From positions 124,001 to 188,000 of the forward strand of contig NZ_BLWI01000008.1 in assembly GCF_013282155.1 (NCBI RefSeq): 64,000 nt of DNA, read 5' to 3'. Every line of letters starts with the position of its first letter. Within the stretch, counting starts at the first letter, position 1. The notes below the pieces were generated by a model. It searched no databases. It had not been told where the DNA came from and saw only the letters and a program-made list of their open reading frames with translations. Below are positions 1 to 64,000 of the stretch, piece after piece. Position numbers and translations under genes: made by a program. Source of the DNA: Sulfitobacter sp. HGT1 (lineage in GTDB: Bacteria; Pseudomonadota; Alphaproteobacteria; Rhodobacterales; Rhodobacteraceae).

Positions 1-180
1 TACCTTGTCACCGGATCAACCGGCACACGCGGGATCTTGTTGTCGAAAGAAAAGCAGGATTTTCCCCTTTTGACATCGGATGCGCAGCTTCGAGAGGGTG
101 CGAAATATTCGAAACGCCGCGTTGTGCGGGCGGACGAAGACAGCGCAAGGGCGATTTTTGGCCCCGCAAAGGCCGGCTAG
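1..180 (+). CDS. 3' end of an unidentified protein (partial)
   Basis: Frame 1 is open from the first base to a TAG stop at 178-180, giving 59 residues that end in FGPAKAG. The stretch is rich in Lys and Arg and its codons look ordinary for this genome. No start is visible, so the gene would begin before the window. I do not recognise a family. It could be a chance open frame, because 59 codons is short, but nothing better explains these bases and the next gene lies 72 bases downstream on the same strand. Confidence 0.4.
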   Translation, partial: YLVTGSTGTRGILLSKEKQDFPLLTSDAQLREGAKYSKRRVVRADEDSARAIFGPAKAG

Positions 181-252
181 CCGGACGATCGGGGTATCGA
201 CAATCGCCAGCCGCTCTGAAATGGCTGCCCGGTAATCATAAGGGCCTGATAT

Positions 253-1122
253 ATGGACAATCTGCGCGGTGCGATCATCATGGTATTTTCCATGCTGGGC
301 TTTGCCATTGAGGACATGTTCATCAAACTGATGGGCAATGAAATACCCATTGGCCAAATTCTGTTCATCCTGGGCCTGGGCGGCGCAATCTGCTTTGGTC
401 TGGTGATGCGGGTCAAGGCGCAACCGCTGTTCGAACGCACGATGCTGTCCAAACCAATTCTTCTGCGTGCCTTGGGCGAAATCATCGGCACTTTGGGTTT
501 TGTATCCGCAATCGTGCTGACCCCGATTTCATCGGCTTCGGCGATTTTGCAGGCGACACCGCTGGTGGTCACCCTGGGGGCGGCCCTTTTTCTGGGCGAT
601 CCGGTCGGCTGGCGACGGTGGAGCGCAATTCTGGTGGGCCTGTTCGGCGTCATCCTGATCATCCGCCCCGGGATGGAAAGCTTTCAGGCGCTGTCCTTGC
701 TGGCGTTGATCGGCGTTTTCGGCCTGTCCCTGCGCGATCTGGCAACCCGCCGCGTGCCCCAAAGCACATCAAGCTTTCAACTGTCGTTTCTTGCGTTTCT
801 GGCGCTGATCCCGGCCAGCCTGATCTATATGCTGGGCACCGGCACCTTCTTTGTGCCGATGACGGCGCTGCAATGGGCCTATATGGGGTCGGCGCTGGCG
901 ATTGGCATGGTGGCCTATTACGGGATCGTGGCGGCCATGCGGGTGGGCGAAATCAGCTTTGTCACCCCGTTTCGTTATGCGCGCCTGTTGTTTGCGATGG
1001 CCGTGGGGATCACCATTTTCGGCGAACGCCCCGACATGCTAACCTATGTTGGCGCAACCATCATTGTCGCCTCGGGCATCTATACCGTATGGCGTGAACG
1101 CAAAGTCAAAGACCTGCCCTAA
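253..1122 (+). CDS. DMT/EamA family membrane permease
   Basis: The 289-residue protein is almost entirely hydrophobic, with about ten predicted helices arranged as two EamA halves, the usual length for the drug/metabolite transporter superfamily. The second half carries the typical pattern FRYARLLFAMAVG followed by a GERPD loop. It sits in the inner membrane and probably exports or imports a small metabolite, but the substrate cannot be read from sequence. The ATG at 253 follows a weak AAGGGC ribosome site. It is 69 bases upstream of enolase on the same strand and may be cotranscribed with it. Confidence 0.88.
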   Translation: MDNLRGAIIMVFSMLGFAIEDMFIKLMGNEIPIGQILFILGLGGAICFGLVMRVKAQPLFERTMLSKPILLRALGEIIGTLGFVSAIVLTPISSASAILQATPLVVTLGAALFLGDPVGWRRWSAILVGLFGVILIIRPGMESFQALSLLALIGVFGLSLRDLATRRVPQSTSSFQLSFLAFLALIPASLIYMLGTGTFFVPMTALQWAYMGSALAIGMVAYYGIVAAMRVGEISFVTPFRYARLLFAMAVGITIFGERPDMLTYVGATIIVASGIYTVWRERKVKDLP

Positions 1123-1152
1123 CCACTTCCCATCCGGCCCGCTTCGGGCTAA

Positions 1153-2469
<1,317 letters not shown>

Positions 2470-2501
2470 TTTCCTTGGGCGAACTGCCCTTCTGCCAAAA
2501 C

Positions 2502-2533
2502 AAAAAAGCGCGCAATCATTTGCGCGCTTTTTC
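2502..2533 (+). terminator. Rho-independent terminator after eno
   Basis: GCGCGCAA at 2508-2515 pairs perfectly with TTGCGCGC at 2520-2527 around a TCAT loop. It is preceded by six A and followed by five T, so it can also serve the converging anmK transcript. Confidence 0.9.
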
Positions 2534-2586
2534 ATTTTTCGGGGTAAGTATCTGATTTAGAACCGGTTACGGCGCAGTACTGCCGC

Positions 2587-3714
2587 TCACTCACCCGATG
2601 TCGGATAGCTGACCGTGCCGCCGCCAACCGCCGCGCTGACGCCCGTGGTGCTGCGACAAGACGTGGGTAGCCCGCGTGCCACACGCACGGCGAGATAGCC
2701 GAATGCCTGCGCTTCCAGCATGTCACCATCCAGCCCGATGTCTTCGATGGGGGCGACGGGGCAATCCAGACTTACCGCCAACATCTCCATCAACACCGGG
2801 TTATGCCGCCCGCCCCCTGTGACCAGAACACGGTCCGGCAAGCGCGGGCAATGCGCCATCGCCTCGGCCACGCCAGCGGCGCACATGGCGGTCAGGGTGG
2901 CCGCCGCATCAGCATCCGACAACTCGCCCACCAGCGCCACCATTTCAGCAAAATCATTACGGTCCAATGACTTGGGCGGCATTCTTGTGAAATACGGCTC
3001 TGCCAGAAACAGCTCAAGCGCGCCGGTTTCCACCGTGCCTGTTGACGCGATCCTGCCGCCCTTGTCATAGGCCAGCCCCAACCGCGATTGCATCAGATCG
3101 TTGATCGGCGCATTTGCCGGCCCTGTATCAAACGCCAGCAAAGCGCCATCCGCATGGGGCTGTGCGATGGCGGGATCAACCCAGGTCAGGTTCCCCACAC
3201 CGCCCAGGTTCAAAAACGCCACCGGGCCGGTCAGCCCCGCAAAGCGTGCGCAGGCGTGGTGAAAGAACGGGGCCAAAGGCGCACCCTCGCCACCCAGTTC
3301 CACATCAGCGCTGCGAAAATCCCACACCACGGGCGTGGCAAGGGCATCGGCCAGCGCGCCCCCGTCGCCCACTTGCAAGGTGCCCTGCTGGCGCGGCGCA
3401 TGGGCCAAAGTCTGCCCGTGAAAGCCGATAACATCCACTTGGGTAAAATCGCGCAGCACCTCCAGATGCGCCGCCTCGATCACCTGCGCCGCGGCCTGAA
3501 CCTCGGGTCCGGACCATTTTCCGAAACCCGCGGCGATCACCTTGCGTTCATCGCTTGAGTATTCGCGGTAGCCTGACGCACCAAACCCCATGATATCATG
3601 GCCATCCGTGTCAATCACCGCCACATCGACCCCGTCCAAAGACGTGCCGCTCATCGCGCCGGCGGCCCGCAATACGCCTGTTTTCGCGATCCGATTTCCA
3701 TGGGCCTTATTCAT
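2587..3714 (-). CDS. anmK: Anhydro-N-acetylmuramic acid kinase
   Basis: The 375-residue kinase converts 1,6-anhydro-MurNAc, released by lytic transglycosylases, to MurNAc-6-phosphate, so it works in cell-wall recycling. The hallmark [15 protein letters not shown] near residue 20 and GFHGQTLAH around 100 are intact, as is the [14 protein letters not shown]-binding segment. I chose the ATG at 3714, which gives MNKAHGNRI; a longer open frame to 3786 would run into the divergent tyrS start region. The cell-wall sugar hydrolase nagZ at 15753-16757 probably acts upstream in the same route, although it is not adjacent. Confidence 0.95.
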
Positions 3715-3779
3715 GGCCTTTTCCTTTGTCTGCTCAGCACATATAGAGTGCACCACCACCCAAGCTGAGGGCAAGCGCC

Positions 3780-5063
3780 ATGACATACCATCCCAAATCC
3801 GAATTTATCCGCATCATGATGGAGCGCGGCTTTCTGGCCGACTGCACGGATTATCAAGGCCTTGACGAGGCGCTGCTCAAGGGGGCGCAACCCGGCTATA
3901 TCGGATTTGACGCGACTGCCAAGTCCCTGCATGTCGGATCGCTGATCCAGATCATGATGTTGCGCTGGCTGCAAAAGACCGGCGGCAAACCGATCACCCT
4001 GATGGGCGGCGGCACAACCAAGGTGGGCGACCCGTCGTTTCGCGCCGATGAACGCCCCCTGCTGACCCCTGAACAGATCGACGATAACATCGCCGGCATT
4101 AAAAAAGTGTTCAGCGCCTACCTGACCTATGAAGAGGGGCCGATGCCCTCAAGTAGCGAAGCGGTAGGGCCGGAAAATGTTGCCTTGATGATCAACAATG
4201 CTGAATGGCTGGACGGGTTGAACTACCTCGATTTTCTGCGCGACATCGGGCGGCATTTTTCGATCAACCGGATGCTGTCCTTTGAAAGCGTTAAATCACG
4301 CCTTGACCGCGAACAGTCGCTGTCCTTCCTCGAATTCAACTACATGATCCTGCAAGCCTATGATTTCATGGAACTTCACCGCCGCTATGGCTGTATCCTG
4401 CAAATGGGCGGATCGGACCAGTGGGGCAATATCGTTAACGGTATCGACCTGACACGCCGGGTGATTGATGGCGAAGTCTACGGTCTGACATCGCCGCTGC
4501 TGACCACATCCGACGGCAAGAAGATGGGCAAATCGCAATCGGGTGCCATCTGGCTGAACCCCGACATGCTGTCGCCCTACGAGTTCTGGCAATTCTGGCG
4601 CAACACCACCGATGCTGACGTGGGCCGTTTCCTCAAGCTTTATACCGAACTGCCGGTGGAGGAATGCGACCGTCTGGGTGCCCTTGAGGGGGCCGAGATC
4701 AACGAGGCCAAGATCCGCCTTGCCAACGAAGTCACAACCCTGCTGCACGGGGCCGAGGCTGCCAAAGCCGCCGAAGCAACCGCGCGCGAAGTGTTCGAAA
4801 AAGGCGGCATCGGGGATGATCTGCCGACCCTGACACTGACAGCCGCTGACATTGGCGACGGCATGTCGATCGTGCAGTTGATCGTGAAATCCGGTCTGGC
4901 AGCGTCCGGCAAAGAGGCAAAGCGCCTGATCTCGGAAAACGGGGCGCGGATCAATGACGAACCGCTGACCGATGCAGGCATGATGATCGACGCCGCGGCA
5001 CTGGCATCGCCACTCAAGTTAAGCGCGGGCAAGAAACGCCACGCGCTGGTGCAGTTGGGCTAA
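3780..5063 (+). CDS. tyrS: Tyrosine-tRNA ligase
   Basis: The 427-residue class I aminoacyl-tRNA synthetase charges tRNA-Tyr. The ATP-binding HIGH motif appears as HVGSL around residue 49 and the KMSKS loop as [10 protein letters not shown] around 240. GSDQWGN, typical of bacterial TyrRS, precedes it. The C-terminal 70 residues form an S4-like RNA-binding domain ([18 protein letters not shown]). The gene is divergent from anmK with a 65-base shared upstream region. A GC-rich bidirectional hairpin follows the stop. Confidence 0.97.
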
Positions 5064-5065
5064 GC

Positions 5066-5101
5066 AAAAAGGGGGGCGGTTCACCCTGCCCCCCTCGCTT
5101 T
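5066..5101. terminator. Bidirectional hairpin between tyrS and the ABC-F gene
   Basis: GGGGGGC at 5071-5077 pairs with GCCCCCC at 5088-5094. The stem is flanked by an A run on the left and CGCTTT on the right, in the gap between two converging genes. Confidence 0.75.
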
Positions 5102-6911
5102 AATCTTCGGCTTTTTCCTCAAGCACCAGCCATTCGGCCTCGGCATCTTGCAGCTTCTCGTTCCGTTCGATCAGCGCATCCGTGGCTTTCTGGAACTTCA
5201 CCGGATTGTCGGTATAAAGCGCCGGATCACTCATCAGCTCTTCCAGCTTGGCAATCTCGGCCTCAAGCCGTGCAATCTCGGCAGGCAATGCCTCAAGACG
5301 GTGCTTTTCGGTAAAGCTAAGGCCCTTTTGCGCGGCGGCTTTCGGCTTTTCACCCTTTGCCCCCGGCTTGGCCTTGGCAACAACGCTTTGGTCAAAGTCA
5401 TCCTGCTGGCGCTGTTCCAGATAGTCGGTCCAACCGCCCGCATAGACCGTGGCCTTGCCGTCACCTTCCATCGCAATAGTGGTCGCGGCAACGCGGTCAA
5501 GGAAGTCGCGGTCGTGGCTGACCAGCAGCACAGTTCCGTCATAGGTCGACAGCAATTCCTGCATCAAATCAAGGGTTTCGACGTCCAGATCGTTGGTCGG
5601 TTCATCAAGCACCAGCATGTTGCTGGACCGCGCCATGATCTTGGCCAGCAGCAACCGCGCCTTTTCCCCACCCGACAGCGACCGCACAGGCGCACGCGCC
5701 TGCGCTTCGTCGAACAGGAACTCTTTCAGATAGCCGACCACATGTTTCGGCTGGCCGCGCACCAAAATCTGGTCCGCCTTGCCCGATACGCGCATCTCGG
5801 GGTCGCCGGTCAGGCTGTCCCACAGCGACATGTCGCCATCCAGCTGCGCACGCGCCTGGTCAAATAACGCGATCTCAAGGTTGGTGCCCAGCTTGATCGT
5901 CCCTGAATCAGGCTGTTCCTTGCCGATCAGCATGTTCAAAAGCGTGGTCTTGCCCACGCCGTTCGGCCCCACCAGCGCAATCCGGTCGCCGCGCTGGATC
6001 GTGATATCAAAGGGGCGCAGAATCGTTTTATCGCCAAAGGCTTTGGTGATGCCCACAGCCTCGACCACCTTGCGGCCCGACTTGGGTCCGGCCTCAAGCG
6101 CCATGGCGGCCGTGCCCTGCCGGTTGATCTGGCTGGCGCGCTCGGCCCGCAGGTCTTGCAAGGCGCGCACGCGGCCCTGGTTGCGCTTGCGCCGCGCGGA
6201 AATGCCCTCGACAGCCCAGCGTGCCTCCGCCTTGATCTTGCGGTTCAGCTTGTGGCGCTGCATGTCCTCTTCTTCCCACATCTGGTCGCGCCAGGCCTCG
6301 AACCCGCCAAAGCCGATTTCCTGCCGGCGCACCACACCGCGGTCGATCCACAGGGTCGCACGGGTCAATTCACGCAAGAACGCCCTATCGTGAGAAATAA
6401 TAACAAAAGCGGCGCGGGTGGTTTTCAACTCGTCTTCCAACCAGCGGATCGCCTCGATGTCCAGATGGTTGGTCGGCTCGTCCAGCAACATCAGCTCGGG
6501 CTCCGACGCCATCAACCGCGCCAAAGCCGCGCGACGACGCTCGCCGCCACTGGCGGTGCTGACAGGGCGCGCAGGGTCGAACTTCAACCCCTCGCCCGCG
6601 CGTTCAACCTTGTACATCTCTGACGGATCAAGCCCGTGGGACGCGAAATCGCCCAAGGTCTCGAACCCCGTCAAATCCGGGTCCTGCTCCATATATCCAA
6701 CCGACACGCCGGGGCCTACGACGACCTCGCCGCTGTCCGGTTCAACAATGCCAGCCATGACTTTCATCAAGGTGGATTTACCCGAGCCGTTTCGCCCGAC
6801 CAAAGCCAGCCGGTCGCCCGGTTGAACGACCAAAGACATATTTTCGAATACGGGATCGCCGCCGAAAGTCAGCGTAATCTCGTTCACTTGTAATAAGGGT
6901 GCGCGTGCCAT
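5100..6911 (-). CDS. ABC-F family ATPase (Uup/EttA-like)
   Basis: The 603-residue protein has two ATP-binding cassettes and no membrane segments, the ABC-F layout of ribosome-associated translation factors. Cassette 1 has Walker A GRNGSGKST around residue 42, the signature SGGERRRAAL and Walker B LMLLDEPTNHLD. Cassette 2 has GPNGVGKTTLL around 320, LSGGEKARLLLA and MLVLDEPTNDLD. A charged linker joins them, and the last 70 residues look like the coiled-coil DNA/RNA-binding tail of Uup. The precise subfamily is uncertain because several ABC-F types share this architecture. Confidence 0.93.
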   Translation of the reverse strand: MARAPLLQVNEITLTFGGDPVFENMSLVVQPGDRLALVGRNGSGKSTLMKVMAGIVEPDSGEVVVGPGVSVGYMEQDPDLTGFETLGDFASHGLDPSEMYKVERAGEGLKFDPARPVSTASGGERRRAALARLMASEPELMLLDEPTNHLDIEAIRWLEDELKTTRAAFVIISHDRAFLRELTRATLWIDRGVVRRQEIGFGGFEAWRDQMWEEEDMQRHKLNRKIKAEARWAVEGISARRKRNQGRVRALQDLRAERASQINRQGTAAMALEAGPKSGRKVVEAVGITKAFGDKTILRPFDITIQRGDRIALVGPNGVGKTTLLNMLIGKEQPDSGTIKLGTNLEIALFDQARAQLDGDMSLWDSLTGDPEMRVSGKADQILVRGQPKHVVGYLKEFLFDEAQARAPVRSLSGGEKARLLLAKIMARSSNMLVLDEPTNDLDVETLDLMQELLSTYDGTVLLVSHDRDFLDRVAATTIAMEGDGKATVYAGGWTDYLEQRQQDDFDQSVVAKAKPGAKGEKPKAAAQKGLSFTEKHRLEALPAEIARLEAEIAKLEELMSDPALYTDNPVKFQKATDALIERNEKLQDAEAEWLVLEEKAED

Positions 6912-6998
6912 GAACGCCAGCTAGCGTCACGCCGCGCCAGCGTCAATGACCCCTGCTTCCAAATGGTTCTAAATCCTCGCCGAAGGCATAGAATCTTT

Positions 6999-7724
6999 TC
7001 AAACCAACCCGCGCAGCAGGCGTTTGCGATTCTCGGGGATCGCGTCGATCTCGAGTCCGGTAAACACATGCAGGGTATTCATCTGCCGGTCCACGACCGC
7101 GTGGTCACTGACCCAGCCCCCCATCAACAGATAGGTGCGCAGCAAGGGCGGCATCTGGAGTGTGGCGGATTTTCTATCGGAATCCGCCGGTGCAAGATCC
7201 GCGAACCGCAAGACCTCGCGGGCCAATTCGCGCGGGTGCCATGCGGGCGGTGCCAGATGGCGTTCGGCCAGCACCCCGAACGCATCCAGAAACCCGCTCG
7301 GATCGGTGCCTTTGAAGGACGTGCAGCCAAACAGCAACCTGATCCCCACGGCATCGACAAAGCGGGTCATGGCGGCCCAGGCGATGCGCACCACATCGGG
7401 GTCCGACACATCGGGATGCACGCAAAAACGGCCCAGCTCCATCATCTTGCCGTCAAACAGCGCCAAGCGATCCAGCCCGTAAAACTGTGCGGCATAGCTG
7501 TCCTTGATCGCCCGCCCTTCGAATACACCGATACGAAAGCAGCAGGCAAGCCGCCCGGTGTCGCGGTCGCGCACCAGAATATGGCGTTGGTCTGCATCAA
7601 AGGAATCGGCATCAAGCGCCGCGTTCAGGCCAAAGGCCCGCGCCCTAAGCGCTTGGGCGACTTCAATATCCTGCGGTAGCCTTGCGGTGGAAACCTCGTA
7701 ACGCCCCCGGCTCATGGCGAGCAT
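6999..7724 (-). CDS. olsB: Ornithine-acyl-ACP N-acyltransferase-like protein
   Basis: The 241-residue GNAT-fold protein matches the OlsB (hemolysin-like) family, which attaches a 3-hydroxy fatty acid to ornithine as the first step of phosphate-free ornithine lipid synthesis. Supporting segments are MMELGRFCVHPD in the middle and LLRTYLLMGGWVSDHAVVD near the end. The start is uncertain: 7724 is the first ATG, but an ATG nine bases further in and an upstream TTG are also possible. The second enzyme, OlsA, is not next to it. Confidence 0.82.
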   Translation of the reverse strand: MLAMSRGRYEVSTARLPQDIEVAQALRARAFGLNAALDADSFDADQRHILVRDRDTGRLACCFRIGVFEGRAIKDSYAAQFYGLDRLALFDGKMMELGRFCVHPDVSDPDVVRIAWAAMTRFVDAVGIRLLFGCTSFKGTDPSGFLDAFGVLAERHLAPPAWHPRELAREVLRFADLAPADSDRKSATLQMPPLLRTYLLMGGWVSDHAVVDRQMNTLHVFTGLEIDAIPENRKRLLRGLV

Positions 7725-7759
7725 GTCCACATGGGCACCCCCGCCCAAGGTTTTATGCC

Positions 7760-8224
7760 TTAGCCTGCAATACCGGCGGGGTTGAACCGGCCGATGTTAC
7801 CCAAAAGCTGGCGGATAAAGGATTTGTCGCTGACCGGCGAACTGGTCACACGGCGGTCAAGTGTGATGACATTGCCCCGCTCCAGACCAAAACGTTCAAC
7901 ATTCTGCACCACCCCGTTGGAGCTGAAGCTGATGGCAACGACTTCGCGCTCGATCACCTTGGGCTCCAGAAAGCCGATCGCCTTGCGGCGCGAGCGTACA
8001 TAGTAATAGCCCGAATTCTTGAGCAGCCCGGCCGAGGCAGGCACACCCACTGTTGCAGCAACAGTCTCGCGGGTGTCCTTGCCCACGGTAATCTGGTCAA
8101 GGTCTTCCTGAAGCGGGATATAGCCGTGGTTTTGGTACTGCGGCGTGCAGGCCCCAAGCGTAAGACCAACGCTTACCAGAGCGGCGGTCATCAGTGTCTT
8201 TGTGACATGGCGGTTGATACGCAT
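7760..8224 (-). CDS. bamE: BamE-like outer membrane assembly lipoprotein
   Basis: The 154-residue protein begins with a lipoprotein signal: basic MRINRHVTK, a hydrophobic stretch, then LTLGAC with the lipobox cysteine near residue 26. The remainder has the SmpA/OmlA fold pattern (DLDQITVGKDTRETVAATVG, then SGYYYVRSR). BamE stabilises the BAM complex that inserts beta-barrel proteins in the outer membrane. I chose the ATG at 8224 because AGAGG lies just upstream; the frame extends to 8281 but without a better site. It is divergent from the DUF177 gene. Confidence 0.88.
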   Translation of the reverse strand: MRINRHVTKTLMTAALVSVGLTLGACTPQYQNHGYIPLQEDLDQITVGKDTRETVAATVGVPASAGLLKNSGYYYVRSRRKAIGFLEPKVIEREVVAISFSSNGVVQNVERFGLERGNVITLDRRVTSSPVSDKSFIRQLLGNIGRFNPAGIAG

Positions 8225-8314
8225 TCTTGCTGCCCTCTTGCCCTTGGGGATCATGGCTTTTATCTCGCATACACCAAGCATGCCCTATGGTTCAAGAAAC
8301 GAAAGCAAAACATC

Positions 8315-8866
8315 ATGTCTCGCACGCCCCCAACATCTACTGCATTGCGCGTTGCAGATCTGCCCCAAAACGCTGATACCCCTTTTTCCTTGCGCCCTGA
8401 CGCCGACAGACTGCGCCAGATCGCGGATGAGCTGGGCCTGACAACTTTGCGAAAATTATCCTTCGAGGGAAAGCTGACAGCCCTTGGGAAAACCGATTGG
8501 CGTCTCGAAGGCCGTCTTGGGGCGACTGTTGTGCAGCCTTGCGTTGTGACTCTTGAGCCCGTGATGACCCGTATTGACGCCAATATCACGCGGTTGTTCG
8601 TCAAAGACTATATAGAGCCCGAAGAACCAGAGGCCGAAATGCCCGAGGATGACGCCAGCGAACGGCTGGGCACCTGGATCGACCCCGCGGTGGTGATGAT
8701 CGAGGCATTGGCGCTTGAGGTCCCCGAATACCCCCGTGCGGCCGACGCAGAGCTGGGACAGGCCGTCTATACCGAACCTGGTGCCGCGCCGATGACCGAC
8801 GAAGATGCGCGGCCCTTTGCAGGCTTGGCGCAGCTGCGCGAAAAACTCGAAGACCCGAAAGACTGA
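8315..8866 (+). CDS. yceD: DUF177 (YceD-like) protein
   Basis: The 183-residue acidic protein belongs to the YceD/DUF177 family, encoded just upstream of rpmF in many bacteria. In plants a relative is needed for 23S rRNA accumulation, so a role in large-subunit assembly is likely. Visible features are VVQPCVVTLEPV in the centre, where a single Cys-x-V-T motif is typical, and an acidic DDASERLGTWIDP segment. The ATG at 8315 was taken although the frame stays open back to 7682, because the earlier part is antisense to bamE and olsB. Confidence 0.85.
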   Translation: MSRTPPTSTALRVADLPQNADTPFSLRPDADRLRQIADELGLTTLRKLSFEGKLTALGKTDWRLEGRLGATVVQPCVVTLEPVMTRIDANITRLFVKDYIEPEEPEAEMPEDDASERLGTWIDPAVVMIEALALEVPEYPRAADAELGQAVYTEPGAAPMTDEDARPFAGLAQLREKLEDPKD

Positions 8867-9064
8867 ATTGACCGGCGATTGGGGGTAAAACGGGGTTGCA
8901 TCGGCGAGGTTTCGCAGTATTTTGCGCCCTTCACCCCAATTAAGGTTGGACATCGGATAGGCTTCGGCCTAAACGCACGTCACGCCCAAACCGGGAGTTG
9001 ATCTGAAACACGGTCGTCTTTGGCTACATGCCGCTGAACGACCCCGAAGGCAAAGGCACCAGAT

Positions 9065-9271
9065 ATGGCTGTCCAACAGAATAAAGTATCCAAGTCGCGT
9101 CGCAATAACCGTCGTGCACACGATTCGCTGACCGCTGCGAACCCAAACGAATGCAACAACTGTGGTGAACTGAAGCGTCCACACCACATTTGTGCGGCCT
9201 GTGGTCACTACGATGACAATCAAGTCATCGCTCAAAACGAAGAGATCGACCTAGACGAAGACGCGGCGTAA
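9065..9271 (+). CDS. rpmF: 50S ribosomal protein L32
   Basis: The 68-residue basic protein starts [17 protein letters not shown] and contains a zinc-ribbon-like pair of CxxC motifs, CNNC and CAAC, in the middle; all four cysteines are present. The length is normal for alphaproteobacterial L32. It follows the DUF177 gene after a 198-base gap and precedes plsX, the common rpmF-plsX-fabH order that links ribosome and lipid synthesis. Confidence 0.97.
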
Positions 9272-9313
9272 GCTGTTATCTTCAACCGCGGTTTAAAAAA
9301 GGCTTCGCACCAG

Positions 9314-10390
9314 ATGACGGTTTCGTCCGATCAGCCTATAGCGAACGCTCAGCGTACCCTCATTTCAGTTGATGCGATGGGGGGCGATCAGGGCCCGGCA
9401 ATTGTTGTTGCCGGGTGCTCTGAGTCTGCGGCTAAGAATCCGAACATCAGCTTTGTGCTGCATGGCCCTGCTGAAACGCTGGAACCTCTGGTTGCCAAGC
9501 GCCCCGAACTTGCGGGCCGTTGTACGGTGCGTGATGCCGCTGGCGTTGTGACCATGGATGACAAGCCCAGCAATGTCGTGCGCAATGGCAAAGACACCTC
9601 CATGTGGTCTGCCATCGAATCTGTCCGCACCGGCGAGGCATCCGTCGCCGTCAGTTGCGGAAACACCGGCGCATTGATGGCGATATCAATGATCCGGCTG
9701 AAAAAATTGCCCGGCGTGAACCGCCCTGCGATTGCCGTGCTTTACCCTTCTACCGGTCCGCAAGGTTTTAATGTCTTGCTGGATGTCGGCGCGGATGTCC
9801 GTGCGGATGCCGATGACCTGTTGCGCTTTGCCTTGATGGGCAAATCCTACGCCCGAAACGGCATGGACATCCAACGCCCGCGCATCGGGCTTTTGAATGT
9901 CGGCACCGAAGAACACAAAGGCCGCACCGAATTGAAAGAAGCCTTCGAGCTGATTCGTGATGCCGCTGACGCTGCCGAATTCGATTTCGTGGGTTTCGTC
10001 GAAGGCGGCGATATCTCGGGCGATGTGGCTGACGTGATCGTGACCGACGGATTTACCGGCAATATCGCAATCAAGACCGGCGAAGGAACTGCCACATTGA
10101 TCAGCAAAGGCCTGCGCGAAGCCTTTAAACATTCGATTTGGTCACGCATGGCCGCAGTGCTGGCCTATGGCTCGCTGCGTCGTGTCAGCAAACGTTTTGA
10201 CCCCCGCCGCGTCAACGGTGGTGTGTTTCTGGGGCTGAACGGCACTGTCGTAAAATCCCATGGCGCTGCCGATGCAACAGGCGTATCCTCGGCAATCAAG
10301 CTGGCCGCACGTTTGGCGGACAGTGAATTTACCAACCGGCTTGCGGCACGCGTAGCGACCGCCCCACCGGTGAAAGAGACCGAAGAATGA
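9314..10390 (+). CDS. plsX: Phosphate acyltransferase PlsX
   Basis: The 358-residue peripheral membrane enzyme makes acyl-phosphate from acyl-ACP, the donor for glycerolipid synthesis by PlsY. The diagnostic ISVDAMGGDQGPA is at residues 17-29. GNTGALMA around 117 and VTDGFTGNIAIKTGEG around 245 are also as in the family. The stop overlaps the fabH start by four bases (ATGA), indicating translational coupling. Confidence 0.96.
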   Translation: MTVSSDQPIANAQRTLISVDAMGGDQGPAIVVAGCSESAAKNPNISFVLHGPAETLEPLVAKRPELAGRCTVRDAAGVVTMDDKPSNVVRNGKDTSMWSAIESVRTGEASVAVSCGNTGALMAISMIRLKKLPGVNRPAIAVLYPSTGPQGFNVLLDVGADVRADADDLLRFALMGKSYARNGMDIQRPRIGLLNVGTEEHKGRTELKEAFELIRDAADAAEFDFVGFVEGGDISGDVADVIVTDGFTGNIAIKTGEGTATLISKGLREAFKHSIWSRMAAVLAYGSLRRVSKRFDPRRVNGGVFLGLNGTVVKSHGAADATGVSSAIKLAARLADSEFTNRLAARVATAPPVKETEE

Positions 10391-11358
10391 CCATACGATC
10401 TGTTGTAATTGGTTCGGGGCATTATCTGCCCAAACGTATTGTCGAAAACGCCGAGTTCGAGGGCAAGATTGACACCGATGACGAATGGATCAGGTCGCGC
10501 TCCGGCATCGAGCGGCGGCATTTCGTTAGCGAAGGTGAAACCACCTCGACCATGGCCACCGCTGCTGCGCGCATCGCGCTGGAAGAAGCGGGTAAAACCC
10601 CCGCCGACGTTGATGCGATCATTCTGGCGACCTCCACCGCCGATCTGACCTTCCCCTCTGCCGCCACGATGGTGCAGGCGCAACTGGGCATGGAAAACGG
10701 CTTTGCCTTTGATGTGCAGGCCGTTTGCGCCGGGTTCATCTTTGCGCTGTCCAACGCCAATGCGCTGATTGTATCCGGTCAGGCCAAACGCGTGCTGGTC
10801 ATCGGCTCCGAGACGTTCTCCAAGATCATGGACTGGACCGACCGCAGCACCAGCGTATTGTTCGGTGACGGTGCCGGCGCGTTGCTGCTTGAGGCCCAGG
10901 AAGGCACAGGCACCCCTGCCGACCGTGGCATCCTGTCGACGGATCTGAATTCGGACGGGCGCTATCGCGACCTGCTGTATGTCGATGGTGGAATCAGCAC
11001 AGGCACAACCGGTTACCTTCGGATGCAGGGGAATCAGGTGTTTCGCCATGCGGTTGAAAAGCTGGCCGCCACGGCGACCACCGCGATGGAACGCGCAGGC
11101 GTCACCGCCGAAGATGTCGACTGGATCGTGCCGCATCAGGCAAATATCCGTATAATTCAAGGCACTGCAAAGAAATTGAACCTCCCGATGGAGCAAGTCG
11201 TCGTGACCGTACAAGACCACGGCAACACCTCGGCGGCGTCAATTCCGCTGGCGCTGTCGGTCGGCAAACAGCGCGGCCAGATCAAGCAAGGCGACCTTGT
11301 CGTGACCGAAGCAATCGGCGGCGGGCTGGCTTGGGGCGCAGTCGTCCTGCGCTGGTAA
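10387..11358 (+). CDS. fabH: 3-oxoacyl-ACP synthase III
   Basis: The 323-residue condensing enzyme starts fatty acid synthesis by joining acetyl-CoA to malonyl-ACP. The catalytic triad is visible: Cys in AVCAGFIFAL around residue 113, His in WIVPHQANIRI around 250, and Asn in DHGNTSAASIP around 280. It is coupled to plsX and lies just upstream of ihfA. Confidence 0.97.
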   Translation: MTIRSVVIGSGHYLPKRIVENAEFEGKIDTDDEWIRSRSGIERRHFVSEGETTSTMATAAARIALEEAGKTPADVDAIILATSTADLTFPSAATMVQAQLGMENGFAFDVQAVCAGFIFALSNANALIVSGQAKRVLVIGSETFSKIMDWTDRSTSVLFGDGAGALLLEAQEGTGTPADRGILSTDLNSDGRYRDLLYVDGGISTGTTGYLRMQGNQVFRHAVEKLAATATTAMERAGVTAEDVDWIVPHQANIRIIQGTAKKLNLPMEQVVVTVQDHGNTSAASIPLALSVGKQRGQIKQGDLVVTEAIGGGLAWGAVVLRW

Positions 11359-11402
11359 TCCGGCTTTTTGCCGCGCAAACAGGGCCTTACGACCCATAGT
11401 TG

Positions 11403-11432
11403 TTGACAGGTCAAAACATCCCTGCCTATGCT
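11403..11432 (+). promoter_or_regulatory. Probable promoter of ihfA
   Basis: TTGACA at 11403-11408 and TATGCT at 11427-11432 are separated by 18 bases, 24 bases before the ihfA start. The -35 box is part of a palindrome, TTGACAGGTCAA at 11403-11414, which could be a protein binding site. This is a pattern match only. Confidence 0.5.
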
Positions 11433-11456
11433 CATCGAAAATACATGGGGGATAGA

Positions 11457-11759
11457 ATGGCCGACAAAACGTTGACCCGGATGGATCTAAGCGAAGCTGT
11501 CTTTCGCGAAGTAGGTCTGTCCCGGAATGAAAGCGCGCAGCTGGTAGAGGCCGTTCTTGAACATATGTCCGACGCCTTGGTTCAAGGCGAGCAGGTCAAA
11601 ATCTCGTCCTTCGGGACGTTCTCGGTCCGCGACAAATCTGCCCGCGTCGGCCGCAATCCAAAAACAGGCGAGGAAGTTCCGATCAATCCCCGCCGCGTTC
11701 TGACATTTCGCCCGTCCCATTTGATGAAGGACCGGGTCGCAGACGGAAACAAGCGTTGA
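11457..11759 (+). CDS. ihfA: Integration host factor subunit alpha
   Basis: The 100-residue DNA-bending protein pairs with IhfB in nucleoid organisation, recombination and transcription. The HU/IHF core is clear: [14 protein letters not shown] in the first half and [20 protein letters not shown], which includes the minor-groove-inserting proline arm. I chose the ATG at 11457, preceded by GGGGGA, over upstream ATGs at 11445 and 11400 because the family begins at this point. The MerR gene follows after four bases. Confidence 0.95.
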
Positions 11760-11763
11760 TCTG

Positions 11764-12642
11764 ATGTCCAAGTCTCCGGACGCATTCCGTACGATCTCAG
11801 AAGTCGCAGATTGGTTGGGCATTCAGGCCCATGTCCTGCGGTTTTGGGAAAGCAAATTCACCCAGGTTAAGCCCATAAAACGGGCCGGTGGGCGGCGGTA
11901 TTACCGTCCCGCCGACATGCTGCTGCTTGGCGGCATCAAACGGATGTTGCACGACGACGGGCTGACCATCAAAGGCGTCCAGAAAGTCTTGCGCGAAGAA
12001 GGCATGAACTATGTCGCCGCAATGTCCGCGCCGCTGGACGAACTGACACAAGCCGAATTTGCCGAGGCCCCGACCAACGCCACCATCGACGCGGTGGCCT
12101 CCCCGCCGGACCCCGAAAGCTCCGAAAGAATCGAAAACGTCGTGCTGCCCTTTGATGCCGCGCGTGCCGCTGAAACGGAACAGCCCGAAGCACTGCAAAC
12201 CGCGCCCGAGGATCACGAACCCGCAGAAATCGGCGTCGAAGATGCGACGCAAGAAGATGGGGCGCAACCTGCTGAAAACAAACAGGTTGATCCGGAAACC
12301 CAACCAATTCTGGACGCCGCTACCGATATTGCGCCGCAATCCGGCGATGCCAAACCCGCCGCGGCTGATACCCGACCCGAAGATACAACCCCGTCCAGGC
12401 AAACCGCCACTCCGACACAAGACGCGCCGCAAGACGCGCCTAAGCCCAAGCCGCGTATCATCGACGTCTCGATCGACTTTGCCGAGGAAGACATCCCCGC
12501 CAAAGCCGGCGCGGTTTCTTCGGCACGCAACCTTCGAAAACTAAGCCCTGATGCCGCTGCCGACATAGCCCCCCTGCTCTCGCGGCTTTCAAAATTGCGC
12601 GCTGCGATGGGCTCGGGGCGCAGTCTTGTGGCAAAAGACTGA
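11764..12642 (+). CDS. MerR family transcriptional regulator
   Basis: The 292-residue protein has an N-terminal MerR helix-turn-helix: [20 protein letters not shown], then the wing with [18 protein letters not shown]. The rest is long, acidic, and rich in Pro, Glu and Ala, of low complexity, and no effector-binding cysteines are evident. This long-tailed MerR regularly follows ihfA in Rhodobacterales and related bacteria, but its targets are not established. The start is four bases after the ihfA stop, so the two are probably cotranscribed. Confidence 0.87.
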
Positions 12643-12710
12643 AACGACATGCGCTTTGCGGCAATTCCCCCTTGCGCACCCGCGATTATCAGGTATTTAC
12701 GCCGTCATGT

Positions 12711-12787
12711 CGGGCTATGGCGCAGCCTGGTAGCGCGTCCGTCTGGGGGACGGAAGGTCGCAGGTTCGAGTCCTGCTAGCCCGACCA
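12711..12787 (+). tRNA. tRNA-Pro (anticodon GGG)
   Basis: The 77-base gene folds as a standard cloverleaf. CGGGCTA at the 5' end pairs with TAGCCCG, followed by A and an encoded CCA. The anticodon stem TCCGT/ACGGA closes the loop CTGGGGG, which gives anticodon GGG. The T-arm contains GGTTCGAGTCC. Confidence 0.96.
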
Positions 12788-12799
12788 ACCGACATAAAA

Positions 12800-12834
12800 C
12801 AAACGCCCGCGCCTTTCACGGTGCGGGTGTTTGC
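12800..12834 (+). terminator. Hairpin after tRNA-Pro
   Basis: CAAACGCCCGC at 12800-12810 pairs with GCGGGTGTTTG at 12823-12833, with one G-T pair. It lies 12 bases after the tRNA end and 18 bases before the next start. The T tract is short, so termination would be partial. Confidence 0.6.
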
Positions 12835-12851
12835 ATTTGAAAGGTCCAGCT

Positions 12852-13931
12852 ATGGGCGGTGTGATTCCAAACCAGCAAATCCGCGACATGATCGACGCAG
12901 GCCAGATCACCGGCAGCCTGCCTGTGGATCCGGCGCAGATTCAACCCGCCAGCCTTGATATGCGCCTGGGGGCAGTGGCCTACCGCGTACGGGCCTCGTT
13001 CCTTGCCGGTCATGGTGCCAAAGTCGCCGACCGTCTGGCCGAATTTGAAATGCATCGGGTTGACCTGACAAACGGGGCCGTACTGGAGAAGGGCTGCGTT
13101 TACGTTGTGCCCCTGATGGAAGAACTCTCCCTGCCCGATGATGTCTCCGCTGTCGCCAATGCCAAAAGCTCGACCGGCCGGCTTGACCTGCTGACCCGCA
13201 CCATCACCGATGGCGGCACCGAATTCGACCGCGTGAACCCCGGCTACACCGGACCGCTTTATGCCGAAATCTGCCCGCGCTCCTTCTCGGTGCTTGTGCG
13301 CCCCGGCATGCGCCTGAACCAGATCCGCTTTTCAACCGGCGATGCCACACTGAACGACGCCGCCCTGCGCCAGCTCCACGCCGATACGCCCCTGGTGGAC
13401 GGTGAGGCCGTGATCGACGATGGCTTGGGCTTCTCCGTCGATCTGCGCCTGCCAAACACCACCTTGGTCGGCTACCGCGCCAAACCGCACACCGGGGTGA
13501 TCGATCTGGACAAGATCGGCCATTACGCCCCCGCCGACTATTGGGAAGAAGTACACAGCGACAACGGTCAGATCATCCTCGACCCCGGCGCGTTCTATAT
13601 TCTTGTCAGCCGCGAGGCCGTGACGATTCCCCCCGAATATGCCGCCGAAATGGCCCCCTATCTGGCGATGGTGGGTGAGTTCCGTGTGCATTATGCGGGG
13701 TTCTTCGATCCGGGCTTTGGCCACGACCAGTCCGGCGGTGCCGGATCACGCGGCGTGCTCGAAGTCCGCTGCCACGAGGCCCCCTTCGTGCTGGAACACG
13801 GTCAGGTCGTCGGACGTCTGGTCTATGAAAAAATGGCGATCATCCCGACGCAACTTTACGGGTCCGGCATCGCCTCAAACTACCAGGGGCAAGGCCTCAA
13901 GCTCAGCAAACACTTTGCAGCGCCCCGCTAA
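12852..13931 (+). CDS. dcd: dCTP deaminase, long alphaproteobacterial form
   Basis: The 359-residue protein is about twice the usual dCTP deaminase length and matches the long form annotated in alphaproteobacteria, which appears to carry two dUTPase-like modules in one chain. It supplies dUTP for dTMP synthesis. The first module shows ANAKSSTGRLDL and NPGYTGPLYAEI; the second shows DPGAFYILVSRE and HYAGFFDPGFG. The start at 12852 follows GAAAGGTCC; a frame opening at 12831 lies inside the upstream hairpin and is less likely. Confidence 0.9.
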   Translation: MGGVIPNQQIRDMIDAGQITGSLPVDPAQIQPASLDMRLGAVAYRVRASFLAGHGAKVADRLAEFEMHRVDLTNGAVLEKGCVYVVPLMEELSLPDDVSAVANAKSSTGRLDLLTRTITDGGTEFDRVNPGYTGPLYAEICPRSFSVLVRPGMRLNQIRFSTGDATLNDAALRQLHADTPLVDGEAVIDDGLGFSVDLRLPNTTLVGYRAKPHTGVIDLDKIGHYAPADYWEEVHSDNGQIILDPGAFYILVSREAVTIPPEYAAEMAPYLAMVGEFRVHYAGFFDPGFGHDQSGGAGSRGVLEVRCHEAPFVLEHGQVVGRLVYEKMAIIPTQLYGSGIASNYQGQGLKLSKHFAAPR

Positions 13932-13937
13932 GCCCCT

Positions 13938-13993
13938 TCTCTGGCTCTGAAATATCCCGGGGGACGCCCCTTGGGGCGGGGGGCAGCGCCCCC
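13938..13993. repeat. Intergenic GC-rich palindromic element, variant 1
   Basis: Directly after the dCTP deaminase stop comes CTCTGGCTCTGAAATATCCC, then a G/C-rich inverted repeat (GACGCCCC TT GGGGCG and further C/G runs). The opening is nearly identical to that at 34690-34720. It probably marks a dispersed intergenic element that may act as a transcript end between these two converging genes. Confidence 0.6.
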
Positions 13994-14002
13994 TACCTTC
14001 AC

Positions 14003-14233
14003 CTAGAAACGGCCCAAACGGCGCATGGTCTTGAGCATCTGGCGTGATTGCTTGCCCTGCGCGCGCGCGGCATGTTCGCGGCGGGCGTCTTCCTCGGGCG
14101 ACACATCAGGCTGAACAGCCGAACCGCGTTTCCCTTTGCCGATCTTGGAGGCCTGATCAAAGCCAAAGTTCACACCCCGGTTGATCAATTGCCCCATGAC
14201 GCGGCGCAGTATCATATTCACAATCTGGTTCAT
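14003..14233 (-). CDS. Small basic conserved hypothetical protein
   Basis: The 76-residue protein has a helical, amphipathic N-terminus (MNQIVNMILRRVMGQLINRG), a Gly/Lys-rich linker and a charged C-terminal helix ending MKTMRRLGRF. No catalytic motif is visible. Proteins of this kind recur in Rhodobacteraceae, but I know of no function. It is followed on the same strand by the GC-rich element at 13938-13993. Confidence 0.65.
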   Translation of the reverse strand: MNQIVNMILRRVMGQLINRGVNFGFDQASKIGKGKRGSAVQPDVSPEEDARREHAARAQGKQSRQMLKTMRRLGRF

Positions 14234-14316
14234 GTTTTGACCTCGTTATTTCGCGCAACTCTGTCTCTTGCCTAGAACATAGCGATCACTAAGGCAATTT
14301 TCAGGCCACTTGGCGA

Positions 14317-14973
14317 TTAATCCTCGAAAAGCTCGCTCTGGCCGTCCACCTCGTCGCCCTCGTCTTCTTCGCCCGTCATCAGCGGAAGACCACCAAAGGC
14401 AGGGCGGCTCTCCAGCAATCCGGCAGACCGCAGCTCTTTCAACCCGGGCAGATCGCGCGGGCTTTCCAACCCGAAATGCGCCAGGAAACCTTGGGTGACC
14501 ACAAATGTGACGGGCCGCCCCGGTGTCATTTTGCGCCGGCCAAAGCGGATCCAGTCCAGTTCTAACAGTTGATCCAATGTGCCCCGCGACACGGACACGC
14601 CCCGAATTTCCTCGATCTCGGCGCGGGTGGCGGGCTGGTGATAGGCGATGATCGCCAGGGTCTCGATTGCGGCACGCGACAGTTTGCGCACCTCGACCGT
14701 TTCTTTTTGCATCAGATACCCCAGATCGGCGGCGGTGCGCATGGCATAGGCATCGCCGATCCTGGCCACCTGCACGCCGCGCCCCTCATAGCGTTTGCGC
14801 AGATGCACCATCGCTTCGGCGGCATCGCAGCCATGGGGCAGACGGGTTTCGATCTCGCGCAATGTTATCGGCTCCGCGACGGCAAAAAGGATCGCTTCCA
14901 ACATGCGTTCCTGTTCGGCCACAGGCGGGGCTTCGAACAGGCTTTCTTCTTTCTCTTCAATCGCTTCACTCAC
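14317..14973 (-). CDS. scpB: Segregation and condensation protein B
   Basis: The 218-residue winged-helix protein is a kleisin partner in the SMC-ScpAB complex that compacts and segregates chromosomes. Recognisable segments are LEAILFAVAEPITLREIE, IETLAIIAYHQPATRAEIE and the GVSVSRGTLDQLLE helix. I place the start at a GTG (14971-14973) that overlaps the scpA stop by eight bases, giving VSEAIEEKEE; the frame extends further but inside scpA. The C-terminal tail is very acidic. Confidence 0.93.
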   Translation of the reverse strand: MSEAIEEKEESLFEAPPVAEQERMLEAILFAVAEPITLREIETRLPHGCDAAEAMVHLRKRYEGRGVQVARIGDAYAMRTAADLGYLMQKETVEVRKLSRAAIETLAIIAYHQPATRAEIEEIRGVSVSRGTLDQLLELDWIRFGRRKMTPGRPVTFVVTQGFLAHFGLESPRDLPGLKELRSAGLLESRPAFGGLPLMTGEEDEGDEVDGQSELFED

Positions 14974-15760
14974 GACGTTTTTCCCTTTTACGCAGCTCGA
15001 TCGGGGCAAAAATCTCTGACTGGCGGATCTCCAGATGACCCTCTTTGACCAGTTCAAGCGAGGCCGCAAAAGTCGAGGCCGTGGCCGAACGGCGCATCAC
15101 CGGGTCATCGCCCCAACCCTCCGGCAAATAGCTGGTCAGATCGCCCCAGTCCCCCGCAAATCCGATCAACCCGCGCATCCGCTCCAGCGCCTGTTCCATG
15201 GTGAACACTTTTTCGCGGTCCATCACAAAGGGGCGGAAATCATCGCGGGTTCGGATACGGGCATAGCCTTGCATCAGGTCCAGCAAGGTCGCGCTATAGG
15301 TGACGCGGCGCGTGCGCTTGACCTCGTGGGTCTGGCCGCGGGCAAAGAAATCGCGCCCCAGCTGGTCGCGCGCCATCAGCCGTGCGGCGGCATCGCGCAT
15401 CGCCTGCAAGCGTTCCAGCTGGAATGCCAGATGGGCGGCCAGTTCTTCGCCCGAGGGGCCTTCTTCGGTCGGGTCAGGCGGCAAGAGCAGACGCGATTTC
15501 AGAAACGCCAGCCACGCCGCCATCACCAGATAATCCGCCGCCAGTTCCAGCCGCAGCGCCTTGGCCTTTTCCACAAACAGCAGATATTGCCGCGCCAGTT
15601 GCAGAACCGATATTTTGCGTAAATCGACCTTTTGGGTGCGGCTGAGGGTCAGCAAAAGGTCCAATGGCCCCTCGAACCCGTCCACATCCACGATCAGCGC
15701 TTCAGCGGCCAGCCTTTCGGCGACCGTTGTCTGGTCTTCCTCAAAAAGGTTTTCAGCCAT
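14966..15760 (-). CDS. scpA: Segregation and condensation protein A
   Basis: The 264-residue kleisin binds SMC heads through its two ends. The signature DVDGFEGPLDLLLTL is near residue 30, followed by KVDLRKISVLQLARQYL and the helical YLVMAAWLAFLKSRLLLP. The ATG at 15760 overlaps the nagZ stop by eight bases (ATGGCTGA); the frame continues to 15787 without a better start. The overlaps show a translationally coupled nagZ-scpA-scpB unit, the usual order in Rhodobacterales. Confidence 0.94.
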   Translation of the reverse strand: MAENLFEEDQTTVAERLAAEALIVDVDGFEGPLDLLLTLSRTQKVDLRKISVLQLARQYLLFVEKAKALRLELAADYLVMAAWLAFLKSRLLLPPDPTEEGPSGEELAAHLAFQLERLQAMRDAAARLMARDQLGRDFFARGQTHEVKRTRRVTYSATLLDLMQGYARIRTRDDFRPFVMDREKVFTMEQALERMRGLIGFAGDWGDLTSYLPEGWGDDPVMRRSATASTFAASLELVKEGHLEIRQSEIFAPIELRKREKRRE

Positions 15761-16757
15761 GCCATTCCCCGCCCAAAAGCGCGTCAAGCTTCGCAGTCAG
15801 GGCGGAAATGTCAATCTCGTCTGGTGTTTTGCGCATGGCAAGCGCGCGTTCGGCGCGGATTTGTGCGGCATCCGTCATTTCGCCCGCCGCATCTGCGACC
15901 ATCCTGCGGTCCTCAAGCGAGGCATTGCAGTACAAGATCACATCGCATCCCGCCGCTAAGGCATCGCGGCTGATCTGGTCAACACTGCCCGCAAGCGCCT
16001 TCATCGAAATGTCATCGGTCATGATCAGGTTATCAAATCCGATCTCGTCCCGGATCAACTGCATCATCACCGGTGACAATGTCGCAGGGCGCGGATCAAT
16101 CGCATCATATACCAGATGCGCGGTCATCCCCATCGGCAGGTCGTTCAGCGCCTTGAAGGGGGCGAAATCGCACTCCGATAGCTCAGCCCGGGCAGCGCCG
16201 ACCAAGGGCAGGTCAAAATGGCTGTCCATCGTCGCGCGCCCGTGACCGGGCATGTGTTTGACCACAGGCAACACCCCGCCCGCCAACATCCCGTCAGCCG
16301 CCGCGCGGCCCAATATGGCCACCTGCGTCGGATCGGTCCCATAGCAGCGGTTGCGCAAGAATTCATGGGTTTGCGGGCCTGCAACATCGACCATGGGGGC
16401 GCAGTTGCTGTCGATCCCCACGGCAAATAACTCCTGCGCAATCAGACGAAAGCGCAGGTACATCGCTTGGGGCGCATTGGCACCGGCGGCCTGCACGAAA
16501 TCAAGCGGGGCTGTCCAGTCGCGCCAGACCGGACCCCGCAAACGCTGCACACGCCCGCCTTCCTGATCGACGGTAATCACCGCATTATGCCCCGCCGCTT
16601 CGCGCATTTCGGCGCATAGCGCACGCACCTGATCGGGGGTGTCGATATTGCGGGCGAACAGGATAAACCCAAAGGGTTTCACCGCACGGAACAACGCCTT
16701 TTCCTGCGCGGTCAGACGCAGGCCGGTCGCATCCAGTATCGTCGCACCAAAGCGCAT
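15753..16757 (-). CDS. nagZ: Beta-N-acetylhexosaminidase (glycoside hydrolase family 3)
   Basis: The 334-residue cytoplasmic enzyme removes GlcNAc from anhydro-muropeptides in cell-wall recycling. The family 3 hallmark KHMPGHGRATMDSH is at about residue 165 and contains the catalytic His. The nucleophile Asp is in LIMTDDISMKAL around 248, and ITVDQEGGRVQRL lies near 70. The ATG at 16757 overlaps the stop of the SPOR gene (TAATG). The open frame upstream to 16949 is antisense noise within that gene. Confidence 0.95.
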   Translation of the reverse strand: MRFGATILDATGLRLTAQEKALFRAVKPFGFILFARNIDTPDQVRALCAEMREAAGHNAVITVDQEGGRVQRLRGPVWRDWTAPLDFVQAAGANAPQAMYLRFRLIAQELFAVGIDSNCAPMVDVAGPQTHEFLRNRCYGTDPTQVAILGRAAADGMLAGGVLPVVKHMPGHGRATMDSHFDLPLVGAARAELSECDFAPFKALNDLPMGMTAHLVYDAIDPRPATLSPVMMQLIRDEIGFDNLIMTDDISMKALAGSVDQISRDALAAGCDVILYCNASLEDRRMVADAAGEMTDAAQIRAERALAMRKTPDEIDISALTAKLDALLGGEWHG

Positions 16758-17740
16758 TAGCGGGTCACGACAGGGATACAATCCGCGTTCTCGGCAACCA
16801 GTGCGGAGCAAAAGCGGCGCGCGTCGGCAATGTCTTCGAACCCATGTGCGCGCAAACGGTAAAACGTGCGCCCGCCACTGCTGGCTTCCTGAACGATGCG
16901 CGATTTTCCTTCCAGATAGGCCCCGAAACGACCGTTCAGCTTGTCCCACTGGCTGCGCGCGATCTCCGGCGAGTCAAAGGCACCAAGCTGCACCAGCCGC
17001 GTGCCCGCAGGCAGGCTGTCGGCGGCCAGTTCTTTGACAGAGGATGGTGCGCCGCTGTCATAGGCCGCTGGTGTCACCACGGCCCGCACGGCAGGCCGCG
17101 TTTTCGGGCGCAACGATGCTTTCACCCCAGGTTCGGCGACCATCGCCACAGCAACCGCATTCGACACAGCCATGTCCAAGACTGACGTGTCGATCGACAT
17201 ACTGGCATTGATCGGCTCTAGCGGGGCATCATCCAGCGGCTCCATGCCGTCGGTCAACTGGGCAACCAGATCGTCGACATTACCGCTTTGCAGGGCGGCG
17301 CTCACATCGGGGGTCGGGTTTTTCGGGGCTGGAACCTGTGGCGCAGTTGCAACCATCGACGCCAGAACGGGTTGGTCTTCATCGGCCAGATCAAGCGCTC
17401 TGGGGGCCAGAATGACCTGATCGGCCAGCTGATCCGCCGTCCCTTCCGAGGCAACGGCATTCACCGACAGCCCCTGGTTTTGCGCCAGTTGGCCACCGGG
17501 GTTCTTTGGGCGCACACGCATGTCGCCCTGGGCCGCGCGCACGACCGGAATACCCGTGACATCGCGTACCAGCAGCTTGTAGCCCCAGACACCGATCCCG
17601 ACAATCAGCGCCACGGACATCGCGGCACCTGCCACATTTGTCAGCTTTGCCAACGGGTTACCCTGCGCAGGACGCACGGCATAGATATCGGACTCTGCGT
17701 GGTATCCCCCACCACGGGGGGAAGACGTGTAATCTGCCAT
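16757..17740 (-). CDS. SPOR-domain membrane protein
   Basis: The 327-residue protein has one transmembrane helix near residues 40-60 (VAGAAMSVALIVGIGVWGY), a long Pro/Ala-rich periplasmic linker, and a C-terminal SPOR repeat (RLVQLGAFDSPEIARSQW, then FYRLRAHGFEDIADARRFC) that should bind denuded septal peptidoglycan. The start ATG at 17740 follows GTGAGG. A GTG seven codons earlier is the alternative. It heads the nagZ-scpA-scpB operon, linking cell division, wall recycling and chromosome segregation. Confidence 0.88.
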   Translation of the reverse strand: MADYTSSPRGGGYHAESDIYAVRPAQGNPLAKLTNVAGAAMSVALIVGIGVWGYKLLVRDVTGIPVVRAAQGDMRVRPKNPGGQLAQNQGLSVNAVASEGTADQLADQVILAPRALDLADEDQPVLASMVATAPQVPAPKNPTPDVSAALQSGNVDDLVAQLTDGMEPLDDAPLEPINASMSIDTSVLDMAVSNAVAVAMVAEPGVKASLRPKTRPAVRAVVTPAAYDSGAPSSVKELAADSLPAGTRLVQLGAFDSPEIARSQWDKLNGRFGAYLEGKSRIVQEASSGGRTFYRLRAHGFEDIADARRFCSALVAENADCIPVVTR

Positions 17741-17816
17741 TTCTGCCTCACTGCCCGCCACTCGTTTAATCGGCGCGGGTCTGTAGTTTGAATTTGCCTG
17801 TCCAGCGGGCGTGCGA

Positions 17817-19559
17817 TTAACGCATCTCTTCCGCCGGGGTCACACCAAGAATACCAAGACCTGACGCAATTACAATCGCCGCGGCCTTTGCCAGCGCGAT
17901 TTTTGCCTGAGACACAGCCGCGTCCTCCTGCAAGAACCGCAAGGACGGGTCATCATTGCCCCGGTTCCAAAGCCCGTGGAAATCGCCTGCCAGCTCGTAG
18001 AGATAGAAGGCGATCCGGTGCGGTTCATTGCTGCGGGCTGCTGTTTCAACCAGACGCGGCCATTCGGCCAGCTTGCCTGCCAGCTTCAGCTCTGCCTCGT
18101 GATCCAGCAGGGACAAATCCGCAGCTTGCAAGGTCGCCATATCCGTGGCGATGCCGGCCTCGGCGGCCTTGCGCAGAACCGAATTCACCCGCGCATGGGC
18201 GTATTGCACATAAAACACAGGGTTTTCGCGGGATTGCTCAAGTACCTTGGCAAAGTCGAAATCCAACATCGCGTCGTTCTTGCGGGTCAGCATAACAAAA
18301 CGGGTCACATCAGGGCCAACCTGATCCACCACATCGCGCAGGGTCACAAAGGTCCCTGCCCGCTTGGACATCTTGAATTCCTTGCCGTCCTTGAACAGCT
18401 TTACCAACTGCGTCAGCTTGATATCCAGCGGCACAGTGCCACCAGACAGCGCCGATACCGCCGCCTTCATCCGTTTGACATAGCCGCCGTGGTCGGCCCC
18501 GAACACATCAATCAACATGTCAAAGCCGCGCTGCACCTTGTCATAGTGATAGGCGATATCGGGCGCGAAATAGGTCCAGCCCCCGTCGGATTTCATCACA
18601 GGGCGGTCCACGTCATCACCATGCTCGGTCGATTTGAACAAGGTCTGCTCGCGGGCTTCCCAATCTTCGGGCAGCTTGCCTTTTGGCGGCTCAAGCACGC
18701 CTTCATAGATCAGACCCTTTGATTTCAGGTCTTCAATCGCCGCCTCGATCAGGCCGGTGCCGTAAAGCGATTTTTCGGAAAAGAACACATCCATCTTGAC
18801 GCCCAAAGACGCCAGATCGGCGCGGATCAGCTCCATCATTGCTTCGGTGGCAAAGTTGCGCACGTCTTCCAGCCAGACATCTTCGTCCTTGCCGATATAG
18901 GCATCGCCCACCTTGGCTTTCAGCGCCTCGCCGACCTCGATCAGATAGTCACCGGGATAGGTGCCTTCGGGCCAATCGACAGAAAGATCATGCGCCTCAA
19001 GATAGCGGTTGTAGACAGACCGCGCCAAAACATCGACCTGCGCCCCGCCGTCGTTGATGTAATATTCACGCGTGACGTCAAAGCCCGCGAAATCCAGCAA
19101 GGATGCCAAAGCATCGCCAAAAACCGCGCCACGGGTGTGGCCCACATGCAGCGGCCCGGTCGGGTTGGCGGACACGTATTCAACGTTCACCCGCTTGCCC
19201 TTGCCCAATGCGCCGCGACCAAAATCAACGCCCTCGGCCAGTACAGCCCCCACAACACCCTGCCAGACAGACGGGGCAAGACGCAGGTTCAAGAACCCCG
19301 GCCCTGCGACCTCGGCTGATGTGATCCGCGGGTCTTCAGCCAGCTTTTCCGCCAGTTTATCGGCAATCTCGCGGGGTTTCATGCCTGCCGGTTTGGCCAG
19401 TACCATCGCCGCGTTGGTGGCCATATCGCCGTGGGCCGCATCGCGGGGCGGCTCCACCGTGATGGCGTCAAAGCTCAGGCCGGCGGGCAAGAACCCGTCA
19501 GCAACAAGTGCATCAAGTGTGGACAGCACATGGGTGCGGATATCGGCAAATAGGTTCAT
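17817..19559 (-). CDS. argS: Arginine-tRNA ligase
   Basis: The 580-residue class I synthetase has the ArgRS N-terminal domain (residues 1-90) and the HIGH-type motif as [20 protein letters not shown] around 130. [13 protein letters not shown] around 370 corresponds to the KMSKS loop. The C-terminal anticodon-binding DALR domain contains [16 protein letters not shown] and ends PAEEMR. It is read leftward toward the SPOR gene, with a 76-base gap. Confidence 0.97.
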
Positions 19560-19622
19560 TTGGGGCTTTCCTTCGTCTTAGGCCCGTGTATCACCTGAAA
19601 AACCGCCAAACATCAAGGGCGC

Positions 19623-20762
19623 TTAGCCTTTGATCAGCCGTTCATGTTCCTGAAGCGCAAAGCGGTCGGTCATCCCCGAGATATAATCGCTGACAATCCG
19701 CGCAAGGGCTGTGTCGTTCTCGGCCTCTTCGACATCCTTGCGCCATTGCTTGGGCAGCTCTTCGGGATGGGCGCAGAAATGCGGGAACAAGTCATTGACC
19801 ACCTGCGTCACCTGCTTACGCATGATCACGACAGACGGTGCCCGGTACATCCGGTCGAACAAAAACGCGCGGATCACCTTGAGGTCCTGAAACACAGGGT
19901 CCGAAAACCGGATCAACGTCCGGCCCGCCATACGAATATCGGTCGCGGATTGCGGCTGCATTTCGTCCAGACGCATGCGCGCAAAGTTTATCACGTCCTC
20001 GACCAGCACACCAAAGAAACGGCGCAGCGCTTCGTGACGGCGGCGGTAATAGTTCAGGCCGGGGTACAAACGGTCCACCTCGGCAAAGTTGCGGTCAAGA
20101 ATGGGCAGCTTGGCCAGCTCGTCGGTCGAAAACAGCTCCGCGCGCAGCCCGTCGTGCAGATCATGGTGGTTATAGGCCACATCATCGGCAATCGCGGCCA
20201 CCTGTGCCTCGGCGCTGGCATAGGTGCCCAGCTCCAGATCATGCTGGCGGCCATAAACCTCCAATGCCCAAGGCAGCGGGCCCGTGACCGGACCGTTATG
20301 CTTGGCCAGTCCCTCCAGAGTCTCCCAGGTCAGGTTCAACCCGTCGAATTCCGCGTAATGCCGCTCCAGATGCGTCACGATGCGGATCGCCTGCGCATTG
20401 TGATCAAACCCGCCATAGGGCAGCATCAACGCCTGCAACGCGTCCTCTCCGGTGTGACCAAAGGGCGGATGGCCCAGATCATGGGCCAATGCCACCGCCT
20501 CGGTCAGCTCCGCGTTCAAGCCCAATGCCCCCGAAATCGTGCGCGCCACTTGGGCCACCTCGATCGAATGGGTCAGCCGCGTGCGGTAATAATCGCCCTC
20601 GTGTTCAATGAACACCTGCGTCTTGTGCTTGAGCCGGCGAAAGGCGCTGGCGTGAATAATCCGGTCGCGATCCCGCTGAAAGCAAGACCGGAAGGTGCTT
20701 TCCTCCTCCGGCATCAACCGTCCCCGGGTCGCTGCCGGATCAGAGGCAAAAGAAGCGCGCAT
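19623..20762 (-). CDS. dgt: dGTP triphosphohydrolase-like HD protein
   Basis: The 379-residue protein belongs to the type 2 dGTPase-like family, which cleaves deoxynucleoside triphosphates. The HD-domain metal ligands are clear: RTRLTHSIEVAQVART near residue 62 and VALAHDLGHPPFGHTGEDAL near 90, with a further Asp in IADDVAYNHHDLHDG around 192. The length is normal. It is divergent from the Fe-S carrier gene, with 84 bases between the starts. Confidence 0.92.
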   Translation of the reverse strand: MRASFASDPAATRGRLMPEEESTFRSCFQRDRDRIIHASAFRRLKHKTQVFIEHEGDYYRTRLTHSIEVAQVARTISGALGLNAELTEAVALAHDLGHPPFGHTGEDALQALMLPYGGFDHNAQAIRIVTHLERHYAEFDGLNLTWETLEGLAKHNGPVTGPLPWALEVYGRQHDLELGTYASAEAQVAAIADDVAYNHHDLHDGLRAELFSTDELAKLPILDRNFAEVDRLYPGLNYYRRRHEALRRFFGVLVEDVINFARMRLDEMQPQSATDIRMAGRTLIRFSDPVFQDLKVIRAFLFDRMYRAPSVVIMRKQVTQVVNDLFPHFCAHPEELPKQWRKDVEEAENDTALARIVSDYISGMTDRFALQEHERLIKG

Positions 20763-20846
20763 GATCAGTGGTCCTTGTGGCCTGTCCTATGGCTTTCTAT
20801 ATTGCAACCAACGACAGATGGAAACCGATCACACCGGAGCCCGAAA

Positions 20847-21170
20847 ATGAACCTGCCCCCCAAAGTTACATCCCGTGCTTTTGACCGCCTTGCCGAAATC
20901 GGTGCGGCGGCTGATGGCAAGGCCCTGCGCGTCGCAGTCGAAGGCGGCGGATGCTCGGGCTTTCAATATGAAATTATCCTGGACGCCCCCAAAGACGATG
21001 ACATGATCCTCGAAGGGGCCGGCCAAAAGGTCGTCGTCGACAGCATCTCCCTGCCGTTTCTGGCAAATGCGACAATCGACTTCTCCGAAGAACTCATCGG
21101 CGCGCGTTTCGTGATCGAAAATCCGAACGCCACCAGCGCCTGCGGCTGCGGCACCTCCTTTTCGATGTAA
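20847..21170 (+). CDS. erpA: A-type iron-sulfur carrier (ErpA/IscA family)
   Basis: The 107-residue HesB-like protein carries the three invariant cysteines: one in VEGGGCSGFQYEI and two in the C-terminal SACGCGTSF. It should hand Fe-S clusters to apoproteins. The ATG at 20847 follows CGGAGC. The frame is open far upstream, but that part is antisense to dgt. ErpA and SufA/IscA cannot be separated firmly by sequence alone, so the symbol is tentative. Confidence 0.88.
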   Translation: MNLPPKVTSRAFDRLAEIGAAADGKALRVAVEGGGCSGFQYEIILDAPKDDDMILEGAGQKVVVDSISLPFLANATIDFSEELIGARFVIENPNATSACGCGTSFSM

Positions 21171-21185
21171 CACCCCGCCTCGGGG

Positions 21186-21225
21186 TTTCATTTTGCCAAA
21201 TAAACTCCCGCCGGAGGCTGGCCTC
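21186..21225. repeat. Intergenic palindromic element, variant 2
   Basis: Fifteen bases after the erpA stop lies TTTCATTTTGCCAAATAAAC, followed by the palindrome TCCCGCCGGA. The first 25 or so bases recur at 31730-31757, and the AAATA plus CCCGCCGGAGGC core recurs at 34701-34719. It sits between two converging genes. Confidence 0.6.
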
Positions 21226-22300
21226 ATGCCAATGAGGCCATTTCTGCCGTTGCAGCCCGGGCAAACCCCTCAAAAAAGGCGTCAAACATCGGGCTGGAGC
21301 GTTCAGCCGCAACAATCACCTGTTGCGCGTCCCCGCCAAGATCCGAAAAAACCCGGCCCCGCATCCGCGACCAATCCGGCACCCTGTCAGAGCCGAGATC
21401 GAACAGGGTTTCAGACAAGCGGCGCAATGCCCCTTGCCCGCTCAAAGCCCCCTGAACGGCCACCTGCCCCGTCGGCACAGGGCTGGCAAATGCGCGTGAA
21501 CCGGTCATGTGCGCCAACCATCCGGTGACCAGATAACCGTGATAGGCGTCATTCGCTGCGCCCTGCCCGCCATTTACCAACCTGCAGGAATGATGGGCGT
21601 CCTGAACCAAACCCTCCCAGATCGGACTTGGCGTGAGGCCTGAAAACCGCAGCGCGGCGCAGATTTCAGCCAGCAAATCAATATCTTGATCCAGAAAAGC
21701 AAGCAGCCCGGCATATTCAAGGCTAACAGCCGCCTTGTCGCTCAACTGCGGATCAACATGCCCGTAATCGCTGAGGTAGAAAACAATATGGGCCAGTTCA
21801 TAGGCCGCTTTCTTGTTGGGCAAGGCAAAGGTGTCCGACCGGTCTATGAAACGGTGCAAGCGGTCCGGCAAATAGCCATCGCAAGGGTCGGGCCTGACGC
21901 CACGCCGCGCCAAAAGCCGCGCGGCTTCGCCCCTTTGCAGATCCGACAATTCCGCCTCTGGCGCGCCCTGCGTTGCAACCCAACTGCACAAGGCTTCGCC
22001 CTGATTGCTGCCCGCGCCCAGATCCTCAAGGTCCAGACAGATTGACAGGAAAAAGCGGTAGTACTGCGGAAAAAATTCTAGCTGTGTGCGGATCGCTTCG
22101 TAAAACGGTGCATAGGGTGCCAGAGCCTCTGCCCCGACCTGCGCCCGCATGCTGACCAGAATGCCCAGCCATTCGGCATTTTCCTTCAGCCAGAACACAT
22201 CCCCCCGCGCCCGGCGCTGGTTAGCGACCATTGAGGTCAGGCTGCCAAAACCGGCGGGATTGACGCCGTTGCGCGGCATGAAAGAAAGAACATTCGACAT
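21224..22300 (-). CDS. Uncharacterised helical protein downstream of a repeat peptide
   Basis: The 358-residue protein has no signal peptide, no clear transmembrane helix and no motif of a known enzyme. It is predicted to be mostly alpha-helical. A conspicuous segment around residue 165-180, AAYELAHIVFYLSDYG, has a His and Asp spaced as in some helical domains of unknown function. I recall, without being able to check, that Rhodobacteraceae proteins like this carry a DUF label. It follows the small repeat protein at 22360-22587 on the same strand after a 59-base gap with a hairpin. The two probably form one transcript and a functional pair. Confidence 0.7.
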   Translation of the reverse strand: MSNVLSFMPRNGVNPAGFGSLTSMVANQRRARGDVFWLKENAEWLGILVSMRAQVGAEALAPYAPFYEAIRTQLEFFPQYYRFFLSICLDLEDLGAGSNQGEALCSWVATQGAPEAELSDLQRGEAARLLARRGVRPDPCDGYLPDRLHRFIDRSDTFALPNKKAAYELAHIVFYLSDYGHVDPQLSDKAAVSLEYAGLLAFLDQDIDLLAEICAALRFSGLTPSPIWEGLVQDAHHSCRLVNGGQGAANDAYHGYLVTGWLAHMTGSRAFASPVPTGQVAVQGALSGQGALRRLSETLFDLGSDRVPDWSRMRGRVFSDLGGDAQQVIVAAERSSPMFDAFFEGFARAATAEMASLA

Positions 22301-22317
22301 AGACGGCCCCCGAAGAT

Positions 22318-22343
22318 GCCCTGCGCCACATCGGGCACAGGGC
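22318..22343 (-). promoter_or_regulatory. Intercistronic hairpin between the repeat peptide and its partner
   Basis: GCCCTG at 22318-22323 pairs with CAGGGC at 22338-22343, and an inner GCCC can extend the stem. There is no T tract. Such a hairpin may protect or partly terminate the message, so the small upstream product is made in excess. Confidence 0.45.
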
Positions 22344-22359
22344 CGTTACAAAACGAAGA

Positions 22360-22587
22360 TCAGCAGCTGGTGGTAAACAGCTCCACCAGATGTCCCGACG
22401 ACATAGCGGTCCCCGCAGGGGTGCAGCTGGTGGTAAACAGGTCGGTCCCCCCGCCTGTCGCCATATCGGTAGGTCCGGCGCTGGCCCCTGTCGTAAACAG
22501 GTCAGTTCCCCCACCCCCATGAAGCGAGGTCCGGTCCGATGGTGCGGCGGTGAAAAGTGTTTCTTCAACATAGGCAAATGCAGTCAT
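22360..22587 (-). CDS. 75-residue protein with four LFT repeats of about 20 residues
   Basis: The start has a strong ribosome site (AAGAGGACCTTAC before ATG), which supports real translation. The protein contains four spaced copies of a short motif: TLFTAAPS at residue 10, DLFTTGAS at 29, DLFTTSCT at 49 and ELFTTSC at the very end. The spacing is 19, 20 and 20 residues. GGGGTD and GGGTD precede the middle copies. The DNA shows the same 60-base period (GGTAAACAG at 22372, 22432). It has no signal peptide. Layout and size resemble a multi-core peptide precursor or a small repeat scaffold, but no function is established. Confidence 0.72.
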   Translation of the reverse strand: MTAFAYVEETLFTAAPSDRTSLHGGGGTDLFTTGASAGPTDMATGGGTDLFTTSCTPAGTAMSSGHLVELFTTSC

Positions 22588-22953
22588 GTAAGGTCCTCTT
22601 CGAAATTAGATTTTCAACCAATTGCGAGCGAATGCTCCAATTGCCCAATAATTAATCTCAAAAGTAGTTACTCGTGCGTTAACTGCCATTTTAGCGCGAA
22701 TTTCGGCGGGTTCCGTGTATCAAATCCGTTTCGGACCATCGGGAAAATTCTATTAAAAACAACGGCACACAGCGGAACGCTCGAAGCTATCTCAACCGGC
22801 ATCCTGACGTTTCCGGAATTTTTAAAATCCGCGCCCCTCCGCAATTCTGCCCCGAATCAGGGGCAATTCCAGCGCTATTTTAACGGACCGCGCTCTTGCC
22901 CCACTGCACAGGATACGCGATAGCTGGAGCCTATCTTTGCCAGGGGGCCAGCC
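22588..22953. other. AT-rich intergenic region
   Basis: The 366 bases between two divergent genes are visibly richer in A and T than either neighbour, and frames here are short with no ribosome sites. It presumably holds the promoters of the repeat-peptide gene (leftward) and xthA (rightward). I could not identify convincing -35/-10 pairs. Confidence 0.5.
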
Positions 22954-23763
22954 ATGAAAATCGCAACGTTCAACATCAACGGGATCAAGGCACGGATCGA
23001 CGCGCTGCCCCAATGGCTGGACGAGGCGCAGCCCGATGTTGCGATCCTGCAAGAGATCAAATCCGTCGATGAAAATTTCCCCCGCGAGATATTCGAAGAG
23101 CGCGGATATAATGTTGAAACCCACGGGCAAAAATCGTTCAACGGGGTGGCGATCCTGTCAAAACTGCCGCTCGAAGACGTGACACGCGGCCTGCCCGGCA
23201 ATGAAGCCGACGATCAGGCGCGCTATATCGAGGCCTCGGTCATGGGGGACAAACAGGCCATCCGCATTTGCGGCCTGTATCTGCCCAATGGCAATCCGGT
23301 CGAGCTCGACAGCGCAGGCCAGCCCGTAGAGGGCGGGAAATACGCCTATAAACTGGCGTGGATGCAGCGCCTGCACGACCGCGCCAGCGCCCTGCTGGCC
23401 GAAGAAACGCCGTTTCTGATGACTGGCGATTTCAACATCATCCCCCAGGCCGAAGACGCCGCGACCCCCGATGCCTGGCGCGAGGATGCGTTGTTTCGGC
23501 TTGAATCGCGCACGGCCTGGCGGCGTTTGTTGGTCCTTGGCCTGACCGATGCATTCCGTGCGCGCACCCAAGGGCCCGGCCATTACAGCTTTTGGGATTA
23601 TCAGGCCGGGGCATGGAACCGCAACAACGGCATCCGCATCGACCATTTTCTGCTCAGCCCCGCTGTGGCGGATTGTTTGCGCGACAGCCAGATCGACAAG
23701 GACGTGCGCGGCCGTGAAAAGCCGTCCGACCACGTGCCGGTTTGGGTTGATCTGGATATCTAG
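22954..23763 (+). CDS. xthA: Exodeoxyribonuclease III
   Basis: The 269-residue EEP-fold enzyme cuts DNA at abasic sites and trims 3' ends in base excision repair. It starts MKIATFNINGIKARID. The catalytic Glu is in AILQEIKSVDE around residue 34. LMTGDFNIIP around 150 and the terminal KPSDHVPVWVDLD with the catalytic His complete the active site. The length is typical of XthA. Confidence 0.95.
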   Translation: MKIATFNINGIKARIDALPQWLDEAQPDVAILQEIKSVDENFPREIFEERGYNVETHGQKSFNGVAILSKLPLEDVTRGLPGNEADDQARYIEASVMGDKQAIRICGLYLPNGNPVELDSAGQPVEGGKYAYKLAWMQRLHDRASALLAEETPFLMTGDFNIIPQAEDAATPDAWREDALFRLESRTAWRRLLVLGLTDAFRARTQGPGHYSFWDYQAGAWNRNNGIRIDHFLLSPAVADCLRDSQIDKDVRGREKPSDHVPVWVDLDI

Positions 23764-23893
23764 CCACAGTTTTCCCTCGAAAGCTGCGGCTTCGGAGGTT
23801 GAGACGCCAACGCGCGGCGCAGGGTTTGTTCATGGTGGTCAGGCCGGCGAAATCCAATAAACTTTGTTCTTCCAAACGCAGCAAGGATCCCCC

Positions 23894-24064
23894 ATGCCAG
23901 ACGACGTCCATCCTCAAATTCAGGCTGTCCTTGATACCATGGCAGCGCTTGACCTGCCGAAACTGCAAGACGGCTCCGTAGCAGACGCGCGCGCCCTGAT
24001 GGAAAGCATGGCCGCCGCGGGGCGCGAACGCCTGCCGCCCATGACCGCGTCGCTGCGTTTCTAA
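23894..24064 (+). pseudogene. N-terminal remnant of an alpha/beta hydrolase (acetyl esterase type)
   Basis: The 56 codons read MPDDVHPQIQAVLDTMAALD then continue to ARALMESMAAAGRERLPPM. This is the N-terminal cap region of Aes/HSL-type esterases, whose full length is about 310 residues. The frame stops at TAA soon after, before any HGGG oxyanion hole or GxSxG nucleophile motif, and no continuation appears in other frames before the HNH gene. It looks like a gene truncated by a deletion. Confidence 0.7.
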
Positions 24065-24114
24065 GATCGCAATTCACCTGATCCGGCAGCGATAATCGAC
24101 CCCACACATCGCAA

Positions 24115-24699
24115 TCAGGCCTGAAGCTCGGCATCCCAATACAGAAAATCCATCCAGCTTTCGTGCAAGTGGTTTGGCGGGAATTTGCGGCCCATGTTGC
24201 GGAGTTCCTCGGCAGCGGGTTGGCGCGGCGGTTTGCGCAGGTGGAACCCGGTCTGGTGCAGCGCTTTGGACCCTTTGCGCAGGTTGCACGGGCTGCACGC
24301 CGCAACCACATTTTGCCAGCTTGTCACCCCGCCCGACGCCCGTGGCACCACATGGTCGAATGTCAGATCGCCCCGTGCGCCGCAGTATTGGCAACAAAAT
24401 TCGTCCCTCAGAAATAAATTAAAGCGCGTGAAGGCCACGCGCTTTTGAGGTTTCACATAATCTTTGAGGACGACAACCGAAGGGATCCGTATCTCCATCG
24501 AGGGGCTGTGCACGTAGTCGTCGTATTCGGCAACGATATCGACCCTGTCCAGCCATTTCGCCTTGATCGCATCCTGCCAGGGCCACAGCGACAACGGATA
24601 GTAGGACAATGGCCTGTAATCCGCATTCAGCACCAGGGCCGGTTTATCTTTCAGCCCTGCGGGGCTGCGCGTGAATTCTGTTCTAAAGTCGCCGTCCAT
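24115..24699 (-). CDS. HNH endonuclease
   Basis: The 194-residue protein has the HNH nuclease layout: CQYCGARGDLTFDHVVPRAS around residue 110-130 with the first Cys pair and DH, then WQNVVAACSPCNLRKGS with the Asn and second Cys pair. All zinc and catalytic positions are present. The start MDGDFRTEFTRSP is chosen by family comparison; the frame is open to 24885 and the ribosome site is weak. Close relatives are common single genes in Rhodobacterales. Their cellular target is not known to me. Confidence 0.88.
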   Translation of the reverse strand: MDGDFRTEFTRSPAGLKDKPALVLNADYRPLSYYPLSLWPWQDAIKAKWLDRVDIVAEYDDYVHSPSMEIRIPSVVVLKDYVKPQKRVAFTRFNLFLRDEFCCQYCGARGDLTFDHVVPRASGGVTSWQNVVAACSPCNLRKGSKALHQTGFHLRKPPRQPAAEELRNMGRKFPPNHLHESWMDFLYWDAELQA

Positions 24700-25005
24700 G
24701 TAACTGTAAACCCTTTGCCGTTCCGCGTCCGGTCCGGCGGGAACAGCCCCGCCGATGGTTAAAACTATATCTCGTGTTTTGCGCCTGACAAGTCGCAAAG
24801 GAGCACAAGATGTCGCAGACAGGGTATGATGGTTAAGTAACGGGCATGTGAAAGTTTCGCCAAGCGGGTAAACCCGGCGTTTCATGCGCAGCCAATGCGG
24901 CGATGCGTTCAGGTTCGACCGCCCGTTTATGGCCGGGATCGGGAACGCTGCGCCGAAAAAAATGGGCGACGTGCCCGACGAAGGGCCACGCCGCCGATCA
25001 AAGAC
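24700..25005. other. Intergenic region with no supported gene
   Basis: These 306 bases lie upstream of the HNH gene and downstream of the esterase gene. The only tidy signal is AAAGGAGCACAAG before an ATG at 24810, but that frame ends after eight codons. It could be a chance site or the start of a lost gene. Confidence 0.4.
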
Positions 25006-25671
25006 CTAAAGCCCCAGTTTGTCGCGCATGAACGCAAGCGATACGCTTAACCCGTCAGGCGCGATGCCGTGGGCGGTGCCCTTCATGATATGGGCAAACA
25101 CATCCGTCCAGCCTGCGTCTTGCAAGGCTTGCGCCGCTTCGGGCAGCGATTGTGGCGGCACGACATCGTCGGAATCGCCATGCACCAACAAGACCGGCGG
25201 GCGCACCAATGCGTCGTCTTTCAGGCTTTCGGGGCTCAGCAAACGACCCGAAAACGCGACAATGCCAGCCACTGCTTCTTCGCGGCGCGGGGCAACATGC
25301 AGCGCCATCATCGTGCCCTGGCTAAAGCCGAACAACACCACCTGTTCGGGCAGCAAATCTTCGTCCACCATCAGCGCATCCAGGAATGAATTGAGGTCTT
25401 GCACCGCCTGCATCATGCCGCGCTCGGATTCTTCCTCGGAGGAATTATCAATCCACGGGATCGGAAACCACTGAAACCCCATCGGCGCACCGGCGCAGGC
25501 CTCGGGCGCGTCGGGGGCCACGAACAGCGTGTCGGGCAGATGTTCGCCCAACGGATCGGCCAGCCCCAAAAGGTCAGCGCCATTGGCCCCGTAGCCGTGC
25601 AGGAAGACCACGGCTGACCGCGTTTTCCCCGATACCGGCTCGCGGCGCTCTGCGTTTAAGACGCGTGTCAT
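25006..25671 (-). CDS. Phospholipase/carboxylesterase family alpha/beta hydrolase
   Basis: The 221-residue serine hydrolase has VVFLHGYGANGADLLGL near residue 22 and the nucleophile elbow GFSQGTMMAL around 117. The catalytic Asp is in LVHGDSDDVVPPQ around 170 and the His in TAHGIAPDG around 203. The family includes YpfH-like esterases and acyl-protein thioesterases; the substrate is not defined. The ATG at 25671 follows AAGGGATC and overlaps the stop of the glycosylase gene by four bases. Confidence 0.9.
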   Translation of the reverse strand: MTRVLNAERREPVSGKTRSAVVFLHGYGANGADLLGLADPLGEHLPDTLFVAPDAPEACAGAPMGFQWFPIPWIDNSSEEESERGMMQAVQDLNSFLDALMVDEDLLPEQVVLFGFSQGTMMALHVAPRREEAVAGIVAFSGRLLSPESLKDDALVRPPVLLVHGDSDDVVPPQSLPEAAQALQDAGWTDVFAHIMKGTAHGIAPDGLSVSLAFMRDKLGL

Positions 25672-26300
25672 GTGATCCCTTCCCTTTGTTTTACAACGCG
25701 GTAGTACGAAAACAGCGCGCGGGCTGCAACCGACCTCCACGGTGACCAGTCTTCGGCCATCAGCGCCAGCGCTTTGGGCTTTGGTCGCTCTGGCAGATCA
25801 AAAAGCACTTTTGCGGCCTCTTGCAAGGCCAGATCGCCCTCGGCGAACACATCGGCGCGGCCAAGCGAGAACATGGCATAGATTTGCGCCGTCCAACTGC
25901 CCACACCGGGGATTGCGGTCAGCGTTTTGATCACCTGCGCATCGGGGGCATCGCGCAGGGCGGCATAATCCACGCCCGCCTGTGCCAGCGCCAAAGCATA
26001 GCGGATTTTCTGGCGGCTCAGGCCCGCATCGCGCAACCCGTCTTCGCCCGCCGCAACTATCGCCGCCTCGTGGGTCAGGCCCTGCGCATCCATCTTGGCG
26101 CGCATGGCATTTGCCGACGCGACCGACACCTGCTGGCTGATGATCGCCCCGATCAACGCGTCAAACCCGTCGGCACGCAGCCGCAGGGGCAAAGGGCCGG
26201 TCGCCTGCAAAGCATCGGCAAAGCGCGGATGGGTCGCGGCCAGCCACGCCGCCCCCTCGGCCACATCCGCATCGCAGGTGATAATGCGCCCGACGGTCAT
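25668..26300 (-). CDS. alkA: DNA-3-methyladenine glycosylase II (HhH-GPD)
   Basis: The 210-residue protein removes alkylated bases. It has GAIISQQVSVASANAM in the first half and the helix-hairpin-helix IPGVGSWTAQIYAMF around residue 135. The catalytic Asp follows in FAEGDLALQ. It lacks the extra N-terminal domain of E. coli AlkA, as is common. The start ATG at 26300 overlaps the cobK stop. Tight overlaps suggest cobK, this gene and the esterase share a transcript. Confidence 0.9.
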   Translation of the reverse strand: MTVGRIITCDADVAEGAAWLAATHPRFADALQATGPLPLRLRADGFDALIGAIISQQVSVASANAMRAKMDAQGLTHEAAIVAAGEDGLRDAGLSRQKIRYALALAQAGVDYAALRDAPDAQVIKTLTAIPGVGSWTAQIYAMFSLGRADVFAEGDLALQEAAKVLFDLPERPKPKALALMAEDWSPWRSVAARALFSYYRVVKQREGIT

Positions 26301-27034
26301 AGCGCGGCCAGCCAATCCACCGCTTCAGCGGTTGATCCCATGATGCGCACATCGCGTGGCGGGGCCGGCCTGTCGATCACGATGGTCCGTAACCCCATCT
26401 GACGCGCGGCATCCAACTTGGGGCGGCTCGGGGCACCGCCGACGTTGCGGCAAATCATTGTGTCGATGTTCAACTGCTCGAACAGCGCGACCTCTTGTGC
26501 CACGGTAAAGGGCGGCGTGCCCAACACCGGTTCCACAAAATCGGGCAAGACACTGCGGGCGTTCGGGCCGTTCTGGCGCAGGAACAGACGCGCGCCGGCA
26601 AAGGGGGCGAATTGGGCCACGGTGCCCCTGCCCGTTGCCGCAAAAACCCGCGCGCCCGGCAATATCAATGCGCCGGCTTCGGCAACCGATGCGGCCCGCA
26701 GGCCCGGCGGATCAACGGGCCAGACCGGCCGCAACACCCGCCCATAGGCAAGCCCCAGTTCCGCGGCAGCGGCGGCGGCGCGGTCCGACACATCGGCATC
26801 AAAACCGTGACCGGCATCACAAATGGCGGTGATCCGCTGCTGCTTCAGAAATAATTTCATCGCCTCAACCGACGCAGGGCACCAGATTTTCCAAGGCACG
26901 GGCAAAGGCCCGAAACTGCGTTCGGGGGCCCGCAGGAACGCCTGCATTCTTTGCGATGTTTGCGCTATCTGTGCGGCAATGCCATGCGCCTCGGCGCTGC
27001 CCGCGATCAACAAAATATGAGTGCTCTGATCCAT
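26297..27034 (-). CDS. cobK: Precorrin-6A reductase
   Basis: The 245-residue protein reduces precorrin-6A in aerobic cobalamin synthesis. Evidence is the family pattern: THILLIAGSAEAHGIAAQIA at the N-terminus, DAGHGFDADVSDRAAAAAAE in the centre and MICRNVGGAPSRPKLDAAR with TIVIDRPAPP near the end. The ATG at 27034 begins MDQSTH; the frame continues to 28141, but that part is antisense to the MFS gene. No other cobalamin gene is nearby, so it has been separated from the main cluster. Confidence 0.88.
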   Translation of the reverse strand: MDQSTHILLIAGSAEAHGIAAQIAQTSQRMQAFLRAPERSFGPLPVPWKIWCPASVEAMKLFLKQQRITAICDAGHGFDADVSDRAAAAAAELGLAYGRVLRPVWPVDPPGLRAASVAEAGALILPGARVFAATGRGTVAQFAPFAGARLFLRQNGPNARSVLPDFVEPVLGTPPFTVAQEVALFEQLNIDTMICRNVGGAPSRPKLDAARQMGLRTIVIDRPAPPRDVRIMGSTAEAVDWLAAL

Positions 27035-27109
27035 CGTGCAATCGTCGCTCAGGCCGCGACCAGACACAAGGGGCTTGCCCATGGCAAAAGCTAAGTTTAC
27101 GCCGTTGCC

Positions 27110-28333
27110 ATGACAATGATTGATGACACCCGCGCCAAGCGCAATGTGGCCGTTCTGGTCACCGCGCAGGCTTTCCTTGGCAGCCAGATGCCGATGTATT
27201 TCGTGATCGGCGGATTGGCGGGGCAACAGCTGTCGCCCAACGTCTGCCTTGCGACCTTGCCGATCTCGATGATCGTCTTCGGGTCGATGACCACGGCACC
27301 GTGGCTGTCCAGCGTGATGCAGAAATTCGGGCGGCGCACCGGGTTCATCATTGGCGCTTTTGGCGGCATGGCGGGGGCAGCGACCTGTGCCTATGCCCTG
27401 ACGGTCCAAAGCTTTGCGATGTTCCTGCTGGGCAGCTACCTGATGGGCATCTACATGTCTTCCCAGGGTTTTTTCCGCTTTGCCGCGACCGACACCGCGT
27501 CGGATGAATTTCGCCCCAAGGCGATTTCCTATGTCATGGCGGGCGGGCTTTTGTCGGCCGTGCTGGGGCCGCAACTGGTGGGTCTGCTGACCGATTCCAG
27601 CCCTGATGCGACCGTGATGCGGTTTTTCCCCGTTTATGTGGCCGCAATCGCATTGAACGCGGTTGGCATGCTTTTGTTTGCGTTCCTGCAAATCCCCAAG
27701 CCACCTCTGCCATCGGTTGACGCCCCCAAGGGGCGGTCCCGGATGGAGCTGCTCAAGACGCCGCGCATTGCGGTCGCAGTGATCTGCGGCATGGTCTCTT
27801 ATGCGTTGATGAACCTTGTCATGACATCGACGCCGCTGGCGGTTGTCGGCTGTGGCTATAACATCGTGGATGCGTCCCATGTGGTCACTGGCCATGTTCT
27901 GGCAATGTACGCGCCGTCTTTCTTTACCGGCCATCTGATCGCGCGCTTTGGCGTCGAAAAGATCCTTGGACTTGGCATCGCAATTCTGGCGGTCGCAGGC
28001 ATGGTCGCCCTGCAAGGGGTCGTGCTGGGCAATTTCTATGTCGCCCTGATCCTGTTGGGGATCGGCTGGAACTTTGGCTTTATCGGGGCCACATCCATGC
28101 TGGCAGGCGCGCATGAACCGCACGAGCGGGGCCGGATGCAAGGCCTGAACGATCTGCTGGTGTTCGGCGGCGTGACCTTTGCATCGCTGGCCAGTGGCGG
28201 GTTGATGAACTGTTCAGGCGGCAGCGCCATCGAAGGCTGGGCCGCAGTGAATATCGCGATGATCCCGTTTCTGGTTTTGGCAGGCGGCGCGTTGATCTGG
28301 CTGGTGCTGCGTCAGAAATCGGCACAAGCCTAA
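27110..28333 (+). CDS. MFS transporter
   Basis: The 407-residue inner-membrane carrier has about twelve hydrophobic helices with a central loop near residue 200 (PPLPSVDAPKGRSRMELL). The motif between helices 2 and 3 is MQKFGRRTGF, a variant of the MFS GxxxDRxGRR loop. The substrate is unknown. It is divergent from cobK with 75 bases between the starts, and converges on the phytoene-synthase-like gene with a two-base gap. Confidence 0.88.
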   Translation: MTMIDDTRAKRNVAVLVTAQAFLGSQMPMYFVIGGLAGQQLSPNVCLATLPISMIVFGSMTTAPWLSSVMQKFGRRTGFIIGAFGGMAGAATCAYALTVQSFAMFLLGSYLMGIYMSSQGFFRFAATDTASDEFRPKAISYVMAGGLLSAVLGPQLVGLLTDSSPDATVMRFFPVYVAAIALNAVGMLLFAFLQIPKPPLPSVDAPKGRSRMELLKTPRIAVAVICGMVSYALMNLVMTSTPLAVVGCGYNIVDASHVVTGHVLAMYAPSFFTGHLIARFGVEKILGLGIAILAVAGMVALQGVVLGNFYVALILLGIGWNFGFIGATSMLAGAHEPHERGRMQGLNDLLVFGGVTFASLASGGLMNCSGGSAIEGWAAVNIAMIPFLVLAGGALIWLVLRQKSAQA

Positions 28334-28335
28334 GC

Positions 28336-29103
28336 TTACCACCGCCCGCTAAGTGCGCGCCACGACAGCGGAAAATCATCAAGCGCGGGCAAGCTGCCAT
28401 CCCCCACCCGCGACGGTTCGCGGATCGCGGCCTCAAGCACAGCAGCACTTGCCCCGATGCTGAACAGCGCAGGCCGCGCTGCTGCCGACACCTTGCCGCG
28501 CTGGCTTCGGGCGTTTTGCAGCCGCCCAAGCGCCTTGTGCGCCAGGCCCGCCACCCCCGCATCAGTGCCATCCAGCAAAGGCACGCGGCCCTGTTCCACC
28601 AGTTGCGGAATGGCGTGAAACCACGCCGCCACCCCCGCGCCATAGCCGGCGTCACGCACCACGGTTTCATCCGCCGCACCCAGCCCCGAGGCCGCAACCC
28701 ACATCAGGCTGCCCGCGGTCTGGTCGATATAGGCGTCAAAATGCGCGGTATCCTCGAAGGCATCGCGGTAAATATCCCAACGGCGCGCCCCCACCAGCGT
28801 ATCAAGGCACCGCGCCTGATCTGCGGTCAGGACTGACGCCAAAGGCGTCGCGACCTCGTGGCGGCGCACAGGGCCGTCCTGGCTGATCTCTTCGCAGACA
28901 TCGCGCCACCATTGCAGGCGCATTTCGGCAATCATCGCCTCTTGCGTGACCCAAGGTGCACGGGCCACTTCGATGTTGAAAGCATATAGCGGGAACAAAA
29001 CGCGCCGCGCTTTGACTGGGGCCGCCATGGTCGCGCGAAACCGCAACGGGTCCGCGCGCTCAACAATGGCGGCGCAGGCGGTCAGATCATCATCAAATTG
29101 CAT
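28336..29103 (-). CDS. Squalene/phytoene synthase-like protein, NDUFAF6 type
   Basis: The 255-residue protein has the all-helical trans-isoprenyl synthase fold pattern: LFPLYAFNIEVARAPW, then MRLQWWRDVCEEI, and FDAYIDQTAGSLMW in the second half. The Asp-rich DxxxD motifs that bind Mg and prenyl diphosphate in true squalene or phytoene synthases are not seen. This combination is typical of relatives of the mitochondrial complex I assembly factor NDUFAF6. The start at 29103 overlaps the preceding hydrolase stop by 11 bases. Confidence 0.82.
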   Translation of the reverse strand: MQFDDDLTACAAIVERADPLRFRATMAAPVKARRVLFPLYAFNIEVARAPWVTQEAMIAEMRLQWWRDVCEEISQDGPVRRHEVATPLASVLTADQARCLDTLVGARRWDIYRDAFEDTAHFDAYIDQTAGSLMWVAASGLGAADETVVRDAGYGAGVAAWFHAIPQLVEQGRVPLLDGTDAGVAGLAHKALGRLQNARSQRGKVSAAARPALFSIGASAAVLEAAIREPSRVGDGSLPALDDFPLSWRALSGRW

Positions 29104-30085
29104 CAAGAAAACCCCCGATTGCCTGAACCGTTTCGGGGGCGTCAACGATCCCCAAATGCCCTTTGCCCGGCACAATCACATAGGTGCCTTTGTCGCTCAC
29201 TGCGGCCATCGTTTCCTCGTATTTATCTGCGTAAAACGCTTCATCATCGGCTCCGGCGATCACCACGAACGGCGGCAGCCCCGCCACATCAGCCAGATAG
29301 TCATCCCGTGGTGCAAATCCGGTGTTCAGCCGGTAACTATAACCCGTGGTCGCCGTATCGCCCAAAGGCCCGTCCAGCACCAGATCGGGCATCGCAAACC
29401 GGATCACGGTCTTGTCGTTAAACGTCGAAATGCCAACGGCGTTCAGGATCGACAGGCCGATCATCCGGCGCTGATGCACAGTCGCCCATCCGCCCGCATT
29501 TTTCCGCGTGGTCGGCGCGTTATGCTTTAGAAACGGGGCGATCAGCACCGCCCCATCCAGCAACTGGCCATAATCGCTGCCCGCAAACCGCACGACCAAC
29601 CCGCCGCCCGAGGAATGCCCGCCCAGAACGATCTTTTGGCCCGGTTCGTGTAGCGCAGTGATCAGATCAACCAGATCATCCTCAAGCTGGTTGACGTAAT
29701 CAATATCCCCGCGCCGCCCCGGTGCAGCACCATGGCCCCGCAAATCAGGGACCAGAACCGTGGCCTTCTTGCTCAGCTGTTGGGCGATCTGCACAAATTG
29801 CAATCCGTGCCACCCCGACCCGTGCACCAAGACCAACATCGGTGCCCCCAAAGGCCCGTCAAAACGACGGTAGGCCAGCGCGTAGCCATCGCGCATCGTG
29901 GCATTCTGCAGCGGCGGTGCCACGGTGCCCCCTGCGGTATTCGCCAGATAGTCTGCGAAATCCAACCCGCCCGTTGCCGCGACTGGCGCGGCTGGCGTGG
30001 CCGGATCACTCACAACAAGAACAACAGCGACAGCCAGCGTGATCACCACGCTCAGCACAATGGCCAGGAGGGTTTTCAACAGCAT
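29093..30085 (-). CDS. Membrane-anchored alpha/beta hydrolase
   Basis: The 330-residue protein has an N-terminal hydrophobic helix (residues 2-25), so the hydrolase domain is probably periplasmic or membrane-tethered. The oxyanion region is LVLVHGSGWHGLQ, the nucleophile elbow GGHSSGGGLVVRF around residue 172, and the final His is in GKGHLGIVDAPE. The substrate is not known; a lysophospholipase-type role is possible. The ATG follows AAGGGACCAAAGGG. It lies 12 bases downstream of cimA. Confidence 0.86.
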   Translation of the reverse strand: MLLKTLLAIVLSVVITLAVAVVLVVSDPATPAAPVAATGGLDFADYLANTAGGTVAPPLQNATMRDGYALAYRRFDGPLGAPMLVLVHGSGWHGLQFVQIAQQLSKKATVLVPDLRGHGAAPGRRGDIDYVNQLEDDLVDLITALHEPGQKIVLGGHSSGGGLVVRFAGSDYGQLLDGAVLIAPFLKHNAPTTRKNAGGWATVHQRRMIGLSILNAVGISTFNDKTVIRFAMPDLVLDGPLGDTATTGYSYRLNTGFAPRDDYLADVAGLPPFVVIAGADDEAFYADKYEETMAAVSDKGTYVIVPGKGHLGIVDAPETVQAIGGFLDAI

Positions 30086-30097
30086 CCCTTTGGTCCC

Positions 30098-31714
30098 TTA
30101 TGCCTTCAGGTCTCGGATCAGTTTCCACCGGATCGCGTCCAGCAACGCCTCGAAGGACGCATCCACGATGTTGGCCGATACCCCTACGGTTGACCAACGC
30201 CGCCCCTGCCCGTCTTCGCTGTCGATGATCACGCGGGTCACCGCTTCGGTGCCGCCTTGGGTAATGCGCACCTTGTAATCGACCAGATGCATATCCTCCA
30301 GCAGGGCCGAATACTGCCCCAAATCCTTGACGATCGCCTTGGAAAGCGCGTTCACCGGGCCACGGTCGCAGCCTTCCTCATCCATGCTTTCACTTACCGA
30401 AAGCCGCTTTTCACCGTCGACTTTGACGACGACAACGGCCTCCGACAGGCTGACCATCTGGTCGTATTTATTCTTGCGCCGCTCAACCGTAACGCGATAG
30501 CGCTTGACCTCGAACAGGTCGGGCATCTGCCCCAGGGCCTGCCGCGCCAACAGCTCGAAACTGGCCTGCGCGGTATCATAGCTATAGCCATCGGCCTCGC
30601 GTGCCTTGACCTGATCGAGGATCAGCCCCAACGCCGGATCGCCCTTGGCAATCGTCAGGCCTGCGCTTTCCAAACGGCGGCGCAGATTGGATTGACCCGC
30701 CTGATTGGACATCGGAATGATCCGCGCATTGCCCACCCGTTCGGGCGGAATATGCTCGTAAGTCGACGGGTCTTTCAGAATCGCGCTCGCATGCAGCCCC
30801 GCCTTGTGAGCAAAGGCCGAAGACCCCACAAACGCCGCCTGTTTCATCGGCACACGGTTCAGGATTTCATCAAGACTGCGGCTGATCTGGGTCAGCCCCT
30901 CAAGCGCCTCCAGACTGATCCCGGTCTCAAACGTGCTGGCATAGGGCTCTTTCAGCAGCAAGATCGGGATCAACGTGGTCAGATTTGCATTACCGCAGCG
31001 TTCGCCCAGCCCGTTCAACGTGCCCTGTATCTGCCGCGCACCGGCATCCACCGCCGCCAGCGAACAGGCGACCGCGTTTTCGGTGTCGTTATGGGTGTGA
31101 ATGCCCAGATGGCTGCCCGGAATGCCCGCCGCAATCACCTCAGCCGTGATCCGCCCCACCTCGGCGGGCATGGTGCCGCCATTGGTGTCACACAGCACAA
31201 TCCAGCGCGCGCCAGCGTCATAGGCGGCCTTGATCGCCGTCAGCGCATAGGCGCGATTGGCGCGGTACCCGTCAAAGAAATGCTCCGCATCAAACAGCGC
31301 CTCGCGCCCTTGCGCCACCAGATAGGCAATTGATTTCGCAATGTTTTCTGTATTTTCATCCAGCTCGATGCCAAGCGCGGCAGTCACGTGGAAATCATGG
31401 GTCTTGCCCACCAGACAAACGGTCTCGGTACCCGCGTTCATCACAGCGGCCAACACGTCATCATTCTCGGCCGAAAACCCCGCCCGTTTGGTCATGCCAA
31501 AGGCCGTCATCCGGGCACGGGTGCGCGGCGCATCCTCGAAAAACGCGGAATCCGTAGGGTTCGCCCCCGGCCATCCGCCCTCAATATAATCCACCCCCAG
31601 CCCGTCCAAAGCATTCGCGATGGTGATTTTCTCGGCGGTCGAAAACTGCACCCCTTGGGTCTGCTGCCCGTCCCGAAGCGTGGTGTCATAAAGATAAAGG
31701 CGTTCTCTCGTCAC
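30098..31714 (-). CDS. cimA: (R)-citramalate synthase
   Basis: The 538-residue enzyme condenses pyruvate and acetyl-CoA to citramalate, a threonine-independent start to isoleucine synthesis. The HMG-CoA-lyase-like TIM barrel opens LYLYDTTLRDGQQTQGV, and the metal-binding HTHNDTENAVACS is around residue 205. NGLGERCGNANL follows. The C-terminal 150 residues form the LeuA dimer/regulatory domain. The start appears to be a GTG. CimA is close to 2-isopropylmalate synthase, but the length and the paired DTTLRDG/NGLGERCGN motifs fit the CimA type. Confidence 0.92.
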   Translation of the reverse strand: MTRERLYLYDTTLRDGQQTQGVQFSTAEKITIANALDGLGVDYIEGGWPGANPTDSAFFEDAPRTRARMTAFGMTKRAGFSAENDDVLAAVMNAGTETVCLVGKTHDFHVTAALGIELDENTENIAKSIAYLVAQGREALFDAEHFFDGYRANRAYALTAIKAAYDAGARWIVLCDTNGGTMPAEVGRITAEVIAAGIPGSHLGIHTHNDTENAVACSLAAVDAGARQIQGTLNGLGERCGNANLTTLIPILLLKEPYASTFETGISLEALEGLTQISRSLDEILNRVPMKQAAFVGSSAFAHKAGLHASAILKDPSTYEHIPPERVGNARIIPMSNQAGQSNLRRRLESAGLTIAKGDPALGLILDQVKAREADGYSYDTAQASFELLARQALGQMPDLFEVKRYRVTVERRKNKYDQMVSLSEAVVVVKVDGEKRLSVSESMDEEGCDRGPVNALSKAIVKDLGQYSALLEDMHLVDYKVRITQGGTEAVTRVIIDSEDGQGRRWSTVGVSANIVDASFEALLDAIRWKLIRDLKA

Positions 31715-31729
31715 TTCCGCACCCCCACC

Positions 31730-31783
31730 TTCATTTTGCCAAATAAACTCCGGGGAGCGTGAGGGGCTGGCCCCTCACTCCGG
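31730..31783. repeat. Intergenic palindromic element, variant 3
   Basis: TTCATTTTGCCAAATAAACT at 31730-31749 repeats the opening of the element at 21187. It is followed by CCGG and the inverted repeat GTGAGGGGCTGGCCCCTCAC. It sits between the cysS end and the cimA start. Confidence 0.6.
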
Positions 31784-31820
31784 TCCCAACAAACTGCCCC
31801 GCCGTTGCCAACTGCGCGCA

Positions 31821-33233
31821 TCATTTGAGAGCCTCTAGTTTCGTTGGGTCAAAATTAGGGCCTGCTATGACTTCAACGCCGTCCTTGCTCATTCGCACTT
31901 CTGCACCAGCGTCCAGTAGCGCTGCCTTGAACACATCGACCAGATCAAAATTTTTACTTAGCTTAGCGTCATTTCGTAAAGCATCCATACGCTGTCTCAA
32001 AGAAGCCAGAAGCTCACTTGCTCCAGTTCCAGAGCCCGACGAATAGGCACGGCGCGCTTTTTCTTCTTCCAAACGAGCCTTATCGGACAGAAACCCCAGC
32101 CACCGCGCGTGGTCGAGCAGTTTCTGCGGCTGCGCGGTCAGACCGTTCAGGTAAACAAGTGCGAGATGAGTATTCAGATCATCGGCGATGGCTTCGACAA
32201 ACTTTGGATCAGGCTCAAACAAACCAGCATCGAATGGCTGCAAATTCCATGTCAGGTTCATCCATTTCCGCAGAGTCTTCTCGGCCTCTTCCCGCTTCTT
32301 CTCCGTCCAGTCCATCGGCTTGCGGTAATGCGTGCTCAGCATCACAAAACGGATCACCTCGCCCGGCACACCTTGGTCCAGCAAATCACGCACGGTAAAG
32401 AAGTTGCCCAGCGACTTGGACATCTTCTTGCCCTCGACCTGCAACATCTCGTTATGCAGCCAGTAATTGGCAAAGCCCGACCCCGGATGGGCACAGCAGC
32501 TTTGGGCGATCTCGTTTTCATGATGCGGGAACATCAGATCGTTGCCGCCGCCGTGAATGTCGAAATGCGCGCCCAGCAACTCGAACGACATGGCCGAACA
32601 TTCGATATGCCACCCCGGACGGCCACGGCCCCACGGACTGTCCCAGCCCGGCGTGTCCGCATCCGACGGTTTCCACAGCACGAAATCCATCGGGTTGCGC
32701 TTGTAGGGGGCCACTTCGACCCGCGCACCGGCGATCATGTCGTCAATCGACCGCCCCGACAGCGCGCCATAGTCCTTGTAACTTTCAACGGCGAACAACA
32801 CATGCCCCTCGGCGGCATAGGCATGACCACTGGTGATCAACCCCTCGATCATCTCGATCATCTGCGGAATATACGCCGTTGCGCGCGGCATCTCGTTCGG
32901 CTCAAGCGCCCCAACGGCCGCCATATCGTCCAGAAACCACTGGGTCGTCTCTGCGGTGATCTCTCCGATCGACCGACCGCTTTGCGCCGCACGTGCGTTG
33001 ATCTTGTCATCCACGTCGGTAAAATTTCGCACATAGGTCACATGATCCGGCCCGTAGACATGGCGCAGCAACCGGTACAGCACGTCGAACACGATCACCG
33101 GCCGCGCGTTGCCCAGATGGGCGCGGTCATACACCGTGGGCCCGCAGACATACATCCGCACGTTTTCAGGGTCGATGGGAACGAAATCCTCGCGTTTGCG
33201 GGTTTTCGTGTTGTGCAGCTTGATCGTCGTCAT
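31821..33233 (-). CDS. cysS: Cysteine-tRNA ligase
   Basis: The 470-residue synthetase has [17 protein letters not shown] (HIGH region and first zinc Cys), [14 protein letters not shown] and [19 protein letters not shown] (remaining zinc ligands), and [11 protein letters not shown] (KMSKS loop). The start ATG at 33233 gives MTTIKLHN. The last 80 codons (31821-32060) are visibly richer in A and T than the rest of the gene while the protein remains family-like, ending [12 protein letters not shown]. This hints at replacement of the 3' end by recombination. Confidence 0.95.
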
Positions 33234-33462
33234 ATGGCGCGTCCTTACGCAAGTATGGCGCGGGCATGGCACATTTGTTTTGAAAAGAAAACGCTATGAA
33301 CAGGCCCGCCGGAAAGTCTCAGCAGGGAATACAGCAAATAATGAGTGTGTTCATCGTCATGGCACCTGCCTAGCGCGGGGCAGCCCTATGGGTCAAGCTT
33401 GATTGACAAAGCCCGCCACCTCTGCGCCCCTGCGGCGCAAACAGATCAATCGGAGATAACGA

Positions 33463-34635
33463 ATGCAGCTTTCCTCACGCATCACAGGTCTTTTGGGCGG
33501 CGGATCAGATGGCTGGGGCGTGTTCCTGCGCGCCCGCCAGATGATCTCTGACGGCACCCCCGTCACCGAACTGACCATCGGAGAGCATGACATCCGCACC
33601 GCAGCACCGATTTTGCAGGAAATGCACCGGGCGGCCCTTGCCGGGCACACGGGCTATGCCTCGGTTCCCGGCACCACCGCCTTGCGCGATACCGTCGCCC
33701 GGCGCGTGCAGGACCGCACCGGCGTGCCCACGACCCGCGATAACGTGGTTATCACCCCCGGCGGCCAGGCCGCCCTGTTCGCCGCCCATGCCGCCGCCAC
33801 CAACCCCGGTGACACGGCGCTGTTCATTGATCCCTATTATGCGACCTATCCCGGCACGATCCGCGGTGTCAGTGCCGTGCCAAAAGCAGTCCCCGCCCAT
33901 GCCGATGACGCCTTCCAGCCCCGTGCCGATGTAATCGCTGCCGCCGCACCGGGGGCAAAGTCGCTGCTGGTCAATTCGCCCAACAACCCCACCGGCGTGG
34001 TCTATTCCCGCTCCACCCTCGACGGCATTGCGCGGGCCTGCATGGATCACGACCTGTGGCTGATCTCTGACGAAGTCTACGACACGCAAGTCTGGAAAGG
34101 CACACATCTGTCGCCCCGCGCCCTGCCCGATATGGCCGACCGCACGCTTGTTGTCGGCTCCATGTCGAAAAGCCACGCCATGACCGGGTCGCGCTGCGGC
34201 TGGATCGTGGGGCCGGCGGATGCCATCGAACATCTGACCAATCTTGCCACCCATACCACCTACGGCGTGCCGGGCTTTATCCAGGATGCCGCCCAATTCG
34301 CCCTGAACCAAGGCCCCGCTTTCGAAACAGAAATCGCCGCCCCCTTCCAGCGCCGCCGTCTGCTGGCCCAGGATATCATCGCGCGCCAGAATGCCGTGTC
34401 CTTGGTGCCCGCCGATGGGGCCATGTATCTGATGCTGGACATCCGTAGCACCGGCATGTCCGGCGAAGACTTCGCCTATGCCCTGCTCGAGGCCCATTAT
34501 ATCGCGGTGATGCCGGGGGAAAGCTTCGGTCAGGCAGCCGCGGGCCATATCAGGGTTGCGATGACCATCGAAGACACCGCTTTTGCGCAGGCCCTGAAAA
34601 CCCTGTGCGATTTCGCCGACAGCCGCATCAAATAG
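33463..34635 (+). CDS. Class I/II pyridoxal-phosphate aminotransferase
   Basis: The 390-residue enzyme has the fold type I pattern: VVITPGGQAALFAA, LLVNSPNNPTGVVYSRS, LISDEVYDTQVW and the PLP lysine in GSMSKSHAMTGSRCGW around residue 235. The closing Arg for the substrate carboxylate is in IRVAMTIED. The amino acid used is not clear; AspC-like or arylpyruvate aminotransferases are both possible. GGAGATAACGA precedes the ATG. A dispersed element follows the gene. Confidence 0.9.
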   Translation: MQLSSRITGLLGGGSDGWGVFLRARQMISDGTPVTELTIGEHDIRTAAPILQEMHRAALAGHTGYASVPGTTALRDTVARRVQDRTGVPTTRDNVVITPGGQAALFAAHAAATNPGDTALFIDPYYATYPGTIRGVSAVPKAVPAHADDAFQPRADVIAAAAPGAKSLLVNSPNNPTGVVYSRSTLDGIARACMDHDLWLISDEVYDTQVWKGTHLSPRALPDMADRTLVVGSMSKSHAMTGSRCGWIVGPADAIEHLTNLATHTTYGVPGFIQDAAQFALNQGPAFETEIAAPFQRRRLLAQDIIARQNAVSLVPADGAMYLMLDIRSTGMSGEDFAYALLEAHYIAVMPGESFGQAAAGHIRVAMTIEDTAFAQALKTLCDFADSRIK

Positions 34636-34689
34636 CAACCGCACCGCCAAAACGTATCAGAGGCCGGGGATTGCTCCCTGGCCCCTGTT

Positions 34690-34720
34690 CTCTGGCTCTT
34701 AAATATCCCCGCCGGAGGCA
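34690..34720. repeat. Intergenic palindromic element, variant 4
   Basis: CTCTGGCTCTTAAATATCCC at 34690-34709 is followed by CGCCGGAGGCA. The first part matches 13940-13957 with one change, and the second matches 21207-21218. It lies between two converging genes. Confidence 0.6.
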
Positions 34721-34772
34721 CCTTTTCAGGCACCCCCAAGGGTCACACCGCCAGTTTTCTCACTTGGTCGCC

Positions 34773-35369
34773 TTAAAAGCGGTAGGAACCGCGCAGGGTA
34801 AAGGTTGTCACGTCCAGATCGTCACCGACAACACCACCGATATCCTTGAAACGGTGCTCCAGCAGCTCCGCACCAACGGTGTAGCGTTCCGAGACCTTAT
34901 AGCTCATGCCGATACCATAGAACGCGCCATCTTCGTCGCCGCCCGACGTGTCAGCCAAGGCATAGCCACCGGTCGCATAGACCAATGTGTTACCAAAGTC
35001 GTAACCGCCCTTGATCTTGGCACGTGCAACGGAATCAATTGTTGCTGCACCACCGTTCAGGTCGATGTTGGTTTGGTCATAATCAAGCTCGCCGCCCAGG
35101 ACGAACTGACCGAAATCATAGTCATAGCCAGCGTGGAAGCCATAAAGGCCGTTGTCGCCATCCAGCACGCCCGGGCCATCTGCATCGCCATAGCCGAGCT
35201 GCAAACCAGCGTAAAAACCGGTCCAATCGCCGCCAGTGTTGATGACTGGAACGGGTTCCATCATCACAGGTTCGATCACGGGTTCGCTCAGGCTGCCGGC
35301 AAAGACGGAGCCTGCGAAAGCAGATGATGCGACAAGAGCGGCTGAAGCAATTTTCATTGTACGTTTCAT
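34773..35369 (-). CDS. Outer membrane beta-barrel protein
   Basis: The 198-residue protein begins with a Sec signal peptide (MKRTMKIASAALVASSAFAG, cleaved near SVFAG). The mature part alternates short amphipathic strands and Gly-rich turns, such as DWTGFYAGLQLGYGD, and ends LRGSYRF with the terminal Phe that BAM recognises. It fits the OmpA/opacity-porin-like eight-stranded barrels that are common in this order. An AAGGAG site nine bases before the ATG suggests high expression. The upstream region contains an FNR-like box about 90 bases away. Confidence 0.9.
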   Translation of the reverse strand: MKRTMKIASAALVASSAFAGSVFAGSLSEPVIEPVMMEPVPVINTGGDWTGFYAGLQLGYGDADGPGVLDGDNGLYGFHAGYDYDFGQFVLGGELDYDQTNIDLNGGAATIDSVARAKIKGGYDFGNTLVYATGGYALADTSGGDEDGAFYGIGMSYKVSERYTVGAELLEHRFKDIGGVVGDDLDVTTFTLRGSYRF

Positions 35370-35460
35370 AATAGATAACTCCTTGAAGTATTATGTCCGA
35401 GCGGGGCAATCCCGCCTCGATGACATAACTCGCAAAGTAGGCATCGGTTTCAATCACCAC

Positions 35461-35474
35461 TTGTCATAGATCAA
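35461..35474. promoter_or_regulatory. FNR/Crp-type box candidate
   Basis: TTGTCATAGATCAA resembles the FNR/FnrL consensus TTGAY-N4-RTCAA with one mismatch in the left half. It lies in the 411-base region between the divergent outer membrane protein gene and the MttB gene, so it could control either. It is a pattern match only. Confidence 0.35.
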
Positions 35475-35642
35475 TCGGGGGGCGGTTTGTTGCTGTTTTG
35501 CCTTGCCCGTCGGCGGAGGGCCGCCACCCATTGCCCTTGTTCACAAGGAGTTCACTTGGTCGCAAACAGAATTTACGTCGCAAACAAGACAGCGTCGGCG
35601 ACTTTATTTTCGCAGCATCGGAACAATCTTGGGAGCAGGTTC

Positions 35643-35735
35643 ATGAAAACAGACCACTGCATCGCGACGCGTGTCAGCCGCACCATCGGTGCGGATCGCG
35701 GGCGTGCGGCACGGGGGGCACCCTTGGGCCACTAG
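35643..35735 (+). CDS. Possible 30-codon leader ORF upstream of the MttB gene
   Basis: An ATG at 35643 preceded by GGAGCAGG opens a 30-residue, Arg-rich frame (MKTDHCIATRVSRTIG and onward, ending PLGH) that stops at TAG 45 bases before the MttB start. The spacing and ribosome site would suit a regulatory leader peptide. No similar protein is known to me, and it could be chance. Confidence 0.3.
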   Translation: MKTDHCIATRVSRTIGADRGRAARGAPLGH

Positions 35736-35780
35736 CTTGGCCTTTCGCACCCTGACAGTCACCAATACTGGATTCACTTC

Positions 35781-37319
35781 ATGACCGTACAAACACCTCA
35801 CCGCACTGGTGGCCGCGCCGCACGCCGTGCCGCACGCGCTGCCCCCCTTGCCGATCATCTGCGCCCGGTTCGGGCTGGCATGTCGGGCGGCACCTATAAT
35901 CCGCTGTCCCCCGCCGCGATGGACCGTATCCATCTGGCCGTTCTGGACGCGCTGGAACAGATCGGCCTTGCCGACGCGCCCCCTTCGGGAATTGCCTATA
36001 TGACCGGTGCCGGTGCCATTCTGGGCGACGACGGCCGGCTGCGCTTTCCCCGTGCGCTGATCGAAGACACGATCGCATCGGCCAACCGCTCTGTCACCTT
36101 GCATGGCCGTGATCCAAAGCACGATCTGGAACTGTCGGGCACCAAGGTCCATTACGGCACCGCCGGGGCCGCTGTGCATCTGGTCGAAGTGGACGGGCGC
36201 ACCTACCGCGAATGTGGCGTGCAAGACCTGCATGATGCCGCGCGCATTGCCGACCAGCTCGACAACCTGCATTTCGTGCAGCGCCCGATGGTGTGCCGCG
36301 ACATCCCCGACAACCTCGAGATGGATTTGAATTCGATCTATGCCTGCTGTGCGGGCACCACCAAACATGTGGGGGTTTCCTTTACCGAACCGTCTTTTGT
36401 GCCGCACGGGCTGGAACTCCTGCACATGATCGCGGGAGGCGAAGACAAATGGCGCGCACGGCCTTTCGTGTCGAATTCGAACTGCTTTGTCGTGCCCCCG
36501 ATGAAATTTGCCACCGAAAGCTGTCTGGTGATGGAGGCGTTGATCGACGGCGGCATGCCGATCCTGCTGCTGTCGGCCGGTCAGGCCGGTGCCACCGCCC
36601 CTGCCCCCATTGCCGGTGCGATCGTTCAGGCGGTTGCGGAATGTCTGGCAGGGCTGGTCTATGTCAACGCGATCAAGCCGGGGCATCCCGCGATCTTTGG
36701 CACATGGCCCTTTGTCAGCGACCTGCGCACCGGTGCCATGTCGGGCGGGTCCGGCGAACAGGCGCTGCTGACGGCGGGTTGTGCACAGATGCACCGTTAC
36801 TATGACCTGCCCGGCGGCGCTGCGGCGGGCATTGCCGATGCCAAGCTGCCCGATATGCAAGCGGGGTGGGAACAGGCGATGTCGAATGTGATGGCGGGCA
36901 TGTCCGGCCTGAACATGGTCTACGAGGCCGCAGGCATGCACGCCTCCTTGCTGGGGTTCTGTCTGGAATCGCTGATTTTGGGGGATGATCTGATCGGTCA
37001 GGCCCTGCGCTGCGTGCGCGGCATCGAAGTCACCGAGGACAGTGTCAGCCTTGAGGTGATCCGCGCCACCTGTATCGGCGGCCCGGGGCATTATCTGGGC
37101 TCCGACCAGACCCTGAGCCTGATGCAGACCGAATATATCTATCCCGCACTGGCCGACCGCACATCGCCCAAGGAATGGGCCGAACTGGGCAAACCCGATC
37201 TGCTGGCCAAGGCGACAGCCCGCAAGGAAGAAATCCTGGCCCAGCGTGCAAATGCGCGGTTTGATCCCGCAACCGACCGGATGATCCGCGAAAGGTTCAA
37301 TATCCACCTGCCCCAATAA
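35781..37319 (+). CDS. MttB/trimethylamine methyltransferase family protein (non-pyrrolysine)
   Basis: The 512-residue protein has the MttB TIM-barrel pattern (AGMSGGTYNPLSPAAMDRI, FTEPSFVPHGLELL, QAGATAPAPIAGA). The frame contains no internal TAG, so it lacks the pyrrolysine of archaeal MttB. Such non-Pyl members act as glycine betaine or other quaternary amine demethylases with a corrinoid protein. No corrinoid protein or reductase gene is adjacent, so the methyl acceptor must be encoded elsewhere. The substrate is inferred only at family level. Confidence 0.88.
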   Translation: MTVQTPHRTGGRAARRAARAAPLADHLRPVRAGMSGGTYNPLSPAAMDRIHLAVLDALEQIGLADAPPSGIAYMTGAGAILGDDGRLRFPRALIEDTIASANRSVTLHGRDPKHDLELSGTKVHYGTAGAAVHLVEVDGRTYRECGVQDLHDAARIADQLDNLHFVQRPMVCRDIPDNLEMDLNSIYACCAGTTKHVGVSFTEPSFVPHGLELLHMIAGGEDKWRARPFVSNSNCFVVPPMKFATESCLVMEALIDGGMPILLLSAGQAGATAPAPIAGAIVQAVAECLAGLVYVNAIKPGHPAIFGTWPFVSDLRTGAMSGGSGEQALLTAGCAQMHRYYDLPGGAAAGIADAKLPDMQAGWEQAMSNVMAGMSGLNMVYEAAGMHASLLGFCLESLILGDDLIGQALRCVRGIEVTEDSVSLEVIRATCIGGPGHYLGSDQTLSLMQTEYIYPALADRTSPKEWAELGKPDLLAKATARKEEILAQRANARFDPATDRMIRERFNIHLPQ

Positions 37320-37325
37320 CATGCA

Positions 37326-37352
37326 ACTCCCCCCGTGACTTCGCGGGGGGCT
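37326..37352 (+). terminator. GC-rich hairpin after the MttB gene
   Basis: CCCCCCG at 37329-37335 pairs with CGGGGGG at 37344-37350. The following T tract is poor (CTCTGTT), so it may be a weak terminator or an mRNA 3'-end stabiliser. Confidence 0.55.
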
Positions 37353-37402
37353 CTGTTAAGTCTTGAAGCGGGGCGCGACATCGCCCCTTACCGCAAGAAG
37401 AC

Positions 37403-38779
37403 ATGCAGGGACCCTCTATGTTCGGCTTTATCACCACCCATATCGAGGTCGTGGGCGTCATTCTTTTGACGTTGCTGGTTGCGTTCATTCTGCTGCAACA
37501 GCGGCGCAGCCCCCAATCCACTGCCGCGTGGATCCTGTTTCTGGTGTTATTACCCTATGTGGCCGTGCCGGTGTTTTTGGGCCTTGGGTTTCGCAAACAA
37601 AACAAGAAGTACAACCCGATCCGGTTTTCCGACAAGGAACACCACCGCACGCCGGTACACGCGCTGGATCACACCTTTCAGGCCTTCAACATGCCCCCCG
37701 CCGTCGAGGCCCAAAGCTTCAGGCTGCTCGACAGCCCGCAGGCCACATTTCATGCGCTGATGGAGATGATCGAAACCGCCGAACACAGCATTGATTGCCT
37801 GTTCTATATCGTTACCGACGACGACACCGGCAGGCGCTTTGTCCAGGCGCTGACCGCCAAGGCCAGGGCCGGCGTCAAAGTGCGGCTGCTCATGGACCGG
37901 ATCGGCACCATGCGCGGCCCCCACAAGGCGATGAAAGCGCTGAGAGAGGCAGGTGCCGACGTGCTGTTCTTTTCGCCGTTTCTGCAATTGCCCAGTTCGG
38001 GCCACCTGAACCTGCGCAATCACCGCAAGATCATCATCGCCGACAATGCCCGCGTTTTCTCGGGGGGGATGAACATCGGGGCCAACTACATGTCGGACGC
38101 GCCCACCGATGCAAGCTGGGTCGATCTGGCTTATCTGCTCGAAGGGTTGGCCGTACAGGGGTTTTGCGATGTCTTCAGATCCGATTGGGAGGTCGCAAGC
38201 GGTAACGATATCAAGCTGACCAGCCCCGCCCCGAAATCTGCGGGCCTTGCCACGGTACAACTGATCCCCTCGGGCCCCGATATTGCCGAAGACCCCCTGC
38301 ATGACGGGCTGATCCGCGCCCTGCATCTGGCACATTCGCGCATCTGGATCGCGACACCGTATTTCGTGCCGACCGAACCCTTGTCCAATGCCCTGCGCAT
38401 CGCGGCCCTGCGCGGTGTCGATGTCAGGATCATGGTGCCGCAGAAATCGTTGCAGCCGATCGCCGATTTCGCCCGCGGTGCCTATCTGCGCGACGCTGAA
38501 ACAGCCGGTGCCGTGATCCACTATTTCACCCCTGCGATGATGCACGCCAAGGCGATGGTGATTGATGACGCCGCCGCCATGGGCACGGCCAATTTCGACG
38601 TGCGCAGCATGTTGCTGAACTTTGAGGCGATGTTGTTTCTTTATGATGCGGGCAGCGTGGCGGATTTGTCTGACTGGTTCACCGCCGGTTTTGCGCAGTG
38701 CCACACAAACACGCCGCACCCGACCTTGCCGCGCCGGCTGTCCGAGGCCATATTCCGCATCGGAGCCCCGATGTTATGA
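37403..38779 (+). CDS. cls: Cardiolipin synthase
   Basis: The 458-residue inner-membrane enzyme joins two phosphatidylglycerols to form cardiolipin. Two N-terminal helices lie around residues 10-60. The two phospholipase D motifs are HLNLRNHRKIIIADN around 210 and MMHAKAMVIDDAAAMGTAN around 378, both with intact H-K-D residues. The start is either ATG 37403 or ATG 37418; AGGGA lies closer to the second. The stop overlaps the start of the next gene by four bases. Confidence 0.92.
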   Translation: MQGPSMFGFITTHIEVVGVILLTLLVAFILLQQRRSPQSTAAWILFLVLLPYVAVPVFLGLGFRKQNKKYNPIRFSDKEHHRTPVHALDHTFQAFNMPPAVEAQSFRLLDSPQATFHALMEMIETAEHSIDCLFYIVTDDDTGRRFVQALTAKARAGVKVRLLMDRIGTMRGPHKAMKALREAGADVLFFSPFLQLPSSGHLNLRNHRKIIIADNARVFSGGMNIGANYMSDAPTDASWVDLAYLLEGLAVQGFCDVFRSDWEVASGNDIKLTSPAPKSAGLATVQLIPSGPDIAEDPLHDGLIRALHLAHSRIWIATPYFVPTEPLSNALRIAALRGVDVRIMVPQKSLQPIADFARGAYLRDAETAGAVIHYFTPAMMHAKAMVIDDAAAMGTANFDVRSMLLNFEAMLFLYDAGSVADLSDWFTAGFAQCHTNTPHPTLPRRLSEAIFRIGAPML

Positions 38780-39516
38780 CCGCACCAGATACCACCACCG
38801 CCCCCACGCTGCGCATCGCCAGCTATAATATGCGCAAGGCCAAGGGCACGGACCGCCAACGCGACCCTGACCGGATCATGCGGATCATCCGCGATCTGGA
38901 TGCCGAAATCGTTGTGCTGCAAGAGGCCGACATGCGCCTTGGTGAACGCCCCTCGGCCCTGCCGATGGATATGCTGACCGCCGAAACCGGCCTGATCGCA
39001 GTGCCCGTGCCCAGCAAGGTCAGCATGGGCTGGCATGGCAACGCGATCTTGCTGACCCCGCGCGCCGAAGTTCAGGATGTCCAGCACATCAACCTGCCCG
39101 GTGCCGAACCGCGCGGCGCGATGGTGGTGGATACCGATATCGGCGGCATCGCATTGCGCGTCATTGCCACCCATCTGGGCCTGATGCGCCGGTCGCGCCG
39201 GGCGCAGCTGTCAGCGCTGATCGCCCATCTGGACGCGCGGTCGCGCCGCCCGACGCTGATTGCCGGTGATATGAACGAATGGTCACAGACTGTCGGGCTT
39301 GGCCGGCTGGCACACCACTTTAACATCCACGCACCGGGCAAGAGCTTTCATGCGCGCATGCCCATGGCCGCCCTTGACCGGATTGCGATGGATGACGATC
39401 TGCGGCTGGTCGGCGGCGGCGTGGTTGAAACACCGGATGCCAAGCGCGCGTCGGATCATCTGCCGATTTGGCTCGATTTCATGCCGCTAATGGGTTTCGG
39501 CCGCGATTTACTGTGA
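38776..39516 (+). CDS. Endonuclease/exonuclease/phosphatase family protein
   Basis: The 246-residue EEP-fold protein opens LRIASYNMRKAKGTD. It has VVLQEADMRLG with the catalytic Glu, RVIATHLGL, LIAGDMNEWS and the terminal RASDHLPIWLDF with the catalytic His. It is coupled to cls (ATGA overlap), so a role in lipid metabolism, such as phosphodiester or phosphatase action on phospholipid head groups, is more likely than DNA repair. Its last nine bases overlap the converging pseudogene. Confidence 0.87.
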   Translation: MTAPDTTTAPTLRIASYNMRKAKGTDRQRDPDRIMRIIRDLDAEIVVLQEADMRLGERPSALPMDMLTAETGLIAVPVPSKVSMGWHGNAILLTPRAEVQDVQHINLPGAEPRGAMVVDTDIGGIALRVIATHLGLMRRSRRAQLSALIAHLDARSRRPTLIAGDMNEWSQTVGLGRLAHHFNIHAPGKSFHARMPMAALDRIAMDDDLRLVGGGVVETPDAKRASDHLPIWLDFMPLMGFGRDLL

Positions 39517-40013
39517 CGTCTTATGCCGCCGCCCCACGCGGTCAGGCCGCCCCGGCAGGTTAAGCACCGTGTCAGACCGTGGCCCCCGCGCGATCACCCT
39601 GCCCTTGGCGATCACACATAACCGGTTGGCCCGCAGGCGCAGCGCCTCTATCGGGTCACCGGCATCCAGCACCACCAGTGATGCCTTGGCCCCGACCTCC
39701 GATCCGTAATTCTGCAAGCCCATGGTGCGCGCATTGCCCGTGGTCACCATGTCAAAGCATTTGCGCAACGCGTCCGGGCTGGTCATCTGCGCCACCTGCA
39801 ACCCCATCAACGCCACGTCCAGCATGTCGCCCGTTCCCAGCGAATACCACAGGTCCGGCACGCAATCCTGCCCCCAGCCGACATTGATCCCCATCGCCAG
39901 CATTTCCTTGAACCGCGTCAGGCCGCGCCGCTTGGGGAATGTATCATGGTGCCCCTGCAAGACGATGTTGATCAGCGGGTTCGGGATCACGTTGAGGCCC
40001 GGGATGCCCCCTA
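39508..40013 (-). pseudogene. codA: C-terminal fragment of a cytosine deaminase
   Basis: About 165 residues match the end of CodA-type amidohydrolases: VIPNPLINIVLQGHHDTFPK, then VGWGQDCVPDLWYSLGTGD (where relatives have GHDC, so a His is replaced) and a C-terminal beta domain LVVLDAGDPIEALRLRANR. The first roughly 250 residues, with the metal-binding HxH and catalytic Glu, are missing. The fragment starts exactly at an AT-rich junction near 40014. It is a relic. Confidence 0.85.
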
Positions 40014-40811
40014 ATTCGGTTTACTTATATTATCATTTGAAAGCAGTGCCTTACATGGTGAAGGCAATGTGATATCGGGGGGCTTTGCCACCGTGCCCAT
40101 CATCAGCGCCGGCAATGGGTTCTTATCCGTGTCAGCGGTACGGGTCTGGGCGACCAACTTGCTATAGCGCAGCGCCGTAACACGGTCGGATATCTCTATA
40201 ACCTCATGTAATTTATGGAAAATAAAGGGTATCGACAAACCGTTTGCGGTTGCCAATCGAAGGGTTGCGAAGAGGTCATCTGCTTCTTGCGGGGGCAGAT
40301 GTGCGGTGGGTTCGTCAAGGATCAGGATTTTCACATACCGGTACAACGCCTTAAAGATTTCCACCCGCTGGCGTTCGCCGACCGACAGGCCGCCCACCCG
40401 CGCCGAAGGTTCAACCATAAGTTTAAATATGCCTTACAATTATTTGTTTTTGAACGGTATTCAAACCTTCTTAAAGTGAAAATAATTCAGCGATTGGACG
40501 CCAGGCGCGATGTTCTCCAACACCGTCAGATTATCCGCCAAGGTGAAATGCTGATGCACCATGGCATCGCGCGCGGCACGCGCATTGCCCGGCGGCAGGG
40601 TCTGGCCGAACACCTGCACCGACACTCTGCTGGCGGTATCGCCCCCGAACACGATATTCATCAACGTCGTCATGCCTGCGCCGTTTTCCTCCAACAGCGC
40701 CACGACCCCGGCCCGATGCAAAGACAAGCTGACCGCGTCATTCGCGACCAGCCTGCCAAAGCGTTTGATGATGGCGTCAAAGCGCAGAACGACCTCTGAG
40801 GTTGCCATCAT
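40011..40811 (-). pseudogene. Fragments of a BMP-type (sugar/nucleoside) ABC transporter ATPase
   Basis: Two broken pieces cover only the first ATPase half of a protein normally about 510 residues long. The 5' piece (40461-40811) has a damaged Walker A, EENGAGMTTLM in place of GxNGAGKST, and keeps the Q-loop region VHQHFTLADNLTVLEN. The 3' piece (40011-40418) has the signature LSVGERQRVEI and Walker B ILILDEPTAHL. About 30 residues between them are replaced by AT-rich sequence. The second ATPase half and both permeases are gone. Confidence 0.87.
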
Positions 40812-40814
40812 GGG

Positions 40815-41250
40815 TTACGGCGACGTGGGTTCGCAATCGTCGATCTCGACGGTGAAATCACCTGACATGATCTCGGCCTCGCGCTTTTTGACCAGTTCAA
40901 GCGCGGCTTCGGGGGCCTTACCCTCAAACGTGCCCAAGGGGGCCAGAACGGTGCCGCCCTCTTTGGTGAACGCATAGATCCCGAAATCCGCCGCCATGCA
41001 CATGCCTAGGTGCACTTCGGCAATCGTCTTGTCCAAGGTCGGCGCAAAGTTCCAGATCGCCGAGGCAACGACGGTTTCAGGCCATTCCCGGCTTCGGCAT
41101 ATTCACACACGACGCGGGCATAGTCGGTGTTGCTGACGTTCTCCGAATAGACATGGTCGATATCGCCCGCGCGCCTTGGCCGCCATCGCTGCCTTGTGAA
41201 TGCGGCTGACCCAAATGCCAGCGACCTAGATCGGTTCGGCAGCCAGCGCG
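40815..41250 (-). pseudogene. Fragments of a BMP-family substrate-binding protein
   Basis: Three reading frames carry pieces of one protein. First come a few residues, WVSRIHKAAMAAKARG, then after a frameshift DHVYSENVSNTDYARVVCEY, then after another shift PETVVASAIWNFAPTLDKT through to VEIDDCEPTSP, which is the usual C-terminus. Roughly 180 central residues and the N-terminus with its signal peptide are absent. Gene order binding protein, ATPase, deaminase matches intact nucleobase/nucleoside import loci in relatives. Confidence 0.85.
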
Positions 41251-41258
41251 GCAACGGG

Positions 41259-42059
41259 TCAGGCAAAGGTCAACTGCACGCGGCCGAATGCCCCGAAATC
41301 CGCGTCGAATACGCTGCCGGGTTCTGCCTCGATCGGGCGGATGAACGACCCTGACAGAACGGTTTCGCCAGCCGACAGACCCATGCCATAGACGGCAAGC
41401 CGTTGGACCAGCCAGACAATCCCCATCACCGGATCATTCAGCACGCCTGCGCCCAATCCGGTTTCTTCGACCACCCCGTTGCGTTTGACCACGGCCCCGA
41501 CCCAACGCAAATCTTGCGCGTCGATCCTGTGCCGCTCAGCCCCCAAAACGATGCCCGCATTGGCCGCATTATCCGCCACCGTGTCATAGATCACCCGCGG
41601 TTTGCCGGTCGCCGGATCAGTACGCAACACACGGGTGTCGAGGATTTCGAGCGCGGGGGTCACATGGTCGGTCGCTGCAATAACGGCATCGCGCGTGACA
41701 TCCGCGCCGGCCAGATCGGTTTTCATGACAAAGGCAATCTCGGCCTCGATCCGGGGTTGGATGAACCGCCCCTTGGGCACCGTGTCGCCGGTCTGGAACA
41801 CCATGTCATCCAGCAGAACGCCGCTGTCAGGTGTGGTGATGTTGAGCGCCTGTTGCATGGCGCGGCTGGTCAGGCCGATCTTCCAACCAATGACACGCGC
41901 CCCCGCCGCCCGTTTGCGCGCGACCAGGGCGGCCTGCACGGCATAGGCATCGTCCAGCGTGATGGCGGGATAGGCAAGGCTCAGCAGCCCGCATTGCTGG
42001 CCGCTGAGTTCGGCCTGAAACAACATGTCGGCGGCGGCGGTAATTTCAGCAGGGGTCAT
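41259..42059 (-). CDS. hpaH: 2-oxo-hept-3-ene-1,7-dioate hydratase
   Basis: The 266-residue FAH-fold hydratase adds water to the decarboxylated ring-cleavage product in homoprotocatechuate degradation. Family features are GWKIGLTSRAMQQAL around residue 58, the metal-binding PRIEAEIAFVM around 103 and the NDPVMGIVWLV segment. It is the last gene of the hpaF-E-D-G-H operon, with its start overlapping the hpaG stop by four bases. HpaI, the aldolase for the next step, is not in the window. Confidence 0.9.
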   Translation of the reverse strand: MTPAEITAAADMLFQAELSGQQCGLLSLAYPAITLDDAYAVQAALVARKRAAGARVIGWKIGLTSRAMQQALNITTPDSGVLLDDMVFQTGDTVPKGRFIQPRIEAEIAFVMKTDLAGADVTRDAVIAATDHVTPALEILDTRVLRTDPATGKPRVIYDTVADNAANAGIVLGAERHRIDAQDLRWVGAVVKRNGVVEETGLGAGVLNDPVMGIVWLVQRLAVYGMGLSAGETVLSGSFIRPIEAEPGSVFDADFGAFGRVQLTFA

Positions 42060-42910
42060 TCGTCGGTTACTCCGTTGCGCAAGATGCCGATGCCTTGGGC
42101 TTCGACCTCGACCACGTCACCGGGCACCAGCCAGACCGGCGGATCAAACCGCGCACCCGCACCCGTGGGCGTGCCCGTGATGATGATGTCGCCCGCCACC
42201 AAAGTCGTGAAGGTCGAGATATAGGCGATCTGGCGCGCGACGGGAAACAGCATCCGCCCGGTGCGGTCCTTTTGGCGGAGCGCGCCGTTGACCCGCGTCT
42301 CGAGCGCGACATCGACGATCTGGTCAGGATTCGTAAAGGGCACCAACCAAGGGCCCATGGCCCCTGATCCGTCCCAATTCTTGCCCTGGGTCACGTTGAA
42401 TTTCGCGTGACGCACCCAATCCCTTAATGTACCTTCATTACAAAGGGTTATTGCAGATATGTGATCCAGTGCATGAGCTTGGTCAATCCGTCTGCCACCT
42501 TTGCCGATAACGACAGCAATTTCGCCCTCGTAATCCAGCTGATGTGTCTCTGGTGGGCGGGTTAGAGGCGATTCATGCCCGACAAAGGAGCGCGGAAACC
42601 GGATGAACAGCGACATGTTGGGCGGTGCGTCTTGCCCGTCTTTATATTCGGCGTTGCGATCGGGGAAATTGACGCCCACGCAGATGATCTTTTCGGGATT
42701 TGGCACGGGAATATCCCAGCGGAAGGTGCCATTGGCGTGGCTGACAGCCCTGCCCTGTGCGGCGACCTCAAGCGATGAAAAACCATCGTTTTCAATCACA
42801 TCGCGCAATGTCTTCCACTGCGGGAAATCGCCCGACAGCGCGATCATGCCGCCGTCTGACACAGCGCCGTAATATTGGGTGTCATCAACGGTGAATGTGG
42901 CAAATTTCAT
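42056..42910 (-). CDS. hpaG: Fumarylacetoacetate hydrolase family protein (HpaG-type decarboxylase)
   Basis: The 284-residue protein has the FAH catalytic core: KIICVGVNFPDRNAEY, then LDYEGEIAVVIGKGGRRI with the metal-binding Glu residues, and IITGTPTGAGARFDPP near the end. By position between hpaD and hpaH it should act as the 5-oxopent-3-ene-1,2,5-tricarboxylate decarboxylase. It is single-domain, whereas enteric HpaG is a two-domain fusion. Assignment to this step rests mainly on context, because FAH proteins catalyse several reactions. Confidence 0.85.
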   Translation of the reverse strand: MKFATFTVDDTQYYGAVSDGGMIALSGDFPQWKTLRDVIENDGFSSLEVAAQGRAVSHANGTFRWDIPVPNPEKIICVGVNFPDRNAEYKDGQDAPPNMSLFIRFPRSFVGHESPLTRPPETHQLDYEGEIAVVIGKGGRRIDQAHALDHISAITLCNEGTLRDWVRHAKFNVTQGKNWDGSGAMGPWLVPFTNPDQIVDVALETRVNGALRQKDRTGRMLFPVARQIAYISTFTTLVAGDIIITGTPTGAGARFDPPVWLVPGDVVEVEAQGIGILRNGVTDE

Positions 42911-42922
42911 GGTGTACTTCCT

Positions 42923-43903
42923 TTAGGGTGCGATGATCGGTTGCGCCTTCAGATCGCTTTCAGCGACAGTGACCCCGTCGAAAAGCGACCCCAGTTCAAA
43001 CCAGCTGCGCGGCGCTGCGGCCCCCCACAAGGTCTGGCGCTGCGGGTCTTTGAGATCCCATTTGATCGGTTCCATATCGGGGTCGATCGTCTGGTAATCC
43101 GAGCAGTAAATCTCGGTGCGGTGGCCATCCTGATCGCGGATATACAAGAAGAACGCGTTGGAAATCCCGTGCCGTCCGGGCCCGCGTTCGATGTTGGTCA
43201 CATAGCCGGTCGTGCTCATCAGATCGAGCAGGTCGATGATGTTAAGCGGCGTCGGCACCCAGAACGCAAGGTGATGCAGGCGCGGGCCGGTGCCGTTGGT
43301 GAAGGCCACGTCATGCACGCCGCCCTTGCGCTGCATCCATGCGGCCCAGGTGCGGTCGGTTTCCTCGTCTGCGGTGTATTCGGTAACGCGAAACCCCATG
43401 TCGCCATAGAATTGCACCGACGCATCGACGTTGGGGCTGAACATGTTGAAGTGGTCGATGCGCAGCGGTTTCACGCCTTGGTACAGCTTGTACTTCTGAT
43501 GGATCGACGGCAGCCGGTCCATCTTGGCATAAAACTCCAACGGGATACCCATCGGATCACGGGTGGACAGCACCCGGCCCATAAACGGGCGCTCGATCCA
43601 TGCGGTGGGCAGATCGCGGGATCTGAACCATGCCTCGGCGCGGTCCAAGTCCTCTTCGCTCCAGACCTTAAAGCCCAGAACCCCCACCGATCCGGCTTCG
43701 GCTTTTTTCAGGATCACGCAGTGGTGGCCGCGTTCCTCCATGGCGCGCAGATAGATATGGGTCGCGTCCTCGTGGGTGACTTGCAGACCCAGGGTATCGA
43801 CGTAAAACGCGCGGCTCCATGCCAGATCGGTCACGCGCAGTTCGACATGGCTGAGGCGGACGATGTTGAAGGGCGGGTTCAGGTTGGCGGCGGGAATTGG
43901 CAT
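42923..43903 (-). CDS. hpaD: 3,4-dihydroxyphenylacetate 2,3-dioxygenase
   Basis: The 326-residue extradiol dioxygenase has two VOC modules. Module 1 starts RLSHVELRVTDLAWSRAFY. Module 2 carries the metal ligands: His in RIDHFNMFSP, His in RLHHLAFWVPT around residue 215, and Glu in HRTEIYCSDYQ around 268. It opens the homoprotocatechuate ring next to the hydroxyls with Fe(II) or Mn(II). This is the VOC-type HpaD of Gram-positives and many alphaproteobacteria, not the LigB-type enzyme of E. coli. Confidence 0.93.
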   Translation of the reverse strand: MPIPAANLNPPFNIVRLSHVELRVTDLAWSRAFYVDTLGLQVTHEDATHIYLRAMEERGHHCVILKKAEAGSVGVLGFKVWSEEDLDRAEAWFRSRDLPTAWIERPFMGRVLSTRDPMGIPLEFYAKMDRLPSIHQKYKLYQGVKPLRIDHFNMFSPNVDASVQFYGDMGFRVTEYTADEETDRTWAAWMQRKGGVHDVAFTNGTGPRLHHLAFWVPTPLNIIDLLDLMSTTGYVTNIERGPGRHGISNAFFLYIRDQDGHRTEIYCSDYQTIDPDMEPIKWDLKDPQRQTLWGAAAPRSWFELGSLFDGVTVAESDLKAQPIIAP

Positions 43904-43918
43904 AGCGCTGTCCTTTGT

Positions 43919-45424
43919 TTACGCGCCCAGACGGGCAATTTTATGCTGGCCAAGGGCAAAGGCGGTGTTTTTCTGCTCCATATAGAAATCAAACGACCAT
44001 TGCCCGCCATCACGGCCGATCCCGCTGGCCTTGGTGCCGCCAAAGGGTGTCGGCAGGTGGCGCACGTTGTCGGAATTCACCCAGATCATCCCCGCATCCA
44101 GCGCGTCCGAGAACCGCAAGGCGCGGGTGACATCATTGGTCCAGACATATCCCGTCAGCCCGTAATCGACATCATTGGCGATGCGCAACGCCTCGTCTTC
44201 GTCCTTGAACCGGATCGAGGTCAGGACCGGGCCAAAGATTTCCTCCTGCGAAATCCGCATTTTCGGGGTCGCGTGGGTAAACAGGGTCGGCTTGACGAAC
44301 CAGCCCTTCCCGTCAGGTGCCGTGCCGCCTGCGGCCACAGTCGCACCATCCGTGCGGGCAATGTCAAAATAGCTGCACACCTTGTCGTAATGTACCTTGT
44401 GGATCAGTGGGCCGACTTCGGTGGCAAGGTCCAGCGGATGACCGACGCGAATGGTGTTGACCCGCTCGACCAGTCGCGCCTCGAATGCGTCGGCAATCGT
44501 GTCTTGCACCAACAAGCGGCTTGACGATGTGCAGCGTTCCCCGTTCAGCGAATAGATCATGAAGATCGTCGCATCCAAGGCGCGTTCGAAATCGGCATCA
44601 TCGAATACCACAACCGGGTTTTTGCCGCCCAGTTCGAAATGGCAGCGCTTCAGGGTATCGGCCCCCTGTTTCATGATCATCGATCCGGTTTTGCTCTCTC
44701 CGACAAAGGCAATTGCCTTGATATCGGGGTGTTCGGTCAACGCGCGTCCTGCGTCTTCGCCCATGCCGTTGACCAGGTTCCAGACACCGGCGGGCAGACC
44801 CGCCTCGTGGGCGATCTCGGCCAGAATACGGGCGGTCAGCGGGCTGAATTCGGCGGGTTTATGCACGATGGTGCAGCCCGCGGCCAAGGCGGGCGCGATC
44901 TTCCAGGTGGACAGCATAAACGGCGTATTCCACGGCGTGATCACCCCCACGGGGCCGATGGGGCTGCGGCTGGTGATGTTCATGTGGCTGTTGGTGGGCA
45001 GCGATTGCCCGTCGCGTGCCGTCGGGGCCATGTCGGCGTAATAGCGAAAGTTTTCAGCCCCGCGCAGGGCGGCCTTGGACATGAAGCGGAACGCCTGCCC
45101 GGTGTCCCAGCATTCGCATAGCGCGATTTCTTCGGCGCGTGCCACGATCCCGTCGGCGATCTTGTGCAATATCTTTTTGCGGGCGGCCCCGTCCAGTGCG
45201 GCCCATGCCGGAAACGCGGCTTTGGCGGCTTTGGCGGCGCGGTCGATATCCTCTGCCGTGCCTTTGGCGACAGTACATATCAAGGTTTCATCCACCGGCG
45301 AACAGGTTTCAAAGCTTTGCTGACCGGCGATATCCTGACCGTCGATCAGGTTCAAAATCCCCTTGTCGCGAAACCGCGCCAGATGGGCGTCAAGCTTGGC
45401 AAGATGCGTGGCAAGATCGGTCAT
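43919..45424 (-). CDS. hpaE: 5-carboxymethyl-2-hydroxymuconate semialdehyde dehydrogenase
   Basis: The 501-residue NAD-dependent aldehyde dehydrogenase oxidises the ring-cleavage semialdehyde. ALDH landmarks are GVITPWNTPFMLSTWKIAPA (cofactor site), the catalytic Glu in CHFELGGKNPVVVF around residue 268 and the catalytic Cys in LNGERCTSSSRLL around 302. EEIFGPVL and PFGGTKASGIGRDGG follow. The start ATG at 45424 overlaps the hpaF stop by four bases; the frame beyond is antisense-type noise. Confidence 0.93.
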   Translation of the reverse strand: MTDLATHLAKLDAHLARFRDKGILNLIDGQDIAGQQSFETCSPVDETLICTVAKGTAEDIDRAAKAAKAAFPAWAALDGAARKKILHKIADGIVARAEEIALCECWDTGQAFRFMSKAALRGAENFRYYADMAPTARDGQSLPTNSHMNITSRSPIGPVGVITPWNTPFMLSTWKIAPALAAGCTIVHKPAEFSPLTARILAEIAHEAGLPAGVWNLVNGMGEDAGRALTEHPDIKAIAFVGESKTGSMIMKQGADTLKRCHFELGGKNPVVVFDDADFERALDATIFMIYSLNGERCTSSSRLLVQDTIADAFEARLVERVNTIRVGHPLDLATEVGPLIHKVHYDKVCSYFDIARTDGATVAAGGTAPDGKGWFVKPTLFTHATPKMRISQEEIFGPVLTSIRFKDEDEALRIANDVDYGLTGYVWTNDVTRALRFSDALDAGMIWVNSDNVRHLPTPFGGTKASGIGRDGGQWSFDFYMEQKNTAFALGQHKIARLGA

Positions 45425-45813
45425 TGTAATTCCTTTGGCAGGTATTGGCGGATTGAACTGGATTTGAAGCTCAGCGCAGGGTCGATCTCGCGCATCTCCA
45501 TCGACAGCATGAATGAAGAGCTTGCCATCACGGGGGCGCAGAACGCTTCCATCGCTTGAAAGATCGCTTTCGCGGCGGCCTGCTTGGCAGAATCCGCGCG
45601 CCCTGCCGCCAGCCGCACCGACAGATCCAGAAACGCGTGATCGGGGTTGCCATCGGCCATCACCACATGGGTGCAGGCGGTGGCGCGGACCCGAATGCCC
45701 GCCACAGGAAAAACGCCCGTCTTGGCTGCGGCATCGGCGACCACCTGACACAGCGCGGCAACGTCCAGACGCGCCGCAAGGTTGGGTGAATAATCAATGT
45801 GAAGATGTGGCAT
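45421..45813 (-). CDS. hpaF: 5-carboxymethyl-2-hydroxymuconate delta-isomerase
   Basis: The 130-residue tautomerase begins MPHLHIDYSPNL, placing the catalytic proline directly after the initiator methionine, as in the 4-oxalocrotonate tautomerase superfamily. The rest follows the CHMI pattern (CTHVVMADGNPDHAFLDL). I chose the ATG at 45813 for that reason; an upstream extension to 45879 would bury the proline and cross the operator. It is the first gene of the degradative operon. Confidence 0.92.
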   Translation of the reverse strand: MPHLHIDYSPNLAARLDVAALCQVVADAAAKTGVFPVAGIRVRATACTHVVMADGNPDHAFLDLSVRLAAGRADSAKQAAAKAIFQAMEAFCAPVMASSSFMLSMEMREIDPALSFKSSSIRQYLPKELQ

Positions 45814-45842
45814 GAACCCTCCCCGGAGCCGCATGGATTTAG

Positions 45843-45875
45843 TTGACAAGTTAAGTATATTAATTAACATGTCAA
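45843..45875. promoter_or_regulatory. Inverted-repeat operator, probably for HpaR
   Basis: TTGACAAGTTAA at 45843-45854 and TTAACATGTCAA at 45864-45875 form an inverted repeat matching at 11 of 12 positions, with a 9-base spacer. It lies in the 91-base gap between divergent hpaF and hpaR and overlaps TTGACA/TATATT promoter-like boxes. A MarR-family dimer site here would control both directions. Confidence 0.75.
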
Positions 45876-45904
45876 TCAAATTTAGCTAACCCGAAAGCCC
45901 CACC

Positions 45905-46387
45905 TTGACCAACGATCGCTCAAAACTGACGCAAACCGCACGATCCTTGCCGATTGCGCTGCTGCGCGCCCGCGAAACCGTGATGGGTCCTTACCGCGAA
46001 ATGCTGAGCGAGACCGGCATCAGCGAACAGAAATGGCGGGTCTTGCGGGTGGTATCTGAATCCGGCCCGATGGAACAGACCGCCATCGCCAGCGCCGCCT
46101 GCCTGATGTTGCCCAGCCTGACCCGCATCCTGAGCGCGATGGAGAAAGACGGCCTGCTGACCCGCCACCCGGGCACCAAGGACAGGCGCAAATCCATCGT
46201 CACGATCAGCACAAAGGGGCAAACCCTGATCAACGATCATGCCGCCCGCTCTGCTGAAATCACACAGCAGCTTCATGCCCGCTTTGGCAGTGATCGCATA
46301 TCTCAACTGCTGGACCTGCTTGAAGATCTGAAAGACGCTGATCTGACAGCGACACCTGATATCACCACAAAAGGACATACCCCATGA
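45905..46387 (+). CDS. hpaR: MarR family regulator of homoprotocatechuate degradation
   Basis: The 160-residue winged-helix protein resembles HpaR: SLPIALLRARETVMGPYREM, then GISEQKWRVLRVVSESGPME, and the wing LLTRHPGTKDRRKSIVTI. HpaR in enteric bacteria represses the hpa genes until the aromatic substrate appears. The only start that fits is a TTG at 45905 with a weak ribosome site, so the repressor is probably made at a low level. Its end overlaps the next gene by four bases. Confidence 0.9.
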   Translation: MTNDRSKLTQTARSLPIALLRARETVMGPYREMLSETGISEQKWRVLRVVSESGPMEQTAIASAACLMLPSLTRILSAMEKDGLLTRHPGTKDRRKSIVTISTKGQTLINDHAARSAEITQQLHARFGSDRISQLLDLLEDLKDADLTATPDITTKGHTP

Positions 46388-48003
46388 ACAAGACAACCGC
46401 CGATATGATGGTCGATGCGCTCGTCGCAAATGGTGTCGATACGGTTTTTGGCATTCCGGGGGCGCATTCTTACGAGCTGTCCGATGCGCTTGCCCGGCGC
46501 GGCAATGACGTGCGTTTCATTCATACACGCCACGAACAAGGTGCCGGATATATGGCCTATGGCTATGCGAAATCCACTGGCAAGCCGGGGGTGTTTACGG
46601 TCGTGCCCGGCCCCGGTGTTCTGAATGCGGGGGCGGCGTTGTGCACGGCTTACGGCGGCAATGCCCCTGTGATGTGTCTGACCGGCAATATCATGTCGCA
46701 CCTGATTGGTCAGGGGCGCGGGCAGTTGCATGAATTGCCCGACCAGCTAGCCACCTTGCGCGGGCTGACCAAATGGTCCGACCGCATCGATCACCCCTCG
46801 CAAACCGCCGATACAATGGCGCAGGCCTTTACCCAGATGCTGTCGGGCCGCCAGCGCCCTGTCGCGGTCGAAGTCCCGTGGGATGTGTTCGGGCAAAAAC
46901 TGCCCGCGCCTGACCAATGCGCCGCCCCGATCCGGCAGGTCGTGATGGACCCTGATGCCATCGCCGCAGCCGCTAGGATGATTGCACAGGCCGAAAATCC
47001 GCTGATCATGGTGGGGGGCGGTGCGCTGGATGCAGCGGACCAAGTGCTTGCTTTGGTGGATAAAATTCAGGCTCCGGTCACGGCCCATCGCAGTGGCAAG
47101 GGAATCGTCGCTGAGGATCACCCGCTGTCGATGAACCTGATCGCATCCTATGATTATTTCCAGAAATGCGATTTGCTGATCGGGATCGGCAGCCGGCTTG
47201 AGCTGCAATTCATGCGCTGGCAATGGCGGCCCGAAGGGTTGAAGGTGCTGCGCATCGACATCGACCCGACCGAGATGGTGCGCCTGAAACCCGATCTGGG
47301 CGTCGTGGCCGATGCCGCCGACGCGACCGCTGCCCTCGTGGCGGCACTGGACGGGCATAGCGCGCCTGACCGCGCGGCTGAATTCGCCGACTACACCACC
47401 CGCGCCCACGAAGCCGCTCAAACGGTGCAACCGCAAATGAGCTATCTCGACGCGATCCGCCGCGCCCTGCCCCGTGACGGTTTCTTTGTCGAGGAAGTCA
47501 GCCAGATGGGCTTTACCGCACGGTTCGGGTTTCCCGTCTACAAGCCCCGCCAATATGTGACCTGCGCCTATCAGGACAATCTGGGTTTTGGGTATAACAC
47601 CGCCCTTGGGGTCAAGATCGCCAACCCTGACAAGGCGGTTGTGTCGGTCAATGGCGATGGCGGGTTCATGTTCGGGATGCAGGAAATGGCCACCGCCGTG
47701 CAACAAGGCATCGCGGTCGTCGCGGTCGTCTTCAACAACAACGCCTATGGCAATGTGCGCCGCGACCAGATGAATGTGTTTAACGGGCGCGTGCTGGGCT
47801 CTGAACTGCACAACCCCGATTTTGTGGCGATGGCCCACAGCTTTGGCATGCGGGCCGAACGCGCCGAGACACCCCAAGCGCTTGAGACGGCGATTACCGA
47901 GGCGCTCAAGGCCAATGTACCTGCCTTGATCGAAGTACCCGTCGAGACCGGATCAGAGACGTCGCCGTGGTCGTTCCTGCACCCCGCGCCCCACGCAAGC
48001 TGA
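46384..48003 (+). CDS. ThDP-dependent decarboxylase/acetolactate synthase-like enzyme
   Basis: The 539-residue protein has the full three-domain ThDP enzyme layout: FGIPGAHSYELSDAL and the cofactor-activating Glu in HTRHEQGAGYMAYG around residue 50, a central Rossmann-like domain, and the Mg/ThDP motif VNGDGGFMFGMQEMA ending in NNNAYGN around 435-460. Substrate-specific residues cannot be judged. It is translationally coupled to hpaR (ATGA overlap) rather than to amino acid genes. An arylpyruvate or 2-oxo acid decarboxylase feeding the pathway is possible, but this is inference. Confidence 0.85.
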   Translation: MNKTTADMMVDALVANGVDTVFGIPGAHSYELSDALARRGNDVRFIHTRHEQGAGYMAYGYAKSTGKPGVFTVVPGPGVLNAGAALCTAYGGNAPVMCLTGNIMSHLIGQGRGQLHELPDQLATLRGLTKWSDRIDHPSQTADTMAQAFTQMLSGRQRPVAVEVPWDVFGQKLPAPDQCAAPIRQVVMDPDAIAAAARMIAQAENPLIMVGGGALDAADQVLALVDKIQAPVTAHRSGKGIVAEDHPLSMNLIASYDYFQKCDLLIGIGSRLELQFMRWQWRPEGLKVLRIDIDPTEMVRLKPDLGVVADAADATAALVAALDGHSAPDRAAEFADYTTRAHEAAQTVQPQMSYLDAIRRALPRDGFFVEEVSQMGFTARFGFPVYKPRQYVTCAYQDNLGFGYNTALGVKIANPDKAVVSVNGDGGFMFGMQEMATAVQQGIAVVAVVFNNNAYGNVRRDQMNVFNGRVLGSELHNPDFVAMAHSFGMRAERAETPQALETAITEALKANVPALIEVPVETGSETSPWSFLHPAPHAS

Positions 48004-48010
48004 TCCTAAC

Positions 48011-48046
48011 AAAAAGGCCGCCTGATTGAACGGGCGGCCTTTCTTT
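48011..48046. terminator. Bidirectional terminator between the ThDP enzyme and mtlK
   Basis: AAAGGCCGCC at 48013-48022 pairs with GGCGGCCTTT at 48033-48042. A run of A precedes the stem and TTTCTTT closes it. The two flanking genes converge. Confidence 0.88.
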
Positions 48047-49515
48047 CAGCTGTCGATATAGTGCTGCATCGCGGCGGTTGCGCCGTCTGACCAGATCATC
48101 CTGAGCCAATGATCAAAAGCAGCGGAAAAGGCCGCATTGCAGCCCAGATCGCCGTAAAGCCGGCTTTGGTCCAGCCACGCCTGCGGATTGGTTTTTGCCG
48201 CCTGTGCTGCGGCTTTCAGGTCCGCCCAATAGGGGTCATTCGGGGCGATTTCGGTCCCGTCCTCGCGGGTGCCTGCGCACATACGCGCCCACAAGGCTTC
48301 GACCAGCGCCAGGCCTTCGATTGCAGTGCCAGCGGCCAGCGCATCACGGATGATGGGCAGGACGAAACCGGGGTGGCGCGAACTGCCGTCAAAGGCCACG
48401 CGGCGCACCGTGTCGCGGATTTCAGGGTTGGAAAAACGCCCGTCGATCAGATCGATATAGGCCAGCGCGGTCATCCCCGGCACGGCATCCACATGCGGCG
48501 CGCTTTCAACGGTGCTGACCTTGAGCAGGAAGGCACGGATGGTCGGATGCGCCATGCAGCCCGAAATGGTTTCGATGTTCAAAATCTCGCCCGGATTGGC
48601 GATGATCTGATGGCCCGCATTCAACAAACGCAGTTTCATCGCCTCGAAGGCGTGGACATCATCGGTAAAGGTGGCACCTGCACGGTCCCAGTCGGGGCGG
48701 CCTGCGCAGAACGTGTCTTCGATCACCCATTGGCGGAAATTTTCATGGGTGACAGGGGCGCTATCAATCACGCCAAATTCGCGGGCAAGGGCCAGTTCGG
48801 CAGGCCCCGTCGCGGGCACGATGCAATCGACCATCGCATTCGGGAAAGTGCATTGCGCGTCGATCCAAGCCGCGAGATCAGGGTCGGACAGTTGCGCCAA
48901 GCCCACCACGGTCTGACGCAGGATCGCGCCGTTGCCTTGCAGGTTGTCGCAGGATTGGCAGGTAAAGGGCCCATGGCCCGCCGCGCGGCGCAGCTTCAAC
49001 GCTGCGATCATCGCCCCGAATGCGGTCTTGGGTGTGGCAGGCTGCGCCGCATCATGAACCATATCGGGATGGGCGGCATCAAACCCGCCTGCCCCGTTCT
49101 GGTAATACCCGCCTTCGGTCACGGTCAGCGACACAATGCGGATTGCAGGGTCGGCCATTTGCGCGATCAGCGCGGCATTGTCATCCTCGACCGGAACGAA
49201 ACCGATCATTGATCCGGTGATTTCCGCCGATTTCCCCTTGGGGTCCAGTTCGATCAGGGTCGACAGGTAATCCTGCGCCTTCAGGCGTTCGCGCTGCGCG
49301 GTATCGGCGGCACGCACACCCGCGCCGATAATGGCCCAGTCATGGGCAAGCCCCATGTCCATCAAACGGTGCAGATACCATGCCTGATGGCCGCGGTGAA
49401 AGTTGCCAAGGCCGATGTGCACGATCCCCGGAGACAGGTCTGCGCGCTTGTAGGACGGCACGCGAATGTCTGAAGGAAGGTCTTTGAGGGTCTTAAGAGT
49501 CAACGGCTGGGCCAT
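48046..49515 (-). CDS. mtlK: Mannitol 2-dehydrogenase family protein
   Basis: The 489-residue polyol dehydrogenase has the long-chain mannitol dehydrogenase pattern: HIGLGNFHRGHQAWYLHRL near residue 33, LTVTEGGYYQ around 131, and NAGHQIIANPGEI with the catalytic-region Lys preceding (EAMKLRLLNAGH) around 300. It oxidises mannitol or arabitol to a ketose with NAD. GGAG lies upstream of the ATG at 49515. As the last gene of the operon after smoS, it matches MtlK of Rhodobacter. The fructokinase mtlZ found there is not present here. Confidence 0.9.
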   Translation of the reverse strand: MAQPLTLKTLKDLPSDIRVPSYKRADLSPGIVHIGLGNFHRGHQAWYLHRLMDMGLAHDWAIIGAGVRAADTAQRERLKAQDYLSTLIELDPKGKSAEITGSMIGFVPVEDDNAALIAQMADPAIRIVSLTVTEGGYYQNGAGGFDAAHPDMVHDAAQPATPKTAFGAMIAALKLRRAAGHGPFTCQSCDNLQGNGAILRQTVVGLAQLSDPDLAAWIDAQCTFPNAMVDCIVPATGPAELALAREFGVIDSAPVTHENFRQWVIEDTFCAGRPDWDRAGATFTDDVHAFEAMKLRLLNAGHQIIANPGEILNIETISGCMAHPTIRAFLLKVSTVESAPHVDAVPGMTALAYIDLIDGRFSNPEIRDTVRRVAFDGSSRHPGFVLPIIRDALAAGTAIEGLALVEALWARMCAGTREDGTEIAPNDPYWADLKAAAQAAKTNPQAWLDQSRLYGDLGCNAAFSAAFDHWLRMIWSDGATAAMQHYIDS

Positions 49516-49554
49516 CAATTTCTCCGGTTCGGGGGGATAGGATGACGGACGCGC

Positions 49555-50328
49555 CTAGCTCATCCATTGACCGCCGTCGACGTTATACGTCTGCGACACG
49601 ATGTAGTCAGATTCAGCCGAGGCAAGGAAGATCGCCATGCCCGTCAAATCCGCAGGAACAGCAAAGCGCCCGGCAGGCACCCCTGCTGCGACTTCGGCCT
49701 TTTTCTGACCGGGTTTCTTGTTTTCCAGCTTGGCAAACATCGCATCGACATGATCCCAATGCGCGCCGTCCACCACACCGGGGGCGATGGCGTTGACGTT
49801 GATGCCGTGGCGGATCAGATCAAGGCCCGCCGATTGCGTCATCGAAATCACCGCCGCCTTCGTCGAACAATAGACCAGCACAACCGCCTCTCCGCGACGG
49901 CCCGCTTGGGACGCCATATTGATGATCTTGCCGCCGTGGCCCTGCCGGATCATCTGCTTTGCTGCCGCCTGCATGGTGAACAACGTGCCCGCCACGTTCA
50001 CGGCATAAAGCTTGTCATAGCTGGCGCGGGTGATGTCGACGGTCTCAGAGGCGTCGAACAAAGCCGCGTTGTTGATCAGGATGTCGAGCTTGCCCGCGTG
50101 ATCCACGACCGATGCAATGGCCGCATCAATGCTGGCCTGATCGCTGACATCAATCTGAACCGCATAGGCCGCATCGCCCAGGCCGGCGGCCGCTGCCTGT
50201 GCTGCTTCAAGGTTGATATCCGCAATCGCCACGCGCGCCCCTTCGGCGATATAGGCCTCGGCAAAGCCCAGACCGATGCCACGGGCAGCGCCCGTAATCA
50301 GGGCCGATTTTCCCTCAAGCCGTTTCAT
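49555..50328 (-). CDS. smoS: Sorbitol dehydrogenase (short-chain)
   Basis: The 257-residue SDR enzyme has the NAD-binding [14 protein letters not shown] near residue 12, [11 protein letters not shown] around 88, and the catalytic Ser in [11 protein letters not shown] and Tyr-x3-Lys in YCSTKAA around 153. The C-terminus reads [11 protein letters not shown]. The sequence follows Rhodobacter SmoS closely, so oxidation of D-glucitol to D-fructose (and galactitol to tagatose) is the likely reaction. The start overlaps the smoK stop. Confidence 0.93.
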
Positions 50329-51329
50329 GCGATCCGCAGCCCTTTTTTATCAAAGCGGTGAATCTTGTCTGCCTGCGGTGTCAGGTGGATCGTGTCGCCA
50401 TAGCGCAACCCGACCTCGCCCGTGGCCCGCACGGTCATGGGTTCGTCCATTTCGGCCAGATGCACATGGAAGAACGTGTCAGAGCCAAGGTGTTCGGCCA
50501 CGCCGACCTTGCCCACAAAGCTGCCGCCGCTTTCGACGATGTCCATGTGTTCAGGACGGATACCAATATGCATCGCGTCATGTCTGGCTGCGGTTTCCCC
50601 GCCGATGATGTTCATCTTGGGGCTGCCGATAAAGCCCGCAACAAACAGGTTGCGCGGCGTGTGATACAATTCGAGCGGCGTGCCGACCTGTTCGATATGG
50701 CCCGCGCGCAGCACCACGATCTTGTCTGCCATTGTCATGGCTTCGACCTGATCGTGGGTCACGTAGATCATTGTTGTTTCAAGCTTTTTATGCAGCTCGG
50801 AAATTTCCAGACGCATCCCCACGCGCAGGGCCGCATCAAGGTTGGACAAAGGTTCGTCAAACAGGAAGGCCGAAGGTTCGCGCACAATCGCACGGCCGAT
50901 CGCCACGCGCTGACGCTGACCGCCCGACAATTGCCCCGGACGGCGGTCCAGATAATCAGTCAGGTTCAACGCCTTGGCTGCGGTTTCGATGCGGCGGTTC
51001 TGTTCCTCGACCGGCATATTCGCCATTTTCAGCGGAAAGGCGATGTTCTTGCGCACCGACATATGCGGATACAGGGCGTAGGATTGGAAAACCATCGCCA
51101 GCCCGCGCTTGGCCGGTGGCAGGTTTGTGGCTGGCTGACCGTCAATGCGGATTTCGCCGCCCGTGACATCCTCAAGCCCCGCAATCAGACGCAGCAAGGT
51201 GGATTTACCGCAGCCCGACGGGCCGACGAAAACCACGAACTCACCGTCTTCGATGGTCAGGTCCAGCGGTGGAATAACCTCCACTTCGCCGAATTTCTTT
51301 TGCACTTTCTCGAGCGTGATGCGTCCCAT
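50325..51329 (-). CDS. smoK: Polyol ABC transporter ATPase
   Basis: The 334-residue MalK/UgpC-type ATPase energises polyol uptake. It has Walker [17 protein letters not shown] around residue 36, the signature [14 protein letters not shown] around 133 and Walker [13 protein letters not shown]. The C-terminal TOBE/regulatory domain spans residues 235-334 ([15 protein letters not shown]). It is coupled to smoS downstream and follows smoG after 13 bases. Confidence 0.94.
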
Positions 51330-51342
51330 GAGAAATCCTTCC

Positions 51343-52173
51343 TTATTTGACGGCGCCGAAGGTCAGGCCCCGGACGAGTTGTTTCTGGCTGAACCAGCCC
51401 ATGATCAGGATCGGCGCGATGGCCATAATCGAAGCCGCACTGAGCTTGGCGTAGAACAAACCCTCGGGTGCCGAAAAGCTGGCAATGAACTTGGTCAAGG
51501 GTGCTGCGTCAACGGTGGTCAGCAGGATGGTCCAGAATGCTTCGTTCCAGGCCAGAATGACATTCAGCAGAATGGTCGATGCAATCCCCGGCAATGCCAT
51601 TGGCGTCAGCACATACAGGATTTCGTTTTTCAGGCTCGCCCCGTCCATCCGCGACGCTTCGAGGATCTCACCGGGAATTTCGCGGAAATAGGTGTACAGC
51701 ATCCAGACAATGATCGGCAGGTTGATCAACATCAGCACGACGACCAGCAACAGACGGCTGTCCATCACGCCAAAGTATTTCGCAATCAGCACAAGCGGAT
51801 ACAAAACCCCGACGGCGGGCAACATCTTGGTCGACAACATCCACAACAAGACATCCTTGGTCCGATCGCCCGGCACAAAGGCCATCGCCCAAGCCGCCGG
51901 AACCGCGATCACGATCCCCAAAAGCGTCGATCCAACTGCGATGATGATCGAGTTCATCAAGGCCAGCGGATAATTCGACCGTTCCAGCACGTCGTGATAG
52001 TTCTGAACCGTCCAGTCAAAGAAGAACCAGACCGGCGGGTCGGAAATCGCGGTGCTTTCCGCCTTGAAGCTGGTCAGGAATGTCCACAGGATCGGAAAAA
52101 AGATCAGCAGACCGAAACCCCATGCCAGGGCTGTCCACATCAGTTTTTTGCGGGGAGATATTGCGCGTGCCAT
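51343..52173 (-). CDS. smoG: Polyol ABC transporter permease (MalG type)
   Basis: The 276-residue permease has six predicted membrane helices. The EAA loop that contacts the ATPase reads [20 protein letters not shown] in the second half, followed by [12 protein letters not shown]. The C-terminus ends RGLTFGAVK, as is usual for this subfamily. It lies between smoF (12-base gap) and smoK. Confidence 0.93.
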
Positions 52174-52185
52174 GATCTGTACCCT

Positions 52186-53052
52186 TCAGTTATCGATGTT
52201 TTTGCCGACAATGCGCATCAGGAAGATGGCAATGATATTGGCAAGGATGACGGCGACGATCCCGCCCGCTGAGCCCAGACCGATGTTCTGGCTTTCAAGG
52301 ACGCGCTGGTAGACCAGATAGGTCAATGTGCGTGTGCCAAAGGCCCCGTTGGTGGTCACGAAAATCTCGGCGAAGATCGACAGCAAAAAGATTGTCTGGA
52401 TCAGGATCACCACGGTAATGGCGCGCGAAAGATGCGGCAGGATGATGTACCAGAACCGCGCCAGCGGCGGTGCGCCATCAATTTCGGCGGCCTCAAGCTG
52501 TTCGCTGGACAGCGATTGCACCGCCGTCAGCATGATCAATGTCGCAAAGGGCAGCCATTGCCATGCCACGATGATCACGATCGACAGCAACGGGGATTGG
52601 CTCAGGAAATCATAGGGTTGCATACCAAAGAACTTGTAGAAGTATGAAAACAGCCCGTTATCCACATTGAAGAACATGTTCTTCCAGACCAGCGCCGACA
52701 CGGTGGGCATGACGAAAAACGGTGCGATCACCAGAATGCGGACAATGCCCTGACCGAACATCGGCTGATCCAGCAGCAGCGCCAGAAGAATACCGCCCGT
52801 GATCGTGATGGCCAGAATGCCGCCCACCATCCAAAGGGTCGTCCCGACCGATGACAGGAACGATGAGGACGACACAAACCGGACGTAGTTATCAAACCCG
52901 ATCCACGCATCGAACACACCGCGCATCGGGCGATAATCTGCAAAGGAAAAATACAGCGTCATGCACAAGGGGATCAGCATCCACACCAACAGCAGAAAAA
53001 CGGCTGGGGCGATCATGATGCGCGCGGCTGATTTGGAATGTTCTGTCGCCAT
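52186..53052 (-). CDS. smoF: Polyol ABC transporter permease (MalF type)
   Basis: The 288-residue permease has about six helices. Its EAA loop reads SSEQLEAAEIDGAPPLARFW near residue 185, followed by YIILPHLSRAI. I chose the ATG at 53052 because GGAAGGAG stands seven bases before it; the open frame extends to 53118 without support. It is separated from smoE by a 144-base gap containing a strong hairpin. Confidence 0.93.
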   Translation of the reverse strand: MATEHSKSAARIMIAPAVFLLLVWMLIPLCMTLYFSFADYRPMRGVFDAWIGFDNYVRFVSSSSFLSSVGTTLWMVGGILAITITGGILLALLLDQPMFGQGIVRILVIAPFFVMPTVSALVWKNMFFNVDNGLFSYFYKFFGMQPYDFLSQSPLLSIVIIVAWQWLPFATLIMLTAVQSLSSEQLEAAEIDGAPPLARFWYIILPHLSRAITVVILIQTIFLLSIFAEIFVTTNGAFGTRTLTYLVYQRVLESQNIGLGSAGGIVAVILANIIAIFLMRIVGKNIDN

Positions 53053-53150
53053 GTCAGGCTCCTTCCGACAAGATAAGCAGGACCTTACGAAGACCGCGTA
53101 CGCGACCTGCGAAAACACCTAGCATACAACTGTGGGGTGGTTCAGGGAAA

Positions 53151-53177
53151 TCCGGGGCAGGTACGCCCTGCCCCGGA
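53151..53177 (-). promoter_or_regulatory. Strong intercistronic hairpin between smoE and smoF
   Basis: TCCGGGGCAGG at 53151-53161 pairs perfectly with CCTGCCCCGGA at 53167-53177 around a five-base loop, with no T tract. In binding-protein transporters such a hairpin usually protects the upstream message, so the binding protein outnumbers the permeases. Confidence 0.7.
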
Positions 53178-53196
53178 CTGGAAGATAAGCGTCGGC

Positions 53197-54510
53197 TTAG
53201 TAGCCCGCTGCTTCCATTTCTTCGGTGGTCAGCGCTTGCGCTTTTGCAAGGGCTTCTTCAGCAGTCTGGTTGCCGGCAAGTGCATCCGAGAACTGCTGAC
53301 CGACCTGGTTGGCAATGCCCGCAAATTCAGGGATCGCAACAAACTGGACACCTGTGTAAGGCACTGGCTTTACAGTTGGGTTTGTCGGGTCTGCGGACAG
53401 AATGCTATCAAGCGTCATTTGCGCAAATGGTGCAGCAGCAAGGTAGTCGGCGTTTTCGTACAAGGATGTACGTGTGCCCGGAGGTACGTTTGCCCAACCT
53501 TCGTTACCCGCAACAAGTTCTGCATAGGCCGGGCCGGTTGCCCAAGAGATAAAGGTTTTCGCGGCGTCCTGCTTTTCAGAAGAAGACGGGATCGCCAAGG
53601 ACCATGCCCACAGCCAGTTGCCGCGCTTGCCCAGACCGTTGTCAGGTGCCAATGCAAAACCGACTTTGTCTGCGACAGTTGAATCTGCGCCTGTCACAAA
53701 GGATGCCGCAACGGTTGCGTCGATCCACATGCCACATTTTCCTTGCTGGAACAGTGTCAGGTTTTCGTTGAAACCGTTGTTGGCGGCACCAGCTGGACCG
53801 GATTCATTCATCATACCCAGATAGAAGTTCAGGGTATCGGCCCATTCAGGGCTGTCGAACTGTGCGTTCCATTCTTCGTCGAACCAACGTGCGCCAAAGG
53901 AGTTGGACATCGCTGTCAGGAAGGCACCGTTTTCGCCCCAGCCTGCTTTGCCGCGCGCACAGATGCCGTTGATGTCGTTTTCACGGTCGGTCATTGCGGC
54001 TGCGGCTTCACGGATGAATGTCCATGTTGGCGCGTCCGGCATTTCAAGCCCGGCTTTTTCCATCAGGTCTGTGCGATACATAACCATCGAGGATTCACCA
54101 TAGAACGGCGATGCGTACAGTTCGCCGTCAACAGTCAGACCGCCAGCGATCGCAGGCAACAGGTCGTCCTTGTTGAAATCATCGGCCATGCCTTCGTTCA
54201 AGGACACCAGCCAGCCGTTGTTGGCCCAGATTGGCACTTCGTATGTGCCGATTGTCATAACATCATAGGCACCGCCACCGGTGGAGATGTCTGTTGTCAG
54301 GTTTTGACGCAGAACGTTTTCTTCCAGCGTGACCCATTCGACTGTGATGTCGGGGTGCTTCGCGTTGAAGTCCTCGGTCAGACCCTGCATGCGGATCATG
54401 TCACCGTTATTGACAGTTGCGATTGTGATTGTCGTACCATCCGCGGCTGCGATGCCAGCAGACAGACCGAAGCCGACCGCAGAGGTCAGCAAGAGTTGCT
54501 TCATGTTCAT
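53197..54510 (-). CDS. smoE: Polyol ABC transporter substrate-binding protein
   Basis: The 437-residue periplasmic protein starts with a signal peptide (MNMKQLLLTSAVGFGLSAGI, cleaved near AAADG). The mature part is a family 1 solute-binding protein: ITIATVNNGDMIRMQGLTED, NLTTDISTGGGAYDVMTIG, and the long hinge region with KCGMWIDATVAASF. The ATG at 54510 follows GGGAGGACAACC. Codons look biased toward highly expressed forms. It is the first gene of the transport operon and is preceded by two palindromes. Confidence 0.93.
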   Translation of the reverse strand: MNMKQLLLTSAVGFGLSAGIAAADGTTITIATVNNGDMIRMQGLTEDFNAKHPDITVEWVTLEENVLRQNLTTDISTGGGAYDVMTIGTYEVPIWANNGWLVSLNEGMADDFNKDDLLPAIAGGLTVDGELYASPFYGESSMVMYRTDLMEKAGLEMPDAPTWTFIREAAAAMTDRENDINGICARGKAGWGENGAFLTAMSNSFGARWFDEEWNAQFDSPEWADTLNFYLGMMNESGPAGAANNGFNENLTLFQQGKCGMWIDATVAASFVTGADSTVADKVGFALAPDNGLGKRGNWLWAWSLAIPSSSEKQDAAKTFISWATGPAYAELVAGNEGWANVPPGTRTSLYENADYLAAAPFAQMTLDSILSADPTNPTVKPVPYTGVQFVAIPEFAGIANQVGQQFSDALAGNQTAEEALAKAQALTTEEMEAAGY

Positions 54511-54529
54511 GGTTGTCCTCCCAAAGACT

Positions 54530-54543
54530 TTTACACGTGTCAA
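54530..54543. promoter_or_regulatory. LacI-type operator candidate at smoE
   Basis: TTTACACGTGTCAA is a near-perfect palindrome centred on CG, 20 bases upstream of the smoE start. Read on the smoE strand it is TTGACACGTGTAAA, one base different from the site over the regulator's start codon at 55651-55664. Confidence 0.65.
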
Positions 54544-54573
54544 CACTAGGTCCAAGATCGCACAACCGTCAAC

Positions 54574-54592
54574 TTAATATTTCAAATATTAA
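54574..54592. promoter_or_regulatory. 19-base perfect palindrome upstream of smoE
   Basis: TTAATATTT, a central C, then AAATATTAA. It lies in the 109-base gap between the regulator stop and the smoE start, next to a TTGACG -35-like box on the minus strand at 54569-54574. It may be a second regulator site or an AT-rich promoter element. Confidence 0.5.
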
Positions 54593-54619
54593 CGCCGCAA
54601 CGCAGCAAACGGAAAGAAT

Positions 54620-55657
54620 TCAGGCGGATTCCCGGATCTTCAGCACGCCATCCATAAGCTGAACCGTCTGATTGTCTTGAGAATTTTCCGCGCGCAACTT
54701 TTCGATCAGCCGATCGATGGCCGCCTGCCCTATCGCCTCAACATTCTGGGCCACGGTCGTCAGTGTCGGGATCAGGAAGGGGCAAAGCGGGTAATCATCA
54801 TGCCCCGCGATTCGCAAACCGCCCTGACGCAGCGCCCCCGGCTCAAGCCCGTGATGCGCCGCGGCCCGTAGCGCCCCGATTGCCACACGGTCATTCGCGC
54901 ACAGGATCGATGAATTGATAAACTCACCCTTCGAAAAATACGCATTCAGGACCGCCAGCCCATGCGCCTCGAAATACCCGCCCGCATCAACCTCCTCGGT
55001 GCCGATAATGACGGGCTCATGCCCCAGCTCCTCCATCTTGGCGATATATGCCGCCTCACGCTCAAGGGCGTTAAAGTTCACACGCGGCATCGCCAGAAAC
55101 ACCGGCGGACCACCGACACGGTTCAGGTATTCTGTAATTATTCCAGTGCTTTGAACATGGTCGGTCCCAACAAAATCCACCTGGGACAAGCGGGCAGGAC
55201 GTGAATCCATCAGCACAAAAGGCAGCCTTGAATTCAGCCTTTCATAGACCTTCAGGTCACTGTGATTGCCCAGTGGGGCAACGACCGCCCCATCCACATT
55301 CATAGACAGAAACGTCTCGGCAGCGCGGGCTTCGATATCGGGGTCCGCATGCGAACATTGCGTGATAACGGTATAGCCTGCCCGCATGGCAGCACGCTCA
55401 ATCGCCTCAAGCAGACGTGTAAAAAAAAGGTCATTCAGATAGGGGATAATCACGCCGATCATCCCGGTCGACTTCCGATTCATCCGCGTGGCAAAGAAGT
55501 TCGGCGTGTAATCCACCTGCTCCAACCCGCTGCGAATACGCTCGACCGAGGACTTGCTGACCTTTGAAGGATCCTGAAAATAACGTGACAAAGTCGGTCG
55601 CGACACACCGATCGCGGCTGACAGCTCCTCCATCGTATGGATCTCAGGCTTTGACAT
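54620..55657 (-). CDS. LacI family transcriptional regulator of the polyol operon
   Basis: The 345-residue repressor has an N-terminal LacI helix-turn-helix (TMEELSAAIGVSRPTLSRYF) and hinge helix VDYTPNFFATRMNRKSTG, then a periplasmic-binding-like sensor domain with FVLMDSRPARLSQVDFVGTD and LCANDRVAIGALRA. The ATG at 55657 follows GAAGGAAA; the frame is open eight codons further. It lies directly upstream of smoE on the same strand, so it is probably the local regulator, with a sorbitol- or mannitol-type inducer. Its start codon lies within an operator-like site. Confidence 0.9.
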   Translation of the reverse strand: MSKPEIHTMEELSAAIGVSRPTLSRYFQDPSKVSKSSVERIRSGLEQVDYTPNFFATRMNRKSTGMIGVIIPYLNDLFFTRLLEAIERAAMRAGYTVITQCSHADPDIEARAAETFLSMNVDGAVVAPLGNHSDLKVYERLNSRLPFVLMDSRPARLSQVDFVGTDHVQSTGIITEYLNRVGGPPVFLAMPRVNFNALEREAAYIAKMEELGHEPVIIGTEEVDAGGYFEAHGLAVLNAYFSKGEFINSSILCANDRVAIGALRAAAHHGLEPGALRQGGLRIAGHDDYPLCPFLIPTLTTVAQNVEAIGQAAIDRLIEKLRAENSQDNQTVQLMDGVLKIRESA

Positions 55658-55664
55658 GTGTAAA
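55651..55664. promoter_or_regulatory. LacI-type operator candidate over the regulator start
   Basis: TTGACATGTGTAAA overlaps the start codon of the LacI-family gene (CAT at 55655-55657). It differs at one base from the smoE-strand version of the site at 54530-54543. Binding here would give negative autoregulation. Confidence 0.55.
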
Positions 55665-56655
55665 ATTTCCTTCACTACCATTGCTGAAATGAACAGTAAG
55701 GTAAAAAAATGGAAATGTCGCCACGGAGATTTTCACATGCGGTAAAATACCCGACAAAATATTGCCATTTCCCAAGCAGATGTCATTCAGAACCACGTCC
55801 AAAGCATCGCGCAGCGCCCAAGACCCAGGACCCAGGACCCAGGACCCAGGACCCAGGACCCAGGACCCAGACATGATCCCGAGCCGCGTCATAGCAAGCT
55901 GTGAGTTTCTGGACATCGGCTTGTGTTTGTCGACAACACCGCCATCAGGGTCGTGACAAACGCCCGGGGGCTGCAATACTCGATCTGGGCTACAAGTTTC
56001 TAAGTCAAACTGCTTCGCAGCATTTGTTCGGCGACCACACTGATATGGTGTCTTTGGCATGGAAGATCGAAATCAAGCAGCGCGCCCCGGTTCAATTCAC
56101 TCATCCGGGGCTTCTGGTCTCGCTTTCAAATCGATTAATAACCTGCGCTCCGCCCAACCTTGGTGCCCCCGCCTCCTTGCCTTTCGCCTTTCGCGGGCCG
56201 CAAGATCCATTTTGTAAAGAAACTACTCGGATTGCGCGGCCCACCGCTTCGCCGTCCATGGACACCCGCCGTTATCCCCAAGGGGATCTCCCGCTACCGG
56301 TTACAGAGCACCATCGCCCCTTCAAAATCTCATGGATTTAAAATTGCTGCCGACCATTTTCGCTGATGCCGCTCTACACCCCTTAATAATCCGGGTTACA
56401 ACCCGCGCGTCAGAAAACGCCACTGAGGAAACCGGTCCCAACCAAAGGCTTCGCGTTGAATGACCAGCACGGATATTCAACGCCGTCCACTTTCATTGCT
56501 TAATTGATGCAATATTAAACCGAGCGTTGACCCCCGCCTGGAAATCCGAAAGCTGGCAGGAAGGCCCGCCAACACCTGCAAGGAAGAAAGGCCATCCAGA
56601 CCAGCCGCACGGGTATGATAGAGCTGCCCGCCCCTAGTCGCGTAGGTTTCGATGT
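55658..56655. other. About 1 kb without a convincing gene
   Basis: Open frames here (the longest is about 145 codons at 55901-56341) have no ribosome site, odd composition and no recognisable motif on either strand. The region contains the heptanucleotide repeat at 55817-55870 and lies at the border between GC-rich genes and the more AT-rich chemotaxis block. It may be a decayed insertion, but I see no terminal repeats or transposase motif. Confidence 0.5.
55817..55870. repeat. Heptanucleotide tandem repeat (CCCAGGA)n
   Basis: One degenerate unit (CCCAAGA) is followed by six exact CCCAGGA units and a partial CCCAG. The seven-base unit would shift any reading frame as copy number changes, but no expressed gene is evident across it. 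It lies about 160 bases upstream of the LacI-family gene. Confidence 0.9.
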
Positions 56656-58344
56656 CTATGCCGTTTTTCGGGCCATCGAATTTGCGCCGGTCGTTTGAAA
56701 CCGCTCGGTCAATTCACGCAGCGTACTGGCGTTCTGGGCCAGGCTAAGACAGGCGGCGTTGGTTTGCTCAAACCGTGCGGCGTTACGCTGCGTAGCGGAT
56801 CCCAAATCACCTACAGAAGCGTTTACAGATGATATCTCTACACTTTGCCTTTGCGTGCTTTCCGCGATTTTTTCCATTTTCGAAGTTATCGCCAGAACGC
56901 CGGCAACAACCTTTTCCAGGGCAGAAACGCTATCCGCGATCTTATTTGATCCATTCGCCACCTGCTCCTCTGATCGGGTGATGATTGTCCGGATGTCTGT
57001 CGCACTTTCCGCCGACCGCTGCGCAAGAGCTCTCACTTCTGATGCGACAACCGCAAATCCTCTTCCGGCATCACCTGCCCGTGCAGCTTCAACACCAGCA
57101 TTCAGCGCCAAAAGGTTTGTCTGAAAGGAAATCGCGTCAATAACCTCAACAATTTTGGCAATTTCTTCAGCTTCCGTCTTGATCGACTGCATCGCAACAG
57201 AAGCATCTGACACAATTTCACCGCTTCGTTTTGCACTGGTTTGCGCAGTTTGCGAAGACCCGTTTACCTCGTCAACATTCGCCGCATTTTCTTTAACTAT
57301 CCGAGTAAGCGCATCCAACGCATTGGAAGTCTTCCCAAGGGTCATGGCCTGTTGTTCAGTTTGGAGCGCTAAATCATTGGTGGAAATCGAAATCTCATGA
57401 ATTTCTGCATCCATTTGCAACGATCGGCTGGCAACTTCGGACACCATTTCTTCCAACGCTTGTACCGCAGCGTTGAAGCCATTCCTCAATTCATCATACT
57501 CTTCCGGAAGCGATCCCGAGATGCGCGCAGTCAAATCACCCGATTGCAAACGCCCCAAAGCAACACGCAGGGCATCAACCACAGAGGCCTGCTCCTCAGA
57601 CTTTGCGCGATCACGCTCCATATGATCGTTCTGTAATTTGAGCGTCTCGGCCTCACTCGCTTGCCGCGTCGTTTCGGCATTTTCAAGTTGAACGATGGTG
57701 GCTTCAGCGCGCTCTTGCGCTGACTGCGCCTCCTGTTTGGCTGTCTCGGCTTGTTTCTGCGCTGTTTGAGCAAGCGTGCGTGCCGTATCTGAAATTGCCA
57801 AACTCTCAGAAAGTTCATCAGCTTTCAAACTCATTTCCACTTCAAGGCCCTTCAACTGAAGCACAGTAATCACCAACGCCGCCGTCTCAAGCACAACTAT
57901 GACAGCATGAAACGAGGTGCGCTCGATATTCTCCCAAACCCCGCCAGAGGGGTAAATCAAAGAGGGCATCAGTACAGAGAGCGACGCGTGATGGATTGCG
58001 ATAACCCCAGCGGCCACAATGAGCGATGGAACACTCCGCAAAACAACCAACGATGCGAGCAATGCAAAATACAGCATGTGACTGTCAATCTGCCAAGGAT
58101 GACCTTGAAAAGCCCCGTTTAACGCAATTGCCTGGCCAGTAAGTGCAATCGCCGCCCCGACTGGCACCAGCAATGGCTTGCTGAGTGCCATCGATGCTCC
58201 CAATATCAAAAAGCTGATTGAGACTGCGCTCGCCCAAACGATGTTACTGCCAATAGCAAATGCAGCAAGGACAACGCACGGGAAAAGCAATATTGCTCCT
58301 CCAAAGATCAGTTTAGCAGATGTTGAAAGTGAACTTATTGTCAC
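56656..58344 (-). CDS. Methyl-accepting chemotaxis protein
   Basis: The 562-residue receptor has five to six hydrophobic helices in residues 10-175 and no large periplasmic domain, so it senses within the membrane or cytoplasm. A coiled-coil linker (residues 185-260) leads to a HAMP-like segment. The signaling tip reads FQTNLLALNAGVEAARAGDA with GFAVVASEVRALAQRSAE. I chose a GTG at 58344 because AAGGAG stands nine bases upstream. It follows a small gene after five bases, so the two are probably coupled. Confidence 0.92.
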   Translation of the reverse strand: MTISSLSTSAKLIFGGAILLFPCVVLAAFAIGSNIVWASAVSISFLILGASMALSKPLLVPVGAAIALTGQAIALNGAFQGHPWQIDSHMLYFALLASLVVLRSVPSLIVAAGVIAIHHASLSVLMPSLIYPSGGVWENIERTSFHAVIVVLETAALVITVLQLKGLEVEMSLKADELSESLAISDTARTLAQTAQKQAETAKQEAQSAQERAEATIVQLENAETTRQASEAETLKLQNDHMERDRAKSEEQASVVDALRVALGRLQSGDLTARISGSLPEEYDELRNGFNAAVQALEEMVSEVASRSLQMDAEIHEISISTNDLALQTEQQAMTLGKTSNALDALTRIVKENAANVDEVNGSSQTAQTSAKRSGEIVSDASVAMQSIKTEAEEIAKIVEVIDAISFQTNLLALNAGVEAARAGDAGRGFAVVASEVRALAQRSAESATDIRTIITRSEEQVANGSNKIADSVSALEKVVAGVLAITSKMEKIAESTQRQSVEISSVNASVGDLGSATQRNAARFEQTNAACLSLAQNASTLRELTERFQTTGANSMARKTA

Positions 58345-58349
58345 AACGG

Positions 58350-58685
58350 TTAACTCCTTGAAGGCAGAGACTTTGGATTGACTGAAAATCCGCAAATTCC
58401 CGCTAACACACTAGCGGGAAGCATTCGGTATCCAGCAGATTTGAGGTTGGCATGCCCACTTGGCGGCAACATAACCATAGTTGAAAATCGCGAACTTCGC
58501 GGACCCAGCTCACGGCCACCAACAGAGGAAACTGATTGAAACAACGGCCTAATAGGTTCGAGAGAGATGACTAGGTAAATACCATTTTTATCCAAATCGC
58601 CCACGGTTGGTCCAATTGCTGCCAAAGGCCCAACCCCCAGGGAAAATAGAATTGTTACGAAAGACCAAGACAAATTTCCAAACAT
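58350..58685 (-). CDS. Small hypothetical protein with signal or anchor helix
   Basis: The 111-residue protein begins with a hydrophobic stretch (FVTILFSLGVGPLAAIG) that could be a signal peptide. It then has alternating strands and loops (IYLVISLEPIRPLFQSVSS, MVMLPPSGH). I recognise the overall pattern of short Rhodobacteraceae envelope proteins with a variable sequence, but no function. The start could be ATG 58685 or further upstream to 58769. It ends five bases before the MCP start. Confidence 0.55.
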   Translation of the reverse strand: MFGNLSWSFVTILFSLGVGPLAAIGPTVGDLDKNGIYLVISLEPIRPLFQSVSSVGGRELGPRSSRFSTMVMLPPSGHANLKSAGYRMLPASVLAGICGFSVNPKSLPSRS

Positions 58686-58862
58686 CGCAAGTCCAAAATT
58701 ACACGATAAGCAGTTATATGCAGAATATAAAAAATGAAACCTTAAGACGTGAAACCAATATAACACCAAATTCAGTTAAACAGGGCAATTTGGACCGCGA
58801 TATATGAAGATCAACTGCTAGCACATTGGGGTGAAACCATAAACGTAATAGCGGCGGACAGA

Positions 58863-59231
58863 CTAGCAACTCGTCGCGTCTTGAAAGAATGTTACATCCT
58901 CTTCTTCAGTAGGTTTACCGAAAACCGCACCAGATAAATTCCTTCTTGTTTGCCCCAGATGGAGAAGATCTAGACAATCGGATATATTGACTTTCACTTC
59001 AAGGCTCTCGCTCTCACACAGACCTTTTAAAAATCTTTGAATGTCTTCTGCGGTTTGAATAAGCAAGTCCACATTCTGTAGTGAAATCACATCGTCTTTT
59101 CCAATATTACCATCAGTCTTTGATATTTTCATAAATGCGATTTCGACTTCGCGCGCCATTGTCTCTATCCTAAAGATTTCGCCTTCCAGGTTCTTTACAA
59201 TCTCACCCAAGTTAAGAAGCACCCTTGTCAT
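58863..59231 (-). CDS. Uncharacterised protein ending the che operon, with a DxxxQ motif
   Basis: The 122-residue, mostly helical protein starts at an ATG overlapping the preceding cheY stop. Helix 2 contains NVDLLIQTAEDIQRFL, in which D55 and Q59 form DxxxQ, the motif that gives CheZ phosphatases their catalytic Gln and Asp. Overall it does not look like CheZ. Its size and position after cheY resemble CheT, the small protein at the end of rhizobial che operons, which I recall carrying a similar motif. Function is unproven. Confidence 0.7.
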   Translation of the reverse strand: MTRVLLNLGEIVKNLEGEIFRIETMAREVEIAFMKISKTDGNIGKDDVISLQNVDLLIQTAEDIQRFLKGLCESESLEVKVNISDCLDLLHLGQTRRNLSGAVFGKPTEEEDVTFFQDATSC

Positions 59232-59614
59232 AAACGCCCTGTGACGGTTTCGAGGCACGCCCTCATCTTTGCAGTGTCAAATGGTTTCGGTAGAAAGTTA
59301 TTCAGACCCCACTTTTGAGCTTCCGCTAAGATTTCTTTAGTCATCGAACCACTTACCAATATAAATCCGATTCTTGATGTCAATTTTTGAGCCCTTAAAT
59401 TTGCAAGCAATTGCAATCCAGTCATTCCAGGCATATGCTGATCTGATATCACCAGGTGGAACCCTTCCCGAGTAGCCTTGTCGAAGGCAATATCCCCAGA
59501 GTTACATACATCAACATTTGCAATTCCAATTTCATCCAGTGCATTACAAATTAGACCCCTGCTCACACTGGTATCATCCGCAACCAAAATTTTTACTGAA
59601 TCACGTAATAACAT
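59228..59614 (-). CDS. cheY: CheY-like response regulator
   Basis: The 128-residue receiver domain has the acidic pair D13-D14 (LVADDTSVSR) and the phosphoacceptor D58 in VISDQHMPGMTG. The Ser of FILVSGSM and Lys of LPKPFD complete the switch. It has no output domain. It overlaps the cheR end by 14 bases and is the second CheY of this cluster, so one may bind the flagellar motor and the other may serve as a phosphate sink; which is which cannot be told here. Confidence 0.93.
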   Translation of the reverse strand: MLLRDSVKILVADDTSVSRGLICNALDEIGIANVDVCNSGDIAFDKATREGFHLVISDQHMPGMTGLQLLANLRAQKLTSRIGFILVSGSMTKEILAEAQKWGLNNFLPKPFDTAKMRACLETVTGRL

Positions 59615-60512
59615 TAAGACTCTCCATGTGCTCAATATTCTGACTTCTCAGCGCTTGAGGGCGGCGGAAGGACGTCGGTCCAAATAGCTCCAGCCTATCC
59701 ATCAACTCAGGGCCGATGCGTTCCGAATGCCCAATGAACAAAGCGCCATCTGGGTCCAAAACAGCTTCCAAACCTGTCCAAATTTTCGACTGCGTTTCTG
59801 GCGGCATATAGATTGCAACATTTCTGCAAAAAATTACTTGGAATGGGCCAGAAACTGGCCAAGGCTCGATAAAATTAAGATACCTAAATGTTGTAAGTGC
59901 CTTTAATTTTTCCTGAACGCACAGGTTATCACTGTCCTGTTCTGGCTCAAAAATATCTTCGACATAGCGCTGAGGGACACTGGAAATAGATGCTCTTGAA
60001 TAAACGCCAGCCTCTGCATGTTTCAACGTTTGAGTGTCAACATCCGTCGCCAAAATACGTATATCAAAATTGTGGGCGTCGGGGAAATTATTCAACAGAA
60101 CCGCTGCGATACTATATGCTTCCTCACCACTCGAACAAGCTGCGGACCATAACCTCACGCGTGCTCCATTTTTGGCTTGTTTAATAAGCGAAGGAAGTAT
60201 CTCATTTTCAAATATTTCGAAATGCCTAAGTTCGCGAAAGAACCGTGTCGTATTTGTCGTCAGCGCATTGATCATCAGGGACATCTCATGCCCCCCCGGA
60301 TCATCTATTATATGCTGAATATAGCTATCAAAACTTGATAGTCCCAGTCGCCGCACATGTAAAGAAAGCCTTGAAGTTATCAAGCTCCCAGCACTCTCAT
60401 CTAAGAGAACCCCAATTTTTTCTCCTAGCAGGGTCCTGATTTTATCAATAGCACTTACTGACAAGGTCAACTCTTGTCGTTTTTCCAGACTTGATCCGCT
60501 CATCATAGTCAT
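59601..60512 (-). CDS. cheR: Chemotaxis protein methyltransferase
   Basis: The 303-residue enzyme methylates receptor glutamates with S-adenosylmethionine. The N-terminal helical domain is followed by TNTTRFFRELRHFEIFENE around residue 85, the SAM-binding RLWSAACSSGEEAYSIA around 118, and IFCRNVAIYMPPE around 228. Together they give the full CheR architecture. The start overlaps the cheW stop by four bases. CheB, its usual counterpart, is not in the window. Confidence 0.94.
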   Translation of the reverse strand: MTMMSGSSLEKRQELTLSVSAIDKIRTLLGEKIGVLLDESAGSLITSRLSLHVRRLGLSSFDSYIQHIIDDPGGHEMSLMINALTTNTTRFFRELRHFEIFENEILPSLIKQAKNGARVRLWSAACSSGEEAYSIAAVLLNNFPDAHNFDIRILATDVDTQTLKHAEAGVYSRASISSVPQRYVEDIFEPEQDSDNLCVQEKLKALTTFRYLNFIEPWPVSGPFQVIFCRNVAIYMPPETQSKIWTGLEAVLDPDGALFIGHSERIGPELMDRLELFGPTSFRRPQALRSQNIEHMESLNVIT

Positions 60513-60982
60513 ACGCTTTCCTGTGCGGTCGTCATTGATGCTGCGAGGGACGCTATATCAAGTACGCGAAGCGTTTTATTATCCGAGATATATATCCCTT
60601 TTACGAACTGATTTTCCTTTTTCCCGCCCATTTGGGGCATAGGCTGGATGTCAGTTTGGGAAAGCTCAATGATGTCGGATACAGCCGTTACCAAGAAACC
60701 GACAATCTTCTTTTCGATTAATGTAATTATTATCACATCTCTCTCTTTGGATTCGCAAACACCCAAGCCCAAGCGTGCCGATAAGTCTACAATTGGAACG
60801 ACCGCACCGCGTAAGTTCATAACACCCAGCACGTCTTTGGGAGCGTGGGGTAACATGGTGACATTTGTCCATCCGCGTATCTCCCGAACCAGTATGATAT
60901 CCATACAAAAGTCCTGCGAACCAATAGAAAATGTAATTAATTCAAATTTTTCTGAATTACTGCTATCGTCTTCAATTTTCAT
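60509..60982 (-). CDS. cheW: Chemotaxis coupling protein
   Basis: The 157-residue scaffold links receptors to CheA. Family features are FELITFSIGSQDFCMDI, VREIRGWTNVTMLPHAPKDV, GVMNLRGAVVPIVDLSARLG and the late VSDIIELSQTDIQPMP. Both ends overlap neighbours by four bases (cheA upstream, cheR downstream), typical of a single coupled operon. Confidence 0.95.
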   Translation of the reverse strand: MKIEDDSSNSEKFELITFSIGSQDFCMDIILVREIRGWTNVTMLPHAPKDVLGVMNLRGAVVPIVDLSARLGLGVCESKERDVIIITLIEKKIVGFLVTAVSDIIELSQTDIQPMPQMGGKKENQFVKGIYISDNKTLRVLDIASLAASMTTAQESV

Positions 60983-63099
60983 GCGATTGCCTCAATGGAT
61001 TGAATAGACCTTGATTGATCCACGGAAACCTGGTGGGTTATTTCATCTAGATCAACAATAAGAGCGATTTGCCCGTCACCAAGGATTGTTGCTGCCGCAA
61101 CAAAAGGAACATGCCCATAATTAGACTCTAGACTTTTAATGACGACTTGCCTTTGGTCTCGAATCTTATCAACCGCGAGCGCGAAATGCTCACCTTTATC
61201 GTCTTCTACTATAACCAAAATTCCGTCATTGGTGTGATTCTTTATTGGCGCACAGCCAAATACTGCCCCTAATTCAATAATTGGCACCATCTTTTCGCGC
61301 ACGGCGATCATCCGTGCTGCTGGGCCGATCTGATGAATTTGTGATGTATCAGGCCGAATAGTCTCAACGATTGCGGAAATGGGCACCACCATAGTCTCAT
61401 CAGCGACATCGACAACCATTCCGTCCAGAACCGCCAGAGTAAGCGGTAGACTGATTGAGATGGTCGTCCCCGATCCCGGATGCGAAATGATCGCAACCCT
61501 CCCACCAAGGCGGCGGATTTCACTGTTTACGACATCCATCCCGACACCACGGCCTGAAAGGTTCGTGACAGACGCTGCAGTCGAAAAGCCCGGTAAGAAC
61601 AGCAATCTATCAATGTCAGAATCAGAGAGCTGTGCAGTTTGCGGGACCAGGCCCTTTTCAATTGCCGACGAGAGAACCTTTTCTCTTTGAACGCCACCGC
61701 CATCGTCGATAACTTCAATAACAACGCGCCCCGACCGGTGGGCTGCAGAAAGCGTGACAGTCCCAATCCTGTCCTTCCCTGCTTGCGATCGTAGTGCGGC
61801 ATCCTCCAAGCCATGGTCCACAGCATTCCTGAGGATATGAGTAAGGGGATCGACCAAACGTTCAATCACGGTTCGGTCGACCTCTGTATCCTCACCCTCA
61901 GTCGCAAATCGAACTTCCTTTCCAGCGATTTGGGCCGTCTCTCGCACTATCCTGGCCATACGCTGAAATAGTGGCTTCACAGATTGGGCGCGGATGGCCA
62001 TAACGCCTTCTTGAATGGTTCTCGTAAGGGACTTGAAGTCTTCAAGCGTCGTCGAAAGTTGCCGCCCTCCAATACCATCTTGTTCTGTAATCGACTGCGT
62101 CATGACGGATTGGGTTATGACCAGCTCTCCGACTAAATTGATCAACTCGTCAACCAAATCCAGATCAACACGAACAGTCGCTTTCGGCGCAGCACTTATT
62201 GCACTTCTAATTGCAGATGGCTCCGCAGAATGAACCTCCCCGGCTGGGTCAGGAGCAGCGTTTGGTTTTTCCATAGTAGGAGTGCTAGCAGGATGCTTTG
62301 AAACGCTTTCTATCGGTGCGGAAACGGTTATATCGGCAACTTTGCTCGAAATTTCAATCTTTGCATATGGTTCCGAAAACTCGAATATCTCAAGAATTTC
62401 ACTCTCAGATTGATTGGTCGAGAGAACCAGGTGCCACTCTATAGCTGGCTCAGCTTGATCCCATTTGAAATCACGATCAAATTTACACTGGACTTCCAAG
62501 ACGCCCAAGGTTGAAAGTTCCCGAAAGATTTGCACCGGTTCATGCCCATTAGCATAGAGATCCAGTGTTGGTTTGAAGTATATCTCGAAAACACTTCCGT
62601 TGACATCTTCAACTGGCGGGAATTGCATCTCACCGCTTAATGCGAGCGGAGTAAATGCGGCGATACAGTCATCCTCTTCAGAAACACCCGCTCCAAATTT
62701 CATTGACCCCGATAGTGCTGATAGGTCTTTTATCTTTGATTCTAACTCTGCGGCTATAGGCTCCACATTCTCAGCACCAAGCGAAACCAGATCTGTCAAA
62801 TAGTCTGCAGACGTGAAGAAAGTATTTATAATTTTTTGGTTTAGAGTTAGTTTACCGCTGCGTAGCTCGTCCAAAATCGACTCATACGCGTGGGCAAATT
62901 GCGTGATTGCATCTAATGAAAATGATGCAGCACCCCCTTTTACTGAATGAACCGCACGAAACATTCTATTAATTATTTCTGGATCAAGATTGGAAAAGTC
63001 CTCAGAGCCTTCAAGGGCGGTCAATCCATCAGTCAGATCTTCTAATTGCTCCTCACACTCCTGAAAGAACACCTGGCGAAGCTCAATAAGTGATGCCAT
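60979..63099 (-). CDS. cheA: Chemotaxis histidine kinase
   Basis: The 706-residue kinase has an N-terminal HPt domain with the phospho-His in FRAVHSVKGGAASF (H51), then an unusual linker/P2-like domain around residues 170-280. The dimerisation helix VDELINLVGELVITQSV lies near 315, and the ATPase core has HILRNAVDHGLE (N box), VIDDGGGVQ and LSGRGVGMDVV (G boxes). A C-terminal CheW-like domain starts near 570. It is the centre of the cluster and phosphorylates the two CheY proteins. Confidence 0.95.
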   Translation of the reverse strand: MASLIELRQVFFQECEEQLEDLTDGLTALEGSEDFSNLDPEIINRMFRAVHSVKGGAASFSLDAITQFAHAYESILDELRSGKLTLNQKIINTFFTSADYLTDLVSLGAENVEPIAAELESKIKDLSALSGSMKFGAGVSEEDDCIAAFTPLALSGEMQFPPVEDVNGSVFEIYFKPTLDLYANGHEPVQIFRELSTLGVLEVQCKFDRDFKWDQAEPAIEWHLVLSTNQSESEILEIFEFSEPYAKIEISSKVADITVSAPIESVSKHPASTPTMEKPNAAPDPAGEVHSAEPSAIRSAISAAPKATVRVDLDLVDELINLVGELVITQSVMTQSITEQDGIGGRQLSTTLEDFKSLTRTIQEGVMAIRAQSVKPLFQRMARIVRETAQIAGKEVRFATEGEDTEVDRTVIERLVDPLTHILRNAVDHGLEDAALRSQAGKDRIGTVTLSAAHRSGRVVIEVIDDGGGVQREKVLSSAIEKGLVPQTAQLSDSDIDRLLFLPGFSTAASVTNLSGRGVGMDVVNSEIRRLGGRVAIISHPGSGTTISISLPLTLAVLDGMVVDVADETMVVPISAIVETIRPDTSQIHQIGPAARMIAVREKMVPIIELGAVFGCAPIKNHTNDGILVIVEDDKGEHFALAVDKIRDQRQVVIKSLESNYGHVPFVAAATILGDGQIALIVDLDEITHQVSVDQSRSIQSIEAIA

Positions 63100-63102
63100 T
63101 CC

Positions 63103-63471
63103 TCAGACCCTCGCAACGCGTCGTATTGCTGAAATAAGTGTCGTGTCATTGAATGGTTTTACAATCCAGCCTGTTGCGCCAATATTTCGGGCGCGATCCT
63201 TAAGTTCCGGGCTGCTTTCTGTACTTAGCACCAAAATGGGGACAGATGTTCCGCACACTCCGTTCCGGACGGCTTCAATCAATCCAAAGCCATCCATAAC
63301 CGGCATGTTAATATCTGTAATTATTACATCAGGCTTGTTTTCAATTACCTTATCTACACCGTCAGCGCCATCTTCTGCAGTTGTCACTAGAAATCCGGCC
63401 TCTTCCAATGTCAGGCGCAAGAGATCACGCATTGTGCGGGAGTCATCAACTGCTAAAATACTCAAGCTCAT
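63103..63471 (-). CDS. cheY: CheY-like response regulator upstream of cheA
   Basis: The 122-residue receiver domain carries D9-D10 (ILAVDDSRTMRD), phosphoacceptor D53 in VIITDINMPVMDGF, S83-T84 in LVLSTES and K105 in IVKPFND. It has no output domain. It lies three bases before cheA and overlaps the STAS gene by four bases. The order STAS-cheY-cheA-cheW-cheR-cheY parallels the rhizobial cluster, where the first CheY acts as a phosphate sink, so the same role is plausible. Confidence 0.94.
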   Translation of the reverse strand: MSLSILAVDDSRTMRDLLRLTLEEAGFLVTTAEDGADGVDKVIENKPDVIITDINMPVMDGFGLIEAVRNGVCGTSVPILVLSTESSPELKDRARNIGATGWIVKPFNDTTLISAIRRVARV

Positions 63472-63758
63472 GTTTTTTTTCCCTTTTCAAGAAGCTCCTG
63501 GGTCATCCCGAGCATTCTAAGATCATCTTCGAGACTTGAGGACACCTCGATCTGAAATTCGCATCCGGAATCCTCGCAAAACAACTTAAACCTTAGGAGA
63601 ATTTCCGCAGGAAAAGCCCCAATAGAAACAACCCTCCGAGCATCAATAGTGATATCAGAGCCCGCGCTTTCAGATAGTAGTTTTGCGAATTCTACAGCCA
63701 TTCCTGATTGTATTTTATCTGGAAGATCTATGGTTCTTTTATTCACATTATTCACCAA
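63468..63758 (-). CDS. STAS-domain protein, CheS-like
   Basis: The 96-residue single-domain protein has a STAS fold pattern (TIDLPDKIQSGMAVEFAKLL, then ITIDARRVVSIGAFPAEILL). In Sinorhizobium a 97-residue STAS protein, CheS, encoded just before cheY1, binds CheA and speeds drainage of phosphate through CheY1. Size and position match that protein. The start overlaps cheD by 11 bases. Identity as CheS is inferred from context rather than close similarity. Confidence 0.8.
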   Translation of the reverse strand: MVNNVNKRTIDLPDKIQSGMAVEFAKLLSESAGSDITIDARRVVSIGAFPAEILLRFKLFCEDSGCEFQIEVSSSLEDDLRMLGMTQELLEKGKKT

Positions 63759-64000
63759 AAAACATAATTTCTTCTTTAGTTTCTAGCGGAGTGGAAGATA
63801 TATTAGCTTCGGCTTCGCAATCATAAATTAGCCGTTGACTAACCTGCCCGGTGGAAGGGTTGAATCGTATTGCTCGGGCATGCTCACCGCCCAAGCTGCA
63901 CGCAATGATCGGAAAACCTTCCATATCTAGAAATTTTGTTGCAAATTCACAATTCTTTATCCCAATATGCCCCATTATTCCGGACATGGTGGCTCCACCA
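63748..64000 (-). CDS. cheD: Chemoreceptor glutamine deamidase, C-terminal part (runs off the window)
   Basis: The frame enters from the right edge and gives GGATMSGIMGHIGIKNCEF, then IACSLGGEHARAIRFNPSTG. This matches the end of CheD, which usually reads GGA-M, then IGARN, then LGG-xGRRVRF. The catalytic Cys and His lie outside the window. The internal ATG at 63987 is not a real start. CheD deamidates receptor glutamines and, in some species, partners with CheC-type phosphatases. Confidence 0.85.
   Translation of the reverse strand, partial: GGATMSGIMGHIGIKNCEFATKFLDMEGFPIIACSLGGEHARAIRFNPSTGQVSQRLIYDCEAEANISSTPLETKEEIMFFGE

Follow-up and report, generated by a model that had tools for sequence, protein, structure and literature searches.

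A two-gene locus in Rhodobacteraceae that pairs a candidate multi-core peptide precursor with DUF6902, a predicted peptide epimerase

The window analysed here, a stretch of 64,000 nucleotides from Sulfitobacter sp. HGT1, contains a two-gene pair that is present in many Rhodobacteraceae, in which a small repeat gene lies directly upstream of a gene encoding a DUF6902 protein (Table 1). On balance, the 75-residue product of the small gene is probably a multi-core precursor, the cores of which would be modified by DUF6902, a predicted peptide epimerase of the DUF6895 kind. The pair probably yields a modified peptide that differs between strains and is predicted to carry D-amino acids; such a two-gene system would be both new and widespread. 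The parts of this reading differ in strength. The pairing of a precursor with its partner gene is very likely, and the assignment of DUF6902 as an epimerase, suggested by its sequence, has about an even chance or slightly better. As is characteristic of RiPP precursors, a short encoded leader and core adjoin a consistently present partner gene. The option of a multi-core precursor with a partner enzyme, raised in the first-pass annotation, is supported by the pairing of the two genes, by selection on the repeats and by the concerted variation of the cores.

Table 1 Features of the precursor–enzyme locus in the window
Feature	Positions	Strand	Remarks
DUF6902 protein of 358 residues, predicted to modify peptides, probably as an epimerase	21224..22300	minus	
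10-bp hairpin in the gap between the precursor and enzyme genes	22318..22343	minus	
Putative multi-core precursor gene, 75 aa	22360..22587	minus	Leader and three repeat units
Leader, residues 1-24, containing the non-conserved first LFTA	22516..22587	minus	Sequence; comparison with P0001 and P0002
Core 1, FTTGA, residues 31-35	22483..22497	minus	
Core 2, FTTSC, residues 51-55	22423..22437	minus	
Core 3, FTTSC, residues 71-75, exactly at the C-terminus	22363..22377	minus	
Shine-Dalgarno-like AGAGGA of the precursor	22594..22599	minus	About 6 nt ahead of the ATG; sequence

The 75-residue ORF, its coordinates, its ribosome site and the 59-base gap with a hairpin in front of the 358-residue gene are all as the first-pass annotation described them. 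The four LFT repeats of that annotation are present as well, with the F at residues 12, 31, 51 and 71 and spacings of 19, 20 and 20 residues, but only three of them are true units. The first LFTA lacks the G found six residues ahead in the other three, and it is missing in P0001 and P0002, the only two homologues obtained in a protein search with the window peptide; it lies in the leader, and a count of four units was rejected. Four copies of LFT[AT] occurred in none of 20,000 residue shuffles of the peptide, and a vaguer measure based on repeated 5-mers was reached in 8 of 500 shuffles. The window peptide matches no Pfam or NCBIfam family, and three precursor homologues give only chance-like matches to these collections. 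Among them, one repetitive homologue equals the cut-offs of Pfam IG_AIR9 (27.5) and NCBIfam NF038404 (35), with no single stretch passing alone in either case; for the FlmA RiPP model NF052472 it reaches 16, where the cut-off is 30. At the window locus, a promoter scan remained at chance level and no terminator-like site was found on the operon strand.

DUF6902 is present in 55 of 198 genomes of the family Rhodobacteraceae, and in 18 of 24 from the genus of the window. Among 289 genomes drawn from the class, the sole match outside the family (G589) falls under the DUF6902 cut-off and over that of DUF6895 instead. Two genomes (G274 and G285) have weak DUF6895 matches under the cut-off. In all, 135 DUF6902 loci were collected, with that of the window counted twice; merging identical DUF6902 stretches leaves 122, among which near-identical relatives remain. 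A repeat ORF lies directly upstream in 121 of these 122 distinct loci. It was recognised in 120 by pattern, namely two or more motif copies in an ORF that ends just upstream of DUF6902, and in one by eye. The partly masked locus L022 shows three motif copies before the mask, and L134 is the sole locus with no motif copies upstream. In addition, 17 loci from the same genus were examined, of which eight, among them L195 as a copy of L050, were already in the set used for the pattern; each of the nine others has two or more motif copies upstream.

As the repeat pattern was written after examples had been seen, neutral tests were also run. In 106 of the 122 loci, repeated 5-mers are more frequent than in any of 20 shuffles, and the 16 failing loci, which include L022 and L134, mostly have short ORFs. 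The 1,035 control segments taken downstream of DUF6902 mostly give one or two copies, with four or more in 27. Moreover, a precursor profile built from 36 of 56 two-unit stretches has matches in 49 of the 198 family genomes, all of them among the 55 DUF6902-positive ones, and in none of the 143 DUF6902-negative ones (Fisher 3e-40). Four of the six DUF6902 genomes that lack a profile match have divergent repeats by eye, of the PSWSGP, ISWSGP, MMCCS and YIAGL types; the remaining two are G139, with a truncated contig, and G039, with no repeat.

In each repeat unit, the core, F-x-x-x-x, comes after a stretch of the form G-[D/E/G]-x-x-x-[M/L/A]. The 120 precursors contain 754 units (median 6, range 2-20 per precursor), spaced mostly by 20 or 21 residues, and 92 of the precursors terminate with their last core. 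Among the 100 genes that have four or more units, identity between the copies of one gene reaches 95-99% at core positions +1 to +4 and 93% at the F; between genes, it falls to 36-59% at +1 to +4. Outside the core, within-gene identity is 53-67% for the stretch from -5 to -1, 28-46% for the rest of the spacer, and 73 and 86% for +5 and +6 (often AP); the search pattern itself demands the G at -6. Of the identical pairs at +1 to +4, 45-56% are encoded by differing codons, so that the within-gene identity does not simply reflect recent copying. Across species, the repeats are conserved under selection at the amino-acid level, and the core varies, in concert within each gene. Near-fixed within a gene and variable between genes, the core looks like the product, one that would differ between strains.

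A total of 40 dominant cores, one of them ('GSEA') a pattern artefact, are found among 119 genes, and the FastTree phylogeny of DUF6902, which includes 119 of the 120 genes, requires at least 58 core changes. Examples are FTSGS, FTTSC, FTTSM, FCSAS, FVSWS, MMCCS and YIAGL. No residue is essential, and Ser, Thr, Cys and Trp are each missing from some cores. Two types of core occur together in some precursors, such as FSSGS followed by FTTSV, from which two products would be expected. Two unusual arrangements were also seen. The precursor at L127 (genome G099) has two MMCCS cores instead of F-x-x-x-x, and its DUF6902 keeps the residues H171, D208, E212 and H254 described below. At L010, L089, L097, L098, L110 and L112, short half-units of the 'VQMFTSGL' type follow the full units, with eight residues from F to F; four of the five half-unit precursors from named records come from Shimia.

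The partner of the precursor had been described as a 358-residue helical protein of no recognised enzyme family. Its length and its mostly helical nature, the latter seen in the structural model, stand, but the protein belongs to Pfam DUF6902 (PF21843; E 1.7e-132), scoring 442 bits (cut-off 27) with residues 1-349 aligned to profile positions 1-351. Its treatment as a lone protein outside any family was rejected in view of this match. It also passes the cut-off of Pfam DUF6895 (PF21836) with 63.3 bits against 23.8, over residues 30-227 only, and the alignment of the two families by hhalign is weak (probability 38.5). From these sequence comparisons, DUF6902 is best described as a sister family of DUF6895. 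An alignment of four DUF6902 proteins with seven DUF6895-scoring relatives has Y167, H171, G180, D208, E212 and H254 in common; E43 and P78 are not among the shared residues.

The predicted structure of DUF6902 (pLDDT 91) is composed of six helical hairpins. Among the residues of the even helices 34 of 84 are invariant, and among those of the odd helices 6 of 86. The model has the appearance of an alpha/alpha toroid, and its matches in structure comparison include terpene cyclases and the beta subunit of farnesyltransferase. The matches of the DUF6895 model include sugar 2-epimerases and the lanthipeptide synthetase CuvL. No PDB match was obtained for the DUF6902 model with Foldseek at E <= 0.001, and the DUF6902 profile has no match among PDB sequences at E <= 10.

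Outside a single genus that lacks the repeat ORF, all 121 loci retain H171, D208 and E212, and all but L135, where the contig ends, retain H254. This genus comprises G039 and three other genomes (L191-L194). All four possess a diverged DUF6902 whose frame is still open, and in each of them a repeat ORF is missing from the 600 bases preceding that frame; the precursor profile gives no match in the G039 genome. In all four, H171, E212 and H254 are replaced, and D208 has become E, L, I and E. The change of these four residues where the repeat ORF is missing ties them to the presence of the substrate. The replacements probably represent one evolutionary event, and the diverged DUF6902 may have a second function, since its frame is open.

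The pair occupies a constant chromosomal position. Its surroundings were surveyed at 80 loci with flanks of up to 6 kb, where shadow ORFs make up many of the clusters. A diverging exonuclease gene is present in 77 loci and a converging Fe-S biosynthesis gene in 74, and an HD phosphohydrolase and argS are found nearby in 72 and 65. Clusters located 2-6 kb from the pair are rarer and resemble housekeeping genes where Pfam names them; of eight representatives scanned, each from a cluster in at most 58 loci, six gave FAD-binding, DksA, AAA, SPOR, HNH and esterase matches, and two had no match. Transporters and modification enzymes are not among the recurrent neighbours of the pair, in agreement with the first-pass annotation, and neither is a dedicated protease, exporter or cyclase in the 80 loci. 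Likewise, no lasso B (leader protease) or C (macrolactam synthetase) protein is found among the recurring clusters scanned with Pfam in these flanks. Elsewhere in the window, positions 36832-36930 match the Rfam pyrrolysine insertion sequence of mttB (PYLIS_3, 45.3 bits), for which a non-pyrrolysine MttB homologue would be the simpler reading in a bacterium of this kind.

Hairpins in the gap between the two genes are enriched across loci. With 117 of the 120 precursor loci used for folding, z is below -2 in 35 of 117 gaps, compared with 5 of 117 control segments from within DUF6902; the hairpin of the window itself has a z of only -1.4. In other precursor–enzyme operons, a hairpin in the gap keeps the precursor mRNA in excess, and by analogy the hairpin found here may do the same.

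In the mechanism we propose, the G...MF stretch of each unit would guide DUF6902 to its core, and the toroid would bind the repeats one at a time. H171, D208, E212 and H254, possibly together with a metal, would then invert the alpha-carbon of at least one core residue. That no residue is common to all cores fits a backbone chemistry such as epimerisation, which needs no particular side chain. As the recurring neighbours are the exonuclease, the Fe-S protein, the HD phosphohydrolase and argS, release would fall to general proteases, which together with general exporters would yield several copies of a single short, strain-specific peptide from each precursor. A downstream role as a strain-specific extracellular signal is a guess.

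The same precursor–enzyme pair could perform another chemistry, with DUF6902 acting as a LanC-like or other toroid cyclase or installing a different backbone or C-terminal modification. The toroid fold is common to enzymes of very different chemistry, as the terpene cyclases, farnesyltransferase beta and CuvL among the matches of the two models illustrate, and the frequent position of the last core at the C-terminus would suit a C-terminal modification. We regard another chemistry as rather unlikely, however, for the cores have no reactive residue in common, and the sole relative found with a function named in print is, by its title, an epimerase.

Two other explanations dispense with a processed peptide. 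The repeat protein might remain intact as a scaffold or ligand, with the repeats serving as binding sites for DUF6902 as a binding partner, and the failure of a dedicated protease or exporter to recur beside the pair, together with the lack of a signal peptide evident by eye, would be expected of such a protein. A scaffold has no need, however, for cores that vary between strains in all copies at once beside a constant flanking G-[DE]...MF, and the loss of the polar residues along with the repeat ORF points to catalysis. An intact scaffold is therefore improbable, and the secreted or scaffold repeat protein offered as an option in the first-pass annotation fits less well with cores that are fixed within a gene and variable between genes. 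More improbable still is a toxin-antitoxin or self-immunity pair maintained by selfish spread. A small ORF beside a larger one and the patchy occurrence in the family and in the genus of the window would suit such a pair, but the chromosomal site is fixed by the diverging exonuclease and converging Fe-S genes, no toxin or antitoxin family is matched in Pfam or NCBIfam, and the multi-copy cores are given no role.

A multi-core precursor modified by DUF6902, the preferred reading, has parallels in known systems. Cyanobactins and dikaritins are made from multi-core RiPP precursors in which a short leader precedes cores arranged in tandem, each copy having its own recognition element. The candidate precursors described here share this layout, and differ in that the system has two genes only, with no tailoring protease, cyclase or transporter recurring, and in that the core sequences are unrelated. 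DUF6902 also resembles DUF6895, one member of which is named as a lasso-peptide epimerase in the title of a report (Shi et al., ACS Catal. 2026, doi 10.1021/acscatal.5c08590, as cited in PMC13352647). The window protein scores over the DUF6895 cut-off, six residues are in common and both models match toroid folds. In contrast, the proteins are only 16-18% identical and there are no lasso genes among the recurring clusters scanned around DUF6902. The DUF6895-like genes, too, lie downstream of small ORFs at four of four loci inspected by eye (L152, L153, L154 and L159), but these neighbours are other peptides, with one or two copies of W-[YFTA]-[VIF] motifs and no F-x-x-x-x multi-core layout. 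The small ORFs are doubled at three of the four loci and carry the motif near the C-terminus, for example GPWFVLAG; judged from their sequences, they are likely another precursor family, serving DUF6895. A further comparison is offered by MslH, described as the peptide epimerase of the lasso peptide MS-271, with a calcineurin-like fold and Ca(II) (PMC10406935). Compared by description, DUF6902 would likewise act on a ribosomal precursor by means of His and acidic residues, whereas it is predicted to be all-helical.

Multi-core precursors and peptide epimerases are known kinds, and what would be new here is their combination, the economy of two genes, the fixed chromosomal place and the strain-specific cores. 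A literature search, in which subscription journals are thinly covered, returned no account of the precursor family or of what DUF6902 does, and no match for four core strings. A more far-reaching reading, possible but doubtful, is that the pair represents a two-gene ribosomal D-peptide class forming a strain-specific chemical code across Rhodobacteraceae, with side-chain-blind inversion in 2 to 20 cores. Such a code, equally tentative, would connect the concerted evolution of cores within genes and their switching between strains with pherotype-like signals or weapons among marine bacteria.

If the proposed function is correct, a good part of a common and largely marine family would possess an undescribed peptide system that is legible from sequence, with a core that is visible, present in several copies per precursor and variable between strains. 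DUF6895 and DUF6902, in which one lasso-peptide epimerase has been reported, would come to form a broad group of side-chain-tolerant, peptide-modifying toroid enzymes, and D-peptide biosynthesis and strain-specific signalling would become accessible with two genes.
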